From the NCBI GenBank assembly GCA_022651005.1, contig JALCQD010000001.1, positions 496,001 to 560,000 on the forward strand: 64,000 nt of DNA, in the 5' to 3' direction. The notes under the pieces are model-generated. The model ran no database searches and had not been told where the DNA came from. It was given only the letters and a program-made list of their open reading frames with translations. This document shows, piece by piece, positions 1 through 64,000 of this stretch; position 1 is the first letter of the stretch; each line of letters starts with the position of its first letter. The position numbers and the translations under genes were made by a program. This DNA is from Bifidobacteriaceae bacterium (GTDB taxonomy: Bacteria > Actinomycetota > Actinomycetes > Actinomycetales > Bifidobacteriaceae).

Positions 1-537
1 CTGATTGGAGGGAACATAGCGGGCAGGAAACACCCATTTCTGATCCGGCTCGAATGTGGGAATCCCCGTGAATGTGGTGCGGTTCTCGGAGTGAGGATTG
101 CGCACCCGCACCGCATATTGCCGCGAGTCGCCGATGCGCTTAATCAGTTGGGCCCTCACATCACCGAAATCAAAGTCTTCCACGTTGTAGTCGCCGGTTT
201 CCGGGATATCAAGCGTAAAGGGTTCCGTGAGAGCGATTTCTTTGTTCGTCACTTCGTGCACACCGTCGGGAACATACGTCACTTTTGTGCCCTCTTGGAG
301 AAAGTATCCCGGGAAATCGGGAATCTCATGCTTTTCTCCGTCAGCGAGCCAGTCGATGCTGGCCAGCGACAACCATCCGTGGGGAGCGGACAGAACGCTT
401 TCGCGGTCGTCGTGCCAGCGATGGAATTCCTCCTCAAAGTCGTGCGCAGGCTGCGCCGTAATCTGCTGATAGGTGGCGGAAGCCGCTTCTCGCTTCATGC
501 CTTGCTTGAGATGATTGATGACGATGTCGCGGACCAT
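1..537 (-). CDS. DUF1684 family protein, 3' end beyond window
   Basis: The reading frame stays open from an ATG at 537 to the window edge, giving 179 residues without a stop, so the C-terminal part is missing. The start has a good ribosome-binding site (AGGAGA) about 6 bases upstream. It resembles the complete DUF1684 protein at 3464-4384: both have a W-HxxR/E segment, a GWLSL/SWLSL motif, an FPG(Y/T)xLQ(E/K)G turn, and an AVR(V/I)R(N/D)P strand followed by a W-V-(F/V)PARF/Y motif. DUF1684 proteins are predicted soluble proteins of unknown biochemical role. It is the last gene seen in a minus-strand operon, 62 bases after the GNAT gene. Family assignment is confident, function is not known. 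Confidence 0.8.
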   Translation of the reverse strand, partial: MVRDIVINHLKQGMKREAASATYQQITAQPAHDFEEEFHRWHDDRESVLSAPHGWLSLASIDWLADGEKHEIPDFPGYFLQEGTKVTYVPDGVHEVTNKEIALTEPFTLDIPETGDYNVEDFDFGDVRAQLIKRIGDSRQYAVRVRNPHSENRTTFTGIPTFEPDQKWVFPARYVPSNQ

Positions 538-599
538 TGGTGTCTCCTGTGTCGTAATTGTTGGTGAAGTATGTGTATCTGTGCTGAATCGTGCGGTGC

Positions 600-1325
600 T
601 CACAAGGCGAGCGCAGCTCCTGCTGGGGTCTGCGGATACGGTATAAAATCGCCGATCGTGGCTGGTTGGTCGATGAGTGACTTCTCCATGTAGACCTTGT
701 CATACCAGGTGCTGAACTTGTAGCCGCAACCGTACTGGCGTCCCACCACGCTGAAACCAATGGCGGAATGAAAACGCGGGGAGGTGCGCGGCAGATGAGG
801 GTCAGATCCGCTGTCCTCGGTCGCGCCGAAATCGGCCACGCCTTCTCTTCCAGCGCCCGCACGGCGAAAGGCGCCGGGCGTGAAACCTGTAAAGTCAGCG
901 CGCAAATCAGCGAGCGCATCGTCCTGCGCACACGTGATGTAGGCGAAGAGCTTGGCCACGTTCTGCTGGACCAATCTCTCCTCCAGCGCTGCGTAGAGTG
1001 CGCGTCCGATGCCGTGGCCGCGAACTTCTCGGTCAAGATAAATCGAGCTAAGCGCCGATACCAGGAAAGCTGGCCGGCCTGAAAGCGCCTCGCCGAAGAT
1101 GTATCCGACGACTCGGCCATTATCTGCACCAGCCTTCGCACCGTCGACCGCCACGAGGAACGGGTACTCTCGCTGTACCGCGGCTATTCTCCTGCGGAAT
1201 TCGTCACCTTCGGGTGCCGCGCTCTCGAAGTTGATGGCCGTCTCCTCCGCGTAATAGCGGTAGTAGTCGGCAATCTGGTCGGCGTCGGCGGGCCGGGCGT
1301 CACGGATAGTCACTGTAGCGTTCAT
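600..1325 (-). CDS. GNAT family N-acetyltransferase (phosphinothricin acetyltransferase-like)
   Basis: The protein is about 241 residues. The N-terminus (TIRDARPADADQIADYY) and the acetyl-CoA loop (VRGHGIGRALY, near residue 105) fit the GNAT fold; the YRYYAEETAINFE segment and the C-terminal FHSAIGFSVVG and YDKVYMEK motifs fit the phosphinothricin/methionine-sulfoximine acetyltransferase branch. Two ATGs lie in tandem (1328 and 1325). AGGAGG sits one base before the first and four before the second, so I prefer 1325. It is longer than the usual 165-185 residues because of a roughly 45-residue insertion between the central helix and the FHSAIGF strand. It sits 17 bases downstream of the NlpA gene. 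The substrate cannot be told from sequence. Confidence 0.82.
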   Translation of the reverse strand: MNATVTIRDARPADADQIADYYRYYAEETAINFESAAPEGDEFRRRIAAVQREYPFLVAVDGAKAGADNGRVVGYIFGEALSGRPAFLVSALSSIYLDREVRGHGIGRALYAALEERLVQQNVAKLFAYITCAQDDALADLRADFTGFTPGAFRRAGAGREGVADFGATEDSGSDPHLPRTSPRFHSAIGFSVVGRQYGCGYKFSTWYDKVYMEKSLIDQPATIGDFIPYPQTPAGAALAL

Positions 1326-1345
1326 CATTCCTCCTGTTCCTCTGC

Positions 1346-2233
1346 TCAGTAGTCGAAGGCCACTTCGTAGGCCGTGCTGAAGTTTTTGGAGAAAACTTGT
1401 GCCACTTTCTTGGTGCGGTAGGCGCTCAAGATCTTCTTATAAACGGGGTTATTTTTATCCTCTGTCCGCGCCACGAGGGTATTGACCCATTGATGGTCCT
1501 TGCCGTTGATATCGAGCTTCGGATCGAAGACGGCATCCTTCTTGGGATCGAGGCCGTGATCCATGGCGGAGTAGCCATTAGTGACGCCGACGGCATAGTC
1601 GTCGAGGAGGTTGGGGATCTCGTTGGCATCCACTTCCTCAATGTCATAGTGATGGGGATTTGATGTGATTTCCTTCGTGGTGGGGTAATTCTCACCCTTT
1701 TGCGTCGTCGTCCCAATGAGACCCGCTTCTTGCAGAATGAGCAAGGCGCGCCCTCCATTGGCTGGGTTGTTCGGAATGGCGATTTTCGCGCCGTCGGGAA
1801 GATCCTTCACGGACTTGTACTGCTTGGAATAGATGTCGAAGCGGGAGATGTAGAGGTCACCGATGGCAGTGAGGGCGTAATGCTTCTCGGCAACCTGCGC
1901 AGCGAGGAAGTTGTGGCTTTGGAAGGCGTTGAGATCGAGGTCGCCACTCACCGTCGCCTGATTCGCCAGACCAGAACCTCCCTGGAACTGCGTGGTGACC
2001 ACCTTGATGTTGTCTCCACGCTGGGCAAGGATCTTGTTGACCTCATCCCACACGAGGTTGTCATTCTCGGACACAATGCCGATTTTGACGATCGTTGTCT
2101 TTGCGTTCGTCGTTGGCTTGTCGTAGGCGATGTGACCCGCAACAAGCGCTGCGATTACCGCAACAACAGCGATAGTGAGGCCAATGATTGAGCCGAGGTT
2201 CTTGATGTGCTTCTTCTTTTGAACTGCTGCCAC
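1346..2233 (-). CDS. NlpA/MetQ-like substrate-binding protein with membrane anchor
   Basis: A 295-residue protein of the NlpA/MetQ solute-binding family, which binds methionine or related amino acids for ABC importers. Family signatures include the first strand KIGIVSEND, the GDLDLNAFQSHNFL segment that shapes the ligand pocket, IAIPNNPANGGRALLILQ, and VDANEIPNLLDDYAVGVTNGYSA. The start is a GTG at 2233 with GGAG upstream. MetQ proteins are normally lipoproteins, but here the N-terminus has a basic stretch (QKKKHIK) and a hydrophobic helix at about residues 13-36 without the lipobox cysteine, so it is probably held by an uncleaved helix. No metN or metI is adjacent. It lies between the GldA-like gene and a GNAT gene in one operon. 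Confidence 0.88.
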   Translation of the reverse strand: MAAVQKKKHIKNLGSIIGLTIAVVAVIAALVAGHIAYDKPTTNAKTTIVKIGIVSENDNLVWDEVNKILAQRGDNIKVVTTQFQGGSGLANQATVSGDLDLNAFQSHNFLAAQVAEKHYALTAIGDLYISRFDIYSKQYKSVKDLPDGAKIAIPNNPANGGRALLILQEAGLIGTTTQKGENYPTTKEITSNPHHYDIEEVDANEIPNLLDDYAVGVTNGYSAMDHGLDPKKDAVFDPKLDINGKDHQWVNTLVARTEDKNNPVYKKILSAYRTKKVAQVFSKNFSTAYEVAFDY

Positions 2234-2280
2234 GTTGTCTCCAGAGGTCGTGAGTGTATGGGTTATCCGCCGCCGACGCG

Positions 2281-3405
2281 TCAGGCGGTGATTCCTTCGA
2301 TGTCGTTGAGTGCCGCGCGCACCCTCTCGGCAGTGACACTGGGAACCGCCTGCTTAAAGCGATGTTTGAGACCCACGGCGTACGTCGCGATGGTAGAGAG
2401 GTTCTCCTCGTTCGGTTCCACACCCATGTCTCGCAGCGACAGCGGCAGGCCCGCAGCCTTGTAGAAATCGCGCAGGCCGGCGATGGTGTCAGATTTGCCT
2501 TCCACCTGAAGCTGCACAAGAATTCCGTATGCAACCTTGAGGCCATGAATAATTGATTTCGTACCCGGAACGTAGGTGAGAGCGTCGTTGATGGAATGGG
2601 CTCCCGTGGCACGTGCCTTGACACCCGCAAAGCCACCGACCGTACCGCCCAGCGCGATGATAGTATCAATGACCGCGGTGAGCCTCGGTGTCGCCGCGTG
2701 AGTTTCGGCATCAGCGAGAGCTCCGACTGACTCCTCGCGAAGTATCGTGTCGATGAGTTTCGCTGACTGCAGGCCAAGGCGGTCCGTAGGCGCGAGATGG
2801 CTCATACGAGCAAAAACCGGCTCGGACTCGTACAGCTTGGCAAGCGTATCGCCCACTCCCCCGCGCAGAAACTCGATGGGCCCCTTGGCAATGAGCCCCG
2901 GATCCACCAGAGCTAGCACGCTGTTGCGTGGATGCATGGGCGAGTTGGCATAGCGGTGATTGTCGTCGTAGTTGACCGACAGCGCCGAATATCCGGAGCA
3001 CGTGGCGGCGAGCGTAGGAACGAGAATGAGTTCCGTTTTTGTAAACTCTGCGGTATTTTTTGCGGTGTCAGTAAGTTTTCCCGCGCCGATTCCCACGATC
3101 ACGTCTGCGCGTGCCCCCCGAGCCTTGACCGCGAGTTCCGTGGCATTGCGCACGGTTGCCGAGCCGTCGTAGCGCAGAACCGTTCCGGGGAGGTCCTCGA
3201 CGTCGATTCCAGTGTGCTCGGCGAACGCAGCCGCTGATTTCTGGCCGGTGATGATGACAGGACGCTCATAGTCATGAAGGAAATTCGGCAGTTCCTTATC
3301 AATGCCGTCCACATTGATGTATCGGTCTGGCCCGGAACGCACGTCCTTGTCGACGTCGCGCACGGTTGTAGCTGCTGCGTTCGTTTCTTCTGTTCGACTC
3401 GTCAT
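2281..3405 (-). CDS. Iron-containing alcohol dehydrogenase, GldA (glycerol dehydrogenase)-like
   Basis: A 374-residue NAD-dependent polyol dehydrogenase of the iron/zinc-containing family. It has the nucleotide-binding GIGAGKLTDTAKN motif (near residue 106), LVPTLAATCSGYSALSV, and the GldA metal site: Asp in GGVGDTLAKLYE, His in TGAHSINDALT and His in SIIHGLKVAYG. The open frame extends to 3690 but that part overlaps the upstream DUF1684 gene and is not protein-like; I place the start at the ATG at 3405. The gene sits 47 bases upstream of the NlpA gene. Family members oxidise glycerol or related polyols; the actual substrate is unknown and the operon does not contain glycerol genes. Confidence 0.85.
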   Translation of the reverse strand: MTSRTEETNAAATTVRDVDKDVRSGPDRYINVDGIDKELPNFLHDYERPVIITGQKSAAAFAEHTGIDVEDLPGTVLRYDGSATVRNATELAVKARGARADVIVGIGAGKLTDTAKNTAEFTKTELILVPTLAATCSGYSALSVNYDDNHRYANSPMHPRNSVLALVDPGLIAKGPIEFLRGGVGDTLAKLYESEPVFARMSHLAPTDRLGLQSAKLIDTILREESVGALADAETHAATPRLTAVIDTIIALGGTVGGFAGVKARATGAHSINDALTYVPGTKSIIHGLKVAYGILVQLQVEGKSDTIAGLRDFYKAAGLPLSLRDMGVEPNEENLSTIATYAVGLKHRFKQAVPSVTAERVRAALNDIEGITA

Positions 3406-3463
3406 AGCCTCATGTCTTTCTCTGCCAGGATTTCTTGTCTGTTGTGTCTCGCCATCGTCGGAG

Positions 3464-4384
3464 TTAGTCACCGAGTGAGTAGTCGATGACTCTCGGCGTG
3501 CACTCCCCTGCTTCCACTGCAAAGGGGAGGTTATTCTCAAGCGGGGCAAACGGACACGTGCAATACGGGGTGAAAGCGCAGGAGGCGTTGTGCGCGCGGT
3601 TGAAATCAACTTGCGTAATGGCCTCTGGATTGCTGACATCGATGGTGAGACGCCGGCCTCCCCCATAGGTCTGTTTCCCGGAGGTTGCATCGCGAAACCT
3701 CAGAACGCCCGTGTGCTCAGTTCCGTGGCGATTGTCGAAATAGATCCTTTCGCCCGCTACATTTACGGTGCTCATGCCCGTGGAATCGTTGTGATCCTGC
3801 AGTACCGTGAGGGCAATCTCCTTGCCGTCAACAGTGACATACAACGTGCCGAAACGGTGCTCCACCGAGAAACTGCGCTTGTCGGCGGAAACCTCCACGT
3901 CCCTCTTTTCAGAATCTGGAATAAAACGCGCGGGAACAACCCACGAGGAGTCAACGTCAAAATGAGGAATGTCGTCAAATCCCGTACGATTGGGAGACTT
4001 CGGGTCTCGGATTCGCACCGCAAAAATGCGATCCGACCCCAAGCGTTTGATGAGTTCGGCACGTACGCCGTCCGCAGTATCAATATTTTCCGCGCTGATG
4101 TCACCACTTTCATGCACCGTGACGGCGAGAGACGAGGTGATTCTCGTGCCACGATTGGCAACGTCCGTCTCGGCATCAGGCGTGAAGGTGACCGTATCAC
4201 CCTTCTGAAGCCACGTTCCCGGGAATGAGTCGATGCGGGTTACTTCACCCTCTTTGAGCCAGGTCATCGAAGTGAGCGACAGCCAACTGTATGGCTGCGA
4301 ATACTCGTCCACACGTTCCTGATGCCACACAGACCATTCGTCAAGGAACTGCTGCGTGGTGGCTGATGGTGCATCGAGGCTCAT
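3464..4384 (-). CDS. DUF1684 family protein
   Basis: A complete DUF1684 protein of 306 residues and the first gene of the minus-strand operon. The C-terminal family motif is present: DFNRAHNASCAFTPYCTCPF followed by LENNLPFAVEAGE. I chose the ATG at 4384 because GAAGAAG lies about nine bases upstream and homology begins there (residues SLDAPSATTQQFLDEW); the open frame continues to 4438 without support. It is paralogous to the partial gene at 1-537, so two DUF1684 genes bracket the operon. The biochemical function of the family is not established. No signal peptide is seen, so it is probably cytoplasmic. Confidence 0.85.
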   Translation of the reverse strand: MSLDAPSATTQQFLDEWSVWHQERVDEYSQPYSWLSLTSMTWLKEGEVTRIDSFPGTWLQKGDTVTFTPDAETDVANRGTRITSSLAVTVHESGDISAENIDTADGVRAELIKRLGSDRIFAVRIRDPKSPNRTGFDDIPHFDVDSSWVVPARFIPDSEKRDVEVSADKRSFSVEHRFGTLYVTVDGKEIALTVLQDHNDSTGMSTVNVAGERIYFDNRHGTEHTGVLRFRDATSGKQTYGGGRRLTIDVSNPEAITQVDFNRAHNASCAFTPYCTCPFAPLENNLPFAVEAGECTPRVIDYSLGD

Positions 4385-4809
4385 GGCTGGATTCTTCTTC
4401 TGAAGTGGTAGTGGAGGACGGCTGTAAACAGCCCTCAAGCTAACACCGCAGTATTTTGCGCAACAGTGTGCACGCCATTAGGAAATGCAATGAACTGCTC
4501 AATATTGAAGTTATAGCCCCGTCATTCCAAGGGTTTCGAGAGGTTCGCGAAACATTTCGAAGCTTCACTGAGAACCTGTCATAAGCAACACTGATAGCGG
4601 CTGTCCGAATTCTGGACACTCTGTTGGCCGTATACCAATGCCTTCGGCCGTCGCACGGGGCATTCCGACTCAGGCCCTCAACGGAATAGCAGGCTTCTTG
4701 CTCTCACTTGTGAGTCGGAATGCCCCGCAGCTTGGGGAACTTTGGGTAGGGAAACGGACAACGCTCGCTTGCTCGCATTGCGCTAGCGGGAGAAGCCGAA
4801 CAGGGAATT
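4385..4809. other. Gene-free interval between gltA and the DUF1684 operon
   Basis: About 425 bases hold no convincing coding sequence. On the gltA side the interval contains a hairpin over the gltA stop and a 17-bp inverted repeat (both listed separately). Nearer the DUF1684 gene lie two short dyads (TGTCC/GGACA around 4603-4619 and a TTTCG/CGAAA cluster around 4535-4560), which could belong to the operon promoter. I could not identify a riboswitch class in the operon leader. Confidence 0.5.
4656..4727. repeat. 17-bp perfect inverted repeat with 38-base loop
   Basis: The arms are CGGGGCATTCCGACTCA at 4656-4672 and its exact reverse complement at 4711-4727. There is no U-rich tail on either strand, so a simple intrinsic terminator is not the obvious reading. 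It lies downstream of gltA and may be an extragenic palindrome or a transcript-end stabiliser. Confidence 0.75.
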
Positions 4810-4853
4810 CTACCGATTTTCAATTGGTACGAATTCTCGTTCTGCTTCTCCCG
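4787..4853 (-). terminator. Long imperfect hairpin spanning the gltA stop codon
   Basis: The arms at 4787-4810 and 4831-4853 pair over about 21 of 24 positions around a 20-base loop. The upstream arm, as transcribed, encodes the last residues of GltA (GEAEREF) and the loop holds the end of the frame. No T-run follows, so it may stabilise or terminate the gltA mRNA rather than be a canonical terminator. Confidence 0.45.
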
Positions 4854-6129
4854 TGTATACCTGCCTCGGCCTGCCAATCTTGGACTCGGGGTCGGCGAGC
4901 ATCTCACGGTATTGCGCAATCCATCCGGGGATGCGCCCCAGCGCAAACAGGGTCGTGAACATGGCGGGATCGAAGCCAATCGCCTTGTAAATCAACCCCG
5001 TATAGAAGTCGACGTTCGGGTAAAGGTGACGGTCCACAAAATAAGAATCCGACAGCGCAATGTCTTCCAGCTCAAGCGCCACGTCGAAAAGTTCGCGGTC
5101 AGTCGCCTTCACCTTGATGTCGGAATTCATGATGCGCTCAAGATAACTCTTCGCAATCGCGGCGCGCGGGTCGTACGACTTGTACACGCGGTGACCCAGC
5201 CCCGAAATCTTGCGCCCTGCGCTCTTGGCGTCCTCCACATACTCGCGCACGCTGACGCCGGAGTTCACAATCGTTTCAAGTTGGCGCAGCACTGCCTCGT
5301 TCGCCCCACCGTGAAGCGGCCCGCTCAGGGCGTTGATACCCGCAGCGATGGAGGAATAGAGGTTCGCATGCGCCGAGCCCGCAATGCGCACCACAGACGT
5401 GGAGCAATTCTGCTCGTGATCCGCGTGGATGATGAACAGCTTGTCGAGCGCATCCACAAGCAGAGGGTCGGATTCAAAGGGCTCGTACGGAATCGCAAAA
5501 CTCATGCGCAGGAAATCGTCCACGTAGCCGCGCGAGTAGTTGGGATAGAGCAGCGGTTCGTCACGATGACGGCGATGAATGTACGACACGATGGTGCGCA
5601 CCTTCGCCATGATGAGGACGGCGGCCTTGTCGAGTTGCTCGGGGTCGTTGATGTCCGTGGTATCAGGGTAGAAAGTGGCGAGCGCGTTCACCGCGGAGGC
5701 GAGCACACTCATGGGGTGCGCGCGCCGCGGGAAGGAGCCCATGAAGCTGCGGAATTCCTCCCCCACCAGCGTGTGATGGTTGACTTCCGCGCGGAAATTC
5801 TCGCACTGGCTTTTCGTAGGCAGCTCGCCGCGTTGCAACAGCCACGCGACCTCGAGGAAGTTGGAATTCTTGCACAGCTGCTCGATGGTGTACCCGCGGT
5901 AGCGCAGAATGGAGCGGTTTCCGTCGATGAAGGTAATTTTCGACTGGCACTGAGCAGTCGTGAGGAATCCGGGGTCGAGGCTCACCCAGCCGTCATTGCG
6001 CAGCGTCGAAATGAGAATGCCGTCCGGACCGCACGTGGCCTTTTTGAGAGGAAGGGTATATTCCGTCTCCTCAACGCTTAATTGCGCGGTGGGATGCTGT
6101 GCAGTGGATTCATTATTTGTGTCGCTCAT
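4810..6129 (-). CDS. gltA: Citrate synthase
   Basis: The 439-residue protein condenses oxaloacetate and acetyl-CoA to citrate; in bifidobacteria this feeds an incomplete TCA branch towards glutamate. Family motifs are clear: the N-terminal FIDGNRSILRYRGYTIEQL, SAHANLYSSIAAGINALSGPLHGGANEAVL with the active-site His, KISGLGHRVYKSYDPRA, and the C-terminal IGRPRQVYTG. The length matches actinobacterial and proteobacterial type II enzymes. The ATG at 6129 has AAGGAGG nine bases upstream. It lies downstream of map, separated from it by a strong hairpin terminator, so it probably has its own promoter in the 68 bases between 6130 and 6198. Confidence 0.97.
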   Translation of the reverse strand: MSDTNNESTAQHPTAQLSVEETEYTLPLKKATCGPDGILISTLRNDGWVSLDPGFLTTAQCQSKITFIDGNRSILRYRGYTIEQLCKNSNFLEVAWLLQRGELPTKSQCENFRAEVNHHTLVGEEFRSFMGSFPRRAHPMSVLASAVNALATFYPDTTDINDPEQLDKAAVLIMAKVRTIVSYIHRRHRDEPLLYPNYSRGYVDDFLRMSFAIPYEPFESDPLLVDALDKLFIIHADHEQNCSTSVVRIAGSAHANLYSSIAAGINALSGPLHGGANEAVLRQLETIVNSGVSVREYVEDAKSAGRKISGLGHRVYKSYDPRAAIAKSYLERIMNSDIKVKATDRELFDVALELEDIALSDSYFVDRHLYPNVDFYTGLIYKAIGFDPAMFTTLFALGRIPGWIAQYREMLADPESKIGRPRQVYTGEAEREFVPIENR

Positions 6130-6197
6130 GAATTCCTCCTTGCGGTAACGCTATCGAGGCTTTGTTTCGTGCGACTTTACCTGTTCAAAACATAAGA

Positions 6198-6248
6198 AAG
6201 GCTCGGATATTTCGTTCGTGGAATTCCACGATGAAATATCCGAGCCTT
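6198..6248 (-). terminator. Terminator downstream of map
   Basis: A perfect 16-bp stem (6198-6213 with 6233-6248) encloses a second perfect 14-base palindrome (6217-6230). Read on the minus strand the stem is followed by a T-rich stretch (CTTTCTTATGTTTTG), as expected of a factor-independent terminator for map. Confidence 0.8.
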
Positions 6249-6289
6249 GGCCTTCGCCCGGCTGCGGCGCAACCCGGCGAGAAGAAAAA

Positions 6290-7096
6290 TCAGGCCTTCA
6301 GCGCCGCAACGATATTGTCGTTCTCGCGTTCGGTAAGGATGATGGGGTCGCCCTCCGTGATGGCGATGGTGTGCTCGGTATGAGCACCGCGCGAACCGTC
6401 GGAGGAGCGCAGAGTCCAGCCGTCCTTGGGATCCTGATAGATCTCGTCGGTCGTGGCGAGCAGCCATGGCTCGATGGCGATGACGAGACCCGGACGCAGA
6501 CGGTACCCGCGGTGAGCGCGGCCGTCGTTGGCGACGTGCGGATCACCGTGCATGATGTGTCCCACGCCGTGTCCACCGAACTCGAGGTTGACCGAGTAGC
6601 CCTGCTCATGCGCCACTTCGCCGATGGCGGCCGATACGTCACCTAGGCGATTGCCCGCACGTGCCATCTTGATGCCGGCCACCAAGCCGTCCTGCGTTGC
6701 CTTGATGAGGCGCAGATCCTCGGGATCAGCATCGTTGCCCACAACGAAACTGATGGCCGAATCACCCACCCAACCGTCAACGCTCACTGCAAGGTCGAGC
6801 GAGAGCAGGTCTCCGTCTTTCAGCGCATAATCGTACGGCACGCCATGCAGCACAGCGTCGTTGACCGAAGCGCAGATGTAATGTGCGAAGGGCCCCGTAC
6901 CAAAGTCAGGCGCATAGTCCACGTAGCAGGATTCCGCACCAGAGCGTCCCTCGATGGCGCGGCGCACGTAGTCGTCGATCTCCAGAAGGTTGGTTCCCGG
7001 TTTCGTCATTTCCTTGAGTCCGGTCAGAATCTCCCCGACGAATTTGCCCGCGGGACGCATCTGCTTAATTTCTTCTGGTGTTTTTAGCTCGATCAC
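6290..7096 (-). CDS. map: Methionine aminopeptidase, type I
   Basis: A 268-residue cytosolic metalloprotease that removes the initiator methionine from nascent proteins. Metal ligands of the pita-bread fold are visible: Asp in SLDLAVSVDGWVGDSAISF, His in FGGHGVGHIMHGDP and Glu in VIAIEPW, with a final Glu in AHTEHTIAIT. The SVNDAVLHGVP segment that shapes the substrate pocket is also intact. The length is normal for a type Ia enzyme with no zinc-finger extension. It is transcribed alone or with the small upstream gene at 7176-7505, and ends at a clear hairpin terminator. Confidence 0.97.
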   Translation of the reverse strand: MIELKTPEEIKQMRPAGKFVGEILTGLKEMTKPGTNLLEIDDYVRRAIEGRSGAESCYVDYAPDFGTGPFAHYICASVNDAVLHGVPYDYALKDGDLLSLDLAVSVDGWVGDSAISFVVGNDADPEDLRLIKATQDGLVAGIKMARAGNRLGDVSAAIGEVAHEQGYSVNLEFGGHGVGHIMHGDPHVANDGRAHRGYRLRPGLVIAIEPWLLATTDEIYQDPKDGWTLRSSDGSRGAHTEHTIAITEGDPIILTERENDNIVAALKA

Positions 7097-7175
7097 GACA
7101 ACTCACTTTCTTGGAAAATCACTGATTCCAGCGTATCGCGTGCCGGGAATATTACGCCCTGCATGGCAGCGACGC

Positions 7176-7505
7176 TCACACCTCGTCGAGCCACGAGTCT
7201 TTTTTGAACTGACGATGCAGATTCAACGCCGCGGTGAAAATGCATCCCACCGTGTTGACCACTTCATCATGGCTCGGATCCGTGCCGAGGTGGAAGGCGG
7301 ATTCCTTCCCCGGCAACTGCGGCGCCCATACTCGAATATCGAGCCCCTCCTCAGTCTCGTCGATGGTGGCTTTTGCCTCGGGACGGAACGCAAACGTCAC
7401 GTCAATATGGTTGTTGCCTTGTGCCGTCCAGCTGATTTCGTTGGTCGGAAGGTCGAAGCTATCTGTGCTCAACCGGAAAATAAAGGATCCTAGCAGTCCG
7501 CTCAT
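7176..7505 (-). CDS. Conserved hypothetical small protein
   Basis: A 109-residue protein without a domain I recognise. It is predicted soluble, with alternating beta-type strands (NEISWTAQGNNHIDVTFAFR, GLDIRVWAPQLPGKES) and a C-terminal helix (DEVVNTVGCIFTAALNLHRQFKKD). The frame is open upstream to 7682, but the compositionally odd N-terminal part overlaps the oppositely oriented gene at 7643; I start at the ATG at 7505. The upstream site is weak. It is codirectional with map, 80 bases away. Translation rather than chance is supported by the regular strand and helix pattern only. Confidence 0.55.
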   Translation of the reverse strand: MSGLLGSFIFRLSTDSFDLPTNEISWTAQGNNHIDVTFAFRPEAKATIDETEEGLDIRVWAPQLPGKESAFHLGTDPSHDEVVNTVGCIFTAALNLHRQFKKDSWLDEV

Positions 7506-7642
7506 AACCCAAAAAATAACACATTTGCAGCGGCATTCATTCCGCTGTGCGCATGGAGGGGTCAGCTCACTTGCTTCTGTGCCTCCACTCACCCAAGATA
7601 GAAGCACAAACCCTCTCATGGGTCCAACAGAAGGAGAACGAC

Positions 7643-7867
7643 ATGCGCATCGGAATTTTCTTGGGAGCTGTAGGCCTCGCACTCGGCGCAGTCAGTTTTG
7701 CGCTGTCATTCTTCTCACCTCTGGCCGCAGGACTTACGGGACTCGCCGCTGGCGTCGTCGCGTTTATTTGCGGCGCGTTGGCCCCACGACGGCAAAAAAC
7801 AAAGGCCGCTGAAGAGCCTAGCGAAAATGCCGTTCCCGTTCCTACGGATAACGAAGACGTGCAGTAA
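7643..7867 (+). CDS. Small membrane protein
   Basis: A 74-residue protein with two hydrophobic, Gly/Ala-rich segments (about residues 3-26 and 28-47), followed by a basic stop-transfer stretch (PRRQKTK) and an acidic cytoplasmic tail (EEPSENAVPVPTDNEDVQ). The start at 7643 is well supported by AAGGAGA seven bases upstream. It has no recognisable family or adjacent partner and is divergent from 7176-7505. Function unknown. Confidence 0.7.
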   Translation: MRIGIFLGAVGLALGAVSFALSFFSPLAAGLTGLAAGVVAFICGALAPRRQKTKAAEEPSENAVPVPTDNEDVQ

Positions 7868-7904
7868 TTTCCAGGGTTTTCAACGCACCTGAGAGAAATG
7901 CAAA

Positions 7905-7932
7905 AGGGCTCCCGGCGCAAACCGGAAGCCCT
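7905..7932 (-). terminator. Terminator of the tRNA-Ser transcript
   Basis: An 11-bp stem with one G-U pair (AGGGCTTCCGG with CCGGGAGCCCT) and a 6-base loop, followed on the minus strand by TTTT. It begins ten bases after the tRNA 3' end. Confidence 0.8.
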
Positions 7933-7941
7933 AATTTCATG

Positions 7942-8026
7942 CGGATGGGGCGAGATTCGAACTCGCGGAGAGTTGCCCCTCAACGGTTTTCAAGACCGTC
8001 TCTTTCGACCGCTCAGACACCCATCC
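7942..8026 (-). tRNA. tRNA-Ser (anticodon UGA)
   Basis: An 85-base type II tRNA. The acceptor stem GGATGGG pairs with CCCATCC. The anticodon stem-loop ACGGT-CTTGAAA-ACCGT carries the anticodon TGA at 7992-7990. A long variable arm follows (GAG-GGGCAA-CTC), then a T-arm GCGAG-TTCGAAT-CTCGC. The CCA end is not encoded (the bases after the discriminator G are CAT). It lies 115 bases downstream of serS in the same orientation. Confidence 0.97.
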
Positions 8027-8141
8027 AGTTGTGCACCGAGAGGCTCATGTGTCCGTCCCGAAGCACGCGTTTTATCATAAGCGCATTGACCTCAAATCAG
8101 CAAACTGAGGCAGGAACACGCTGACGAAGTGAACCGTCCGA

Positions 8142-9425
8142 TCACTTCTTGCCAAGCGGTTCGATGACCTCCACGCCGCCCATGTAAGGACGCAGCGCCG
8201 CGGGAATGACGATGGAGCCGTCCTGCTGCTGATGGTTCTCCATGATCGCAACGAGCCAACGCGTGGTGGCCAAGGTGCCATTCAAAGTTGCCAGGTATGC
8301 GGTCTTGCCATCCTCGTCGCGGTAGCGGATATTGAGGCGGCGTGCCTGATACCCCGTGCAGTTGGACGTGGACGTGAGCTCACGGTAACGATTCTGAGTT
8401 GGAACCCATGCCTCGCAATCGAACTTACGAGCAGCGGAGGAACCGAGATCGCCGGCTGCAGTGTCGATGATGCGGTAGGGAACTTCCACCTTGCCGAGCA
8501 TCTCCTGCTCCATAGCGAGCAGCTGCTGATGCTGGTCGCGGGATTCCTCAGGCTTGCAGTAGACGAACATCTCCACCTTGTAGAACTGGTGCACGCGAAG
8601 GATGCCGTGGGTATCCTTACCTGCGGCTCCGGCCTCGCGACGGTAGCAGGCGGAGTAACCGGCGTAACGAATGGGACCATCAGACAGATCGAGAATCTCG
8701 TTCTCGTGCATGCCGCCGAGCGCAACCTCGGACGTGCCGACCAAGTACTGGTCGTCGGGCTCGCGCAGACGGTAAATCTCGTCGGCGTGCGAATTCAGGA
8801 AGCCCGTTCCGGCCATGATCTCCGGACGCACCAGCGTCGGGGTCACCGTAGGGATGAAGCCGTGTTCCTCGGCCTGGTCGAGTGCCATGTTGTACATGGC
8901 CATCTCGAGGCGTGCGAGCTTGCGCTTGAGGAAGAAGAAGCGAGATCCGCCAACCTTGGCGCCGCGTACGGTGTCAAGGCCACCGAGGCCTTCACCCAAT
9001 GCCAAGTGATCCTGCGGCTCGAAGCCCTCCGCCGAGAAGTCGCGCGGCGTGCCAACCTTCTTGACGACGATGTAATCATCCTCGCCGCCCTCTGGCGCCT
9101 CGGGCTCCACCACGTTGCTGAGCTTCCACATGGCAGTGGTGTACTCGGCGGTTGCCGCGTCGGCCTCGGCCTTGAGGGCCGCGACCTTCTGAGACAGTTC
9201 CTTCGTCTCGGCGATGAGCGACTGCTTCTGATCGGCAGGAGCGGAAGCGACCTTCTTTCCGATCTCCTTCTGCTGGGCACGCGCCGCTTCGTAGCCCTGC
9301 AGGGCATCGCGGCGGTCAGAATCGAATTTCAGCACTTCGTCGACGAGCTCTACCGACTCGGAACGCTTCCTCTGAGATTCGCGAACGACATCGGCATGGT
9401 CACGGATGAATTGAATATCAAGCAT
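8142..9425 (-). CDS. serS: Seryl-tRNA synthetase
   Basis: A 427-residue class II synthetase that charges tRNA-Ser. The N-terminal coiled-coil arm spans about residues 25-105 (QRKRSESVELVDEVLKFD onwards) and grips the long variable arm of tRNA-Ser. The catalytic core contains motif 2 (IRYAGYSACYRREAGAAGKDTHGILRVHQFYKVE) and motif 3 (LNGTLATTRWLVAIMENHQ). The frame is open to 9518, but the family start is MLDIQFIRDH at 9425, preceded by AGGAC. It is directly upstream of a tRNA-Ser gene on the same strand. No T-box structure is apparent in the 156-base upstream gap. Confidence 0.97.
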   Translation of the reverse strand: MLDIQFIRDHADVVRESQRKRSESVELVDEVLKFDSDRRDALQGYEAARAQQKEIGKKVASAPADQKQSLIAETKELSQKVAALKAEADAATAEYTTAMWKLSNVVEPEAPEGGEDDYIVVKKVGTPRDFSAEGFEPQDHLALGEGLGGLDTVRGAKVGGSRFFFLKRKLARLEMAMYNMALDQAEEHGFIPTVTPTLVRPEIMAGTGFLNSHADEIYRLREPDDQYLVGTSEVALGGMHENEILDLSDGPIRYAGYSACYRREAGAAGKDTHGILRVHQFYKVEMFVYCKPEESRDQHQQLLAMEQEMLGKVEVPYRIIDTAAGDLGSSAARKFDCEAWVPTQNRYRELTSTSNCTGYQARRLNIRYRDEDGKTAYLATLNGTLATTRWLVAIMENHQQQDGSIVIPAALRPYMGGVEVIEPLGKK

Positions 9426-9581
9426 GCGTCCTAGGTTAATGGCGCACGCAGACACGCCCAGAATCTCTAGGCGGCACACTTCAAGACATTTAAGGCATCT
9501 GTGTCCGTCAGAAGCCACGCACAGCTCCTCTTACTAATAACTCTCACAGAATCACAACAATGCAGAGAGTTTAATGGAACT

Positions 9582-10712
9582 ATGCAGATTCCAGTATGGG
9601 TAATTGTCATCGTCGCAATCGTTGCGGTGGCGCTTGTCCTGCTGCTCATCCGCTTCTTCGTTTCAGCCAGGCGTCGGCATCTTCTGAACCAACAAATCGA
9701 AGCCCGCCGCGAGGACTCGGTTTCCTACGCCTTTGTCATCAATCCTTCCAAGCCGAACGCGGCCAAGGTCACGCAGCAAATCCTTGACTTCTGCAGGGAA
9801 CGCGACATCGACGATCCCATGATCATCGAGACGCAGCTCGACAAGGACGGCGCCGCCTGCGCACGTGAAGCGCTGAAGCGGGGCGCCGACGTCGTAGTGG
9901 CCGCCGGAGGAGACGGAACGGTGCGTACTGCAGCGAGCGCACTCGCCGGAACTGATCACGCCTTTGGAATCATTCCCATCGGAACCGCAAATCTTTTCGC
10001 CCGTAATATGGATATCCCTCTCAACGATGTGCGTGCCGCACTGCAGGTGGCGGTATCGCACGGCTCGCGGCGCGTTGACATGGGAAGGCTCGCAGTTCTC
10101 GATTCGGACGAGCCGGAACACCGCCACGGTTTCCTTATTATTGCGGGAGTGGGCTTCGACGCTCAGATGATCGACGAGACCGATCCCAATCTCAAAAAGA
10201 ATTTGGGATGGGTGGCGTACTTTTTCGGCGGCGTCAAGCACCTGCTCGGAAAGAAAAATAAGGCTGACATCACCATCGAGCAGGCGGATGGCAACACCTC
10301 CACCATCAGAAACGTGGCCTTCCGCACTTTCATGGCGGGAAACTGTGGCCAGATCCCCGGTTTCTCTCTCATGCCCGAGGCGGACTACGGCGACGGGCTT
10401 CTGGACTTTGAGCTCATGGACACCAACGGCGGCCTCATCGGCTGGGCAAGCCTCTTCGGAGACGTGGTGCATCAGACGGTGACACGCAAGCCGGGGCAGA
10501 ATCCCCTCTCACTCAACTCCACCATCGAACAGATGCAGGGTTCACGCGCAGAACTGGTACTCAGCAGGCCCACGCTGGCGGAAGTGGACGGCGATATCTT
10601 GGGAGAGACCAAGCACATTGAGCTCACGGTGGATCGCCGCGCGCTGCTGGTACGCGTTCCAACCGAGCCGGATCTCTCCGCCACAGCGACCATTCCCCCG
10701 ATTAAAATCTAG
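9582..10712 (+). CDS. Diacylglycerol kinase catalytic-domain lipid kinase
   Basis: The 376-residue protein has an N-terminal transmembrane helix (about residues 4-26) and then a DagK/YegS/LCB5-type kinase domain: FVINPSKPNA, the nucleotide-binding AAGGDGTVRTAA motif, and GIIPIGTANLFARNMDIP. Family members phosphorylate diacylglycerol or related lipids using ATP in phospholipid recycling. The membrane anchor agrees with a lipid substrate. I prefer the ATG at 9582, which begins the hydrophobic segment; the ribosome-binding site is weak. It is divergent from serS and upstream of pgm, with 159 bases between. Confidence 0.88.
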   Translation: MQIPVWVIVIVAIVAVALVLLLIRFFVSARRRHLLNQQIEARREDSVSYAFVINPSKPNAAKVTQQILDFCRERDIDDPMIIETQLDKDGAACAREALKRGADVVVAAGGDGTVRTAASALAGTDHAFGIIPIGTANLFARNMDIPLNDVRAALQVAVSHGSRRVDMGRLAVLDSDEPEHRHGFLIIAGVGFDAQMIDETDPNLKKNLGWVAYFFGGVKHLLGKKNKADITIEQADGNTSTIRNVAFRTFMAGNCGQIPGFSLMPEADYGDGLLDFELMDTNGGLIGWASLFGDVVHQTVTRKPGQNPLSLNSTIEQMQGSRAELVLSRPTLAEVDGDILGETKHIELTVDRRALLVRVPTEPDLSATATIPPIKI

Positions 10713-10871
10713 ATTTCGTAGGTATTCCGGGTTTCAAACGCAGGCGTAGCACAACGAATGACGGCCAACACGTTCCCCGGATTCTTGCCACTGCTTTCGT
10801 CCACCCAGCGCAGATTTCATCGAATTTTGACCGGTCTAAAGATGACATAATGCGCACATCGTGACACAATA

Positions 10872-12572
10872 GTGAACATGACTGCACAAAACGCGGGGCT
10901 TCCCGCACAACCTTCGGATCTCATCGACGTCGATGACGTCATCGGAAAATACTATGACCTCATCCCCGACTCTCACGTGCCCGATCAGATGGTGGCCTTT
11001 GGCACCTCCGGACACCGCGGCTCCAGTCTGCTGACCTCCTTCAACGAGGCACACATCGTCTCCATCACCGCGGCGATCGTGGAGCAGCGCGCCAAGGCGG
11101 GCATCAACGGACCGCTTTATATCGGCCGCGACACCCACGCGCTCAGCCTCCCAGCATGGAAGACTGCCATCGAGGTGCTCATCGCCGCCGGCGTCACCGT
11201 TCGCATCGACTCACGCGACGACTACACCCCCACCCCCACCGTGTCACAAGCGATCCTGACGCATAATCGCGCGGCAGATGGCACACAGCGCTTCACCGGC
11301 GAAGGACTGGCAGACGGCATCGTGGTGACTCCGTCCCACAACCCGCCCACCGACGGCGGCTTCAAGTACGATCCGCCGACAGGCGGCCCAGCACCGGCCG
11401 AGACCACGAACGCCATCGCGCAGCGCGCCAACCAGCTGCTGCCCGCATGGACCAGCGTCAAGCGCATTCCGTTCGAGCAGGCCATTAAGTCCGATCTCGT
11501 GGAGCGCTTCGACTTCCGCAAGCACTATGTGGACGATCTCGTCAACGTCATTGACTTCGACGCCATCAAGAAGGCGGGCGTCCGCCTCGGCATCGATCCG
11601 TTGGGCGGCGCGAGCGTGAACTACTGGCCGCTCATCGCCGAGACGTACGGGATCAATCTCGAGGTCGTCAATCCCACGGTCGACCCTCGTTGGCCTTTCA
11701 TGACGATTGATCACGACGGCAAGATTCGCATGGATCCGAGCTCCCCCTACGCCATGAAAGGACTCGTGGACCGCCTCAACGGCGGCGCATGGGACAAGTA
11801 TGACCTCGTGGGTGGCGCGGATCCCGACGCCGACCGCCACGGCATCGTGTGCCCCGACTGGGGCGTGATGAACCCGAACCACTACATCGCCGTGTGCGTG
11901 GAGTATCTGTTCTCCGGCAACCGCCCCGGCTGGCCGAAGGGCGCAGGCGTGGGCAAGACCCTCGTCTCCTCGAGCCTCATCGACCGCGTGGCAGCCTCCA
12001 TCAACGCCAAGCTCGTAGAGGTTCCCGTGGGCTTCAAGTGGTTCGTGGATCCGCTGTTCAAGGGTGAGGTGGCATTCGGCGGCGAGGAAAGCTCCGGAAT
12101 GAGCTTCCTGCGCAAGGATGGTCGCGTATGGACCACCGACAAGGACGGACTCATCCCGGACTTGCTGGCAGCGGAGATCACCGCCAAGACCGGCAAGAAC
12201 CCCGCGGAACTCCACAAGGACCAGGTGGCGCGCTTTGGCGAGTCCTGGTACAAGCGCATCGACACCCCCACCACGCTGGAGATGAAGGCACGCCTGTCTT
12301 CCGTCAAACCCGAGATGGTGCTCGCCACCAAGCTCGCAGGTGAGGACATCACTGCCAAGATGACAAAGGCACCTGGCAACGGAGCGGCCATCGGTGGCAT
12401 CAAGGTGACCACAAAGGACTCCTGGTTCGCGGCTCGCCCCTCCGGCACCGAGAACATCTACAAGGTGTACGCGGAGTCCTTCACCTCGGAAGAGGCGCTC
12501 GACACCGTGCTCACCGACGCTGAGGATGTGGTGCACATCGCCACCAGTTCCTCCATGACGCAGGCGCTGTGA
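10872..12572 (+). CDS. pgm: Phosphoglucomutase (alpha-D-glucose phosphate-specific)
   Basis: A 566-residue enzyme interconverting glucose-1-phosphate and glucose-6-phosphate, linking galactose (Leloir) and glycogen metabolism with the bifid shunt. It has the phosphoserine loop VVTPSHNPPTDGGFKY (Ser155), the metal loop GGADPDADRHG, the sugar-specificity loop GGEESSGMSF and the C-terminal phosphate-binding RPSGTENIYK. The length fits the alpha-specific class. The start is ambiguous between GTG at 10872 and ATG at 10878. Neither has a Shine-Dalgarno sequence, which would fit a leaderless transcript. It ends at a strong bidirectional terminator. Confidence 0.97.
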   Translation: MNMTAQNAGLPAQPSDLIDVDDVIGKYYDLIPDSHVPDQMVAFGTSGHRGSSLLTSFNEAHIVSITAAIVEQRAKAGINGPLYIGRDTHALSLPAWKTAIEVLIAAGVTVRIDSRDDYTPTPTVSQAILTHNRAADGTQRFTGEGLADGIVVTPSHNPPTDGGFKYDPPTGGPAPAETTNAIAQRANQLLPAWTSVKRIPFEQAIKSDLVERFDFRKHYVDDLVNVIDFDAIKKAGVRLGIDPLGGASVNYWPLIAETYGINLEVVNPTVDPRWPFMTIDHDGKIRMDPSSPYAMKGLVDRLNGGAWDKYDLVGGADPDADRHGIVCPDWGVMNPNHYIAVCVEYLFSGNRPGWPKGAGVGKTLVSSSLIDRVAASINAKLVEVPVGFKWFVDPLFKGEVAFGGEESSGMSFLRKDGRVWTTDKDGLIPDLLAAEITAKTGKNPAELHKDQVARFGESWYKRIDTPTTLEMKARLSSVKPEMVLATKLAGEDITAKMTKAPGNGAAIGGIKVTTKDSWFAARPSGTENIYKVYAESFTSEEALDTVLTDAEDVVHIATSSSMTQAL

Positions 12573-12609
12573 CATTTGTGACATCACGGTAAGGCAACGT
12601 CTTTCTTAG

Positions 12610-12666
12610 GCGTATTAAAAGACCGCACGGGCTGGGAAATCAGCGCCGGGCGGTCTTTTAATACGC
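12610..12666. terminator. Bidirectional terminator between pgm and the flavin reductase operon
   Basis: A perfect 17-bp stem (12610-12626 with 12650-12666) contains A-runs on the left and T-runs on the right, so both convergent transcripts end in a U-rich hairpin. Confidence 0.88.
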
Positions 12667-12717
12667 ACTTAATCCTCGTGTCCTCGCGGTTTCAATTTAA
12701 CCGCCTAGCAGCATGGG

Positions 12718-13932
12718 TCAGTGAGCGCTGGCACTGCTGGTGGCATCAACGTTCATGGCGAGCGCGCGAGGAATCGCAGGGCCGTCGGCAACGCCTGTGT
12801 TGGCGGCTGCCTCTCCGTGATCGTCAACGTTGTCCGCGGCAGCCGTCCCCGCGCCCTCGGGAGCGCCGCCCGTGGAGGCACCACTCGTTGCGTCGGGAGT
12901 CACGCCGCCAGTTTCCGCCATCTCTTCCGTTGTGGGCCATGCGCCCGCCTCGAATTGGCGCAGAATGTTCTCGACGCTGCCGGTGAACTCGATGGTTCCC
13001 AAGTAGCGGCCGTCTACGTCGCGCAGCGCGTAATACTGGATGAGCGTGCGATGACCGTGCATCATTAGCGGGCGCTGCACCATGTCGGACTTACCTTCAC
13101 GGAAGCTGTTGATGATTTTCATCACTATCGGCAGCGCCTTGGGCGGATGGCATTCTTCCACGCCCTCCCCCAGCTCGGACACGTAGCGCACATGCTCGCG
13201 ATTCGGCTTGTCCGAATACCACGTGAAGTGATCGGTGGCGTCGATGAGATCCACTTCGAAGGGAATGGTGCTGAAGATCTGCTGGGCCTGGCTCAGCGTG
13301 AGCTTTCCCGTGGGAAAAGTGATGTAAGCGTCTGAGATAAATGGCTTTTTCAGCATTTCTGAATTCTCCTGTAGGCTCGGCATGCTGTTGATGGACGTCG
13401 CGTATTCCGCAAACGCCACAAAATTGTCTTCGAGATTCTTGATGGATGCGGGATCGCTCAGTACCCCGTCCGAGAAGGTCTTCCCCACGTTGCCGATGAG
13501 CACCTCATGGCCGGGGAGAACGTAGGCGGAGCAATCGGGCGAGGCGAGAATCTGACGCAGGTGTTCCTGGGCACGGGCCGATGCCTGCGTCCCGTATGCC
13601 ACACCCACCACCATCGCCGGTGTGTCAGTGAGACAGGTGGCCTTGTACGACAACCATTCGATGGCGCTCTTCAGCGCGGCAGGAATGGAGTGATCATATT
13701 CGGGAGCTGAAAAGATGACGCCCTCGGATTTGTTGACCGCCGTCTTGAAACGCCACACCTCCGTTTGCTCAGCGGCAGTGAGATCGTCAAAATCCTCCGT
13801 GAACGCGGGCAACTGAGACACTTCCAGAATCTCGATATCGGCAAGCTGCCAGAAATGCTTGCGCATGAACTGCAGCAAAAGGCGATTGTACGAAAAATCG
13901 GCGTTTGTGCCGACGATTGCCGTGAGCTTCAT
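12718..13932 (-). CDS. NADPH-dependent FMN reductase fused to a PAS domain
   Basis: A 404-residue two-domain protein. Residues 1-185 form a flavodoxin-like NADPH-dependent FMN reductase: KLTAIVGTNADFSYNRLLLQFM for FMN phosphate and SAPEYDHSIPAALKSAIEWLS as the family signature. Residues about 220-345 match the PAS domain seen in DUF438 proteins (FEVDLIDATDHFTWYSD, CHPPKALPIVMKIINSFREGK, YYALRDVDGRYLGTIEF). A Gly/Ala/Thr-rich tail of about 60 residues follows. It overlaps the upstream FMN reductase gene by four bases (ATGA), so the two are translationally coupled. The PAS domain may bind heme or flavin as a redox sensor or electron relay; this is inference. Confidence 0.87.
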   Translation of the reverse strand: MKLTAIVGTNADFSYNRLLLQFMRKHFWQLADIEILEVSQLPAFTEDFDDLTAAEQTEVWRFKTAVNKSEGVIFSAPEYDHSIPAALKSAIEWLSYKATCLTDTPAMVVGVAYGTQASARAQEHLRQILASPDCSAYVLPGHEVLIGNVGKTFSDGVLSDPASIKNLEDNFVAFAEYATSINSMPSLQENSEMLKKPFISDAYITFPTGKLTLSQAQQIFSTIPFEVDLIDATDHFTWYSDKPNREHVRYVSELGEGVEECHPPKALPIVMKIINSFREGKSDMVQRPLMMHGHRTLIQYYALRDVDGRYLGTIEFTGSVENILRQFEAGAWPTTEEMAETGGVTPDATSGASTGGAPEGAGTAAADNVDDHGEAAANTGVADGPAIPRALAMNVDATSSASAH

Positions 13933-14582
13933 TTCGTGACCGCCCTTTCCTCGTCCTTTTCGCCATCCTTTTCCACTGACTTCTCGCGTTCCTGCCTCTC
14001 GGCGACGGCGTTTTCAACCGCAGTACAGTCGGAGCAGCCTTCGTCAATGAAATGCTGGACAAATTCGGCAAACTGCGCCACGCATTTCTCGAGGAACGTA
14101 ACCGTCCCAGCGGCCGCTATGGCACCATCGTCATCGAACGCCGTGGCGGCGTTGCCAAGGAGGAATTCGTCACCCTGAAACACAATGGCGTCAATACCTG
14201 GAGAATTGAGAATGTCCCGCAGGTGCGTCTGCGCGCGGGAGGACCCCTGCGGATACGTCGAAGCGCCCACGAGCATCACTGGCTTGCCACGCAACGGGTG
14301 AAGTTCGTACGACAGCCACTCAATGGTGCTTTTCAGTGCCGAACTCACCGAATGGTTATATTCCGGGCACGCAATGATAACAGCGTCGGCCTTTTCGGCC
14401 TCCGTTGCCAGCTCGATGACAGGTGCCGGCATATTCCCCGAGAAGTTCTCGTTGAATAGCGGGATGCCGCGAACGCTTTCAATCGTGATGTCGTGATCTG
14501 TGAAGTGTTTTTTCATGAAGGTCAGCAGCTTAAAGTTGTTAGACTTCTTCGCGCTAGACCCAGCGATGGCAAGTATTTTCAT
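13929..14582 (-). CDS. NADPH-dependent FMN reductase
   Basis: A 217-residue flavodoxin-fold oxidoreductase. It has the FMN phosphate loop AIAGSSAKKSNNFKLLTFM, the family signature ACPEYNHSVSSALKSTIEWLS, and a flavin-contacting VGASTYPQGSSRAQTHLRDIL segment. The domain is paralogous to residues 1-185 of the downstream gene. The charged C-terminal tail (about residues 190-217) is rich in Glu and Lys and probably disordered. It is the first gene of the two-gene operon, starting at an ATG at 14582 after GGAGGGCGT. The electron acceptor (azo compound, quinone, chromate or another enzyme) cannot be told. Confidence 0.9.
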   Translation of the reverse strand: MKILAIAGSSAKKSNNFKLLTFMKKHFTDHDITIESVRGIPLFNENFSGNMPAPVIELATEAEKADAVIIACPEYNHSVSSALKSTIEWLSYELHPLRGKPVMLVGASTYPQGSSRAQTHLRDILNSPGIDAIVFQGDEFLLGNAATAFDDDGAIAAAGTVTFLEKCVAQFAEFVQHFIDEGCSDCTAVENAVAERQEREKSVEKDGEKDEERAVTK

Positions 14583-14778
14583 ACGCCCTCCATCTGACTC
14601 GCCGTGACGATCCTCATGCTGTCGCCGGCCTTCCTTGGCGCGAAGCGCGGATCTCTTTCAGAAGAGTAACGCACTTGACCACGGCGCACCAAGACTCTGA
14701 ACAGCCATCTCAGTAGGGCAACACGGCCTGCAGAGTCACTTCTGGTGGCATACTTGGAAAGGATCAGATTGGAGAGCC

Positions 14779-15570
14779 ATGACAACCACCATCGTTTCAA
14801 CAGACGGAAGCGCTTTGAGCAACCCAAACGGGCCGATGGGATGGGGCTGGGCCAATCACAACGACCGCAGCCACGACGCGGGCGGTGCCACCAACGGCAC
14901 AAACCAAATCGGTGAGCTGTGCGCCGTGCTCCAGGCCTTACGCACGCACCACAACGCCGAGGACCTGCTCATCGAAACGGACTCGCAATACGCCATCAAC
15001 TGCTCCACCACGTGGGTTCACAACTGGAAGAAGAACGGTTGGCGCAACGCCGCCAAGAAGCCAGTGAAAAACGTGGAACTCATCAAGGCCATAGATTTTG
15101 AGATGCACAACCGGCCCGGCTCCGTGGCGTTCAAGTGGGTCAAGGGCCACGCCGGCAATGAGTTCAATGAGATCGTCGACGATCTGGCGCGCGGTTACGC
15201 AGGCGACGCCCAGTCGGGCGCAAAGCCCGGGAAGCTGCCGTTGGAGGGATGGCAGTCGCTGCTGAATTCTCCCTATCGCAAGGGGTTGGAAGTCCCCGCC
15301 GACGTACAGGCGCAACTTGACGGGAACGCGGGCGTGGCGACGGCCACGGCAACCGCTCCCGTGACCACGGCGCTCCCCGTCTCCGCCACACCTGCAGATT
15401 CTTCGACTGCGACGCCAGCGGATGCAGCTCCCGAAGAACCCAGCGCTGCCAATGGGTACGGAACGCTCGAACAGCTGTCGCTCTTCGACGATCCCGAGCC
15501 CACCGCCGAACCTGAACCACCCGCATCATCTCCCGAGGAAGACGATCCGCGCCAGGCAACGCTGTTTTAA
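14779..15570 (+). CDS. rnhA: Ribonuclease HI with C-terminal extension carrying clamp-binding-like motifs
   Basis: A 263-residue RNase HI that cleaves RNA in RNA-DNA hybrids. The catalytic set aligns with the classic enzyme: Asp9 (STDGSA), Glu46 (IGELCAV), Asp68 (ETDSQY), His124 (KGHAGNEFN) and Asp134 (EIVDDLAR). The core ends near residue 145, close to normal length. An extension of about 110 residues, mostly Ala/Thr/Pro/Glu, carries EQLSLFDD at 231-238 and ends in RQATLF at 258-263. The pentapeptide QLSLF is the textbook bacterial sliding-clamp-binding consensus, and QATLF is a looser match. The start at 14779 has GGAGAG upstream. It is divergent from the flavin reductase operon. Confidence 0.93.
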   Translation: MTTTIVSTDGSALSNPNGPMGWGWANHNDRSHDAGGATNGTNQIGELCAVLQALRTHHNAEDLLIETDSQYAINCSTTWVHNWKKNGWRNAAKKPVKNVELIKAIDFEMHNRPGSVAFKWVKGHAGNEFNEIVDDLARGYAGDAQSGAKPGKLPLEGWQSLLNSPYRKGLEVPADVQAQLDGNAGVATATATAPVTTALPVSATPADSSTATPADAAPEEPSAANGYGTLEQLSLFDDPEPTAEPEPPASSPEEDDPRQATLF

Positions 15571-15799
15571 GATCTCTGAGCACCATCAATCCAGATCGCC
15601 GCGCTTTCGCAAGTCGCTATCGCACCAACGCCACACGACCTCTCACAAAGCATTATGCGAACTCCTTCAGTTCACGCCCTCGCGATAGAATAAGACCGTT
15701 CAAAGAGACTGCCGACGCGGTGTTGCCTTCACGAGTTCTCTCGTACAGCGCGCACGATGCCGGCGTGGGATCGAAATGTTTAGACGAAGGAGACTCCCC

Positions 15800-16498
15800 A
15801 TGGATCAAGAAGAACAGAACAAGCTGAAGAAGGCCGCGGGCATCAAGGCCGCGCAGTTGATTGAGAACGGCATGGTCGCAGGTCTTGGAACAGGCTCCAC
15901 CGTCCGTTACTTCGTGGACGAGCTCGGCCGTCGCGTGAAGGAAGAGGGCCTGAGCTTCACCGGCGTCACCACTTCCGTACGCACCAAGGAGCAGGCGGAG
16001 GGCTACGGCATCAAGATTGTGGACGTGGACGATGTCGAGAGCATTGATCTCACCGTTGACGGCGCAGACGAAGTCGACAAGGACTTCAACGGCATCAAGG
16101 GCGGCGGCGCTGCACTGCTGTGGGAGAAGATCGTGGCTACGAACTCCAAGAAGATCGTGTGGATCGTGGACCAGTCCAAGGTGGTCGACACCATCGGCAA
16201 GTTCCCGCTCCCCGTCGAGGTCATTCCCTTCGGTGCCGGCCACGTCATCAAGACCTTCGAAGCAAAGGGATACAAGCCGGTTCTTCGTCTGGACGACTCG
16301 GGCACACCCGTGCGCACCGACGAGAAGAACTTCGTCGTTGACCTGCATCTCGAGAAGATCGAGCACCCGCAGGAGCTGGCGGACGATCTCATCCACACCG
16401 TTGGCGTGGTGGAGCACGGCCTATTCCTCAATATGGTGAACACGGTTATCGTGGGCGCCGAGGGCGAGCCAAAGGTTCTCACCAACCCCAACAAGTAA
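15800..16498 (+). CDS. rpiA: Ribose-5-phosphate isomerase A
   Basis: A 232-residue enzyme interconverting ribose-5-phosphate and ribulose-5-phosphate, needed for the bifid shunt and for pentose use. Motifs are [15 protein letters not shown] for phosphate binding, the [10 protein letters not shown] segment, the catalytic [15 protein letters not shown] and [14 protein letters not shown]. The ATG at 15800 has AAGGAGA at proper distance; the frame is open slightly further upstream but without support. It is followed by a very long perfect hairpin. Its position next to arabinofuranosidase and near the ara genes agrees with pentose metabolism. Confidence 0.97.
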
Positions 16499-16533
16499 TA
16501 CCCATGATTTTCTGAATCTGAATCGGAAATCTA

Positions 16534-16596
16534 GAGTGTAGTGAAACGGCCTCTCAGAGGAGCTTTGCCTCCCTGAGAGGCCGTTTCACTACACTC
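16534..16596. terminator. 24-bp perfect hairpin after rpiA
   Basis: The arms at 16534-16557 and 16573-16596 are exactly complementary over 24 bases with a 15-base loop. It lies 35 bases after the rpiA stop and probably ends its transcript, but no clear U-run follows on either strand, which is unusual for an intrinsic terminator. Confidence 0.65.
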
Positions 16597-16698
16597 GAAA
16601 TAATGATGGTGCGGTCACGGCAGAAATCCACACGTCACTCCCAGAAAACCCGCATTGAAATTGCAAAGGCCCTATTGAAAAAGTAAAGTAAATAGCCA

Positions 16699-16714
16699 AG
16701 TACAAGGTTGTACT
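16699..16714. promoter_or_regulatory. Candidate LacI-type operator upstream of the arabinofuranosidase gene
   Basis: A 16-base dyad, AGTACAA-GG-TTGTACT, with perfect 7-base arms. It lies about 58 bases before the abf start, just downstream of a possible promoter (TTGCAA, 17 bases, TAAAGT). The adjacent LacI regulator gene makes it the natural binding site, by inference. Confidence 0.5.
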
Positions 16715-16771
16715 AGATTCTTGGTCACAACCTGATTGCCGGCATGACTATCAGAACTACGCGGAGGAAAA

Positions 16772-18337
16772 ATGGGGTTCACAAACGGAGACGGACCATC
16801 GTTCATCAAGAGTGAGCTGAGGATTGATCCCGACTTTACTGTTGCGCGCGTAGACGATAGGTTATTCGGATCCTTCGTAGAACATCTTGGCAGGAGTATT
16901 TACGGCGGAGTGTATGAGCCGACCCATCCGAGTGCAGATGCTCACGGATTCCGAACCGATGTCTTGGAACTCGTCAAAGAGCTCGGTGTCACCACCATAC
17001 GGTATCCGGGAGGCAACTTTGTGTCCGGTTACAGGTGGGAAGACGGCGTTGGGCCAAAGGAATCCCGACCCCGTCGTCTCGATCTGGCCTGGCACTCCAC
17101 AGAAACCAACCAATTCGGCTTGCACGAAATGGTGGATTGGCTTCACGAACTCGGCGGAAACGAGCTCATGGAGGCCGTGAATCTCGGCACTCGCAGCCTT
17201 CAAGAGGCTCTCGACCTTCTCGAATACACCAACGTTTCCAAGGGCACGAAGCTCTCGGATCTCCGTCGTCGGAATGGCGCGGAAGAGCCCTTCAATATCA
17301 AGATGTGGTGCCTTGGGAATGAGATGGACGGAGATTGGCAGCTGGGACATAAGTCTGCCGAAGACTACGCCAAGCAAGTTGCTCTCACCGCAGCGGGAAT
17401 GCGCCAGATCGACCCGAGCATCGAACTCGTCGCGTGCGGTTCTTCCTCGCACGACATGCCTGAATTCGGCACGTGGGAGAGAACCGTTCTGGAGCACGCT
17501 TACGACCTCATTGACTTCGTATCGTGCCACGCCTACTACTACCCACACGACGGCGACATGGAAAGCTTCCTCGCCTCTGCGGTAGATATGGACAGCTTCA
17601 TCAAGGACGTCATTTCCAACATCGATGCTGTCCGCTCGCAGCGCCACTCCGATCATCAGGTCAACATCTCCTTCGACGAATGGAATATCTGGTATTCAGA
17701 GGCAGAGCCGTCGAAGAACCCCGAGGGCATTGGGAACTGGCCCGTGGCACCGCGCCTGCTCGAAGACGTATACACCGTGGCGGATGCCGTGGTGTTCGGG
17801 GATCTCCTCATGACGCTTCTGAAGAACGCCGACCGCGTCCGTTCCGCGTCCCTCGCTCAGCTGGTCAACGTCATTGCACCCATCATGACCGAACACGGTG
17901 GCCCCGCATGGAAACAAACGACGTTCTTCCCCTTCGCTCTCACTGCCGCCGCCGCAAAGGGAGGAACAGTCCTAGAGCCAAAGACCTCGTCCGACACCAT
18001 GCCAACGCAACGTTTCAATGATGTTTCTGCAGTCAATTCCATAGCCGTACGGCAGCCGGACGGCTCGCTGTCAGTTTTCGCCGTCAATCGGTCGATGAAG
18101 AATCCTGCAGAGTTCCGCATCAAGCTCCCGGTTTCCCTTGCACACACTCTTGACTCAGTCACCGCTTCCACTTTGAACGACGCCGACATCAACGCGACGA
18201 ACACGCTCGAGCACCAAGACCGAGTTTCGATGAAGGACAACTCCACGGTGGCAATGAATGGCGGCGGTGAAGTCACTCTGCAGCTACCACCCGTGTCGTG
18301 GACGGTGGTATCGCTGAAGAAGGCACCCACTCTCTAA
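16772..18337 (+). CDS. Alpha-L-arabinofuranosidase, GH51
   Basis: A 521-residue cytoplasmic glycoside hydrolase that releases terminal L-arabinofuranose from arabino-oligosaccharides. The GH51 acid/base Glu184 lies in CLGNEMDG and the nucleophile Glu303 in SFDEWN. The N-terminal FGSFVEHLGRSIYGGVYEP and YPGGNFVSGYRWEDGVGP are family hallmarks. There is no signal peptide, so the substrate must be imported. The ATG at 16772 follows GGAGGAAAA. A LacI-family regulator follows 13 bases downstream, suggesting a two-gene unit. Released arabinose would enter the araA-araD-araB route encoded at 41920-45956. Confidence 0.95.
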   Translation: MGFTNGDGPSFIKSELRIDPDFTVARVDDRLFGSFVEHLGRSIYGGVYEPTHPSADAHGFRTDVLELVKELGVTTIRYPGGNFVSGYRWEDGVGPKESRPRRLDLAWHSTETNQFGLHEMVDWLHELGGNELMEAVNLGTRSLQEALDLLEYTNVSKGTKLSDLRRRNGAEEPFNIKMWCLGNEMDGDWQLGHKSAEDYAKQVALTAAGMRQIDPSIELVACGSSSHDMPEFGTWERTVLEHAYDLIDFVSCHAYYYPHDGDMESFLASAVDMDSFIKDVISNIDAVRSQRHSDHQVNISFDEWNIWYSEAEPSKNPEGIGNWPVAPRLLEDVYTVADAVVFGDLLMTLLKNADRVRSASLAQLVNVIAPIMTEHGGPAWKQTTFFPFALTAAAAKGGTVLEPKTSSDTMPTQRFNDVSAVNSIAVRQPDGSLSVFAVNRSMKNPAEFRIKLPVSLAHTLDSVTASTLNDADINATNTLEHQDRVSMKDNSTVAMNGGGEVTLQLPPVSWTVVSLKKAPTL

Positions 18338-18350
18338 AGAACAGGGAAAG

Positions 18351-19430
18351 TTGGCATCAGGCCGTATGAATGGACGCGTAACGATCAAAGACGTTGCCGA
18401 GCAGGCACACGTCTCTTTCAAGACCGTATCGAACGTCGTCAACGACACCGGAAACATGCGGCCGGAGACCCGCCGACACGTCCAGAAAGTGTTGAAAGAA
18501 ATGGGCTATCTGGCGAACGTATCGGCAAGGTCACTGAGAACCGGAACCAATAAGCTGATCGGCCTCGGAATTGACACCTTCGCCCAGCCCTTCGCACCCT
18601 ACTTTGCCGGGCAGGTCATTGCCGCAGCCCGCGATAAAGGGTATGCCGTGGTCGTCGACACTTACGGGGACGACATTGAATCCATTATCTCGGACGCCAC
18701 TCGCATCGCGGCAGACGGGTGGATACTGCACGTCACAGCGCCTTGGGAAAACGAGGGCGAAACGCTCCTCCAGGAATACCCCGTTGTGGCGGTCGGCGAA
18801 CAGCACTCCTTCAACAAGGCGGATTCCGTCACCATGCCAAACGTGCAAGCCGTCAAAGACATCACCACCACACTGCTCGCCATGGGCCACCGCAAAGTGG
18901 CTCTCATCGGAGAACCGCCCGAATGGAATATTCTGCATAAAAAAGGAATGAGTGACGTTCAACTTCACGAACTCGCACTGAACTCATCACAAGGAGCACA
19001 GGAACTCCGCACTCGCGGTTACGTTGAGGCCTTTGACGACGCGGGGATACCCATCAATTGGGATATGATGCTGCCCGGGTACAGCTGGACGAGGAGCTCA
19101 GGAAGCCGTGCGGCGAATGAGCTCCTCGACAAGGGCGTCGTTCCCGAAGTCGTCGTGTGTCTCAACGATGCTCTTGCACTCGGCGCCATTCATTCCTTTC
19201 AACTGCATGAGCTTAATGTTCCGCAAGACATTCAAGTCACAGGATTCGATAACATCACCGAAAGTGAATACTCTAATCCTCCCCTGACTACCATCGACCC
19301 CTCCGTCGAGGAATACGCTCAGACGGCGGTCACCATGCTCATTGAGCGCATTGAAGGGTATACGGGACCCGCACGATCCACTGTCACCCAGTACTCCTTC
19401 GTTGAGCGCCAGTCAGCATCGTTGAAGTAA
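18351..19430 (+). CDS. LacI family transcriptional regulator
   Basis: A 359-residue sugar-responsive regulator. The N-terminal helix-turn-helix with hinge is intact (VTIKDVAEQAHVSFKTVSNVVNDTGNMRPETRRHVQ, then LANVSARSLRTG), followed by a periplasmic-binding-protein-like effector domain (LIGLGIDTFAQPFAPYFAGQV, VVVCLNDALALGAIHSFQLHELNVPQDIQVTGFDNI). The frame starts with TTG at 18351, preceded by AGGGAAAG; an ATG at 18366 is an alternative. It probably controls the upstream arabinofuranosidase gene through the dyad at 16699-16714. Confidence 0.92.
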   Translation: MASGRMNGRVTIKDVAEQAHVSFKTVSNVVNDTGNMRPETRRHVQKVLKEMGYLANVSARSLRTGTNKLIGLGIDTFAQPFAPYFAGQVIAAARDKGYAVVVDTYGDDIESIISDATRIAADGWILHVTAPWENEGETLLQEYPVVAVGEQHSFNKADSVTMPNVQAVKDITTTLLAMGHRKVALIGEPPEWNILHKKGMSDVQLHELALNSSQGAQELRTRGYVEAFDDAGIPINWDMMLPGYSWTRSSGSRAANELLDKGVVPEVVVCLNDALALGAIHSFQLHELNVPQDIQVTGFDNITESEYSNPPLTTIDPSVEEYAQTAVTMLIERIEGYTGPARSTVTQYSFVERQSASLK

Positions 19431-19570
19431 TCCTCCAACAAAAAATCCCCCACGCCGTGGAGGATTCAATGTGTACTGCCAAGTCGACTTCCGACACAAA
19501 AGTCGGTGCATCAAACTGACAGCCTTTCGTGCGATACCGGAGTGGCCGGTCATCGCACCACTAACGCAAA

Positions 19571-19660
19571 CTACTTGCGCTGGTGACGAGTCTTGCGAAG
19601 CATTTTGCGATGCTTCTTCTTGCTCATGCGCTTGCGACGCTTCTTAATGACTGATCCCAT
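19571..19660 (-). CDS. Small ribosomal protein bS22 (AURKAIP1/COX24-like)
   Basis: A 29-residue, extremely basic protein starting MGSVIKKRRKRMSKKKHRKML and ending in RHQRK. It matches the tiny actinobacterial 30S subunit protein bS22, which carries the COX24 motif and sits in the small subunit near the decoding region. The ATG at 19660 has GGAGG with good spacing. It is a single gene downstream of the lacI gene and on the opposite strand, upstream in orientation of no obvious partner. It is easily missed because of its size. Confidence 0.93.
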   Translation of the reverse strand: MGSVIKKRRKRMSKKKHRKMLRKTRHQRK

Positions 19661-19803
19661 CCCGAGCCTCCGTTCGTATTACAGTCAAGAGTCAACTTTC
19701 CAAATACTACTACGCTTTTGCGACAGAATCACATAGCGGTCTACATGAGGCCAGAGCTATCGTCATCCGCTTCTATTTCACAGCTTCTTTTTACTTCTCA
19801 GCT

Positions 19804-20691
19804 TTACTTCTCGTCGCTCGCTCCACCGAGTTCTCGCGACTTGTCCCATGCTGCCTGCGCGGCGGCAATGAATCCTGCCCGCAATCCCGCCTTGTCCAAT
19901 TCGAACAGAGCCCGAGCCGTGGTCCCTCCGGGCGATGTGACTTGCTCGCGCAAGGTCGAGGGCGGCACTACGGGAGTAGATGCCATGCCATTCATCGCCA
20001 TCTTGCCTGACCCCAGAGCCGTCTGCGCTGCAAGTTTTACAGCGACGTCGCGCTTGAGTCCGAGCATGACGCCCGCCTCTGCCATCGCATCGATCACTGC
20101 GAAAATGTATGCGGGGCCGGATCCCGAGATTGCGGACACGGCATCCTGATCCTTCTCTGGAACACGAATAACCTCGCCGCTTGCTCCCAGAATTGCCTCG
20201 GCAAGATCCAAGTCTGAATCGTCGGCAGCCGAACCAGCCGAAATTGCCGTCATTCCCAGGCCAATCTGCGCCGGAGTGTTCGGCATTGCCCGCACCACGG
20301 GAACAGGGCCCAAACGACGCTCGTAGAACGAGGTTGGCAAGCCTGCCGCCACGGTGAGAACCATGCGGGTGGCGCCTTCATACCCATTCTCAAGCTGCTC
20401 CGCAAAGGCCGGCTTCACCGTCTCAAGCACCGTTTCCACATCTTTGGGCTTGACGGCAAGAACAAGTGCATCTGCCACGGTCACGGCCTCAAGAGCGTCC
20501 GTCACCACGGAAACTCCAGGAAAACGCTCCTGAAGGCCCGCGACGTGCGCCCCATCCTCCGCTACCGCCGTTACGGCACTGCGATCAACCCCGGGAGTAC
20601 TCAGGAACGCCGACAGAATGGCGCCACCCATGACGCCAACACCTACGAAAGCGAACTTCTTCCCCGAGATCTGTTCTGACGCTGCTGCCAT
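19804..20691 (-). CDS. proC: Pyrroline-5-carboxylate reductase
   Basis: A 295-residue enzyme that reduces pyrroline-5-carboxylate to proline with NAD(P)H. It has the N-terminal Rossmann motif FAFVGVGVMGGAILSAFL, the VVRAMPNTPAQIGLGMTAI segment, and the C-terminal signature ISGSGPAYIFAVIDAMAEAGVMLGLKRD, followed by the dimerisation helices with LREQVTSPGGTTARAL. The start at 20691 is preceded by AAGGAGAAGG; the frame extends to 20727 but the upstream ATG is less well placed. It is downstream of a membrane-anchored protein in the same orientation. Confidence 0.97.
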   Translation of the reverse strand: MAAASEQISGKKFAFVGVGVMGGAILSAFLSTPGVDRSAVTAVAEDGAHVAGLQERFPGVSVVTDALEAVTVADALVLAVKPKDVETVLETVKPAFAEQLENGYEGATRMVLTVAAGLPTSFYERRLGPVPVVRAMPNTPAQIGLGMTAISAGSAADDSDLDLAEAILGASGEVIRVPEKDQDAVSAISGSGPAYIFAVIDAMAEAGVMLGLKRDVAVKLAAQTALGSGKMAMNGMASTPVVPPSTLREQVTSPGGTTARALFELDKAGLRAGFIAAAQAAWDKSRELGGASDEK

Positions 20692-20775
20692 GTCGTCCTT
20701 CTCCTTCACGATTTTCTGCACTCCCACACCTATTGCCTCATCGGTATCACTATCGATTTTTACAACGGGCTGTTT

Positions 20776-21438
20776 TTACAACGGGAACTTCTGGTAGAAA
20801 TCCTTCACCGCATCGAGTGACCCATTGATCTGGAACACGCACGTGTCGTTCTGCCACACGGCAACACCCTTCGCGGAATCACCGGCAGACTCGTGCACTT
20901 CGTAGGCACCTGTATTCTGCCCCGACACCTTCACATTACCGGCGGCAATTTTCTTGCCGGACAGTTGCCCGATGAGCGAGGTGTACTGGGTCTTTGCGTT
21001 ATCCGACTTTGCCCACTGCGCCACAATCAATGTGACGTCTTCCGAAGCCGTGCCCGTGGAGTACACCACGGTATGCTCCTCCAGCGGCGAGGCGGACGTC
21101 CACGTCTTGGAATCAGTCACGCCTTGGCGCGCGTATGTTCCCACGGTGTCTGGCATGGACTTGAGCAATTCCGTGGCCGACTTGGGCAGCGCCTTCGCCT
21201 TGATGGTGGGTGTCTCGTTCTTTTCGGCCTTCTTCGCCTCGGCCTGTGACGCCACCGTTGTGCTCGCCGCCGGATTCGAAGAATGCGTGGCCCACCCTGG
21301 CCACACGAACGCGGTCAACAACACGAAGACCACGAGCACCACAAGCGTAATGATGACGCCGGTGGCAACCTTATGTCCGGATTTCTTAGGTGTGGACGTG
21401 GGAGAGTCGTCAGAAACATCTTTTCTGGTTTTGCTCAT
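20776..21438 (-). CDS. Membrane-anchored extracytoplasmic protein of unknown function
   Basis: A 220-residue protein with a charged N-terminal cytoplasmic segment, one transmembrane helix (about residues 25-47, VATGVIITLVVLVVFVLLTAFVW), a Ser/Thr/Ala/Lys-rich linker, and a globular extracytoplasmic domain from about residue 85. That domain has regular strands (EHTVVYSTGTASEDVTLIVAQWAKS, GAYEVHESAGDSAKGVAVWQND) and ends FYQKFPL. No family recognised. It lies 84 bases upstream of proC and is divergent from radA, with about 68 bases shared for promoters. Confidence 0.75.
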   Translation of the reverse strand: MSKTRKDVSDDSPTSTPKKSGHKVATGVIITLVVLVVFVLLTAFVWPGWATHSSNPAASTTVASQAEAKKAEKNETPTIKAKALPKSATELLKSMPDTVGTYARQGVTDSKTWTSASPLEEHTVVYSTGTASEDVTLIVAQWAKSDNAKTQYTSLIGQLSGKKIAAGNVKVSGQNTGAYEVHESAGDSAKGVAVWQNDTCVFQINGSLDAVKDFYQKFPL

Positions 21439-21506
21439 AGTCTCGATTCTTCCACAGCTTCAGGACTCGCTTGAACAAGTCGGAACAACTGCGTAGCCTG
21501 CAAGCT

Positions 21507-22961
21507 ATGGCGAAAGCAGCAACAACATATCTGTGTAGTGAGTGCGGTTGGAGCGGCCCGAAATGGTATGGACGCTGCCCCGAATGCGGCGAGTGGGGAA
21601 CCGTCGAAGAGTTTCATGAGCCGCGCGGTGGAGTCTCGAGAGGGGCACGCAGCGGGGCGCGGTCGAGCGCTCACGCAGGTCGCGCGGGCACGAACGGCTC
21701 CAACGCCAGCGGCACACGCTCGCTCGCTGTGGATCCTTCTGTTAAGGCACTTCCTGTGACCGACGAGGGAGGCATCACCGACGAAGATCGCATCGCCACA
21801 GGATTCTCCGAATTCGACCGCGTTCTTGGCGGCGGAGTGGTCCCCGGATCCGTCATTCTCATCGCGGGTGAGCCCGGCATTGGCAAGTCCACGCTTCTGC
21901 TGGAATCGGCCGGGCGCATCGCTGCCGCCAACCCCTCCAACGTGCTCTACGTCTCGGGTGAGGAATCCCAGTCCCAGATTCGCATGCGCGCCAAACGCAT
22001 CGGGGCCATGCATGACAACCTATTACTGGCCTCCACCACTGATCTCGACACAGCGCTGGGGCTCATCGAATCTCAAGCACCTCAACTCGCCATCGTGGAC
22101 TCGGCGCAAACCATCACCTCAGGGGATATCGACGGCATCTCCGGCGGTTCCGCCCAGGTCCGTGAAGTGGCAGCGGGCATCATCGACGTGGCAAAATCAC
22201 GCGATATCCCCGTGCTCCTGGTGGGACACGTGACCAAGGATGGTTCCATCGCCGGGCCACGCACCCTGGAGCACCTGGTGGACGTGGTGTGCCAGTTCGA
22301 GGGTGATTCACAAACTGCTCTGCGCATGCTGCGCGCCACCAAGAATCGCTTCGGGCCTACCGACGAGGTGGGATGCTTCGACATGAACGACGAGGGTCTC
22401 GAGGAAGTCACCGATCCCACGGGACTCTTCGTGTCTGATTCCGACGTGCCCACCGACGGAACCTGTGTCACCTTCACTATGGAAGGGCATCGCAGCCTTC
22501 CGTTGGAGATTCAGGCGTTGGTGACGTCGTCCGTTCTGCCTGCCCCCCGACGCGCCACCGTGGGCGTCGACAACAACCGCGTTGCGATGCTGGTTGCGGT
22601 GCTGTACAAGCACGCCCATCTGCAGCTGCTTGCCAATGACCTCTATATCTCCACGATCGCGGGCGGCACTGCCAAGGAGCCCTCGTGCGATCTCGCCATC
22701 GCGATTGCCCTGGGATCCGCGGCGAAAAACATTGCCATCCCGCGCACAACCGCAGCTTTTGGCGAGGTGTCGTTGACCGGCGAGATTCGCTCAATTCCAC
22801 GCGCCGAACAGCGGATTGCGGAGGCAGCGCGCATGGGCTTTGACCGCATCGTAATTCCAGCCTCACAACGACTGCGCAACGCAAAGAAGCTTGCAGGCGT
22901 AGACATTGTGCGCGTCAAGACCCTTCGACAAGCACTGCAGACGCTTGATATTGTGCGCTGA
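21507..22961 (+). CDS. radA: DNA repair protein RadA
   Basis: A 484-residue RecA-related helicase that processes recombination intermediates. The N-terminal zinc finger has Cys10, Cys13, Cys24 and Cys27. The Walker A is GEPGIGKST, the RadA-specific KNRFG motif is ATKNRFGPTDEVG, and the C-terminal Lon-like domain carries GGTAKEPSCDLAIAIALGSA. The frame begins with a TTG at 21471, but the family N-terminus (MAKAATTYLCSECGW) supports the ATG at 21507. The ribosome-binding site is weak. Confidence 0.96.
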   Translation: MAKAATTYLCSECGWSGPKWYGRCPECGEWGTVEEFHEPRGGVSRGARSGARSSAHAGRAGTNGSNASGTRSLAVDPSVKALPVTDEGGITDEDRIATGFSEFDRVLGGGVVPGSVILIAGEPGIGKSTLLLESAGRIAAANPSNVLYVSGEESQSQIRMRAKRIGAMHDNLLLASTTDLDTALGLIESQAPQLAIVDSAQTITSGDIDGISGGSAQVREVAAGIIDVAKSRDIPVLLVGHVTKDGSIAGPRTLEHLVDVVCQFEGDSQTALRMLRATKNRFGPTDEVGCFDMNDEGLEEVTDPTGLFVSDSDVPTDGTCVTFTMEGHRSLPLEIQALVTSSVLPAPRRATVGVDNNRVAMLVAVLYKHAHLQLLANDLYISTIAGGTAKEPSCDLAIAIALGSAAKNIAIPRTTAAFGEVSLTGEIRSIPRAEQRIAEAARMGFDRIVIPASQRLRNAKKLAGVDIVRVKTLRQALQTLDIVR

Positions 22962-22984
22962 CACTGCTGACACTGCTGACGCTG

Positions 22985-23629
22985 TTATTTGCCCGTTCCA
23001 GCCGCAGTGACTTGGAACGTGACCGACTTTGACGTAACGTCCGACATTCCCTTCATGGACAGCTGTGCCTTATACGTCCCGGCGGCGGCAGGTGTGGAGG
23101 CAGTGGCGTCACACTCACTCGCGCTCGACGTTGTATCCCACGTGATGGTCTGTATATCTTTGTCGCTGTCTGACATCAGCAATGACCGCGAACTCGCGGG
23201 GCACAGCTTCGAGCTCCACATGGTCTGGTCCCCGGAAGTAATCGTCAGAATGCGCGAGCTATCTGAAGCGTCCACCAAGCAGGAGACGCTACCAACGTGT
23301 TGAAGCTGCGCACTAAAGCTCATCTTTCCACCAGAACTCACCGAATCGGTCGTTGGTGTCAATGTCAGCTTCAGCTGATCCGATGTGCAATCCGAGAGAC
23401 CCATAGCAGCCGCCGAATCGGGAACGGCGTCCTTGCTCAAAGAAGTGAGCTGGTCCCTGTGCACGTAGTTGTAGGCGGCATGCCCCACCGAACTCACGCT
23501 CGCGACCAGCGCCCATACGAAAGTCCCAATAAGTGCGAGCGCGGCAATAATCGCCACAATGGCAACAATTCTGCGGCGACGATAGACCCTCCTCATTTGA
23601 GGGGTAACCGCTCGCTTCTGTGATGCCAT
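22985..23629 (-). CDS. Membrane-anchored extracytoplasmic protein, Ig-like
   Basis: A 214-residue protein. A short basic N-terminus (RRVYRRRR) precedes one transmembrane helix (about residues 22-45). The extracellular region (about residues 75-210) has a beta-sandwich-like pattern with four cysteines (SDCTSDQ, VSCLVDAS, SKLCPASS, ASECDATA) that could form disulfides. The final strand series (GTYKAQLSMKGM, SKSVTFQV) resembles bacterial Ig-like folds. It is convergent with radA, ending 23 bases from its stop. No known family; function not inferred. Confidence 0.75.
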   Translation of the reverse strand: MASQKRAVTPQMRRVYRRRRIVAIVAIIAALALIGTFVWALVASVSSVGHAAYNYVHRDQLTSLSKDAVPDSAAAMGLSDCTSDQLKLTLTPTTDSVSSGGKMSFSAQLQHVGSVSCLVDASDSSRILTITSGDQTMWSSKLCPASSRSLLMSDSDKDIQTITWDTTSSASECDATASTPAAAGTYKAQLSMKGMSDVTSKSVTFQVTAAGTGK

Positions 23630-23690
23630 ATCTCAGAGTGTACGAGACCGATCGAAAAAATTCCGGAATCATTCGAAGAATGCCGCAATT

Positions 23691-24638
23691 TTACTCATTC
23701 GGAAAGGCCACGCCACCGTCGGGGAGAATATCAATGAGGTGATCGTCATCAAGCCCTGCCACGCATTCTCGCAGCTGTGCCTGATCGGGCCACAACGCCT
23801 CAAGCTCCACGCTGCTAAGCTGCGCGCGACCTCTTCCCGAGGAGTCCGCACCCGCCGTCACTTTCTGGCGTAACGCATCAAGCACACGTCCGCGCACCTG
23901 CCGATTCGTTCCCCTCCATTTCTGCCGCTTGCGCGTCGGCTTCTCCCCCATTCCGGGGTAATCCGCCGCCCGCCACGCGCACACGTCGTTGAGGGGGCAC
24001 GTTTCGCACTGAGGCGATGACGCCGTGCACACCGTGGCACCCAGCTCCATCACGGCTTGATTCCACAGGACCGAGTCCGCCGTCACTGCAGGAAGGGCCG
24101 CCGCGGCCCGAGCCCTATCCGCGGCAGTGGTGGCGCCACCATAATTTTCCACTCCGTCAAAGACGCGGGAAATCACACGCCGAATGTTCGTATCGACAAC
24201 GGCAACGCGCCGGCCGAACGCAAAGGCCGCAACGGCAGCCGCCGTATACTCCCCCACCCCCGGCAGGCTCAACAACGCATCGCTATCATCCGGCAGCTCG
24301 CCGCCGAAATCCGCGGTGACGACCCGCGCGCACTCCTGCAGTCTCAATGCCCTGCGCGGGTATCCCAACTTTCCCCACGCTGTGATGACCTCCGCCGAGC
24401 TCGCCTTTGCGAGCGCAGCCGGATTCGGCCACACCCTCATCCATGCGTTCCAATAGGGCACCACGCGGATCATGGGGGTCTGCTGGCTCATGACCTCAGA
24501 CACAAGGACTCCCCACGGACTTGTGCCAGGGCGGCGCCATGGCAGATCGCGAGCGTTGTTCGACCACCACGGGCGCAACCGCGCAAGGACCGCCTGCGGT
24601 TGGACGCTCGCATCATTCATATCGCTCACATCGCTCAT
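23691..24638 (-). CDS. mutY: Adenine DNA glycosylase MutY
   Basis: A roughly 315-residue base-excision enzyme that removes adenine mispaired with 8-oxoguanine. Catalytic Glu is in SEVMSQQT; the helix-hairpin-helix is LPGVGEYTAAAVAAFAFG; the catalytic Asp is in VVDTNIRRV. The 4Fe-4S ligands are the four cysteines in a C-X6-C-X2-C-X5-C array (CTASSPQCETCPLNDVC). The C-terminal NUDIX-like domain seen in longer MutY proteins is shortened, as in other actinobacteria. I prefer the ATG at 24638 (AGGTGG about ten bases upstream); a GTG at 24647 is the alternative. It is divergent from trmL with an exceptionally short gap. Confidence 0.94.
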   Translation of the reverse strand: MSDVSDMNDASVQPQAVLARLRPWWSNNARDLPWRRPGTSPWGVLVSEVMSQQTPMIRVVPYWNAWMRVWPNPAALAKASSAEVITAWGKLGYPRRALRLQECARVVTADFGGELPDDSDALLSLPGVGEYTAAAVAAFAFGRRVAVVDTNIRRVISRVFDGVENYGGATTAADRARAAAALPAVTADSVLWNQAVMELGATVCTASSPQCETCPLNDVCAWRAADYPGMGEKPTRKRQKWRGTNRQVRGRVLDALRQKVTAGADSSGRGRAQLSSVELEALWPDQAQLRECVAGLDDDHLIDILPDGGVAFPNE

Positions 24639-24666
24639 GTCACTCACACCACCTAATCTGTCGCAT

Positions 24667-25317
24667 ATGTCGGACGAGCAGAAATCTCAGAAATCAACGG
24701 ACTCCAGCGTACAAACAATGTACGAATATGGGTATCGCAAATCGGGCTACGGACCCGACGAACTGGTGACGGATGCGCACGGAAACCCCATCAGCGTGGT
24801 GGACGCCATGATGAGGGCCGAAGACGCGAAGGACACCCAAACCCTCACTCCTCATCTGTGCTTCTACTCGCCACGCATCCCCGGCAACACGGGTTCCGCC
24901 ATTCGCCTGTGCGCGGTCACTGGAACCATTCTTCATCTGGTGGAGCCGCTGGGCTTCAACCTGCACGACACGAAGCTGCGCCGTGCGGGACTTGATTACC
25001 ATGACATGGCACATGTGGTGTTGCACCCCAACTTCGACAACCTGGTGGAAACCATGCCCGACTCGCGCATTATCGCCTTCACGGCACACGCCACGAAGAA
25101 TTACACGGATATCGAGTACCGACCGAGCGACATCCTGCTCTTCGGGCCGGAACCGGGCAACATCCCGGATCCAATGGACATCATGGAGGGGCCTCACGTG
25201 GCCGAGCAGGTGCGTCTGCCCATGCGTCCCTCCGCACGGTCGCTCAACCTCACCAATACCGCCTCCATCGCCATTTACGAAGCCTGGAGACAGCTGGGAT
25301 TCTCCGGCGGCCAGTGA
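24667..25317 (+). CDS. trmL: tRNA (cytidine(34)-2'-O)-methyltransferase TrmL, N-terminally extended
   Basis: A 216-residue SPOUT methyltransferase for the wobble ribose of tRNA-Leu. The core runs from about residue 62 (HLCFYSPRIPGNTGSAIRLCAVTG) to the knot motifs LFGPEPGNIPDP and LPMRPSARSLNLTNTASIAIYEAWRQLGF. The first roughly 60 residues (SDEQKSQKSTDSSVQTMYEYGYRKSGYG and onwards) are not part of the usual 155-residue enzyme. The ATG at 24667 has no Shine-Dalgarno sequence; a TAATCT hexamer ends six bases upstream, which suggests a leaderless transcript. It is divergent from mutY. Confidence 0.93.
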   Translation: MSDEQKSQKSTDSSVQTMYEYGYRKSGYGPDELVTDAHGNPISVVDAMMRAEDAKDTQTLTPHLCFYSPRIPGNTGSAIRLCAVTGTILHLVEPLGFNLHDTKLRRAGLDYHDMAHVVLHPNFDNLVETMPDSRIIAFTAHATKNYTDIEYRPSDILLFGPEPGNIPDPMDIMEGPHVAEQVRLPMRPSARSLNLTNTASIAIYEAWRQLGFSGGQ

Positions 25318-25403
25318 GCCTGAGCCCTCATCTTGCTGAGTCTTGGCAGGAACTTTGCCGAGACTTGGCGCGGACTCCGCCAACCCGCTTAACATCACGC
25401 CGA

Positions 25404-25409
25404 TATACT
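25404..25409 (+). promoter_or_regulatory. Candidate -10 element for the ACT/UPF0210 operon
   Basis: TATACT is a one-mismatch -10 hexamer located 31 bases before the ACT gene start. No good -35 hexamer is seen at the expected distance, so the promoter call is tentative. Confidence 0.4.
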
Positions 25410-25439
25410 GACCAGTACCTTCACTCTCAAGGAGCCCGC

Positions 25440-25712
25440 ATGAACAAGGCAATTATCACTGTCGTCGGCCAAGACACCGTTGGCATCATCGCGCGAGTCT
25501 GCACCTACTTGTCGAAGTCGAACGTCAACGTTCTCGACATCTCGCAGACCATCATCGACGGATTCTTCAACATGATGATGATTATCGATTACTCGGACGC
25601 CGACAAGGACTTCGGAACTGTGGTGGACGATCTCGAAGGCCTGGGCGAGGAAATTGGCGTGCGCATCCGCTGCCAGCGCGAGGAAATCTTCACCAAGATG
25701 CATCGCATCTGA
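25440..25712 (+). CDS. ACT domain-containing protein (UPF0237 family)
   Basis: A 90-residue single ACT domain of the UPF0237 type: KAIITVVGQDTVGIIARVCTYLSKSNVNVLDISQTI with the glycine-containing ligand turn, and a C-terminal RCQREEIFTKMHRI. ACT domains usually sense amino acids. The ATG at 25440 has AAGGAG seven bases upstream. It is 31 bases upstream of the UPF0210 gene, and this pair is a conserved unit across many Gram-positives, so the ACT protein is probably the small-molecule sensor of the larger partner (inference). Confidence 0.92.
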   Translation: MNKAIITVVGQDTVGIIARVCTYLSKSNVNVLDISQTIIDGFFNMMMIIDYSDADKDFGTVVDDLEGLGEEIGVRIRCQREEIFTKMHRI

Positions 25713-25743
25713 TCGCACGAGTATCTGATCCGGAAGGAACCCA

Positions 25744-27108
25744 ATGCTGAATATCATGGAGGTCCACGAGACCAACCAGATGATCGAGCAGGAAAAGCTC
25801 GACGTGCGCACCATCACCATGGGCATCAGCCTGCTGGACTGCGCCACCGATGACGTGACGACGCTGTGCGACAACATCTACACCAAGATCACCACGAAGG
25901 CCCATGACCTCGTGGCCACCGGCAAGGCCATCGAGCGTGACTACGGCATCCCCATCGTCAACAAGCGCATCACCGTCACCCCCATCTCGCTGGTAGCAGG
26001 CAACGCGTGCCACACCATCGACGACTACGTGGCCGTGGCCCACGCCCTGGATCGCGCCGCCAAGGAAGTTGGCGTGGACCTCATTGGAGGCTTCTCCGCT
26101 CTCGTCAGCAAGTCCATGACGCCCGCAGAAAACCTCCTCATTCGCTCCCTGCCGCGCGTCCTCGCGGAAACCGATATTGTGTGCTCCTCCGTAAACGTGG
26201 GGTCCACCAAGACCGGCATCGATATGAACGCCGTGGCACTCATGGGACACATCGTCAAGGATGTGGCCGAGGCAACCGCAGACAACGACTCTTATGGCTG
26301 CGTCAAGCTCGTGGTGTTCTGCAACGCGCCCGACGACAACCCCTTCATGGCGGGAGGCTTCCACGGCGTCACGGAAGGTGACGCTGTCATCAACGTGGGC
26401 GTTTCAGGACCCGGCGTCGTCTCCCGCGCACTCGACGAGGCTCGCGGCAAGGACTTCGAGTTCCTGTGCGAGACCATCAAGCGCACAGCGTTCAAGATCA
26501 CGCGCGTGGGGCAGCTCGTTGCGCAGGAGGCCTCACGCCGTCTCAATGTTCCCTTCGGCATCATCGACCTTTCGCTCGCCCCCACCCCCGCAGTGGGTGA
26601 CTCCGTGGGCGAAGTGCTCGAGAAGATCGGCCTCGCACAGGTGGGAGGCCCCGGCACCACGGCGGCCTTGGCCATGCTCAACGATCAGGTCAAAAAAGGC
26701 GGCATCATGGCGTCCAGCTACGTGGGTGGGCTCTCTGGCGCCTTCATCCCAGTGTCCGAAGACAAGAACATGATCGACGCCGCCGGTTCCGGCAACCTGC
26801 GCATCGAGAAGCTCGAGGCCATGACCTGCGTATGCTCCGTGGGCCTCGACATGATCGCCATTCCCGGCGACACCACAGCCTCCACGATTTCCGGCATCAT
26901 TGCCGACGAGGCAGCCATCGGCATGGTCAATCAGAAGACCACCGCCGTGCGCGTCATCCCCGTTGCCGGCAAGGGAGTGGGCGATTCCGCAGAATTCGGT
27001 GGACTCATGGGCTACGCACCCATCATGCCAGTGAACAACTCCTCGTGCGAGGAGTTCGTAAGCCGCGGAGGTCGCATTCCGGCCCCGATCCACAGCTTCA
27101 AGAACTGA
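25744..27108 (+). CDS. PFL family protein (UPF0210/DUF711)
   Basis: A 454-residue protein with a fold related to the glycyl-radical enzyme pyruvate formate-lyase. It lacks a visible C-terminal glycyl radical loop: the end is [21 protein letters not shown], as in other UPF0210 proteins. Other conserved stretches are [52 protein letters not shown] and [19 protein letters not shown]. It starts at an ATG at 25744 after GGAAGGAA. Function unknown; it forms an operon with the ACT-domain gene. Confidence 0.93.
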
Positions 27109-27119
27109 TCGCGTCTCCC

Positions 27120-27246
27120 TTTTCGCACTCGATGCCTTTTAGTCGGCGAGTGCGAAAACCGTGCAATACAAATGGCCTACTGCCCGCTTAAATGCAGACA
27201 GTAGGCCATTTCTCACTCGCCGACCATTAAGCGGCGAGTGCGAAAA
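27120..27246. repeat. Array of three hairpins with repeated CGGCGAGTGCGAAAA units
   Basis: Hairpin 1 has 12-bp arms at 27120-27131 and 27147-27158. Hairpin 2 has 13-bp arms at 27170-27182 and 27199-27211. Hairpin 3 has 9-bp arms at 27214-27222 and 27232-27240. The sequence CGGCGAGTGCGAAAA occurs directly at 27144-27158 (allowing one base shift) and 27232-27246. The array lies between convergent UPF0210 and galK genes and probably terminates both. Confidence 0.75.
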
Positions 27247-27270
27247 AACGACTGACCCTCACTCTCGCAC

Positions 27271-28518
27271 TCAGCGATCCCTCGACGCCGAAGCCGCAGG
27301 GAACGCCGCGAGTGCACGAGGCGCGTTGAAGCCGCGGCGAGCGAACTCGTCGGCTACCTTCTGTGCGATCTCGTGCGACCGTCCCTTGTCCACGAGCGCG
27401 ATGATGGATCCGCCGAAGCCGCCGCCCGTCATGCGTGCACCGTAGGCGCCATTCTCGCGCGCCACAGCCACCGCCACGTCGAGCTCGGGAACGGTGACTT
27501 CATAATCCGCGGCGAGCGAGTCGTGGGAGGCATTCATTAAACGACCGGACCGTGCAATGTCTTCCTGTGCGAAGGCGGCCACGAAGTCGCGCACACGCTG
27601 GATTTCGGTAACGACGTGACGTACACGCTTCTTCATCGTCTCATTCGGCAACATATCCAGAGTTTCCTTGAGCGCCTGGAACGGATCGTCGGAGCGGGCG
27701 ATCGCATCCGCCGTGACGCGCAGGTTTGCCACGCCGAGAATCTCGGCGGCCTCCTCGCAGGTACGGCGACGCTCGGCGTACTGGCCGTCGTTGAGCTGGT
27801 GCGGGGCTTGGGTATCGATCACCACGAGCTCGAGATCGTGTGCTGTGAGGTCGAACGGCTTCTGAGACACGTTCTCCAGCGCGGTGAGCTCCGGGCGGCA
27901 GTCGAGCAGCAGCGCGTATCCCTCTTGGCAGCGCAGCGATGCCGACTGGTCCATGCCGCCGGTGGCAGCGCCGGCCATCTCGTTCTCGGAGCGAATGGCG
28001 GCCTCCACGAGAGTCACGCGGCCTGCATCCATCTGGCCATATCCCAGACCGAACACCTCATCGAGCGCGAGCGCCGTGGAGCACGTCATGGCAGCGGAGG
28101 AACTCAGGCCTCCACCCAACGGCACGCAGGAGGCGAAAGCCGCATCGAAGCCACCCACGGGAAGCTTCTTTTCGCGCAGCGCCCATGCCACCCCAAGCGG
28201 GTAGGCACCCCAGCCTGTGACTCCGCCAGCCTTGAGCGTGTCAAGATCGACTTCCACGACGTTGGAGGGATCCATTGCCGACACCACACGCGCTATGGAA
28301 TCCTTGCGAGGGCTTACTGCGATGAACGTGCGATGCGGCAGCGCGATGGGCAGGCACAGGCCCGCGTTGTAATCCGTGTGCTCACCGATGATGTTCACGC
28401 GTCCGGGCGCGCTCCACACGCCCGTGGGCTTGGAACCGTACGTCTTCTCGAACAGAGCGGAGGCGGCGTCGGCCCCAGCAGCGGAGGTGAATGCGTCGGT
28501 GAATTCAACTTCAGCCAT
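27271..28518 (-). CDS. galK: Galactokinase
   Basis: A 415-residue GHMP kinase that phosphorylates galactose at C1 in the Leloir pathway. Motifs are the galactokinase signature GRVNIIGEHTDYNAG, the ATP loop LGGGLSSSAAM, and the C-terminal GARMTGGGFGGSIIAL. The ATG at 28518 follows GGAGAAATAAC; the frame extends eight codons further upstream without support. It is the last gene of a deoR-galT-galK set on the minus strand. Codon and GC composition match the neighbours. Confidence 0.97.
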   Translation of the reverse strand: MAEVEFTDAFTSAAGADAASALFEKTYGSKPTGVWSAPGRVNIIGEHTDYNAGLCLPIALPHRTFIAVSPRKDSIARVVSAMDPSNVVEVDLDTLKAGGVTGWGAYPLGVAWALREKKLPVGGFDAAFASCVPLGGGLSSSAAMTCSTALALDEVFGLGYGQMDAGRVTLVEAAIRSENEMAGAATGGMDQSASLRCQEGYALLLDCRPELTALENVSQKPFDLTAHDLELVVIDTQAPHQLNDGQYAERRRTCEEAAEILGVANLRVTADAIARSDDPFQALKETLDMLPNETMKKRVRHVVTEIQRVRDFVAAFAQEDIARSGRLMNASHDSLAADYEVTVPELDVAVAVARENGAYGARMTGGGFGGSIIALVDKGRSHEIAQKVADEFARRGFNAPRALAAFPAASASRDR

Positions 28519-28573
28519 GTTATTTCTCCTTATTGGCAACAAGCGGTATAGCTACAGTTTCTGGTGGCGGCTT

Positions 28574-29833
28574 TCAGTCGTCGGCTTCCAGATCCACAGG
28601 GCCAAGCTCGTGGAAGCGGGCGGCAATCTTCTCGGGGGTCGTATCGGAAATCCACGCGGCCATCCCGGACTCGGAACCGGCAAGATACTTGATCTTGTTG
28701 GCGGCGCGACGGAACGAGAAGAATTGCAGATTGAGGCGGTAATTCTCGCGGCGTGCGTCGTGGATGGGCGCTTGATGCCATGCGGAAATGTAGGGAAGAT
28801 CCATACCCTTGCCGTCACCGGTGTCGAAGAAAGCGTTGCCGCGCTTGAGCAGCGTGGAATACATCTGAGCCAAGCCCCAGCGCTCGTCGTCATTGAGCTG
28901 GTCGATGGTGAGCACGCCGTCGCGCACAGGCGCCACGTGGACCTCCAGAGGCCAGCGAGCGGCTGCGGGAACATAGGCGACCCAGGTGCGATTGCGGAAT
29001 ACGATGCGCTCCTCGGCGTCGAGTTCAGCGGCGAGGATGTCCTTGAGCAGGTTGCCCCCGGTGCGCTCGTGGTAGGCCTGCGTGTGAGTCAGCTCCTGCT
29101 CCATCTTGGGAGCGATGAAGGGATAGCAGTAGATCTGACCGTGGGGATGCGCCAGTGAGACACCGATTTCCTGGCCGTGATTTTCGAAGGGGAAGATTTG
29201 CTCGATGCCGTCGATCTTGGAGTTTTCAGCTGTGCGGAAGGCCCAGCCCTCCACCACAGTGCGCAGACGGCTCACCGGAAGATTTGCAGGCAGACCCGCT
29301 TCGTTGGGGTCAAAGCAGATGACCTCGCAGCGGCCGGCGGCGATCTTCTTTTCCCACAGCGGGTTGCCGTTGATGTAGCTCGTGGCATCGGGAGCTCCCG
29401 GCACCTGCTGCATGGAGGGGAAACGATTCTCAAAGACGACGACGTTGTAGTCGGTGTCCGGAACCTCACCATCCTGGTAGGGATCTCCCGGCTTGCGCGC
29501 GGCGAGCGGATTGCCCTTTGCCGTGGCACCGGGCCCTGCTGTGATAGGACGATTCATGCGCGCGGTGGCCATGGGAATCCAGTCACCCGTGAGCGGATCA
29601 CGGCGCATTTGAGGAGCCTGAACCGGAATCTCGTTGCCATCGGCGTCCTTGTGAGGAGCGAAGCGGTCGGCGAGGGGACGCGGATCGTGCAGCTCGCGCG
29701 TCTTGGCACCAGAAACGTAATCGGGGTCGTCATCGAGATAGAAGAAATCACGACCGTCCGCAAGCTTCGTGGGTGTGATGCGAATGTTCTTTTTCGCATA
29801 CTCGCCAGGTTCATAGTTCTCAAATTGTGACAT
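28574..29833 (-). CDS. galT: Galactose-1-phosphate uridylyltransferase
   Basis: A 419-residue enzyme that transfers UMP from UDP-glucose to galactose-1-phosphate. The catalytic His-Pro-His motif is in SLAHPHGQIYCYP; other family segments are RRDPLTGDWIPMATAR, VVVFENRFPSM and WPLEVHVAP. The ATG at 29833 follows GAAAGGTAAG. It is transcribed 55 bases before galK and 58 bases after the DeoR-family regulator, so the three genes are probably one regulated unit. Confidence 0.97.
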   Translation of the reverse strand: MSQFENYEPGEYAKKNIRITPTKLADGRDFFYLDDDPDYVSGAKTRELHDPRPLADRFAPHKDADGNEIPVQAPQMRRDPLTGDWIPMATARMNRPITAGPGATAKGNPLAARKPGDPYQDGEVPDTDYNVVVFENRFPSMQQVPGAPDATSYINGNPLWEKKIAAGRCEVICFDPNEAGLPANLPVSRLRTVVEGWAFRTAENSKIDGIEQIFPFENHGQEIGVSLAHPHGQIYCYPFIAPKMEQELTHTQAYHERTGGNLLKDILAAELDAEERIVFRNRTWVAYVPAAARWPLEVHVAPVRDGVLTIDQLNDDERWGLAQMYSTLLKRGNAFFDTGDGKGMDLPYISAWHQAPIHDARRENYRLNLQFFSFRRAANKIKYLAGSESGMAAWISDTTPEKIAARFHELGPVDLEADD

Positions 29834-29891
29834 TAACTTACCTTTCTCAAATTCTTAAAAGGGCTGTAAGGAACGCGGCAGTGGGAAAGAC

Positions 29892-30746
29892 TCACTCTTC
29901 GCCGGGGTCCTCTCTTGACCCAGCATCCCCCGTGTCGCCATCCTCTGACGTGGCGTCATCATTTCCAATGCCGTCGGCCAGCACGAGGTCCTTCACTAGC
30001 TCACGGGTGGCGGAGGCCTGCGCGGGGGGAAGCCCCGAGTCGGCGATCACAGCATCCACTGCGTCAAAGCTGGCGAACAACGACAACGACGTGTTCTGCC
30101 ACTTGGAGTGATCGGCAAGAATGAACGTGCGATCCGAAATCCCCATGAGCGCCTGATTGGTGGAGGCTTCCAGTGAGTTTGGCGTGAGGAAGCCGCGAGG
30201 AATGGAGACTGAATGCGTTCCGAGGAACAGCGAGTTCACGCGCAGCGACGAGATGATCTTGTCGGCAATGGGCCCCACGAGGGAGTTGGAACGAGTGACG
30301 ACTCCGCCCGTAACGATGACCTCAACGTCCTTGCTTTCCGTCGCTTGGACGAGTTCTGCCACGGGAGTGGAGTTCGTGAGAATGGTGATGCCATCGGAAC
30401 GGCGAGACTCCATGAGACGCTGTGCGAACACGTAGGTTGTGGTGCCTCCGCCGATGGCAACAACGTCACCCGGGGACACAAAGGATATGGCTGCCTGCGC
30501 GATTTCGTCCTTGAGATCAACATCGAGTTGTGACTTCACCGAGAAAAGGGGCTCTGCGAGCAGTGCACTGGTGGAGACAGCACCGCCATGAACCCGACGC
30601 AGGAGTCCACGGTCTGCGAGATCCGCAATATCTCGGCGCACTGTCATGGAGGACACACCGAGCTCTTTCGACAAAGCTGCGATGCGCACGGCACCGCGCG
30701 TCCTCAGCCGCGAAAGGATGAAGAACTGTCGTTGTGAAGCAATCAT
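29892..30746 (-). CDS. DeoR family transcriptional regulator of the gal genes
   Basis: A 284-residue regulator. The N-terminal helix-turn-helix is QFFILSRLRTRGAVRIAALSKELGVSSMTVRRDIADLADRGLLRRVHGGA, followed by the DeoR sensor domain (GDVVAIGGGTTTYVFAQRL, ITILTNSTPVAELV, FILADHSKW), which in this family senses phosphorylated sugars. An acidic tail of about 25 residues is unusual. It sits directly upstream of galT-galK, so galactose-pathway control is the likely job. The 147 bases before it are shared with the divergent Crp gene. Confidence 0.9.
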   Translation of the reverse strand: MIASQRQFFILSRLRTRGAVRIAALSKELGVSSMTVRRDIADLADRGLLRRVHGGAVSTSALLAEPLFSVKSQLDVDLKDEIAQAAISFVSPGDVVAIGGGTTTYVFAQRLMESRRSDGITILTNSTPVAELVQATESKDVEVIVTGGVVTRSNSLVGPIADKIISSLRVNSLFLGTHSVSIPRGFLTPNSLEASTNQALMGISDRTFILADHSKWQNTSLSLFASFDAVDAVIADSGLPPAQASATRELVKDLVLADGIGNDDATSEDGDTGDAGSREDPGEE

Positions 30747-30893
30747 ATGAACATTATCTCACACTTTCTTTCAAAATAAACCACAAATGCACAGAAAATG
30801 GTCACTTCAACTCGCCAGACTCACCTACCTGAGGAGTACGGAAAAAGTCGGTACCATGAATGGAGAGTTATCAGCAGAATGAAAGGAGCCTCA

Positions 30894-31607
30894 ATGCCCG
30901 ACGCAACACATGGCGCAACTGGCGAGGAAATTCTGCTCAAAACCGCACTTTTCAGTCAGGTCCCAGAGGACGAGGCAGCACAGTTGCTGCCCTCTCTCCA
31001 GACCGAAACCTTCAACAAGGGAGACTACATCTTCCGCGAAGGTGACACCGATCATCAGATGTTCGTCATCGAATCGGGCAGAGTGAAGCTCACGCGCTCC
31101 TCTCGTGACGAACGCGTGCAACTTTTGAGCATCCACGGACGCGGTGAAATTCTCGGAGAAATCCCGGTCTTCGATCCAGAAGGCGGCCCCCGCACTGCCA
31201 ATGCAGTCGCCATGACGAATAACACCACCGTCGCCTCCCTCACCCACGAGGCGCTCTTTGCCTGGCTCAACGAACACCCCCGCGTCGCCATCAACATGCT
31301 GCAGGTCCTCGCCAACCGCATGCGCAAGAACAACGAGCGCATTTCGGATCTCGTGTTCACCGACGTACCCGGTCGCCTTGCCAAAACACTGCTCGATCTT
31401 GCCGTCCGCTTCGGAGCTCCCACAGAGGAAGGTCTCGTGGTTCCCCACGACCTCACCCAAGAGGAACTCGCCCAGCTGGTGGGATCCTCTCGAGAGACGG
31501 TCAACAAGGCTCTCATGGACTTCACCAACCGCAAGTGGATTGCGCGCAAGGGCCGTACCATCGTCATCTTCCAACCCGGAAAGCTCATCAGGAGAACCCG
31601 TCAATAA
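30894..31607 (+). CDS. Crp/Fnr family regulator (GlxR-like)
   Basis: A 237-residue cyclic-nucleotide-binding-type regulator. The N-terminal beta-barrel runs from FSQVPEDEAAQLLPSLQTETFNKGDYIFREGD through GRGEILGEIPVFDPEGGPRTANAVA, the position of the cyclic-AMP contact loop. The C-terminal helix-turn-helix HDLTQEELAQLVGSSRETVNKALMDFTNRKWI strongly resembles actinobacterial GlxR. The ATG at 30894 follows AAAGGAGCC; the open frame upstream to 30798 is unsupported. It is 93 bases upstream of a penicillin-binding protein gene on the same strand and divergent from the gal regulator. It could act on carbon-source genes elsewhere in the window (inference). Confidence 0.93.
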   Translation: MPDATHGATGEEILLKTALFSQVPEDEAAQLLPSLQTETFNKGDYIFREGDTDHQMFVIESGRVKLTRSSRDERVQLLSIHGRGEILGEIPVFDPEGGPRTANAVAMTNNTTVASLTHEALFAWLNEHPRVAINMLQVLANRMRKNNERISDLVFTDVPGRLAKTLLDLAVRFGAPTEEGLVVPHDLTQEELAQLVGSSRETVNKALMDFTNRKWIARKGRTIVIFQPGKLIRRTRQ

Positions 31608-31700
31608 GCCGTAAATAAGCTGAGAACCAGTGGGCGGAAGCCGTGAAAATCGGGGCCGCGCTTCACCGATCTGTAGGGTGGGAACAATAAACTGGCGAGC

Positions 31701-33878
31701 ATGGCCCAATCTTCTGAAAAACAGCCGATGACCGTGCGTCGTTTCCTTTCACTCCTTTTGGTGTACGTTCTTTTGTGCATCGCGGGAGGTACTGCGGCGT
31801 CCGGATTCTTCGCACCCGTCGTCATCGGCGTGAATAAAGCGGCCAAAAATCTCATTCCATCGCTTCAATCCGAATCCATCGATATGGATCTCGCGGATCT
31901 CCCTCAGCAGTCACGCATGTACGCCTCGGATGGCACGACAGTGATCGCCCAGTTCTACGACCAGAACCGCATTGTGGTGGCGCTCAAGGATATTTCAGAA
32001 CCCATGCAAAAGGCCGTCGTAGCTCGCGAGGATCGTCGATTCCTCGAGCATTCGGGCATTGACCCACAGGGCATTGCCCGCGCCTTCATCCAGACTTATA
32101 TCAAGGGCGGGGATACGCAGGGCGGTTCCACCCTGACCCAGCAGTACGTGAAGAACGTGCTCATCGACCAAGCGGAGGAAAGTGACGATCCCATCGCCGC
32201 CTATCACGCCTCCGAGGAGACCATTGCCCGCAAGCTGCGCGAAATGCTCATTTCCGTGGAGCTTGAAAAGCATCATAGCAAGTCGGAGATTCTGCAGGGC
32301 TATCTCAATATCGCTCAGTTCGGCACCAGTGTCTACGGCGTTGAAACAGCAGCACAACACTACTTCAGCAAATCGGCAAAAAATCTCACGCTCGGGGAGG
32401 CGGCGACCATCGCTGCCATCACGAAGAACCCCGCGAGTTACGACCCCACGGCGCATCCCGAAACCGCGCAACAGCAGCGCAACATCGTGCTTGACCTCAT
32501 GCAGGAGACCGGTTTCGCCACCGCCAAGGCAGTCAAGGCCGCAAAGGCCGTACCACTCACCAAAATGCTCAAGGTGAAGTCCGTCCCCGTGGGCTGCCAG
32601 ACGGCAGGAACGGCCGCCTTCTTCTGCGATTACGTGGTGCACAAGATTCTCAATTCGAAGAATTTCGGTAAAACGGAGGCCGCGCGCAAGAAGCTGCTCT
32701 ACCAGGGTGGATTGGAAATCTACACCACCATGAACGTTGACGCGCAGGCCGCCGCGTGGAAGGCCGTCACTACGGAGATCCCCGTGAAAGATCAATCGGG
32801 CGTGGAGGATGTGCTCGCCGCCATCAAACCTGGCACGGGTGAAGTGCTGGCGCTCGCGCAAAACCGTTATTACGACGCCACCACGAGCGCCGACCCATAT
32901 TCCACTTCCATGAATTACGCCGTTGATCAAATAGACGGCGGAGGCCAAGGCTTCCAGATGGGTTCCACATGGAAGCCTATCAACTTCGCGGCTTGGCTCA
33001 AGGCGGGACATTCAGCAAATCAGGCGCTGCGAACGTACACAAGCTACAGCCAGGGATCCTTCCCCTGCTATCACGCGAGCAGTGTCCCCTGGAACGTCAC
33101 CAACTCCGAGGGTGGCACCGTCAATCCGGAGACGCCTCTTCACGCACTGAACTACTCGCACAACACCACGCAGGCTTCCATGGCCCAGATCATTGGCCTC
33201 TGCGCCATCGCGGACACCGCCACGGAGATGGGGTATCACAACTCCAGCGAAGCTCAATCAGACGTCCACTCCACCATGACCCCAACAATGGTCATCGGCG
33301 GCGGCGCAGCTCAGGTCTCCCCGCTCACCATGTCCAATGTGTACGCAACGATCGCCGCTGCGGGCAAGGAATGCACGCCTATTGCCATGACGAAGGTCAT
33401 CAATGCGGACGGCAAGTCACTCTCCGTTCCCAGCGCCGGCTGCCACCAAGCCATCGACAAGAACGTCGCCGAAACCACCGCCTACGCCATGAATCTCAAC
33501 GTGACGAAGGGCATCGCAAACGCGGCGCAGCTCAGCGGTGGTCGTAAGACCTTCGCAAAAACAGGTACTAACGGATTGACAACCCTCGTCACCGGCGGCT
33601 TCGTGCCACAGGTAGCGGCCATGAGCTTCGTCGGCCACGCGGACAATCTCGCCAAGGAGCTCAGCGGCGCCACGATTAATGGCGTCACGAAATCCACGTG
33701 GTACGGCGCCGATATCGCTTTGCCTACATGGAAACTCTTCATGGAAACGTACCTGAAGAACGCCAAGATCAAGAACGACAACAGCTATGGCACGCCAGAT
33801 CAAAAGATGTTGACAACGGGAACTGGAACGTCCTCCTCGTCGTCAACCTCCAAGTCCACAACCGGCTCCACGAACTGA
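31701..33878 (+). CDS. Bifunctional penicillin-binding protein (class A)
   Basis: A 725-residue membrane enzyme that polymerises and cross-links peptidoglycan. It has an N-terminal transmembrane helix (about residues 13-38), then a GT51 glycosyltransferase domain with VVAREDRRFLEHSGIDPQGIARAF and GGSTLTQQYVKN, and a transpeptidase domain with Ser422 in GSTWKP, Ser486 in YSHNT and KTG at 620-622 (AKTGTN). The C-terminal tail is Ser/Thr-rich and probably disordered. It follows the Crp-type regulator, a common actinobacterial arrangement. Confidence 0.95.
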   Translation: MAQSSEKQPMTVRRFLSLLLVYVLLCIAGGTAASGFFAPVVIGVNKAAKNLIPSLQSESIDMDLADLPQQSRMYASDGTTVIAQFYDQNRIVVALKDISEPMQKAVVAREDRRFLEHSGIDPQGIARAFIQTYIKGGDTQGGSTLTQQYVKNVLIDQAEESDDPIAAYHASEETIARKLREMLISVELEKHHSKSEILQGYLNIAQFGTSVYGVETAAQHYFSKSAKNLTLGEAATIAAITKNPASYDPTAHPETAQQQRNIVLDLMQETGFATAKAVKAAKAVPLTKMLKVKSVPVGCQTAGTAAFFCDYVVHKILNSKNFGKTEAARKKLLYQGGLEIYTTMNVDAQAAAWKAVTTEIPVKDQSGVEDVLAAIKPGTGEVLALAQNRYYDATTSADPYSTSMNYAVDQIDGGGQGFQMGSTWKPINFAAWLKAGHSANQALRTYTSYSQGSFPCYHASSVPWNVTNSEGGTVNPETPLHALNYSHNTTQASMAQIIGLCAIADTATEMGYHNSSEAQSDVHSTMTPTMVIGGGAAQVSPLTMSNVYATIAAAGKECTPIAMTKVINADGKSLSVPSAGCHQAIDKNVAETTAYAMNLNVTKGIANAAQLSGGRKTFAKTGTNGLTTLVTGGFVPQVAAMSFVGHADNLAKELSGATINGVTKSTWYGADIALPTWKLFMETYLKNAKIKNDNSYGTPDQKMLTTGTGTSSSSSTSKSTTGSTN

Positions 33879-33965
33879 GATTTTTCGCCGTTCAGCAACT
33901 CATGAGCATGTGCTCCATTAGGAGGAGTATCTTTCGTACTAATACGCGTATGAAAGGTGCTCCTC

Positions 33966-35195
33966 ATGTCATCTCAGCAGATTTATGGCGACTCAGTTCC
34001 AGCGGCTCCCCCGGCTCCGAAGCACGGGACACACGCCAAACCGGAAACTGAAGAATCTGAAATAGTGCACACACAGAACAACGCCACGGTCTCAGGCGCT
34101 CACCCCCTACTTTTCAAGCCCATGACCTTGCGCGACATCACCTTCCGCAACCGTGCGTGGCTGCCTCCCATGGACCAGTATTCGGCTTTCAAGCAAGACG
34201 GCATGCCCACCGATTGGCACTATCAGCATTACGTATCGCGCGCAAACGGCGGCTTCGGACTCGTCATCACCGAAGCAACTGCCGTAAGCCCCGAGGGCCG
34301 CATCTCCCCCGACGACGTTGGCCTGTGGAACGACGCTCAGCAGAACACGTGGCGCTGGATTGCCAGCGGCATTGCCGCGGCTGGCGCAGTTCCTGGAATT
34401 CAGCTCAATCACGCCGGGCGCAAGGGATCGAGCGGTGACTTCACCGTCGGCTTCAACAACGCCTCCGTTCCTTTTGAAAACGGCGGCTGGCAAACAGTGG
34501 CACCCTCGCGAGTGCCCTTTGGCTCCTACGCCATTCCCAATGAGCTAAGCCGCGACGAGATTCATGGCATCGTCGCTGACTTCCGCAACTCCGCAGCTCG
34601 AGCGGTGGCAGCAGGATTCAAGGTCATTGAGATTCACGCCGCACACGGCTATCTGATTTCACAATTCCTGGATCCCCTCTCCAATGTGCGCACTGACGAC
34701 TATAGCGGATCACTGGAGAATCGGATGCGGTTCCTCATCGAAATCGTTGACGCCATCCGCGAGGTATTGCCTGAGTCGTTGCCGCTCTTCGTGCGCATCT
34801 CCGCCACGGATTGGGCGCAGGGCGGCTGGGATTTGGATCAGACTGTCAAGGTGGCTCAGGTGGTCAAGCGGCATGGCGTCGATCTCATGGACGTGTCCAC
34901 TGGCGGCATCGTTCCTTACGTCAGCATTCCAGTGGCGCCGAATTACCAAGTGCCCTTCGCCGCAGAAGTGCGAGCGCAAGCGGGAATTCCCACCACCGCG
35001 GTCGGACTCATCGACAAACCGAAGCAGGCGGAGAAGATTCTGCGCAAGGGATGGGCAGACGCCGTGGAGATTGGGCGCGCAGCCCTGCGTGAACCGTCAT
35101 GGCCGCTGCATGCCGCGTACAAGCTCGGGCTTAATCGTCATCAGGCCCCGTATCCGCCGCAGTATCTGCGCGGTGCTTACAGAGACGAGAAATAA
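33966..35195 (+). CDS. NADH:flavin oxidoreductase, old yellow enzyme family (YqjM-like)
   Basis: A 409-residue FMN enzyme that reduces activated alkenes. It has a TIM-barrel start (LFKPMTLRDITFRNRAWLPPMDQYSA), the substrate-binding EIHAAHGYLISQFLDPLSN with the paired histidine/Asn-equivalent segment, and the C-terminal FMN phosphate site (AVEIGRAALREPSWP). Length is normal plus an N-terminal Pro-rich extension of about 45 residues. The ATG at 33966 follows AAAGG. The 87-base upstream gap contains a dyad around 33920-33960 that could be an operator or sequester the start, and the gene is convergent with pyrD. Confidence 0.93.
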   Translation: MSSQQIYGDSVPAAPPAPKHGTHAKPETEESEIVHTQNNATVSGAHPLLFKPMTLRDITFRNRAWLPPMDQYSAFKQDGMPTDWHYQHYVSRANGGFGLVITEATAVSPEGRISPDDVGLWNDAQQNTWRWIASGIAAAGAVPGIQLNHAGRKGSSGDFTVGFNNASVPFENGGWQTVAPSRVPFGSYAIPNELSRDEIHGIVADFRNSAARAVAAGFKVIEIHAAHGYLISQFLDPLSNVRTDDYSGSLENRMRFLIEIVDAIREVLPESLPLFVRISATDWAQGGWDLDQTVKVAQVVKRHGVDLMDVSTGGIVPYVSIPVAPNYQVPFAAEVRAQAGIPTTAVGLIDKPKQAEKILRKGWADAVEIGRAALREPSWPLHAAYKLGLNRHQAPYPPQYLRGAYRDEK

Positions 35196-35214
35196 CAAAT
35201 CCGAAAGAGAACGC

Positions 35215-36360
35215 TCAGTCGACGTCGATGCCGACCGCCTCGTCCACAGAGTTGAATCCGTCAGCGCGGAGGAGATCCGCAAGGCCACGCTTCAATGTGG
35301 TGATGTTCTGTGGGCCGCGGTACATCAGTGACGACACGAACATCACGAGACTGGAGCCCTTGCGAATCTTGCGGTAGGCCTGCTCACGTGTGAAGACTCC
35401 ACCGACGCCCGCGATGGCGAGCTTGTCGCCATAATCGCGGTAGGTGCGTTCCACGAGATCGTCGCTGGCGGGCCCTGCCGGCATGCCGGAAAGGTTGCCT
35501 TCCCAGTTCTCGGGGATGTCAAGTCCCGTACGGTCCTTGCGGAGATTCGCGATGGTGACGCCGTCCACCTTGTGTTCCACGAGCACGTCGAGGAGGTCGC
35601 GGAACTCAGGCCACGCTTTGTCTTGCGGCATCTTCACCAGAACTGGCTGGTCGTGCGTCACTGTGTCGAGTACATCGAAGAGCTTGTCCAGATTGGTGGG
35701 ATCCACGAAGCGTTCCCCCACGCGAGTGTTCGGGCAAGAGATGTTGACCTCGATCATGTGGGAGCGATTCGCGGCACGCTCCATCGAAATGCGGTAGTCC
35801 TCGATGCCTTCGGCGTCGTCGCGAGTCAAATTATCATTCGTACGGGCGATGGATACCGAAAGACGCATGGTCTTCGATTGTGTATACGCCTTTTCGACGC
35901 GACGAATGACCTTCTCTGAACCGTCGTTGGCGAGACCCACATGCACCATCATCGACGCGTATTGCGGTAGTCTGTGGAACCACGGGCGAGGATTCCCTTC
36001 GCTTGGACGCGCGGTGGTTGAGCCGACAGTCTCGAAGCCGAAACCTGCCGCCTCGAGCACTGTGGGAAGATCACAGTTCTTGTCGAGACCGGCGCTCAAA
36101 CCGAAGGGATTGTCGAAGTCGACTCCCATCACATTTGTCTCAAGGATGGGATCCGTGTAGTCAATCATCTCGCGCAGCAACCACATGAGTGGCGCTATCT
36201 TGCCGGAGTCACGGCCGAACGTCATGGTAGCCTCGTGCGCCTTGTCGGGCGTCATCGCGAAGACCGCCTTCTTGACGCCGTATTTGTAGGCAGTCTGGAA
36301 GAGAGCCGTCGACACTTTGTTCACGCTATTGTGGACCGCAGATTCAGAGACGTATGTCAT
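35215..36360 (-). CDS. pyrD: Dihydroorotate dehydrogenase, class 2-like with active-site Cys
   Basis: A 381-residue flavoprotein oxidising dihydroorotate to orotate in pyrimidine synthesis. The scaffold is class 2: an N-terminal helical extension (residues 1-60), the FMN-contacting NPFGLSAGLDKNCDLPTVLEAAGFGFETVGSTTARPSEGNPRPWFHRL, and a C-terminal phosphate site VMFVSSLMYRGP. In the active-site loop the usual class 2 base Ser (NVSSPNT) is replaced by Cys209 (NISCPNT), the base of class 1 enzymes. I place the start at the ATG at 36360; the frame is open to 36420. It is convergent with the old-yellow-enzyme gene. Confidence 0.93.
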   Translation of the reverse strand: MTYVSESAVHNSVNKVSTALFQTAYKYGVKKAVFAMTPDKAHEATMTFGRDSGKIAPLMWLLREMIDYTDPILETNVMGVDFDNPFGLSAGLDKNCDLPTVLEAAGFGFETVGSTTARPSEGNPRPWFHRLPQYASMMVHVGLANDGSEKVIRRVEKAYTQSKTMRLSVSIARTNDNLTRDDAEGIEDYRISMERAANRSHMIEVNISCPNTRVGERFVDPTNLDKLFDVLDTVTHDQPVLVKMPQDKAWPEFRDLLDVLVEHKVDGVTIANLRKDRTGLDIPENWEGNLSGMPAGPASDDLVERTYRDYGDKLAIAGVGGVFTREQAYRKIRKGSSLVMFVSSLMYRGPQNITTLKRGLADLLRADGFNSVDEAVGIDVD

Positions 36361-36416
36361 GGCTCTATTGTTGCACAATCTCTGTGAGAATCTGCGGCTC
36401 TTAATAATGCTATATT

Positions 36417-37472
36417 TCACATTCTCAACGAGTCTACTGCGGACAGCACAGCCTCCTCGTTTGTATGTTTAGGAGTCCATCCGAGGAGATCCTGCGCGCG
36501 TTGCGTACTGACTTTCCGGCTGAGGGAAAGCATGAGATGAGCTTCACGCGCCTCCTCAGAGAAGGGGGAAGCCAACGTAACAAGCGTGTTCGGCAGGCGT
36601 TTTTGCGAAACGGCAGCGGCACGTTCAGGACGCTCGCGACGGATGAGATCGGCGATCTGTGGCATGGATATCGAGCCGTCGGCACTTGCAATGAATCTAC
36701 TGCCTGGAGCGTTCGGGGACTGGAGCGCACGCACGTGCAGAGCCGCCGCGTCTCGAACATCGATCACATTGAGGTTGATATTCGGAATGCGGACCATCGA
36801 ACCATTGAGAATATTCTTCAGAATGCCAAAACTTCCGGAAACGTGGTGCCCCAGCGCAGGACCAAACATTGCGACGGGGTTTACTGTGACGAACTCAAGC
36901 GGTGAGACACTGCCCGCTGTCTGCCTGCCTATCTGCCGCACATAATCCCAGGCTCTCTTTTCCGCAATCAATTTGGACTTCTCATAGGGAGAGAGGCCAC
37001 GTTCGGACTCATCGGTCCAATCATTCTCAGTGGTTGTGCGCGACAGGTCTTTATTGCTGAAGCCGACGGCTCCGAAATTTCCCGTCATAACGACGCGACC
37101 CACGTGAGCATCTTTCGCCGCACGCAGGATCCGCAGTGTGCCATCAGTGGCCGCGTGCATGTCCGCGTCGGTGGGAACATATTTTTTACCACCCGCGCCG
37201 GAACCCGGGAACACGGGAGAAGCAACGCTCATGACGCTGTCGACACCTTTCATCGCTGCAGCCCATCCGGAGTCGCCCATGAGATCGGCTTGCGCAAAAG
37301 TCAACCGTTCAAGGTGAGGAGTCGCAACGCCGCCCAATGTTTCTTTAATGACTTTCCCCTGAGAAAGGGAGCGAACCGTGGCGCGCACAGCATACCCCTG
37401 CTCGAGAAGTTGACGGGTGATGTGCAATGCCAAGAATCCGTTGCCGCCAGTTACCAAAGTTGTATCAGTCAT
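36417..37472 (-). CDS. NAD-dependent epimerase/dehydratase family reductase (dihydroflavonol-reductase-like)
   Basis: A 351-residue extended short-chain dehydrogenase. The N-terminal Rossmann loop is LVTGGNGFLALHITRQLLEQGYAVRATVRS, typical of NADPH-dependent dihydroflavonol reductase-like aldehyde/ketone reductases. The catalytic Tyr-Lys pair lies in LSPYEKSKLIAEKRAW. Substrate unknown. It starts at an ATG at 37472 after AGAAAGACTG and is divergent from a MerR regulator whose candidate operator lies in the 142-base gap, so it is probably induced by a reactive small molecule. Confidence 0.9.
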   Translation of the reverse strand: MTDTTLVTGGNGFLALHITRQLLEQGYAVRATVRSLSQGKVIKETLGGVATPHLERLTFAQADLMGDSGWAAAMKGVDSVMSVASPVFPGSGAGGKKYVPTDADMHAATDGTLRILRAAKDAHVGRVVMTGNFGAVGFSNKDLSRTTTENDWTDESERGLSPYEKSKLIAEKRAWDYVRQIGRQTAGSVSPLEFVTVNPVAMFGPALGHHVSGSFGILKNILNGSMVRIPNINLNVIDVRDAAALHVRALQSPNAPGSRFIASADGSISMPQIADLIRRERPERAAAVSQKRLPNTLVTLASPFSEEAREAHLMLSLSRKVSTQRAQDLLGWTPKHTNEEAVLSAVDSLRM

Positions 37473-37534
37473 CGTCAGTCTTTCTCTGTGCTAAATATCT
37501 TTCGATCGAATGTGCTTATGATGACGACGCTAAA

Positions 37535-37554
37535 CCCTCGACCTCACTCGAGGG
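37535..37554. promoter_or_regulatory. Candidate MerR-type operator
   Basis: A dyad of 7-base arms, CCCTCGA-CCTCAC-TCGAGGG, in the divergent gap between the reductase and MerR genes. On the minus strand it is overlapped by TTGCCC and a weak TAGCGT separated by about 19 bases, the long spacer typical of MerR-controlled promoters. Confidence 0.55.
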
Positions 37555-37614
37555 CAAGCAGAAGAGACGGAAAGCGAAGAACCGTCATTTACACATCGGC
37601 AAACGGAGCCTCAC

Positions 37615-38064
37615 ATGACATATTCCATCAAGGACGTTTCAGAGAGAACGGGACTCAGCATCTACACGCTGCGCTACTACGACAAGCAGGGACTGCTGCC
37701 CTTCGTGGCACGCAACTCTGCCGGCTACCGCGAGTTCACCGACGGGGATCTCCTGCTGCTTCACACAATTTGTTGCCTCAAGAACACAGGAATGAAAATT
37801 AGCGATATCCGCCGTTACATCGACTTCGTGATGGAGGGACCTTCCAGCGTTGCACACCGCCGCGCACTTTTGGAATCGCACCGTGCCGCCGTTCAGAAAC
37901 AGCTCGTTCTTGTCCGAAACAACCTGAAAGAGATCGATGCTAAGCTCGCCATTTACTCCGCTCCGGACGCAGCAGCTAAGGTGTCACAAGAATTGCAGGC
38001 AGCAGTTGGCGAAAAGACGCGACTCGGGCTCGCCAACACCTTCGAAAAAGCGTCTGCGGCATAG
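37615..38064 (+). CDS. MerR family transcriptional regulator
   Basis: A 149-residue regulator. The MerR winged helix is complete (YSIKDVSERTGLSIYTLRYYDKQGLLPFVARNSAGYREFTDGDL), followed by the dimerisation coiled coil (about residues 80-120). The two cysteines in TICCLKNTG are buried-helix positions rather than a metal-binding C-terminal loop, so metal sensing is unlikely; aromatic or electrophile sensing is more plausible. It is divergent from the reductase gene it probably controls and ends eight bases from the trmB stop without a visible terminator. Confidence 0.92.
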   Translation: MTYSIKDVSERTGLSIYTLRYYDKQGLLPFVARNSAGYREFTDGDLLLLHTICCLKNTGMKISDIRRYIDFVMEGPSSVAHRRALLESHRAAVQKQLVLVRNNLKEIDAKLAIYSAPDAAAKVSQELQAAVGEKTRLGLANTFEKASAA

Positions 38065-38072
38065 GGAAGCAC

Positions 38073-38897
38073 TCACGCCTTGCGATAGGTGAAATCGTGA
38101 ACCGTGTGATTTTTCTCAAGGCCCTTGCGCTCGAAGCTGGTGAGAACGCGCCCCTCGAAGCGCTCTGATTCAGGGAATTCCGCATGAGGAAGGTCGGCGG
38201 CATCATCAGCGTTGCCCTTGCCAACGTGCTCCGTGGCAAGGCTCACACTTTTCGTTCCTTCGTTTGCGAAGCCGTGCGCCTCATCCATGACCTCATGGAC
38301 GTGAAGGGCATAATCGTCAATGTCGGTGGCGATGCGCCACATGCCGCCGGGTACCAAGGCCGTGCGAATGGCCTGCGCCAAAGCCGGCTGCACAATGCGG
38401 CGCTTGTGGTGCTTCATTTTGGGCCACGGATCCGGGAAATAGGTCCACACTTCTTTGGCGATGTCGGGAGCGAGAGCATGTTCGAAGAGATCCGCCGCAT
38501 CGACCTGAGCGATGCGGAGATTTTCTATGGAGTGTTTGCCCGCGCGCAGAAGCGTGTGCGCAACACCGGGGTCGTACACCTCGAGTGCGAGATAATTTAC
38601 CGCGGGATTGGCGAGCGCAGCCGCCGCGATGTTCTCGCCTTGACCCGTGCCGATTTCGATGATGAGCGGATTCGTATTCCCCCAATGCGCTTGAACGTAG
38701 TCCGCATCGAAAACGAAATCAGGGCTCACGCTCAATTCTCCACCGTCCGGGTTGCGAGCGATGTCGAGAAGATAGTGTCGGGCGTAATCGTCCCACGCCT
38801 TTTGCAACTTCGGAGGAAGCTTGGAGGTGCGACGTACGAAAGAGACGACGCCGCGATGGGCGAATTGTTGACCGCGATCTACTGAAACCTCTGCCAT
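38073..38897 (-). CDS. trmB: tRNA (guanine-N(7)-)-methyltransferase
   Basis: A 274-residue SAM-dependent enzyme that methylates G46 of tRNA. The SAM site is [20 protein letters not shown], and the family hallmark is [23 protein letters not shown]. The N-terminal Arg-rich region ([20 protein letters not shown]) and the C-terminal [22 protein letters not shown] are also characteristic. The ATG at 38897 has AGGAAGG upstream; the open frame to 39008 is not supported. It is convergent with the MerR gene and lies 137 bases downstream of the HNH nuclease gene. Confidence 0.96.
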
Positions 38898-39034
38898 GTG
38901 CACCTTCCTCGTATCGAGCCTCTCCAGAGTAATCGAAGCTCCACCCCAAGCCCAAAATCTCTGTTGCCGCTGCCCTACTATCCGGCCGGCCGGCCACATT
39001 GCTGCCATCTCGCGGGCGAGGCCTCACTCTACCG

Positions 39035-39775
39035 TCAACGCTTCGGCACAGCCTCACCGGGGCACCCGTGCAGCACCTTGAGCATCGTCTCTTTCTCAGA
39101 GGGCGTCACGCTGAGCTCATACTTGGCCTTCACGCCGATCTGGCGAGCCACGTAGTCGCACTGAAAACTCGTGTTTGGGGGAAGCCAGTAGGCTGCGGAG
39201 GCGTCGGATTTGTCCTCGTTTGCGGGGCCGTCCACTGCCAGCATGTTGTATGAGTCGTTGCCGTACTTGTACAGTTCTGTGGAAGTCCATGTGCTCGCGC
39301 CGGATTTCCACGCGTCACTGAGCGCCACCACATGGTCAATCTGCACCGCAGTACTCGTCTTCACGCCGCGCACGAAATGGATGATCTTGCCGGTATACGG
39401 GTCATCCAAGGTCCCTGTTTTGATCTTGCATTCTCCCGGGCCCGTATGTGTGATGTCAGTGAGATCTCGCGCCAGCACGTCTTCCCGAATGGTGCAGCCA
39501 TCCCCATTTGAGTCAACCTTTTGGTATCCGAACAGCTCGCGGTCATATGTCTTCTTCGGGCGGCGGGAGTCGGACACCGACAACGTTTCCAAGGTCTCGG
39601 CAGCATCGCCAACAGCGTGATACTCCCCCGTGAGTTTGCCCACGCTCGGCGACAACTTGGGGAGAAGCAGCCCGATCGTCACACCCACCAACACCGCAAG
39701 TACCACGAAGCTCAGCACGCGCTCCAGCGTGCTCGTGCGCTTGAAGCCGCGCCCGTAATGCCTTCTTTTAGGCAT
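39035..39775 (-). CDS. Membrane-anchored HNH endonuclease (DUF1524/GmrSD-type C-terminal)
   Basis: A 246-residue protein with one N-terminal transmembrane helix (about residues 20-40) and an extracytoplasmic HNH domain: IDHVVALSDAWKSGASTW, then YNMLAVDGPANEDKSDASAAYWLPPN and a C-terminal QCDYVARQIGVKAKYELSVTPSE. The histidine of IDHVV and the paired Asn/His positions match the DUF1524-type nuclease signature common in actinobacterial secreted nucleases. Four cysteines (CTIREDV, ECKIKT, QCDYV, HGCPGE) could form disulfides outside the cell. Its start overlaps the aldo-keto reductase stop by eight bases, with no Shine-Dalgarno, so it is probably translationally coupled. Confidence 0.87.
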   Translation of the reverse strand: MPKRRHYGRGFKRTSTLERVLSFVVLAVLVGVTIGLLLPKLSPSVGKLTGEYHAVGDAAETLETLSVSDSRRPKKTYDRELFGYQKVDSNGDGCTIREDVLARDLTDITHTGPGECKIKTGTLDDPYTGKIIHFVRGVKTSTAVQIDHVVALSDAWKSGASTWTSTELYKYGNDSYNMLAVDGPANEDKSDASAAYWLPPNTSFQCDYVARQIGVKAKYELSVTPSEKETMLKVLHGCPGEAVPKR

Positions 39776-40712
39776 ACGTGAACGTCATAGGATCGTGACC
39801 GGCACGCGTATCGGAGTCCAACGCGTCGATGGCTGCGTGTTCGTCTGGTGTGAGCGCAAAGTCCATCAGATGAAGGTTTTCGATCTGGCGCTCACGATGC
39901 ACCGACTTGGGAATGATGATTGTCTCGTTTTCGATATGCCAGCGCAGAATCACCTGTGCCACAGAAACGTGCAACGGTCCACCGTCACGCCCCTCTCCCA
40001 CGCTGTGCGCGGCGGCGATACGATCAAGCACACCGTTGCCTGCCTTCAGATCAGCACCACGCGCGATGGGCGAATATGCCTCGACCGCGATTCCCTTCGC
40101 ACGGCAAAAGTCCACTACCTCGCGTTGCTGCCATGTGGGGTGCAGCTCAATTTGATTGACGGCCGGGTACTCCCCCGTCTCCTTGTGCAACCGTTCCAGA
40201 TGCTCGGGAAGGAAATTGCACACACCAAGCGTCTTCACCCGGCCCTCGTCGCGCAGCTTCGTGAAAGCCCTCCACGTTTCCCCGGAACGCCAATCGAACG
40301 GCGTGGGCCAGTGAATCATATACATGTCAACATATTCGAGACGCAACAGCCCGAGTTGACGATCAAAAGCCTTGAGCGCCGAGTCATATCCTTGCTCGGA
40401 GTCCTTGAGTTTCGTGGTGACCCACACGCTTTTACGCGCAGAGCCTGCGGCGAAGCCAGAGGCCTCCAGTGCCTCGCCCACTTCCGCCTCGTTGCCGTAC
40501 CCGGCCGCCGCGTCGATGTGCCGGTAGCCCACCTCGATGGCGGACTCCACAACTGGCTGCGTCTGCGCATTCTCCACGCGCAGCACGCCCAACCCAATTT
40601 GGGGGATCGCGGCACCGTTGGAGAGCTTCACCATCGGAACGTCCGACGGCAGCGACGATTCCGCAGGGTCAGCGAGGCGAGGAAACTGTTTTTCTGGAAG
40701 TTCGGAAGTCAT
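39768..40712 (-). CDS. Aldo/keto reductase
   Basis: A 314-residue NADPH-dependent reductase of the 2,5-diketo-gluconate/aldehyde reductase group. The catalytic tetrad is visible: Asp in YRHIDAAAGYGNE with Tyr, Lys in VTTKL, and His in MYMIHWPTP. The cofactor site is IIPKSVHRERQIENL. It begins at an ATG at 40712. It is the upstream member of a two-gene unit with the HNH nuclease, an unusual pairing. Substrate unknown. Confidence 0.94.
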   Translation of the reverse strand: MTSELPEKQFPRLADPAESSLPSDVPMVKLSNGAAIPQIGLGVLRVENAQTQPVVESAIEVGYRHIDAAAGYGNEAEVGEALEASGFAAGSARKSVWVTTKLKDSEQGYDSALKAFDRQLGLLRLEYVDMYMIHWPTPFDWRSGETWRAFTKLRDEGRVKTLGVCNFLPEHLERLHKETGEYPAVNQIELHPTWQQREVVDFCRAKGIAVEAYSPIARGADLKAGNGVLDRIAAAHSVGEGRDGGPLHVSVAQVILRWHIENETIIIPKSVHRERQIENLHLMDFALTPDEHAAIDALDSDTRAGHDPMTFTYA

Positions 40713-40902
40713 GATTTCAGAGTAGCGAAGCGCTCGGAAGTTAGCAGAAAAATCGGTGCGTAGTGGAAAACTCGGCTCACCGTGTGAACGTTGCGCTCAG
40801 AATTCGATTCACTGTCAGCGAGTTCACCGCTCTTCAGTCTTTCTCGTTAGAATGGCGTGCAGAGACTAGCGATGATCATGAGAACGAGCAAGAGGGAAGT
40901 CA

Positions 40903-41832
40903 ATGACGGAAGATTCGAGTATCGGCGCGCCGTTCTCTGACGTTGCTGCCGACACGATCAGTGAAGGCGACAATTCCATGAACGCCAATGACTCAGCGTC
41001 TGCTGAATCTTCTTCCTCTCTTCCTCACCGTGCCGCGCGTCCGCCCAAGAATAGCTTCTGGAATTTCAAAAAACGGTATCAGGCACTGACCTCGACACAG
41101 CGTAACGTCGTCAATCACAGCATTATCGCGGCTGTACTCGCCGCCGTCTCTATATTCTTTTCGCTGTGTGATTTGTTGCGCGCCATTGCGCCCGATCTTC
41201 TCCTGCGTTTCTCCCAACCGCTGTATTTCGCACCGTACATGGTGGTCACGCTCATCGCTGGTGATCTTGCACTGTTCGTGGCTCTCATGGGAATCCAAGC
41301 TTCGCTTGACGGGCGGACGCGATATCACGGCAACCGCGCCGCACTGATCGTCACCATTGTGTCCATCGTCTTTGCGGTTACCGGAGGAGTACTTGCGCAG
41401 GCGTACCCAGAAGGCGTGATTTCCGACGACAATTCCTACCGAGCCCCCGTACAGAACCCGGCCGTTATGGAAAGTACCGTCGAGAAGGCCGCCGGAGTCT
41501 GCGATTCCGGCTGGGCCTCATTGGAGACCACCACGTACTACGGAACTGAATACGTGGCCTCCTGCCAGACGAATCACACAGCTATTATTGTTTTTGAGAA
41601 CTCGGCCGACGCGGATCTGGGCCTTGCCCGAATTCAAGAGTCTGCTCTCAAGCATATTTATGGCACAAACGGCGACGCGTCCGACAAGAAGGCACAGGCT
41701 GAGGGCTTCAGCGCACTCAACGGTTCGCGCTGGTCCATCATCGGCCCCACAGGCGCCATCTACACGCTGCAGCAGCAGTGGGACGGCACCGTGGTGGATC
41801 TCAAGGCCAGATTGCATACGATGCTGGATTAG
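40903..41832 (+). CDS. Membrane protein of unknown function
   Basis: A 309-residue protein. A Ser/Ala-rich cytoplasmic region (residues 1-70) is followed by three predicted transmembrane helices (about residues 73-92, 103-128 and 142-164), then an extracytoplasmic domain of about 140 residues with two cysteines (AGVCDSGW, ASCQTNHT) that may form a disulfide. No family is recognised; the third helix is followed by a short Tyr/Pro linker. Start at 40903 after AGAGGGAAG. It is divergent from the aldo-keto reductase and convergent with araA through a shared terminator. Confidence 0.75.
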   Translation: MTEDSSIGAPFSDVAADTISEGDNSMNANDSASAESSSSLPHRAARPPKNSFWNFKKRYQALTSTQRNVVNHSIIAAVLAAVSIFFSLCDLLRAIAPDLLLRFSQPLYFAPYMVVTLIAGDLALFVALMGIQASLDGRTRYHGNRAALIVTIVSIVFAVTGGVLAQAYPEGVISDDNSYRAPVQNPAVMESTVEKAAGVCDSGWASLETTTYYGTEYVASCQTNHTAIIVFENSADADLGLARIQESALKHIYGTNGDASDKKAQAEGFSALNGSRWSIIGPTGAIYTLQQQWDGTVVDLKARLHTMLD

Positions 41833-41867
41833 CCCTACCCCGGCTCCAGAACAATTCTCTCACAACA

Positions 41868-41911
41868 AGAAGAGCCCGACCACCTGCACCAGGCAGGGGT
41901 CGGGCTCTTCT
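41868..41911. terminator. Bidirectional terminator between the membrane protein gene and araA
   Basis: A perfect 14-bp stem (AGAAGAGCCCGACC with its complement, arms 41868-41881 and 41898-41911) encloses a 16-base loop. A-rich left and T-rich right flanks serve both convergent transcripts. Confidence 0.85.
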
Positions 41912-41919
41912 CTATCGCA

Positions 41920-43434
41920 TCAGAACTTCTCGTTGAGGCGGTAGAACACCTCGTTGACGCGCAGATCCTGTTCGAACTGCGGAACGGTGGTGTTCTCGTC
42001 GATGGTGGCGAGTTCGACGCCTGCGATGCGGGCGAAGTCCTCCCACACCTCACGACCAACGGACGTCGTCATGCAGGTGTGGTGTGCAGCGCCAGCGGTG
42101 AGCCAGGACTGAGCCGACACCTTCAGAGACGGGCGCGGTGCCCAGAGCGCACGCGGCGTCGGCAGCGCCTTGAGGGAGCCGTCGGGCTCCACAACGTCCA
42201 CCACGTTCATGACGAGGCGGAAGCGCTCACGCATATCGGCCATGGAGACCACCACAACATCCTTCTTGGGCTTCACAGTGAAGACGATGCGGACGGGATC
42301 TTCCTTGCCGCCAATGCCGAGCGGGTGAATCTCGAGCTTCGGCTTGTCAACGGTTCCGAGAGCAGGATTGACCTCGAGCATGTGCGAACCGAGGATCTTC
42401 TCCTTGCCTGGGACCCAGTTGTAGGAGTAGTCCTCCATCAACGAGGCGCCACCGTCGAGACCATAGCCCATCACGTTGCCGATGCGCACCATGACGGAGG
42501 TCTTCCAGTCGCCTTCTGCAGAGAAGCCGTAGCCGAGCTCCATGAGGCGCTGTGCTCCCACACCAGGCAGCTGATGGAGGGCGCCAAGGTCCTCGAAGTT
42601 GTCAACGGCTGCAGTGGCACCGTTAGCGTCGAGCATGTGACGCATGCCGAGCTCTTCGCGGGCGGCGGTGACAAGGGAATCGTAACGGTCGCCGAGCAGC
42701 TCGGGGGCAACGTCGTATTCCTTCTTGTACTCCTCGATGAGCTCCTTCACTTCGTCGTCCGTGACGGCGTTGACGGCGTCAACAAGCTCGTTGACGGGCC
42801 AGGTGTTGACGGAGACGCCGAACACGCGCTCGGCCTCGGTCTTGTCGCCCTCGGTGACGGCGACGTTGCGCATGTTGTCTCCCCAACGCATCACCTTCAT
42901 GGTGTTGGCGGCATCCCAGCCAGCGCAGGCGCGTGACCAGGTGCCGATCTTCTCGGCGACCTCAGGATCTGTGTAGTGACCCACAACGATCTTGCGACGA
43001 ATGCCGAGGCGGGTGACGATGTAACCGAACTCGCGGTCACCGTGTGCCGACTGGTTGAGGTTCATGAAGTCCATATCCATGGTCTCCCACGGAATCTCCA
43101 AGTGATGCTGGGTATTGAGCTGAAGCAACGGCTTCTTGAGCTGCTCCAGGCCACGGATCCACATCTTGGCGGGGCTGAAGGTGTGCATCCAGGCCACAAC
43201 GCCAATGCAGTTGGGATCGGCGGAAGCGGCGATCATGAACTCCTTGATGGAGTCAGAGTCCTTCAGCGTAGGCTTGAGCACCACGGGGAAGGGAATCTTG
43301 CCGGAAGCGTTGAGCGTGTCGGCGATGTCCTTCGATTGTGCGGCGACCTCGCGCAAGGTGTCTTCACCGTAAAGGTCCTGCGAACCGACGGCGAACCAGA
43401 TTTCCTTGCCTTCGAACGGGTTTCCAAGTGACAT
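41920..43434 (-). CDS. araA: L-arabinose isomerase
   Basis: A 504-residue enzyme converting L-arabinose to L-ribulose. Family landmarks are [21 protein letters not shown] at the N-terminus, [47 protein letters not shown], and the metal-binding residues in [12 protein letters not shown] and [11 protein letters not shown]. The ATG at 43434 has AAGGAAC seven bases upstream. Third gene of the araB-araD-araA cluster; a branched intergenic RNA element of about 90 bases separates it from araD. Confidence 0.97.
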
Positions 43435-43502
43435 TTTTGTTCCTTACTTCATTGTTGGGATTGGGTGTGAGTGAAAGAGTGCGATTCACACAGTAAAGAT
43501 GT

Positions 43503-43592
43503 GGCGTGATGCGGGCGTCACCAAGGCGCGCGAGCGAAGGCGTACGAAGGTACGTCGAGCAAGCAGCAACGCCGGTGACGCTCCATCACGAC
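43503..43592 (-). repeat. Branched inverted-repeat element between araD and araA
   Basis: Outer arms of about 19-20 bases (43503-43522 with 43574-43592) pair with a few mismatches. The interior holds a perfect CGTAC-GAAG-GTACG hairpin at 43541-43554 and GC-rich flanks. The element abuts the araD stop codon. It could be a palindromic mobile repeat or an RNA processing/attenuation site tuning araA expression. Confidence 0.6.
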
Positions 43593-44282
43593 TCATCTTT
43601 GGCCGTACACGTTCTGGTAACGGTCGTTGAGCGCGTCAATGTCTTCCTGGGCAATGGGAATGATGTCGCCGAGCTGACGAGCGACCCACATGGTCTTGGC
43701 AACCTCTTCCGTCATTGCGGCGGCCTTGACTGCGGACTCCGCGTCCTTGCCGATGGTGAAAGGACCATGGTTCTGCATGAGGACGGCCGGGGAATGAGGA
43801 TACTTCTCGAGGGTGGAGACGACGCCCTCGCCAATTGCTTCGGAGCCGATGAGGCGGAAGGGGCCGACCGGAACCGGGCCTCCAAACTCGTCGCCCATCA
43901 TGGTGAGACCGCAGGGAATCTCCTGCCCTGTGGCGGCCCACGCGGTTGCATAGGTGGAGTGAGTGTGCACCACGCCGTACACATCAGGGCGGTGACGGTA
44001 GATGTAGGCGTGCGATGCGGTGTCGGACGAGGCGGCCTGTCCGTCGACCACATTGCCGTCGAGATCGGTGACGACCATCGATTCAGGAGTCAGATGCTCG
44101 TAACGCACGCCGGAAGGCTTGATGACCATGAGATCCGCAGTGCGCAGGCGCTGCGACACATTGCCCGCTGTCCAGACCACGAGATTCCACTTGATGAGCT
44201 GGGCGTGCAGGGTGGCGACGACCTCGCGCACCTGCTTGACCTCGGCACGAACCTCGGGTGAATAATCATTCAACGTTGCCAT
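43593..44282 (-). CDS. araD: L-ribulose-5-phosphate 4-epimerase
   Basis: A 229-residue class II aldolase-type epimerase that makes D-xylulose-5-phosphate, which enters the bifid shunt. It has the zinc-site histidines in YGVVHTHSTYATAWAATG and the family LIKWNLVVWTAGNVSQRL, GVRYEHLTPESMVVTDL and AVLMQNHGPFTIGKDAESAVKAAAM. ATG at 44282 follows AAAGGAACC. It is 45 bases downstream of araB. Confidence 0.97.
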   Translation of the reverse strand: MATLNDYSPEVRAEVKQVREVVATLHAQLIKWNLVVWTAGNVSQRLRTADLMVIKPSGVRYEHLTPESMVVTDLDGNVVDGQAASSDTASHAYIYRHRPDVYGVVHTHSTYATAWAATGQEIPCGLTMMGDEFGGPVPVGPFRLIGSEAIGEGVVSTLEKYPHSPAVLMQNHGPFTIGKDAESAVKAAAMTEEVAKTMWVARQLGDIIPIAQEDIDALNDRYQNVYGQR

Positions 44283-44327
44283 AGGTGGTTCCTTTCATTA
44301 CTTTTCGTCTGTGTTCGAGTGCTAAGT

Positions 44328-45956
44328 TCAGTTGTTTTCGAGGGGGATGGCCTTGATGGCGGCCCTCTCAATATCTAGTCCGGTGCTAAAGCGCGTGAAG
44401 AAGTCCTCGAATCCTGCGACATCCGTAGCATCCGGGGTTTCCGTGATGGCCTGAGCCCCGGCAAAAACACGCTCGTCGAGGTACTCGTCCAACGGGGTCT
44501 CGGTGTGCTGCAGGTAGTCGGCGAGCACTGCCATGCCCCACGCGCCGCCCTCCGCCGCCGTAGCCATCACCTTGATAGGTGTGTTGAAGGCTGCCGCGAG
44601 AATCTTCTGAGCCACCTTCGGCGTAGTGAAAATGCCGCCGTGGCCTACGAGCGAATCCACAGCGACGCCCTCGTCCTTGGTCATGATGTCCATGCCGATC
44701 TTGACGGGAGAGAATGCGCTAAACAGCTGCGCGCGCATGAAGTTGCCCAAGCTCATACGCGATTCCGGCCCACGCGCGAACACGGGACGACCTTCTTCAA
44801 GGCCCGCCAGGAACTCGCCCGAGTAGAAGCAATAGTTGAGCAAGCCGCCGGCGTTGGCGTCGGTATCAGGGGCGATGGCCGCGTTGAACAGCGTTCCGTA
44901 CAGCGTGCCCGCGTCAAGCTTGTGACCCGTGAGCTCCGAGAACTCTCCGAAGAGGCGCACCCATGCGTTGAGATCGGAGGTGAAGTTGTTGGCGTGAGAC
45001 ATGCCCGCCATGTCACCGGCGGGGGTCGTCACCAGGTCGACCTCGGGGTGCAGACGCTCCAACGGTTTCTCCAAAACGACCATAGCGAAAATGGAAGTTC
45101 CGGCCGACACGTTGCCCGTACGCACGCGCACGGAGTTGGTGGCCACCATGCCGGTTCCCGCGTCACCCTCCGGGGGTGCCAAGCGGATGCCCGCCTGCAA
45201 GGTGCCAGAAGGATCAAGCAGCTTGGCTCCCTCAGGTGTCAGAGTGCCCGCATCCTGGCCGGCGACGAGTGGCGTCGGCAAAATGTCGCGCACGTTCCAC
45301 GGCTGCGCGGCCACCTTGGGAAGGGCGTTGAATTTGTCGATGAAATCGGCGTTGTACTGCTTCGTGGCGGGATCGATGGGGAACATGCCCGATGCATCGC
45401 CCACGCCCAGCACCTTTTGGCCGGTGAGCTGCCAGTGCACGTAGCCGGCGAGCGTGGTGAAGAACGCCACGTTGGGCACATGCTCCTCGCCCTTGAGCAC
45501 CGCCTGATACAGGTGAGCGATGGAATAGCGCTCGGGGATGTTGTACTGGAAAAGATGGGAGAGCTCCTCCTGAGCCTGACGCGTCATGGAGTTGCGCCAG
45601 GTGCGGAAGGGAACAAGGAGAGTGTCGTTTTTGTCGAAGGCCAGATAGCCGTGCATCATTGCAGAGAAGCCGAGGGACCCCACGCGGGTGAGCTTCTCGC
45701 CGTATGCGGATTCCACATCGTGTGCCATCTTTGCGTAGGCATCCTGCAGACCGGACCACACTTCGTCGAGCGGATACGTCCACACGCCGTCGACCAGATG
45801 GTTTTCCCACTCGTGGTCGCCGGCCGCGATGGTCTGGTAATGCTCGTCAATCAGAACCGCCTTGATGCGCGTGGAACCAAATTCAATTCCCAGCGCCGTC
45901 TTGCCGCTTCGAATGCTCTGCGCAATGAAAGCGATGTCATCGTTGCTGACTGCCAT
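44328..45956 (-). CDS. araB: Ribulokinase
   Basis: A 542-residue FGGY-family kinase (residues ALGIEFGSTRIKAVLIDEHYQ) phosphorylating L-ribulose. It is of the shorter type found in Actinobacteria, with the GDASGMFPIDPATKQYN and NVSAGTSIFAMVVLEKPLERLHPEVDLVTTPAG segments and the C-terminal GHGGIFTTPKVAQKILAAAFN. The ATG at 45956 has AAAGGAGAC upstream. First gene of the ara cluster; a palindromic AraQ-like operator lies about 125 bases upstream. Confidence 0.95.
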   Translation of the reverse strand: MAVSNDDIAFIAQSIRSGKTALGIEFGSTRIKAVLIDEHYQTIAAGDHEWENHLVDGVWTYPLDEVWSGLQDAYAKMAHDVESAYGEKLTRVGSLGFSAMMHGYLAFDKNDTLLVPFRTWRNSMTRQAQEELSHLFQYNIPERYSIAHLYQAVLKGEEHVPNVAFFTTLAGYVHWQLTGQKVLGVGDASGMFPIDPATKQYNADFIDKFNALPKVAAQPWNVRDILPTPLVAGQDAGTLTPEGAKLLDPSGTLQAGIRLAPPEGDAGTGMVATNSVRVRTGNVSAGTSIFAMVVLEKPLERLHPEVDLVTTPAGDMAGMSHANNFTSDLNAWVRLFGEFSELTGHKLDAGTLYGTLFNAAIAPDTDANAGGLLNYCFYSGEFLAGLEEGRPVFARGPESRMSLGNFMRAQLFSAFSPVKIGMDIMTKDEGVAVDSLVGHGGIFTTPKVAQKILAAAFNTPIKVMATAAEGGAWGMAVLADYLQHTETPLDEYLDERVFAGAQAITETPDATDVAGFEDFFTRFSTGLDIERAAIKAIPLENN

Positions 45957-46079
45957 TCCGCGTCTCCTTTGACTGTTGTTGACTCGTTGACCTATTGACT
46001 ATCGATTGCTTATCTCAGGTGTCTATATCTGCAATTTTGAAAGGGTACGTCGCGCGTTCTCCACCATATTCTCCATCAT

Positions 46080-46095
46080 ATGTGAACGCTCACAT
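46080..46095. promoter_or_regulatory. AraQ-like operator upstream of araB
   Basis: A 16-base palindrome, ATGTGA-ACGC-TCACAT, with perfect 6-base arms, in the 251-base gap between araB and the LacI-family gene. It resembles the sites bound by LacI-family arabinose regulators (AraQ) in bifidobacteria. A weaker related half-site, TTGTGAACG, occurs at 47384-47392 upstream of the regulator gene. Confidence 0.65.
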
Positions 46096-46180
46096 CTTTG
46101 CTTAAGAATACACCATGCAGACGGGAAACTTCCACTTTTCTTGTTATCGGGAGCGGGAATTCATCTCCGCTCACCACCCT

Positions 46181-46202
46181 GCTCCGTGAAGTGTCGCGGA
46201 GC
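46181..46202 (-). terminator. Hairpin after the LacI-family gene
   Basis: GCTCCG at 46181-46186 pairs with CGGAGC at 46197-46202, extended by one G-U and one G-C pair. It lies just past the regulator stop on the minus strand, but no U-run follows. Confidence 0.4.
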
Positions 46203-46207
46203 CCCCC

Positions 46208-47299
46208 CTAAATGGCCCGTGGCCGAGCGCTGGACTCCCGCACTATCAGATGAGAGGTGAATGGAGGCTTATCCTGCTCCTTCGAATACTCGGAGTATTC
46301 CGAACCACCCATGTACCCCAGCAGCTCTTGCATGGCGGTGCGACCCAACTCGTCAAAATCCGGCCGCACGGTGGTGAGCGCAGGAGTGTAGTAATCAGAA
46401 CCGGGCATATCGTCAAATCCCACAACACTAATGTCTTCCGGCACCTTAATCCCCAACTCATCGAGCGCCTTGCACACGCCGAAAGCCTGTAGGTCGTTCG
46501 AGGTGACAATGGCCGTGGGCAGTTGATCCCGCGGAATTCCCGCGAACAATTCCCGAGCCTTCTCATAGCTTTCAGAGGCATCCCAGCTCTTCATGCACAC
46601 CGTCTGCGCATCCCATCGTTTCTCTGCGGAAAAACGGCGCCAGGCGCGTAAACGCATCGCAGCATCTCCCCACTCTTGCGGGCCAGAGAAGAATACGCAT
46701 CTCCTGTGTCCCAGATTCGCCAGATGGTCAATTACGCTGCGTGCCGCTGTCACCTGATCAATGCCAATGAGCTTGATACCGGGATGCGATGCGGCAGAAC
46801 CTTCCAGCTGCGTGGACGTCAGCACCACACGCGGTTGAGAAATGTTCGCACTCACCGCAGCCTCCACCATTGGCAAGGTCGGTGCGAGAAAAATGAAGGC
46901 CTCCACACCCTGATCAAGGAAGCTATCCGCCACCTCTTCGAACGATTCGCGCGTGTATTCGCGCTCATCGAGAATGGCCACGGAGAGATAGAAGCCGTGG
47001 TCACGCGCCACGGATTCGATGGCACCCATCGTTGAGATAGGACCGTAGTAATTCACGCCGCCGGCAATGAAGCCGATGGTCTTGGTGTGCCGAGTCACCA
47101 GTGCGCGAGCGGAATTCGACGGCCTGTAGTTGAGATCGCGAATCACTTCCTCGACACGTTCGCGCGTGGCTTGCGACACGTTGGGAGAATGGTTGATGAC
47201 GCGTGACACCGTCTGGTGAGACACCCCTGCACGCTCCGCCACCTCATTCATGGAAGCGCGATGGCTTACGTGGGGATTCTTGCCTTGTTCCTGATTCAC
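46208..47299 (-). CDS. LacI family regulator, probable AraQ orthologue
   Basis: A 363-residue repressor. The helix-turn-helix and hinge are ASMNEVAERAGVSHQTVSRVINHSPNVSQATRERVEEVIRDLNYRPSNSARALVT; the effector domain contains TKTIGFIAGGVNYYGP, HLANLGHRRCVFFSG and VVGFDDMPGSDYYTPALTTVRPDF. The GTG at 47299 has GGAGG five bases upstream, and is better placed than the GTG at 47314. It sits immediately upstream of araB, so it probably represses araBDA and may sense L-arabinose or a derivative (inference). Confidence 0.9.
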   Translation of the reverse strand: MNQEQGKNPHVSHRASMNEVAERAGVSHQTVSRVINHSPNVSQATRERVEEVIRDLNYRPSNSARALVTRHTKTIGFIAGGVNYYGPISTMGAIESVARDHGFYLSVAILDEREYTRESFEEVADSFLDQGVEAFIFLAPTLPMVEAAVSANISQPRVVLTSTQLEGSAASHPGIKLIGIDQVTAARSVIDHLANLGHRRCVFFSGPQEWGDAAMRLRAWRRFSAEKRWDAQTVCMKSWDASESYEKARELFAGIPRDQLPTAIVTSNDLQAFGVCKALDELGIKVPEDISVVGFDDMPGSDYYTPALTTVRPDFDELGRTAMQELLGYMGGSEYSEYSKEQDKPPFTSHLIVRESSARPRAI

Positions 47300-47423
47300 G
47301 TGCCCTCCACTCACTCAGTTACCGTCAGATCTCTTAGATATCTTCTCTATAACTCATCTCTGAATACCCTAAGAATAGCAACGTTGTGAACGTGAACGTA
47401 GCATGCCCAGTTGTGAGCCGGCC

Positions 47424-48155
47424 TCACACCAAATGCCAGCTCACTCGATGAAGGTCGCTCGGTCCCTGTTCCTCGATGGCCGATCTGTGTGCCACCGACC
47501 CGTATCCCTTGTTATGCGCCCATCCATATGCTTCGTATTCGGGACGCGCGGCGAGATCCTCCATAAGTCTGTCCCGCGTCACCTTTGCCAAAACCGACGC
47601 CGCCGCAACGCTCGCACACCTCTGATCTGCCTTGACCTTTGTCGTCATCCGCGGAACAACTCGTAATGATGGCGCATCAAAAGAAGACACGTCACGTGAA
47701 ATATAATCAAACGGCCCATCGAGAATGCCAGAGATCACGGGAGCATCGCTCGGCACGAAGAGTCCGCCCACGGAGTCCTCCTGAAGATTCACCTCAACCG
47801 CAGCCAATGCTCTCAGGGCAGCAACGCCCAAGGCGTGCGAAATTCCCCACTGATCAATTTCACGGTTGGTTGCGGAACCCACCGCCCACGCCGCAACCCA
47901 CTGCTGCAGCGGGTCAAAAAGCGCCTCCCGCCGACGTTCTGTCAGCATTTTTGAATCCGCAAGACCCTCAGGAACAGAGGAATCTGGCAACTGCTGTGAT
48001 AAGGCGGCAGCACCCACCATCACCGGACCGGCAAGCGCTCCCCTGCCCACTTCGTCAAAGCCCACCACAATATCCGCTCCCGCCTCAAACAAGGCGCGTT
48101 CCTGCGCGAGGGTGGGATGGGGCCGAGTGGAACGATGTGAATCAGTGGCACTCAC
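47424..48155 (-). CDS. rnhB: Ribonuclease HII
   Basis: A 243-residue nuclease that removes misincorporated ribonucleotides and RNA-DNA hybrids. The Asp-Glu pair is in VVGFDEVGRGALAGPVMVGA; the remaining active-site region is KVKADQRCASVAAASVLAKVTRDRLM, and the C-terminal YEAYGWAHNKGYGSVAHRSAI is typical. Start overlaps the lepB stop by four bases (ATGA), so it is translationally coupled to lepB. The window also encodes RNase HI at 14779. Confidence 0.96.
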   Translation of the reverse strand: MSATDSHRSTRPHPTLAQERALFEAGADIVVGFDEVGRGALAGPVMVGAAALSQQLPDSSVPEGLADSKMLTERRREALFDPLQQWVAAWAVGSATNREIDQWGISHALGVAALRALAAVEVNLQEDSVGGLFVPSDAPVISGILDGPFDYISRDVSSFDAPSLRVVPRMTTKVKADQRCASVAAASVLAKVTRDRLMEDLAARPEYEAYGWAHNKGYGSVAHRSAIEEQGPSDLHRVSWHLV

Positions 48156-49048
48156 TGCGCGTCAGGGACCTTCGCAAAAACGGAATCGGGCCGGCTCAAA
48201 TGTGTGAAGTGACTCAACGGCCAGTACACGAATTTTGCCACGCCCGCCACGTCGCTCACTGGCACGAGTCCCTCCGCGCCGTCGTTGGCATGGTACCGAG
48301 AATCGGCGGAATTGGAACGGTTGTCCCCCAAAACGAAAAGATGATCCTTCATCACGGTGATGTCGAAGGGAATGGTGCTGGGCTCAACGCCCGGGCGGAT
48401 ATAACTCGTCTCGTCAATGGCAACGCCGTTGATGGTGATCTGCCCGCCGGCGGTGCAGCACTTGACGTGGTCCCCCGGCAACCCGATGAGGCGCTTGACC
48501 AGATACTCCGAAGAGAACAGACTGCTACCCTCAGATTCGGATCCCAGCCAGTTTGCCGGGTCCTTGAACACGATGACGTCTCCGCGCTTGAGCTGGAAGA
48601 TTTTCGGAGAAAGCTTCGACGTGATGATGCGATCATTGATCTGCAGCGTGTTCATCATGGAACCGGAGGGAATCACATACAAATCGGCCACGAAAACGCG
48701 CGCAAGCACCACAATAAGCGCGGGAATAAGAATGAGCAGCAGCAGCTCTCGAACCGAGGAGCTGCGGGAACGTCTTTTCGGAATGGCTGAGCCTTCCATA
48801 ACAGGTCGCCTCTGATGTTGAGCACGCGGGCCCGCCTCATTCAATGACACGGGATGGAATTTGCTGGTGGCGACAGTGACCCGGCGCGGATCCATATCGG
48901 TGGAATGCGAGCCGGTTTTTTTGTGTGATGTACGCTGCGGGGACACGTGCGATGCACTCGACGCCGGTTGCGGAGGCGTCGGCGGTCGTAGGTCGTGCGA
49001 AGACGCAGATACCCGAGAAACCTGGTGGTTATCTCGGGTATCTGGCAT
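48152..49048 (-). CDS. lepB: Signal peptidase I
   Basis: A membrane peptidase that cleaves signal peptides of secreted proteins. After an N-terminal cytoplasmic region, one transmembrane helix (about residues 100-122) leads to the catalytic Ser in YVIPSGSMMNTL; the Lys is in YLVKRLIGLPGDHVK, and the C-terminal GDNRSNSADSRYH is the family box E. From the ATG at 49048 the protein is 298 residues, but this start has no ribosome-binding site and lies beside a hairpin. A second ATG at 48799 has GAGGCGACC upstream and gives 215 residues, an equally plausible start. Confidence 0.92.
   Translation of the reverse strand: MPDTRDNHQVSRVSASSHDLRPPTPPQPASSASHVSPQRTSHKKTGSHSTDMDPRRVTVATSKFHPVSLNEAGPRAQHQRRPVMEGSAIPKRRSRSSSVRELLLLILIPALIVVLARVFVADLYVIPSGSMMNTLQINDRIITSKLSPKIFQLKRGDVIVFKDPANWLGSESEGSSLFSSEYLVKRLIGLPGDHVKCCTAGGQITINGVAIDETSYIRPGVEPSTIPFDITVMKDHLFVLGDNRSNSADSRYHANDGAEGLVPVSDVAGVAKFVYWPLSHFTHLSRPDSVFAKVPDAQ
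49006..49044 (-). terminator. Hairpin between rplS and lepB, overlapping the first lepB codons
   Basis: A perfect 13-bp stem (49006-49018 with 49032-49044) with a 13-base loop, about 40 bases past the rplS stop. No U-run follows, so it may be an attenuator or mRNA stabiliser for rplS rather than a full terminator. Confidence 0.5.
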
Positions 49049-49083
49049 TATGCCCCGCTAAATTACTGGGATCCGCTGTGGCC

Positions 49084-49449
49084 TCAGGCCTTGGCGGAAT
49101 TGTCCCTGCGCTCGACGATACGAGCTGCCTTGCCGCGCAGATCGCGCAGGTAGTACAGCTTGGCGCGGCGGACGCGGCCACGGGAAATGAGTTCGATAGA
49201 ATCAACGGTCGGTGCGTGGACCGGGAAGCGGCGCTCAACGCCAGTTCCGAAGCTGATCTTACGCACGACGAACGTCTCGCGCAGACCTTCACCCTGGCGC
49301 GCGATGACGACACCCTGGAAGCTCTGGATACGAGAGCGAGTGCCCTCGACGATGTTGACGTTCACCTTGACGGTGTCACCGGAACGGAAGTCCGGAACAG
49401 ATTCTGCCGGCTTGAGGCTCTTGGCCTCGAAATCTTGAACTGCACCCAT
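49084..49449 (-). CDS. rplS: Large ribosomal subunit protein bL19
   Basis: A 121-residue 50S ribosomal protein located at the 30S-50S interface. It has the family pattern [34 protein letters not shown] and [40 protein letters not shown]. The ATG at 49449 follows GGAGGAAC; a further in-frame ATG at 49464 is less likely. It heads the rplS-lepB-rnhB cluster typical of Actinobacteria and is preceded by a long leader. Confidence 0.97.
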
Positions 49450-49639
49450 TGGTAGTTCCTCCAAAGCTGCCGCATATCAGCAAAAGTAAGGGGTCGCGCG
49501 CACTGCATTCTGCGTTTCCCAAATTCAATCCCTCCGAGTTTGCCCGGAGAGAGCGTGCCGATCCGGTCGATAACGGCCTAGACCAAGGGACGCGTTTCCA
49601 TGCGGCAAAACGGCCCCGGCACAACGTTTCAAAATTATA
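49450..49639 (-). promoter_or_regulatory. rplS promoter and long leader
   Basis: A perfect -10 hexamer, TATAAT preceded by TG (extended -10), lies at 49639-49634 on the minus strand. Transcription would begin near 49627, giving a leader of about 175 bases before the rplS start. The leader contains a small stem (CTCTCC with GGAGGG around 49520-49545). The region is otherwise gene-free; it may bind a ribosomal protein. Confidence 0.5.
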
Positions 49640-49680
49640 CACTGCACGACGCTTCTACGCTACGACTCCGTACATTCGCG

Positions 49681-50427
49681 TTAACAGTTCCACCGTTCAA
49701 TCACGTTGTCTCCCTTGTACTGCGACAGCACCGAATAATGGGCCGTATCGAGACGGAAGATGCGCGCCTTGTCCGGGTCAAGACCAAGCCAGTTGGCGCT
49801 GAGAATGCGCAGAACGTGGGCGTGTGCCACGAAGAGGACGTTCTGTCCCGACTCGACGATGGGCAACGCCTTTTCGATGACGGATGACGTGCGCTCGTAG
49901 ACGTCCTGCAGCGTTTCACCCTGCCCGTTGTGCACGTGGTAACTTTTTCCGTCGGGGAAAGTGGCAGTCCAGTCGGCGTCAAGGGAGGGCTCCAGGGCCT
50001 GCGTTCCGTCGTCCCATAATTTCCACGGGCGGCCATGCAGCTGCGCAACCTGCTCCCGTGTGCGGCCCTCAGCACGGCCGTAGTCCCACTCCGCAAGCTC
50101 GTCGACAACCTCATAGCGATGGTAGCCCGCGAGTTCTGCCGTTGTGCGGGCGCGGTACAGAGGACTCACGAAGACGTGGTTAGGTTCAAATCCCTCGGGG
50201 AAGGCACGACGCAAGCGCTCCCCCGCATCCCGCGCCTGCTGCTCGCCGATATTTGTGAGCGGGAGGTCAGTACGTCCCGTATGCTGCCCGGACACGCTCC
50301 ACGCAGTTTGCCCGTGCCGTAGAAGGACGATGAAACCGGGATGCGGCCCCGTCGCTCCGGGATCCGTTGCACCTTCAGAAGCGCCGCTATTCTTCGAGTC
50401 GACGTTGTGCTCGCTATTAGCCACCAT
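49681..50427 (-). CDS. Histidine phosphatase superfamily protein (2,3-bisphosphoglycerate-dependent phosphoglycerate mutase-like)
   Basis: A 248-residue enzyme. The catalytic His is in VLLRHGQTAWSVSG, the conserved Arg/Glu in SPLYRARTTAELAGYHRYEVVDELAEWDYGRAEGRTREQV, and the second His in VLFVAHAHVLRILSANWLGLDP. The residue pattern fits broad phosphatases (histidine phosphatase family) more than a true glycolytic mutase. The start at 50427 follows AAGGTTGAACC. It is 132 bases downstream of the FAD oxidoreductase on the same strand. Confidence 0.85.
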   Translation of the reverse strand: MVANSEHNVDSKNSGASEGATDPGATGPHPGFIVLLRHGQTAWSVSGQHTGRTDLPLTNIGEQQARDAGERLRRAFPEGFEPNHVFVSPLYRARTTAELAGYHRYEVVDELAEWDYGRAEGRTREQVAQLHGRPWKLWDDGTQALEPSLDADWTATFPDGKSYHVHNGQGETLQDVYERTSSVIEKALPIVESGQNVLFVAHAHVLRILSANWLGLDPDKARIFRLDTAHYSVLSQYKGDNVIERWNC

Positions 50428-50558
50428 GGTTCAACCTTACCGTGGCGGGTGCACGGAGCCGCCACCCCGTTTCGCACTGTGGAGTGAAGTGCATATGAAA
50501 TGGGGCGGCATCTGTCGAAACAGGTGCCGCCCCACGAAGTGCCCCTCAGTGACGAGGA

Positions 50559-52148
50559 CTACTTGGACTCGTGATATGACTTCTCCGTATTGACGTCCCA
50601 CACGTTCTTCTTGGACGTCTTGCCGCTCTTGATGTTTCCGACCGCTTCCATGGCGGTTGCCATGGAATGATCCTGGTTGTTGTAATGGTGTTGACCATTG
50701 CGGCCCACGCAGTACAGATTTCCGAAGGAATCGAGCCATTCGATGAGCTCGTCAATCTGACTGTAGGTGTCGAAGTAAGCCGGGTACGCCTTGGGTACAC
50801 GCTCGCGGTGTGAGTCGATGACGTCCGCGGCGCCGCGGATCACGTGCATGCGTGTGAGTTCCTTGATGGCGAACTTCGTGGCCTGCTCGTCGCTCAGATT
50901 CCAGAAATCGTCGCCTTCCTGAGCGAAGTACTCGAGGCCGACCCACACGGTGTCGTCCACGTCCTTGACGAGGTAGGGGCTCCAGTTGTTGAAGATCTGC
51001 AGGCGACCCACCTTGTATCCCGGGTCCTGAACGTAGATCCAGTTGTCGGGAACAATCGGCGGGTTACCGAGCGTTGGCATGTCCGTGGTGTTCTTGATGG
51101 CCAAGCGCTTTACCAGCAGGCCAACCGTCACGAAGTCACGGTACGGAAGACCAACTGCAATCTTGGTCATGTCGGCGGGTGCCGGGTCCTTGGAGGCGTT
51201 GAACGCCTCAAGCAGGTCCTTGAGCGGCATGGACGAGATGAAGTCCTCAGCTTCCAGAACGGTGGTGTCACCGTCGGAATTTTCATACGTCAGGGACGAC
51301 ACTTTGCCGTCGTTCTGGGAAATCTGCGTGACCTTGGCGTCGGTGAGCACCTTGCCGCCCATCTCACGTACGCGTTCCTCAACGGTCTCCCACAGCTGGC
51401 CCGGGCCGAGCTTGGGATACCAGAATTCCTCGATGAGAGAGGTTTCCACCTCGGCAGAGCTGCGCTTCTTCGGCAGCATCTTCTGCACGGCATTCTTCAG
51501 AACCGCCACAACGCTCAGGCCCTTGACGCGCTGCGCGCCCCAGTCGGCACTGATCTGCGAGGGATGACGTCCCCACAACTTCTCGGTGTAGCCCTCGAAG
51601 AACATGGAGTAGAGCTGGCGACCGAAACGATTGATATAGAAGTTCTCGAGATTCGTCTCGGGAAGCTTGTGCACCATGGACTTGAGATAGCTGAAGCCCG
51701 CCTTGAAAGTGAGCTTGACGCCCATGGCCTTGAAGGTGCCGAAATTCAACGAAATAGGATAATCCAGGAAATGTCGGTTCCAGAAGATGCGCGAAATGCG
51801 GTGGCGCTTAAGCATCACGGCGTCGGTCTTCTCAGGATCGGGTCCGCCTGGCTCCAGATCGTGATGGCGTCCCAGCTTCTTGTCGTCATACGACGGCGCA
51901 CCCTGCAGAGGAAGAATTTCCTTCCACCACTGCATCACGCGATCGTCCTTGGAGAAGAAGCGATGGCCTCCAATGTCCATGCGGTTGCCGTTGTACTTCA
52001 CAGTGCGCGAGATTCCGCCGAATTCCTTCGTCGCTTCCAGCACGGTGACATCAAACTTGTCGGCTCCGCCATCACGCAGCAACTCGTATGCCGCGGTCAA
52101 TCCAGCAGGACCTCCACCAATCACCACCACGCGATGCTTCGCCACCAT
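50559..52148 (-). CDS. NAD(P)/FAD-dependent oxidoreductase, amine-oxidase/UGM-like fold
   Basis: A 529-residue flavoprotein. The N-terminal FAD site is [18 protein letters not shown], followed by [30 protein letters not shown]. The central segment ([42 protein letters not shown]) resembles UDP-galactopyranose mutase and protoporphyrinogen-oxidase-like proteins, and the end [28 protein letters not shown] completes the FAD site. The exact substrate is unknown; cell-surface galactofuranose synthesis or a related sugar step is a guess. Start at 52148 follows GGAAGGAAAA. Confidence 0.85.
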
Positions 52149-52291
52149 TGTTTTCCTTCCGAACGCCAAAACCGCACGCGAATAAACCAATCAAACCTTC
52201 AGGCGATTCTAGCGGGGACGGCACGCGCACGGTGGACGGCGGGATTTCCCACACTTATCTGACATAAAAAAGAGTGGGGTTGTGAGAAAAA

Positions 52292-52606
52292 CTACTCGAG
52301 ACGCTCAGGAATGTCGATATCGGTCTGCTGGACCTCTTCCACATTGACGTCCTTGAACGTCACGATGCGTACATTCTTCACGAAGCGGGAAGGACGGTAC
52401 ACATCCCACACCCACGCATCTGTGAGGCGCACGTCAAAATACACGTCTTGGCCCGACGAGCACGCCTTGAAATCGACCTTGTTCGCCAGATAGAAGCGCC
52501 GTTCGGTCTCCACCACATACTTGAAAAGCTTGATGACGTCGCGGTATTCACGATAGAGGGACAGCTCAGCATTGGTCTCGTAATTATCCAGATCTTCAGC
52601 ACTCAC
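52292..52606 (-). CDS. DUF2469 family protein
   Basis: A 104-residue actinobacterial protein with the family hallmarks NAELSLYREYRDVIKLFKYVVETERRFYLAN and VRLTDAWVWDVYRPSRFVKNVRIVTFKDVNVEE. The start is a GTG at 52606 with GAGGAAGA upstream; the frame extends to 52636 without support. In mycobacteria this family lies beside rnhB; here it is about 4 kb away on the same strand. Function unknown. Confidence 0.93.
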   Translation of the reverse strand: MSAEDLDNYETNAELSLYREYRDVIKLFKYVVETERRFYLANKVDFKACSSGQDVYFDVRLTDAWVWDVYRPSRFVKNVRIVTFKDVNVEEVQQTDIDIPERLE

Positions 52607-52693
52607 TGTTGTCTTCCTCGCAATCTTGCACTTCACACCGCCGTCTCCGGTACTTCCTGACTCTACCCTGAGAGGCGCCGCCCCCGCTCATGC

Positions 52694-53794
52694 TCAGCTT
52701 TCGGCGTCCGCTGCCTGGCTGCGATCGCGGTCACGGCCATGTCCCAAGCGACGCCACCATGCGCGCTTTGACGTCGACGACGTGGCGGCATCTCCATCGC
52801 GTTCTGGATAGGGCCATTGTTCGTTGACATCATCCTCGGCCTGTGTGCGATGACGGTGCCGTGCCGCCTTTGCGTTCTCTGCGGCATCAGAACCAGCCGT
52901 TGCTGCGGCGTCGACCGCTTCAGCAGAGCCATCGGCGCCGGCAAGTGCAGCCTTCCCGGAATCTTTGGTGGCGCGCTTAGGCCGCACTTCCATCGTTCCG
53001 TCGTGATGATCGCGCACGATTTCTATTGAGTGCTCATGGGCGCTCAGCGCCTCTTTGACCCCGGGGTTATCGGGATTCATGCGCATACCAAAAGTATCCA
53101 GCGCGCGCACGGGATCGTACTCATCGGCGAGAGTCCCCATGATCACCTGATCTTGGTATTTCGAGTTCTCCTCGTCCCACAGAGCGTGGCGCAGGGTGCC
53201 CTCCAGGGTGAACCCAAGCGACTGGTACACGGAGATGGCACGGGTGTTCTTCTCGGGAACGGTCACCCAGACGCGGTGCAAATTGAGACCCACGGGAGCG
53301 GCGGCAAATCCGTATGTCATGACGCGCGGCATGGCGTCGCGGGAGTATCCACGGCCCCGGAAGTCGCGGCCAAGCACCACCTGGATACGCGCCGAACGCG
53401 ACCAGGCGTCCACGCGCGTCAAGAAAATCATGCCGATGGGACTCAAATCATCCGGACTCGTGGAACCGGCAACCTTCTTGAGCATGGTCCACGAAATGGT
53501 GCGTGTGTGTCCGTGCGCATACAGCGTTGCCTCAACGTCCACGTCTCCGAGGCTCCACGCCACCGAATCTCGCACCCACGAGGTGACGACGGACCTCTCG
53601 GCCTCGCCTGCACGCCCAGTGATAGTGGAGGCGTCATAGAACGCGTCGATTTGATCGAGAATATCCAAATCCTCAAGCCGCGCCGGACGCAACTGCAGCA
53701 TTTCCCCCTTGATCATGGGGATGTGAATGGAAGTGGGCAGCTCCTTATCGGGAGCGTTGACCACATCGTCCACTGCCTGAGATTCGTTACTCAT
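52694..53794 (-). CDS. GNAT family N-acetyltransferase (RimJ/RimL-like) with long C-terminal tail
   Basis: A 366-residue protein. Residues about 30-230 form a GNAT domain of the RimJ/RimL ribosomal-protein acetyltransferase type (LRPARLEDLDILDQI, the acetyl-CoA loop VLGRDFRGRGYSRDAMPRVMTYGF, and VYQSLGFTLEGTLRHALW). The remaining 135 residues are low complexity, rich in Ala/Asp/Glu/Arg with a basic end (KRAWWRRLGHGRDRDRSQAAD). Start at 53794 after GGAGAAACGG. It lies just downstream of gatB, on the same strand. Confidence 0.87.
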   Translation of the reverse strand: MSNESQAVDDVVNAPDKELPTSIHIPMIKGEMLQLRPARLEDLDILDQIDAFYDASTITGRAGEAERSVVTSWVRDSVAWSLGDVDVEATLYAHGHTRTISWTMLKKVAGSTSPDDLSPIGMIFLTRVDAWSRSARIQVVLGRDFRGRGYSRDAMPRVMTYGFAAAPVGLNLHRVWVTVPEKNTRAISVYQSLGFTLEGTLRHALWDEENSKYQDQVIMGTLADEYDPVRALDTFGMRMNPDNPGVKEALSAHEHSIEIVRDHHDGTMEVRPKRATKDSGKAALAGADGSAEAVDAAATAGSDAAENAKAARHRHRTQAEDDVNEQWPYPERDGDAATSSTSKRAWWRRLGHGRDRDRSQAADAES

Positions 53795-53883
53795 CCGTTT
53801 CTCCATCCGTATGCTTCAGCCTGCCAAGTGTAGCGGAACGGGGCGCCCGCGCGAGTTGCACGCCGCGAGCGCCCAACGGAAAA

Positions 53884-55383
53884 TCAGCCCTTGATCTTCG
53901 CCATCACGAGCTTGCTGACGGCCTTGGCGTCAGCCTGCCCGCGCGTTGCTTTCATGACGGCGCCGATGATGACGCCCATGGGCTTCATGTTGCCAGACTT
54001 CATCTTCTCCACCACATCGGGGTTGGCGGCGAAGGCATCGGCGACGGCCTTCTCCAGAGCGCCATCGTCCTTCACGACCTTGTAGCCGTGCTTTTCGATG
54101 ACTTCTGCCGGAGTTCCCTCGCCTGCGAGCACACCGGACACGGTCTGCTTGGCAAGCTTGTCGGTCAGGGTGCCAGCGGCGATGAGCTTCTCGATCTCTG
54201 CCACGTGTGCGGGGGTGATGGGGAGCTCTTCGAGACTGGTTCCACGTTCGTTGGCCTCGCGGGACAGCTCTCCGAGCCACCACTTGCGAGCGCCAGCGGC
54301 CGTTGCACCGGACGTCACAGTTTCTTCGACCAGGTCGAGCGCGTCGGCGTTGATGAGGTCACGCATCTCCTTGTCGCTGAGGCCCCACTCGCCCTGCAGG
54401 CGGTTGCGGCGCTCTCGCGGCATCTCTGGCATCTGCTTGGCCAGCTCGTCGATGTGCTCCTTGGTGACGTGCACCATCACGAGGTCCGGGTCGGGGAAGT
54501 AACGGTAATCGTCAGCATCCGTCTTGAGGCGGCCGCCGGCAGTGGTCTGTGATGCCTCGTCCCAGTGACGGGTCTCCTGCAGCACTTCGCCGCCGTCGGT
54601 GAGCAGCGCGGCCTGGCGACGAATCTCGTAGTTGATGGTCTTCTCGATACCGCGGAAGGAGTTCACGTTCTTGGTTTCGGAACGGGTTCCCAGTGGGGAT
54701 TCGGGGGTGTCACGCAACGAGACGTTGACGTCGGCGCGCATGTTTCCCTGCTCCATGCGGGCGTGAGAGATGTTGAGTGCACGCACGATGTCGCGAATGG
54801 CGCGCACATAGGCACCTGCGATTTCGGAGGCACGGCCGCCGATGCCCGTGATGGGCTTGGTGACAATCTCGATGAGCGGAACGCCGGCGCGGTTGTAGTC
54901 GACCAGCGAATGGTCTGCGCCTTCGATGCGACCGTCGGCGCCACCCACGTGGGTGTTCTTGCCGGCGTCGTCCTCGACGTGTGCGCGTTCGATCGGAACG
55001 CGGAAGATGGTGCCATCGTCGAGTTCAACGTCGAGGTAGCCCTCGCCGTTCAACGGCTTGTCGTACTGCGAGATCTGGTAATCGCGCGGCATGTCTGGGT
55101 AGAAGTAGTTTTTGCGGGCGAACTGGCTCCACTCCGCAATGTCGCAGTGAAGGGCCAGGCCAAGCTTGATCGCGTAATCGATCGCTGCCTTGTTCACCAC
55201 GGGGAGCGATCCCGGCAGACCGAGAGAAACGGGGGTGAGCTGTGTATTGGGCTCACCGCCGAACTCGATGTGGGCGGGGCAGAACAGCTTGGTGTTGGTG
55301 CTCAGCTCAACGTGTGTTTCAAGACCCAAAACCGGGTCGAACTTCTTGACAGCTTCGGAAAGCTTCATCAATTTCTCTGCCAT
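53884..55383 (-). CDS. gatB: Aspartyl/glutamyl-tRNA amidotransferase subunit B
   Basis: A 499-residue subunit that activates mischarged Glu-tRNA-Gln or Asp-tRNA-Asn with ATP. Family motifs are [67 protein letters not shown] and [18 protein letters not shown], with a C-terminal YqeY-like tail. ATG at 55383 follows GGAGGAGTG. It overlaps nothing and is one base after gatA; gatC-gatA-gatB is the standard order. Confidence 0.97.
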
Positions 55384-55384
55384 G

Positions 55385-56947
55385 TCACTCCTCCACCGTC
55401 TGGGTTGCACTGTCTGCGGAGAGCGATGCAAGCCACGGAGTCTTCAACTCGGACCAGATCGGTGCCTTCCACTTGTCGTTGAGCGCTGCTTCGAGGGCAG
55501 CCGCGGGCTTGTACATCACGTCGTCGCGCTTCTGCGGGGCGAGGAACTGGAAGCCAACTGGCAGTCCGTCGTCGCTCAGGCCTGCGGGGATCGACATTGC
55601 CGGGATGCCTGCGAGGTTTGCGGGAATAGTCGCCACGTCGTTCATGTACATGGTGAGCGGGTCGTTGATCTGCTCGCCGAACTTGAAGGCGGTGGTGGGT
55701 GACGTGGGAGATACCAGCACGTCGACCTTGTTGAACGCGGCCTCGAAGTCGCGGATGATGAGCGTGCGCACCTTCTGTGCGGAACCGTACCAAGCGTCGT
55801 AGTAACCTGCCGACAACGCGTAGGTACCGAGGATGATGCGGCGCTTGACCTCGTCGCCGAAGCCGGCTTCGCGAGTGTAAGCCATCATGTTGGCAGCTGT
55901 CTGCGGGACGCCCTCGGGAGGCATGACGCGCAGGCCGTAGCGCATGCCGTCGTAGCGAGCCAGATTGGACGAGACCTCGGACGGCATGATGATGTAATAC
56001 GCGCCAAGGCTGTAGGGCAGGTGAGGAACGCTCACATCGACGATTTCGGCGCCCATGTCTTCGAGCAACTTAAGGGATTCGTTGAAACGCGCCTGCACAC
56101 CGGGCTGGAAGCCCTCGCCGCTGATTTCCTTGACGACGCCGACCTTCATGCCCTTGAGATCGCGCGCCGCACCCTCGCGGGCCGCCTTGACAATGGAAGG
56201 AAGAGCCTCGGGAATGGACGTGGAATCACGCTCGTCGTAGCCGCCAATGGTCTCATGCAGCAACGCGGAATCGAGCACTGTGCGGCTCACGGGGCCGATC
56301 TGGTCGAGCGAGCTGGCCATGGCGATGGCGCCGAAACGGGAGACGCCGCCATAGGTGGGCTTGACGCCAACGGTTCCCGTGAGGGAACCAGGCTGACGGA
56401 TCGAGCCGCCGGTGTCCGTTCCAAGCGCGAGCGGCGCCTCGAAACTGGCAACTGCCGCGGCAGAGCCACCACCGGAGCCACCGGGAACGCGCGTGGTGTC
56501 CCACGGGTTGTTGGTGGGATGGTATGCGGAATGCTCCGTGGAGGAGCCCTGTGCGAACTCATCGAGGTTGGTCTTGCCCAAAATCGGCATTCCTGCCTTC
56601 TTGAGCTTCTCAATCACTGTGGCGTCGTACGGCGGAACCCAGCCTTCGAGAATCTTTGACGCTGCGGTGGTCTCGATGCCCTTGGTGACAATCATGTCCT
56701 TGATGGCAATCGGGACGCCTGCGAGCGCGGGGAGGTCCTCTCCTGCCGCGCGGCGCTTGTCGGAAGCCTCTGCCTGCTCGAGCGCGGACTCGCCAGCGAC
56801 CTTCAAGAAGGCCTGGATGCTGGGCTCAGCCGCCTCGATAACGTCGAGCTGTGCCTGAGTGAGTTCCTTGCTGGACACTTCACCGGCCTTGAGCTTTTCG
56901 GCCATTTCGGCCGCGGAAAGCTTTACCACATCGTTCGTTGATGCCAT
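55385..56947 (-). CDS. gatA: Aspartyl/glutamyl-tRNA amidotransferase subunit A
   Basis: A 520-residue amidase-signature subunit that supplies ammonia from glutamine. The Ser-cis-Ser-Lys triad is seen as Lys in [12 protein letters not shown], cis-Ser in [13 protein letters not shown] and the nucleophile Ser in [14 protein letters not shown]. The ATG at 56947 has GGAGGCG upstream; the frame runs to 56965. It starts four bases after the gatC stop. Confidence 0.97.
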
Positions 56948-56951
56948 GGAA

Positions 56952-57248
56952 TCACTCGCCTCCAAGAATCTGGGGTGCTACGAACATACCCGCTTCGGTC
57001 TTCGGGCCTCCTGCGAGCGCTTCTGCCTGTGGCAGCGGCGTCACGGCGACGTCTTCGCGCAGGTGGGCCTCAAGCGGCACGGGGTTGGCGGTGGGAGGCA
57101 CATCCTCGCCGGCAACTTCCTGGACTTTCTGGATTGACTCAGCGATGACGTTGAGATCTTTCTGCAGACGCTCAGTCTCGTCGTCAGACAAGGCGATGCG
57201 TGCCAAATCGCCAAGATGATCGATTTGCTCTTTTGTGAATGTAGGCAT
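56952..57248 (-). CDS. gatC: Aspartyl/glutamyl-tRNA amidotransferase subunit C
   Basis: A 98-residue helical subunit that wraps the GatA-GatB interface ([42 protein letters not shown], with the C-terminal [13 protein letters not shown]). The ATG at 57248 begins the family; the 30-codon frame upstream is not conserved. Its ribosome-binding site is weak. First gene of the gatCAB operon. Confidence 0.95.
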
Positions 57249-57340
57249 GGCTTCATGGTAATTGGCAAACATGACATAGGGGGTGCGCAGATGGTCTCTG
57301 AAGCCTTCCAGGAGACGCTTCCGTAACTCCTCCGTCACAC

Positions 57341-58213
57341 CTACTTAATATCCACTTTTCGCATCACAAATGAGCCGGCCACCGAGAGTGCCACGGCCCA
57401 TGCCGCAAGAATCAGGCCGGCCTGCCACCAGTCGGGAACCCACCCTGGTGAGCCATAGGCCTCAATTCCCGCTCGCAGGAACGCGCTATAAGCTTCCGTT
57501 GGCATCACGGAGTCAACGCTCTCAAGCCAGCTGAGATTGGTTCCCACCGATGCCAGGATTGAGATACCCAGCGGAAGCACGTAGGTGAGGCCGAAAATTG
57601 CCAAGATACTCAGGGCAGTGGAGCGGATAAGCGCGGCAATGCCTACTCCCATGGCGGCGAAGGCGGCCATGCTCAACGCTACTCCGAGGAAGGTCATGAG
57701 AATCATGCGGCTGTTCTGCCAATTTTCCATGGGGCTGAGCTTTGCAGGAGCCAGAACGATGGCCACAACCGCCCAGGCCACAAAGATTCCCACGAGGGAG
57801 GCCACCATGCTCAGGGCTGCCGCAACGATTGCTTTACTCCAGAAGACGCTCATACGGCGCGGATTCGCCACGAACACTGTCTGGATAGAGGAATTCGAGT
57901 ACTCGGCGGTAAGAGCGAGAGCGGCGAAGATGGCGAAGAGGACCGCGCAGGTACCGCCCGTCGTGGTGATGGATTGCCAGTAGACCGTGCCTGGGATGGC
58001 GGCGGGGGTCGTGGCCGGTTTGCCGTCGGGACCGATGGTGGAGGCAAAGCGCATGACGGCGCTCAAGAACGCAGCGCCGATTGGAAACAGGACTGCCGTG
58101 ATCCCGAGGAATACCCATGTGGATCGCAGACTGACAAAGCGCGTGAGCTCCGAGCGCAGCGCGCCGGAGAAGCTGAGCTGCGGCATCGCGTGGAGATGAC
58201 TGTGTGAGCTCAT
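57341..58213 (-). CDS. ABC-2 type transporter permease
   Basis: A 290-residue membrane protein with six predicted helices (about residues 34-55, 88-108, 130-152, 168-192, 198-220 and 258-280). The second and third helices flank the extracellular loop rich in Thr/Gly ([23 protein letters not shown]). It overlaps the ATP-binding gene by four bases (ATGA) and follows GGAAGGAG. With the partner it probably exports a drug, lipid or peptide, but the substrate is not inferable. Confidence 0.9.
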
Positions 58214-59220
58214 GAGCGGACTCCTTCCATCGCGGTGTCAACGGGTCGTTGCGATTGCCCTGGTTGTTGGGGCTGCACGGCGGCGGAGGAGGCGTACTCC
58301 GTCGCTCCATGAGTGAGCTGCAGGTAGGCGTCCTCCAATGAGGTGCGCTCCTCGTTGAGCTGGTACACCACGATCCCCTGATTTGCGATGAGCTCTGCTG
58401 CTTGAGCGAGCGGAATGCCCGTGATTCGGAATTCTGCGGTTCCACTGGCCACGCTCGCTTCGTCACCGTGACTGTTCAGTTGTTCCACATGAGCTTGCGG
58501 AAGCGTTGCAAAAGCCGTGGTGAAAGCATTGGGCGTGGGCGTAATAACGCGCACAGCATGAGATGAGTACCGCTCAAGAAATTCCTGCACCGTGAATTGC
58601 GCGAGAATACGGCCCCTGCCAATGATGACAAGGTCGTCCGCAGTGAGCGCCACCTCGCTCATGAGATGAGAGCTGAGAAGCACCGCCCTGCCCGTAGAAG
58701 CATAGTAACGGCATAGTTCCCTAACCCAGCGCACGCCTTCGGGATCAAGACCATTGACCGGTTCGTCCAACACAAGATTGTGCGGATCTCCGAGAATGGC
58801 AGCCGCGATATTCAGCCGCTGACTCATGCCGAGCGAAAACCCACCAGCGCGCCGCTTGTCCACGTCCTTAAGACCGGCGTAAGCGAGAACCTCTTCGACG
58901 CGCTGCCTGGATATTCCATGAGTGTGCGCCATGGCGAGAAGGTGAGATCGAGCCGAACGACCCTTGTGAGCAGACTTCGCGTCGAGCACAGCGCCGACAT
59001 GCGTCAAAGGGCTGCGCGACGTGGCATACGCGTGGCCGTCCACGAGCGCCGTGCCCGAATCCGCACGAATGAGTCCGAGCAACGCACGCATGGTGGTTGA
59101 TTTTCCGGCACCATTGGGACCGAGGAAACCGGTAACACGGCCGTCGTGCGCCTCAAAAGAAATGCCTCGAAGGGCTTGTTTCTCACCAAATTTCTTGGAG
59201 AGATTCTCAACACTGAGCAT
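58210..59220 (-). CDS. ABC transporter ATP-binding protein
   Basis: A 336-residue ATPase. The Walker A is GPNGAGKSTT, the signature is SLGMSQRL and the Walker B is LVLDEPVNGLDPEGVRW, followed by SSHLMSEVALTADD. The domain architecture is that of an ABC-2 exporter ATPase of the Drr/CcmA type. A C-terminal tail of about 70 residues after SSHAVRVITPTPNAF contains a Gln/Pro-rich end (VQPQQPGQSQRP). Partner permease overlaps its stop codon. Confidence 0.93.
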   Translation of the reverse strand: MLSVENLSKKFGEKQALRGISFEAHDGRVTGFLGPNGAGKSTTMRALLGLIRADSGTALVDGHAYATSRSPLTHVGAVLDAKSAHKGRSARSHLLAMAHTHGISRQRVEEVLAYAGLKDVDKRRAGGFSLGMSQRLNIAAAILGDPHNLVLDEPVNGLDPEGVRWVRELCRYYASTGRAVLLSSHLMSEVALTADDLVIIGRGRILAQFTVQEFLERYSSHAVRVITPTPNAFTTAFATLPQAHVEQLNSHGDEASVASGTAEFRITGIPLAQAAELIANQGIVVYQLNEERTSLEDAYLQLTHGATEYASSAAVQPQQPGQSQRPVDTAMEGVRS

Positions 59221-59295
59221 GCCTCAAGACTACAGGATTCATCAGTACCAAGAGCGCCACATCACGATTCCCTGAGCTGGATCAGGAAATCGCTT

Positions 59296-59994
59296 CTACT
59301 GCGCTGTTACAGGCATATGCTGTGCGACCCACGCATGCATGGCAACAGCAGCAGCGGCACCAGCGTTGATGGAGCGCACGGAGCCAAACTGGGAGATGTA
59401 CACCACATCGTCCGCCAGGTCGAGTGCCTTTTGACTCAGCCCAGGTCCCTCCGCGCCGAAGATCATGAGGCATCTCTCCGGAAAGTCGTACGACTCAATT
59501 GCCACTGACCCAGGCACGTTGTCAATGGCGATGATGCGTGTGGGCATCTCCTCCGAATCTGCCTGCCTGATGGACTCCACGAGACTCGTGATGCTCGGAT
59601 GGTGCTCCACGTGCTGATACAGCTCCGTCATGAGAGCACCCTTGCGGTTCCACTTGTGCGGTCCCACGATGTGCACCGCCCCGGCGGCGAAGGCGTTGGC
59701 CGTTCTCACGATGGAACCGATGTTGAAATCATGCGTCCAGTTCTCAACGGCCACCTCGAAACCGTTGCGTCCATGAGCGTCCAAGTCGTTGCGAATGGCG
59801 TCTACGCTCCAGTAACGGTAACGATCGAGAACGTTGCGAGTGTCCCCGTTGTCGAGCAGATCATCGTCAAAGGGAGCCCCCGATGGCCGCGCCTCATCAG
59901 GATGTTCCTCTGCCCAAGGGCCTACTCCCACCTTGCGGAAAGTAGGCTCGCCGGATTCGAGAGCAGCCTTCGTAATGGCATTGGGTTCAGTCAT
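59296..59994 (-). CDS. TrmH/SpoU family RNA 2'-O-methyltransferase
   Basis: A 232-residue SPOUT methyltransferase with knot motifs: ENWTHDFNIGSIVRTANAFAAGAVHIVGPHKW, IFGAEGPGLSQKALDLADDVVYISQFGSVRSINAGAAAAVAMHAWV. Its RNA target is not known. I choose the ATG at 59994 (AAGGC upstream), which overlaps the preceding gene stop by eight bases; ATG at 60000 is an alternative. The frame is open further upstream to 60168 inside the neighbouring gene, without support. Confidence 0.92.
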   Translation of the reverse strand: MTEPNAITKAALESGEPTFRKVGVGPWAEEHPDEARPSGAPFDDDLLDNGDTRNVLDRYRYWSVDAIRNDLDAHGRNGFEVAVENWTHDFNIGSIVRTANAFAAGAVHIVGPHKWNRKGALMTELYQHVEHHPSITSLVESIRQADSEEMPTRIIAIDNVPGSVAIESYDFPERCLMIFGAEGPGLSQKALDLADDVVYISQFGSVRSINAGAAAAVAMHAWVAQHMPVTAQ

Positions 59995-60631
59995 GCGCAT
60001 TGCCTTCATCGGCACGATTGACGCGTGCCCCCGCGACGTCATCCTGATCGAACACATGAATGAAAGGCAGTTCCGTCGCGGAATCGTCCAAAGGACTGAC
60101 AACGTCAATAACTTTCTGCGCTTTTGATCCACCGACAAGTGCAGCGATTGCCACGACATCCGCACCAAGCTTCTTCAAAATCGCAAAGTCAAGATTGAGC
60201 TCGTTGCCATTTTTCAACGTCACCAAAGACGACGTTTGGATGTATGACTTCTCGCTCAGCCACGCATCAAGAAGGATGACCTTCTTGCCGCTGATGCTGG
60301 GACCCTTGATGCCAGGGAACACAAAATCAAGGACGAACCCATCGAGTACTTGGCCCCGAGCTCCTGCCGCCTGAATCATCGCCGTGACGAAGGGAACTGC
60401 CGCGGCCGTCAAGGCACCCACCGCATCGAAGTCGTCGAGCGAGTATCCCTCTTCCTCCAAAGTATCGAGCAATACGTGCCCGGCGAGCAGCGACCCATCG
60501 TGATGGAAGGCCACGCTACTCAATTCCGAGAAAGGACGGCCCGCAATGTCCTCCGACACCATCTTTTTGAGACGATCTTTTGGCTCCTGGTAGTCGGGAT
60601 CAACGAATGGATTTGGCGCTGTTGTGCTCAT
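59987..60631 (-). CDS. Type I phosphoribosyltransferase-like fold protein lacking the PRPP loop
   Basis: A 214-residue protein patterned like the type I PRTase fold: a central strand-turn VGALTAAAVPFVTAMIQAAGARGQVLDGFVLDFV, then KGPSISGKKVILLDAWLSEKSYIQ where active enzymes carry the PRPP-binding DDxxTTG motif, and the following ILKKLGADVVAIAALVG. The acidic pair and Thr-Gly are absent, so PRPP transfer is unlikely. It overlaps the rmuC stop and the SpoU start, forming a tight operon. Orotate phosphoribosyltransferase descent is possible; role unknown. Confidence 0.65.
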   Translation of the reverse strand: MSTTAPNPFVDPDYQEPKDRLKKMVSEDIAGRPFSELSSVAFHHDGSLLAGHVLLDTLEEEGYSLDDFDAVGALTAAAVPFVTAMIQAAGARGQVLDGFVLDFVFPGIKGPSISGKKVILLDAWLSEKSYIQTSSLVTLKNGNELNLDFAILKKLGADVVAIAALVGGSKAQKVIDVVSPLDDSATELPFIHVFDQDDVAGARVNRADEGNAHD

Positions 60632-62034
60632 GATTCCACCCTATCCGAATCCGTGGAAACGGTTGGAGACGCTATCACGGATGAGGCGGCTCCAGAGTCG
60701 TGCGCATCATCATCGGACTCGAGGAGTTCCGGCGCGGTGAGTTCTCTCACATCAGACTTGTCAGGATCAAGCATCTCGACGTCTTCCAACTTCGATCCAT
60801 CGATTTTCTCGAGCTTGCGAGCCTGCAACAAAACACGACGTTCCAACGTTCCCACAAAGGAGTTGTAGGCCTGCACAGTTGTAGTAATTGACTTGCCGAG
60901 CTTGCCGGCCTTCTCCCCCAACGTCTTGAAGCGTGAATAGAGCTCTCGGCTGATGTCGAAAAGCTCTTTCGCATCGTCCGTCAGGCTTTGCTGCTGCCAC
61001 GCATAGGCGACCGACTTGAGAACAGCCCACAGCGTCACAGGAGACGTGAGGGCCACTTTCTGCGAGAAGGCGTAATCCAGCAGTGTGTCGTCCGCTTCCA
61101 ACGCCGACTGCAGCAACGCTTCGTTAGGAATGAAGGCGATAACAAAATCCGGGGTGATGTCGAAAAGCTTCCAATATTGGCGCTCACCGAGCGTTTTCAC
61201 GTGAGCCCGCAGAGCCTTTGCGTGCGCCTCCAAATGACGCTTCTTCGCCTCGAGCTCCTCGGGACTTGCGGTATCGGGAATCTCGGCCGCACGCTGATAC
61301 TCCTGATAGGGAGCCTTCGCATCCACTGGAATCGTTTTTCCGCCAGGCATGTGCACAATCATGTCTGGTCGAGAGTTTCCACCGTTCTCGCCCTCGACGT
61401 TCACCTGCACGTCAAAATCGACATGTTCCAAAAGTCCCGCAGATTCAATGATGTTCCGCAGCTGTGCCTCACCCCAGGCGCCACGTACTTTGTTGTTGCG
61501 CAGGGCGCTGGCAAGCGAATCGGTCTGCTTGCTCAAAATCTCCTGGTGACGGTCGAGCCCCTTCAACTGCTCCGACACCGCGCCAAGCTCTTGCTTGCGC
61601 GACTCTTCAATTTGAGTGACCTTCTTCTGCAACGCCGAAAGATTTTCAGTCACCGGTGCCAACGCACTGAGAATCTTGGACTGTTCTTTCAGCCCCTCGC
61701 TCTCGCGCTGCCGCTTTTCCTCCTGGCGCTTCAGTTCTTCCGCCTGCTGAACGCGCACACGATCTTGTTCTGCGCGCTGCTGACGATCCAGCTGATCTTT
61801 CAAATACGCCACTTGCTCGTTGAGCTGGCGCTGCGACGCCACGGCCGAACTCTGCGCTACACGCGCCTCCTCGAGCTGCGTACGGGTCTGTTCCAACACA
61901 GACCTCAGCTCACTGATCTGCGCCTCCGCAGCCTTTGCATCGGGAGACGCGGCGCCACGCTTGCTAGCAGCCGCGAAATACCCTGCAACGGCGCCAACAG
62001 CGAAGCCAATAACGAGGAAGAGAATATCGAACAT
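60628..62034 (-). CDS. rmuC: DNA recombination protein RmuC
   Basis: A 468-residue protein with an N-terminal transmembrane helix (about residues 2-22), a long coiled coil (about 38-165, rich in Gln/Glu/Arg heptads) and a PD-(D/E)XK-like RmuC domain: VRGAWGEAQLRNIIESAGLLEHVDFDVQV, SRPDMIVHMPGGKTIPVDAKAPYQEY and FVIAFIPNEALLQSALEAD. RmuC limits inversions at short repeats. The stop overlaps the next gene start by four bases. C-terminal tail is Asp/Ser-rich. Confidence 0.95.
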   Translation of the reverse strand: MFDILFLVIGFAVGAVAGYFAAASKRGAASPDAKAAEAQISELRSVLEQTRTQLEEARVAQSSAVASQRQLNEQVAYLKDQLDRQQRAEQDRVRVQQAEELKRQEEKRQRESEGLKEQSKILSALAPVTENLSALQKKVTQIEESRKQELGAVSEQLKGLDRHQEILSKQTDSLASALRNNKVRGAWGEAQLRNIIESAGLLEHVDFDVQVNVEGENGGNSRPDMIVHMPGGKTIPVDAKAPYQEYQRAAEIPDTASPEELEAKKRHLEAHAKALRAHVKTLGERQYWKLFDITPDFVIAFIPNEALLQSALEADDTLLDYAFSQKVALTSPVTLWAVLKSVAYAWQQQSLTDDAKELFDISRELYSRFKTLGEKAGKLGKSITTTVQAYNSFVGTLERRVLLQARKLEKIDGSKLEDVEMLDPDKSDVRELTAPELLESDDDAHDSGAASSVIASPTVSTDSDRVES

Positions 62035-62110
62035 GTGTTCTATTGAATCACCGAAGCTGGACGCGAAAGAGATAAGAACCCGTCCTCAGTTCCCTGCCGA
62101 AAAACCTCTT

Positions 62111-63811
62111 TTAGCCGCGGAAGAAATGAACGATCTTCGACAAAAGCGACAGCTTTGCACCGCCAGCTGCTGCGGCACCCGCAGCGCCCGCGGACCCCAC
62201 CGGGAACATCGACACTGCCACTCCGACGAAGAGAACGGAGGCCACTATTGCAAGCTGCCCTGCCGTCTTCGATGATCCGCTGATTCGAGCTTCCGCAGGT
62301 GCTGGCGACACATCGCCCTCAACGTGCATGTTCGAGTAAGGGCCCTGCTTCAGTTGAACCTCAGCACGAGGCTCTTCTGGGGAGACAACGTCAGGTGACG
62401 TAATAACGTCGCTAGGTTCACGCTCTTTCTCGGCGGACGAGTCTCGGGCTGCAGGTTGAGAAGAATTACTCTGTTGGAGAGTCTCGCTTGTATCGACGCG
62501 CACTTCATCTCTCGAGGTGTCGCTCTCTGGCACGGCCGTCGCCAAAGGAGTCGCCGTCGTCATCAAAATGGAGGACGAGGAGCCAGCATCGGGCACCACA
62601 GACGCAACCGCACTGGGAGAGGCGACGGATACAGCATTGGGCGAGATAATTTGCGACACCTGAGATGGGGAGACTTTCACCGTCTCAGTTGCGACAGGCA
62701 TCTGCGCCGTTGGCTGCGTAGTCTCGGAAGAGTCAGCCTGCGGGAGAGTGACCGCCTCTGTGACAGTTGTGACAGTTACACCAGTAGATATAACGGCGTC
62801 AGTGCGAGGAGTATCAACGGTCGTGTCTGTATCAGTTTTTACGTCGGTGTGCGTGCTGTCGCCGGCAGTACCATCGCCAGGGAGCAGAGCCGTACCCGTC
62901 GCCGAGCCCGACTTCGCTTCGGAATCAGCTTTAACGGAGTCTTCGTCAGTAGCTGCCCCATTTGAGGGATCAGTTGTTGCGCTGGAACCAGTCGCAGTAC
63001 CGGGATCAGTAGCGGGAGCATTTTCTTTCCACTGCGCAAACAACAGATAGCCACGCGCGGGAGGCAGGACGTCTCCAGGCTGATATTCCGTGCCCGAACC
63101 GTTAGGCTGCGTATTCCATCCCGTAAACGTGTACCCCTTACGCACTAAATCCGCACCGGATTCGACCGTCGCACGCTCACCGGCAGATGGATCGTACGAA
63201 GCATAATGCGAACTCGCCGCAGAATCACCATTGCCCTCGTACTGAACAGCGAACTTTTGGGCAGCGGAAGAACTCGAATCAGCATCCGTAGGTTCCGTAG
63301 ATTTCCATACGCCATAGAAAGTTGACGCAGAAGGCAACGGCTCTAGCGTTTGGCCTGCCTGCAGTACGACAGTTGAGGAACCTTCGGTATCGGCCCAACC
63401 GAGAAAAGTATGCGTGGCGCAGAAAGCGTCATCAGTGGAAACCTGTCCCCTAGTGCCAATGCACGCAGAAGAGGCGGCCGACCCGGGCACGGCGTAGTCG
63501 TAGTAATTGACGACGCTGGAATCTAAATGAAGTTCCTCGCCGTACACGAATGTGATGCTCTTGAGGAGCACGCCGGACGCGGAGGCATCAGCCTGCTCAG
63601 AGGAGGTATCAGAAGACGTATTAATCGCCGCATTGGAGCCCTCGTCACCTCCGGCGAAATTGATGCCGTAATAAGGGTCATCGGAAGTACCAGCATTCGC
63701 AGAAGCCGTGTCAGCATACGCAGGAGATACCGCACAAAAGACAAAAACGAGAGAAACGAACATGGAAAGAAGCAACGCGACGATGCGCCACTCCTTAGAG
63801 CTCTCTCTCAT
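62111..63811 (-). CDS. Secreted/surface protein with Flg_new (InlB B-type) repeats
   Basis: A 566-residue protein. A signal peptide (about residues 1-33, ending SPAYADT) precedes two Listeria-Bacteroides-type repeat modules: the first (residues about 80-170) contains THTFLGWADT, the second (about 185-265) contains GYTFTGWNTQPNGSGTEYQPGD. A Thr/Ser/Asp/Val-rich stalk of about 230 residues follows. The C-terminus has a transmembrane helix (about 520-540), a Gly/Ala-rich segment and a short basic amphipathic end. There is no LPxTG motif, so it is anchored by the helix rather than by sortase. The ATG at 63811 follows GGAGAGGAG. Confidence 0.85.
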   Translation of the reverse strand: MRESSKEWRIVALLLSMFVSLVFVFCAVSPAYADTASANAGTSDDPYYGINFAGGDEGSNAAINTSSDTSSEQADASASGVLLKSITFVYGEELHLDSSVVNYYDYAVPGSAASSACIGTRGQVSTDDAFCATHTFLGWADTEGSSTVVLQAGQTLEPLPSASTFYGVWKSTEPTDADSSSSAAQKFAVQYEGNGDSAASSHYASYDPSAGERATVESGADLVRKGYTFTGWNTQPNGSGTEYQPGDVLPPARGYLLFAQWKENAPATDPGTATGSSATTDPSNGAATDEDSVKADSEAKSGSATGTALLPGDGTAGDSTHTDVKTDTDTTVDTPRTDAVISTGVTVTTVTEAVTLPQADSSETTQPTAQMPVATETVKVSPSQVSQIISPNAVSVASPSAVASVVPDAGSSSSILMTTATPLATAVPESDTSRDEVRVDTSETLQQSNSSQPAARDSSAEKEREPSDVITSPDVVSPEEPRAEVQLKQGPYSNMHVEGDVSPAPAEARISGSSKTAGQLAIVASVLFVGVAVSMFPVGSAGAAGAAAAGGAKLSLLSKIVHFFRG

Positions 63812-63834
63812 CTCTTTCTCCTCTCCATTTGTCT

Positions 63835-63863
63835 AACATACTCATTCCCGCAGCCCGAATCAA
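63835..63863 (-). promoter_or_regulatory. Sigma-70-type promoter of the surface protein gene
   Basis: On the minus strand TTGATT (63863-63858), a 17-base spacer, and TATGTT (63840-63835). The distance from the -10 to the start codon is 24 bases, which leaves a short leader containing the Shine-Dalgarno sequence. Confidence 0.6.
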
Positions 63864-63911
63864 CGCTCCCACATGCGGCGCGCCGTGCAGTGCTTGACAT
63901 TTCTCGACTAG

Positions 63912-63927
63912 CGTGACACATCTCACG
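63912..63927. promoter_or_regulatory. CRP-like dyad upstream of the surface protein gene
   Basis: CGTGA-CACATC-TCACG, a perfect dyad with a 6-base spacer, close to the TGTGA-N6-TCACA consensus of Crp/GlxR proteins. It lies about 50 bases upstream of the predicted -35 element. Confidence 0.35.
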
Positions 63928-64000
63928 AGATGGACAAACGCGAGCCGCTTCGAGCCCATGTACTCCTTAATCAGGAATCAGTACAGAAGATTTTGACAGT

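Follow-up and report, generated by a model that had tools for sequence, protein, structure and literature searches.

The window, that is, the whole stretch of 64,000 nucleotides analysed here (Bifidobacteriaceae bacterium, GenBank assembly GCA_022651005.1, contig JALCQD010000001.1, positions 496,001 to 560,000), contains an RNase HI gene, rnhA, whose product carries a C-terminal extension. The features of the locus are as follows.

14779..15570, plus strand: rnhA, RNase HI with C-terminal extension, 263 aa and stop
14788..15192, plus strand: RNase H catalytic domain, residues 4-138 (Pfam PF00075, invariant active site, pLDDT about 85-97)
15214..15318, plus strand: post-catalytic helical segment, residues 146-180 (LPLEGWQSLLNSPY...GLEVPADVQAQL), recognized by modelled helices and by recurrence in many Bifidobacteriaceae
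15328..15471, plus strand: variable Ala/Pro/Thr-rich linker, residues 184-231, disordered (pLDDT mostly <50) and divergent among congeners
15472..15486, plus strand: QLSLF, internal clamp-binding-like motif, residues 232-236, followed by acidic DDPEP
15553..15567, plus strand: QATLF, C-terminal clamp-binding-like motif, residues 259-263, with TAA next
15776-16498: rpiA (ribose-5-phosphate isomerase), the neighbour of rnhA in the window

The match of residues 4-138 to Pfam RNase_H (PF00075; 5.2e-32) is the single PF00075 match in a search of the source genome, and the residues D9, E46, D68, H124 and D134 are invariant. The protein has the RNase_H fold and the D-E-D-D active site with the histidine by which an RNase HI is recognized, and the solved structures nearest to it are those of E. 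coli RNase HI. Behind the catalytic domain, the EGWQSLL of the post-catalytic segment recurs in many relatives. The first-pass annotation had placed QLSLF at residues 232-236 and QATLF in the last five positions, which is borne out by the translation of the reading frame; the tail peptides bearing them are TLEQLSLFDDPEP and EDDPRQATLF. In an AlphaFold2 model built from 29 sequences, a confident fold was obtained for residues 1-180, with helices at residues 155-162 and 174-180, and none for residues 184-263. The pLDDT of the latter is mostly below 50, including the motif-containing stretches 219-243 and 249-263, and both motifs therefore sit in a disordered tail.

The C-terminal statistics for the whole proteome rest on DNA pattern searches. 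Searched in six frames, the 2.16-Mb source genome contains the C-terminal QxxLF pattern 12 times, with four of these in frame to the stop. The three in-frame ends other than that of rnhA belong to short or arginine-rich ORFs that are not gene-like, and the same six-frame search of the 2.16 Mb found a QxxLF end in no other plausible gene. For QLxLF, the first 30 of 51 six-frame matches were examined; among these 30, the copies in real genes lie mostly within folded proteins (an ABC ATPase, a D-aminoacyl-tRNA deacylase-like protein, RuvB and transporters), and the only QLxLF-type copies that look like clamp motifs are those of DnaE1 and RnhA.

Tail motifs within the genus and the family

The tail of the congener G001 reads ALEQLSLFDEPTPAPDAPQDGPEDPEEEDPRQATLF, that of the window protein TLEQLSLFDDPEPTAEPEPPASSPEEDDPRQATLF. 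QLSLF and QATLF are identical in the two, the linker has diverged, and the codons differ by synonymous changes (CAGCTGTCGCTCTTC in G001 versus CAGCTGTCACTTTTC in the window for QLSLF, CAGGCAACGCTGTTT versus CAGGCGACCCTGTTC for QATLF). With residues kept, codons changed and a different linker, the motif peptides are, to judge from this pair of sequences, under purifying selection. The second congener, G002, has QPALF as the internal and QGSLF as the terminal motif, at the same distances from the end as those of the window protein.

An RnhA match was found in 186 of the 189 genomes of the family Bifidobacteriaceae, and about a hundred of the family tails were examined. (Handles are our own: L for loci, G for genomes, C for contigs, f for groups beyond the family and g for genera.) A terminal xxLF is present in nine of 16 family genera (g1, g3, g9, g10, g11, g13, g14, g15 and g16; in g13 in one of three species), in the variants QDTLF, QETLF, QNTLF, QGTLF, QSALF, YQTLF, SLTLF, QSSLF, QEMLF and NGLLF. 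In g3, g11, g14 and g15 (L099-L104, L140-L146), a conserved segment resembling an amphipathic helix (ATERFDLAAQRLQLASEHMDQAVAKLDEAIRRFDD) stands before the terminal QxTLF; the window protein does not have this segment. Two g13 species (L069 on the minus strand, L071 on the plus strand) have no stop between rnhA and the neighbouring rpiA, resulting in a single open frame RnhA-linker-RpiA that may be a fusion or may reflect a stop lost in assembly.

The presence of two motifs in one chain can be read in another way, namely that one of them alone, QLSLF or QATLF, is a clamp site, with the other copy coincidental or vestigial. Only one motif is clear in most relatives (terminal in g9, g10, g16, f8 and f21; internal in f5, f11, f16g67, f18 and f38), QATLF has Ala at its second position, and the internal motif of G002 is QPALF. 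Both motifs are, however, present in all three species of the window genus and in all five g3 species examined, where DQPLF or DQALF is kept 64 residues from the terminal QDTLF, and a single working site thus appears to be the less likely arrangement, if one that deserves attention.

The genera g5, g6 and g7 correspond, by inference, to Bifidobacterium sensu lato, on the basis that locus L006 of Bifidobacterium xylocopae equals the g6 row L070. None of their 61 tails carries a clamp-like motif, and LF is rarer in them than in shuffled tails (2 seen versus 13.5 expected). Their RnhA proteins (L078-L098, L127-L139, L147-L166) have a long variable linker and then, in place of the LF motif, a conserved C-terminal segment, SGLTVSGTLxFxPxPxxSPxFxGxPxxIxGxIxVxGYVDGDGxLxL; a Pfam search returned no match for this C-terminal domain. 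The tails of g2, g4, g8 and g12 are short and without the motif, which is also absent from the tails of f6g21, f3g81 and f5g46. Given its absence from Bifidobacterium sensu lato and a few further genera, the motif is a trait of certain lineages and not a mark of all Bifidobacteriaceae. The alignment test named by the first-pass annotation, of whether the motifs are kept across the family and the linker not, was thus passed within the genus, by G001 and G002, and for the terminal xxLF in somewhat over half of the family genera, and failed in Bifidobacterium sensu lato and those few other genera.

Tail motifs in other Actinobacteria

Searches at the order and class levels, together with about 170 further loci, were used to follow the tail beyond the family; the query was the full-length window protein, which may slightly favour tailed relatives. 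The bare tails of f8 and f21 end in DTLF, DVLF, DALF, STLFD, VTLF, ALTLF or ATLF, those of f16g80 in PLSLF and those of f3g33 in GTLF or DALF. In f5, f11, f16g67, f18 and f38 the motif is internal, in the forms QADLFSEL, QLDLFSEL, QPDLFSML, QLDLFSAF, QASLFDEI, EPDLFSEL, DALFSFD and QLSLFDDE (L349), and lies in a linker that leads to a DUF4440 domain or to a short segment with an end like FLRGLI; in two f38 proteins the chain stops directly behind it (DADLFSGL, ELDLFSLL). In other Actinomycetales (L207, L209, L210, L311, L319-L330, L353, L355, L364-L374), the RNase HI is fused to a C-terminal domain, with the LF motif in the linker between the two; the fused domain was tested for L209 and matches DUF4440 (Pfam, 2.9e-12). 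Genomes of f8 such as G195, G253, G331 and G409 carry two RNases HI, a short classical one without a tail motif and a window-like one with an LF motif at its end, and this pairing suggests that the two share the work between them. No LF was found in the tails of the more distant actinobacterial RNases HI L384-L407, and none of 60 RNases HI, mostly from proteobacteria, ends in LF. The catalytic-domain tree, in which L307 is an aberrant row, is poorly resolved and requires up to 18 gains or losses of LF, and therefore dates neither gain nor loss.

Shuffled tails provided the expected counts. In a genus-level sample (one protein per genus, n = 48 genera outside Bifidobacterium sensu lato with tails of 15 residues or more), LF was present anywhere in 42/48 tails versus 12.2 expected, [DSTA]LF in 36/48 versus 4.8, Qxx[LM]F in 16/48 versus 0.7 and LF at the very end in 16/48 versus 0.12; not one of the 2000 shuffles came up to any of the four counts, in which genera of one family are not independent. 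Among the 131 tailed relatives outside Bifidobacterium sensu lato, 17 have a QxxLF end (0.01 expected), 38 an LF end (0.29 expected) and 31 a Qxx[LM]F anywhere (1.4 expected). A chance origin of the tail motifs was ruled out by these shuffles and by the in-genome counts. Motifs arising as chance products of a low-complexity tail, without function, are barely credible: the linker is indeed of low complexity and the motif was lost in Bifidobacterium sensu lato, but the shuffles, the codon changes between the congeners and the recurrence in many genera all contradict such an origin.

The residues surrounding LF are also biased. At position -3, Q is enriched 7.6-fold and E 3.1-fold; at -1, T is enriched 3.8-fold and D 3.6-fold; and directly after LF, S is enriched 4.7-fold and D 4.0-fold, with acidic residues following. 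At the level of sequence, these letters are in agreement with the clamp-binding consensus.

The sliding clamp as the putative partner

Peptides that bind the bacterial beta clamp follow the consensus Q-aliphatic-x-[LM]-[FL], with QLxLF as the strongest form, and several of them are C-terminal (PMC11139829). The first-position Gln matters for affinity in E. coli, and the QADMF of Pol III alpha is functional with Ala at position 2, at lower affinity (PMC11139829). QLSLF is a full match to this consensus, and QATLF departs from it at most by the size of the residue at position 2. The window RnhA also has what is looked for in a clamp client, an exposed or disordered motif that is conserved amid unconserved surroundings. 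The DnaN of the source genome (G000:C3, L279) has 13 of 22 examined E. coli beta groove positions identical, including R152, L155, T172, R176, L177, P242, R246, N320, Y323, P363, M364 and R365, and its peptide groove is largely conserved. In the same genome, NucS ends in KSDDITLF, and DnaE1 carries QFDLF followed by acidic residues (QFDLFADSAPED, EGQFDLFADSAPEDK); wherever the NucS end was readable, in 22 of 22 genomes, it was LF. Clamp binding is the best reading of the RnhA tail because these clamp clients of the same genome carry the same kind of peptide (DITLF in NucS, QFDLF in DnaE1).

It is therefore proposed, with good but not full confidence, that the disordered tail of RnhA, through QLSLF and the terminal QATLF, binds the DnaN sliding clamp in its hydrophobic peptide groove and tethers the enzyme to DNA-bound clamps at the fork or behind it. 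Clamps persist on the lagging strand, close to the RNA primers, and are also present at forks obstructed by R-loops. The tether would raise the concentration of the enzyme locally at clamps, and RNA-DNA hybrids (Okazaki primers, and R-loops met by the fork) would be cut where clamps sit. With two motifs per chain and two grooves per clamp dimer, avidity would be possible. Of the two sites, QLSLF should be the stronger, because its second position is Leu and not Ala; QATLF should be the weaker, its free C-terminus being acceptable as in NucS. Against clamp binding speak the lack of the motif in Bifidobacterium sensu lato and the other genera named above, the weak Ala at position 2 of QATLF and the many relatives outside the family without the first-position Gln, although actinobacterial NucS lacks this Gln likewise.

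These same relatives raise the question of whether DnaN is the partner, or whether LF is a conserved linear motif recognized by something else (another replication protein, a transcription protein, or the protein's own fold), with the likeness to clamp motifs limited to the hydrophobic LF pair. Beyond Bifidobacteriaceae, E, D or P often takes the place of Q at position 1, and many internal copies continue into DLFSEL or ALFSFD, more than a pentamer needs. However, Q at -3 is still the most enriched letter, exact copies of QLDLF and QLSLF occur in distant genera (L229, L311, L326, L349), and the clamp client NucS of these genomes uses the same xTLF and xRLF ends, which together leave another partner as an unlikely explanation.

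With clamp binding as the preferred reading, the view of the first-pass annotation that this RNase HI is recruited to the replication clamp was probably right, with one correction: a wide range of actinobacterial RNases HI share the trait, which Bifidobacterium itself lacks. The wider proposal, held somewhat less firmly than that for the window protein, is that much of the Actinomycetales, along with some orders near them, have an RNase HI that is a dedicated clamp client, in which a disordered xx[DST]LF has been kept at the C-terminus or between domains while its surroundings were replaced (bare tail, helical tail or DUF4440 domain). The removal of hybrids would then be coupled to the clamp like mismatch cleavage by NucS, and Bifidobacterium sensu lato would have swapped the motif for an unrelated C-terminal domain. 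RnhA would probably be a new client of a known hub, DnaN: motif and enzyme are already known kinds, and what is new is their union. If true, primer and R-loop removal would be coupled, in a major phylum, to the hub used by polymerases and NucS, and the clamp interactome, called incomplete by reviews, would gain one more client. The idea is testable with two peptides and one purified protein.

Comparison with known systems

The closest likeness is to EndoMS/NucS, the mismatch endonuclease of Actinobacteria, which is also a nuclease ending in xxTLF or xxRLF (here DITLF versus QATLF). In C. glutamicum, the C-terminus of NucS, with the clamp motif [E/K][L/Y][T/R]LF, is required for DnaN binding and activation (PMC8228993). 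Fold and substrate are unrelated in the two enzymes, and the NucS motif follows closely behind the folded domain, in contrast to RnhA, in which the linker is long and disordered and a second motif lies internally. The QFDLF of Pol III alpha (DnaE1) with its acidic residues resembles the EQLSLFDDPEP of RnhA, but lies in an internal loop of a replicative polymerase, in which a single motif was found. The actinobacterial PolA2 has QxxLF (QSSLF in S. coelicolor) in an unstructured loop and is a predicted clamp client with confident complex models (PMC12926913). PolA2 thus shares with RnhA a QxxLF in disorder, and differs in being a polymerase and not an RNase H.

E. coli RNase HI and the window RnhA belong to the same enzyme family, have the same catalytic residues and presumably do the same job at the replisome, but the E. 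coli enzyme has 155 aa and no tail. Its SSB-binding surface includes Lys60. The loop of this residue is poorly aligned: the window protein has His, in its relatives P, R, K or H predominates, and Lys is missing there as well from the majority of the compared RNases HI, which are mainly proteobacterial. The E. coli enzyme is stimulated by SSB and reaches the replisome through the SSB C-terminus (PMC11253446). With this route to forks worked out, a clamp-bound RNase HI, if true, would be a new way of recruitment; a search of the open literature (paywalled papers and preprints being outside its scope) found no account of clamp binding by a bacterial RNase HI.

In eukaryotes and archaea, RNase H2/RNase HII is bound to PCNA through a short motif, an RNase H on a sliding clamp as is proposed for the window RnhA. 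The PCNA case concerns a type 2 RNase H, the present one a type 1 RNase HI and the bacterial clamp. The RNase HII of E. coli does not bind the clamp (PMC11253446). If clamp binding by RnhA is true, it would provide a bacterial parallel to the PCNA-bound RNases H of the other domains.
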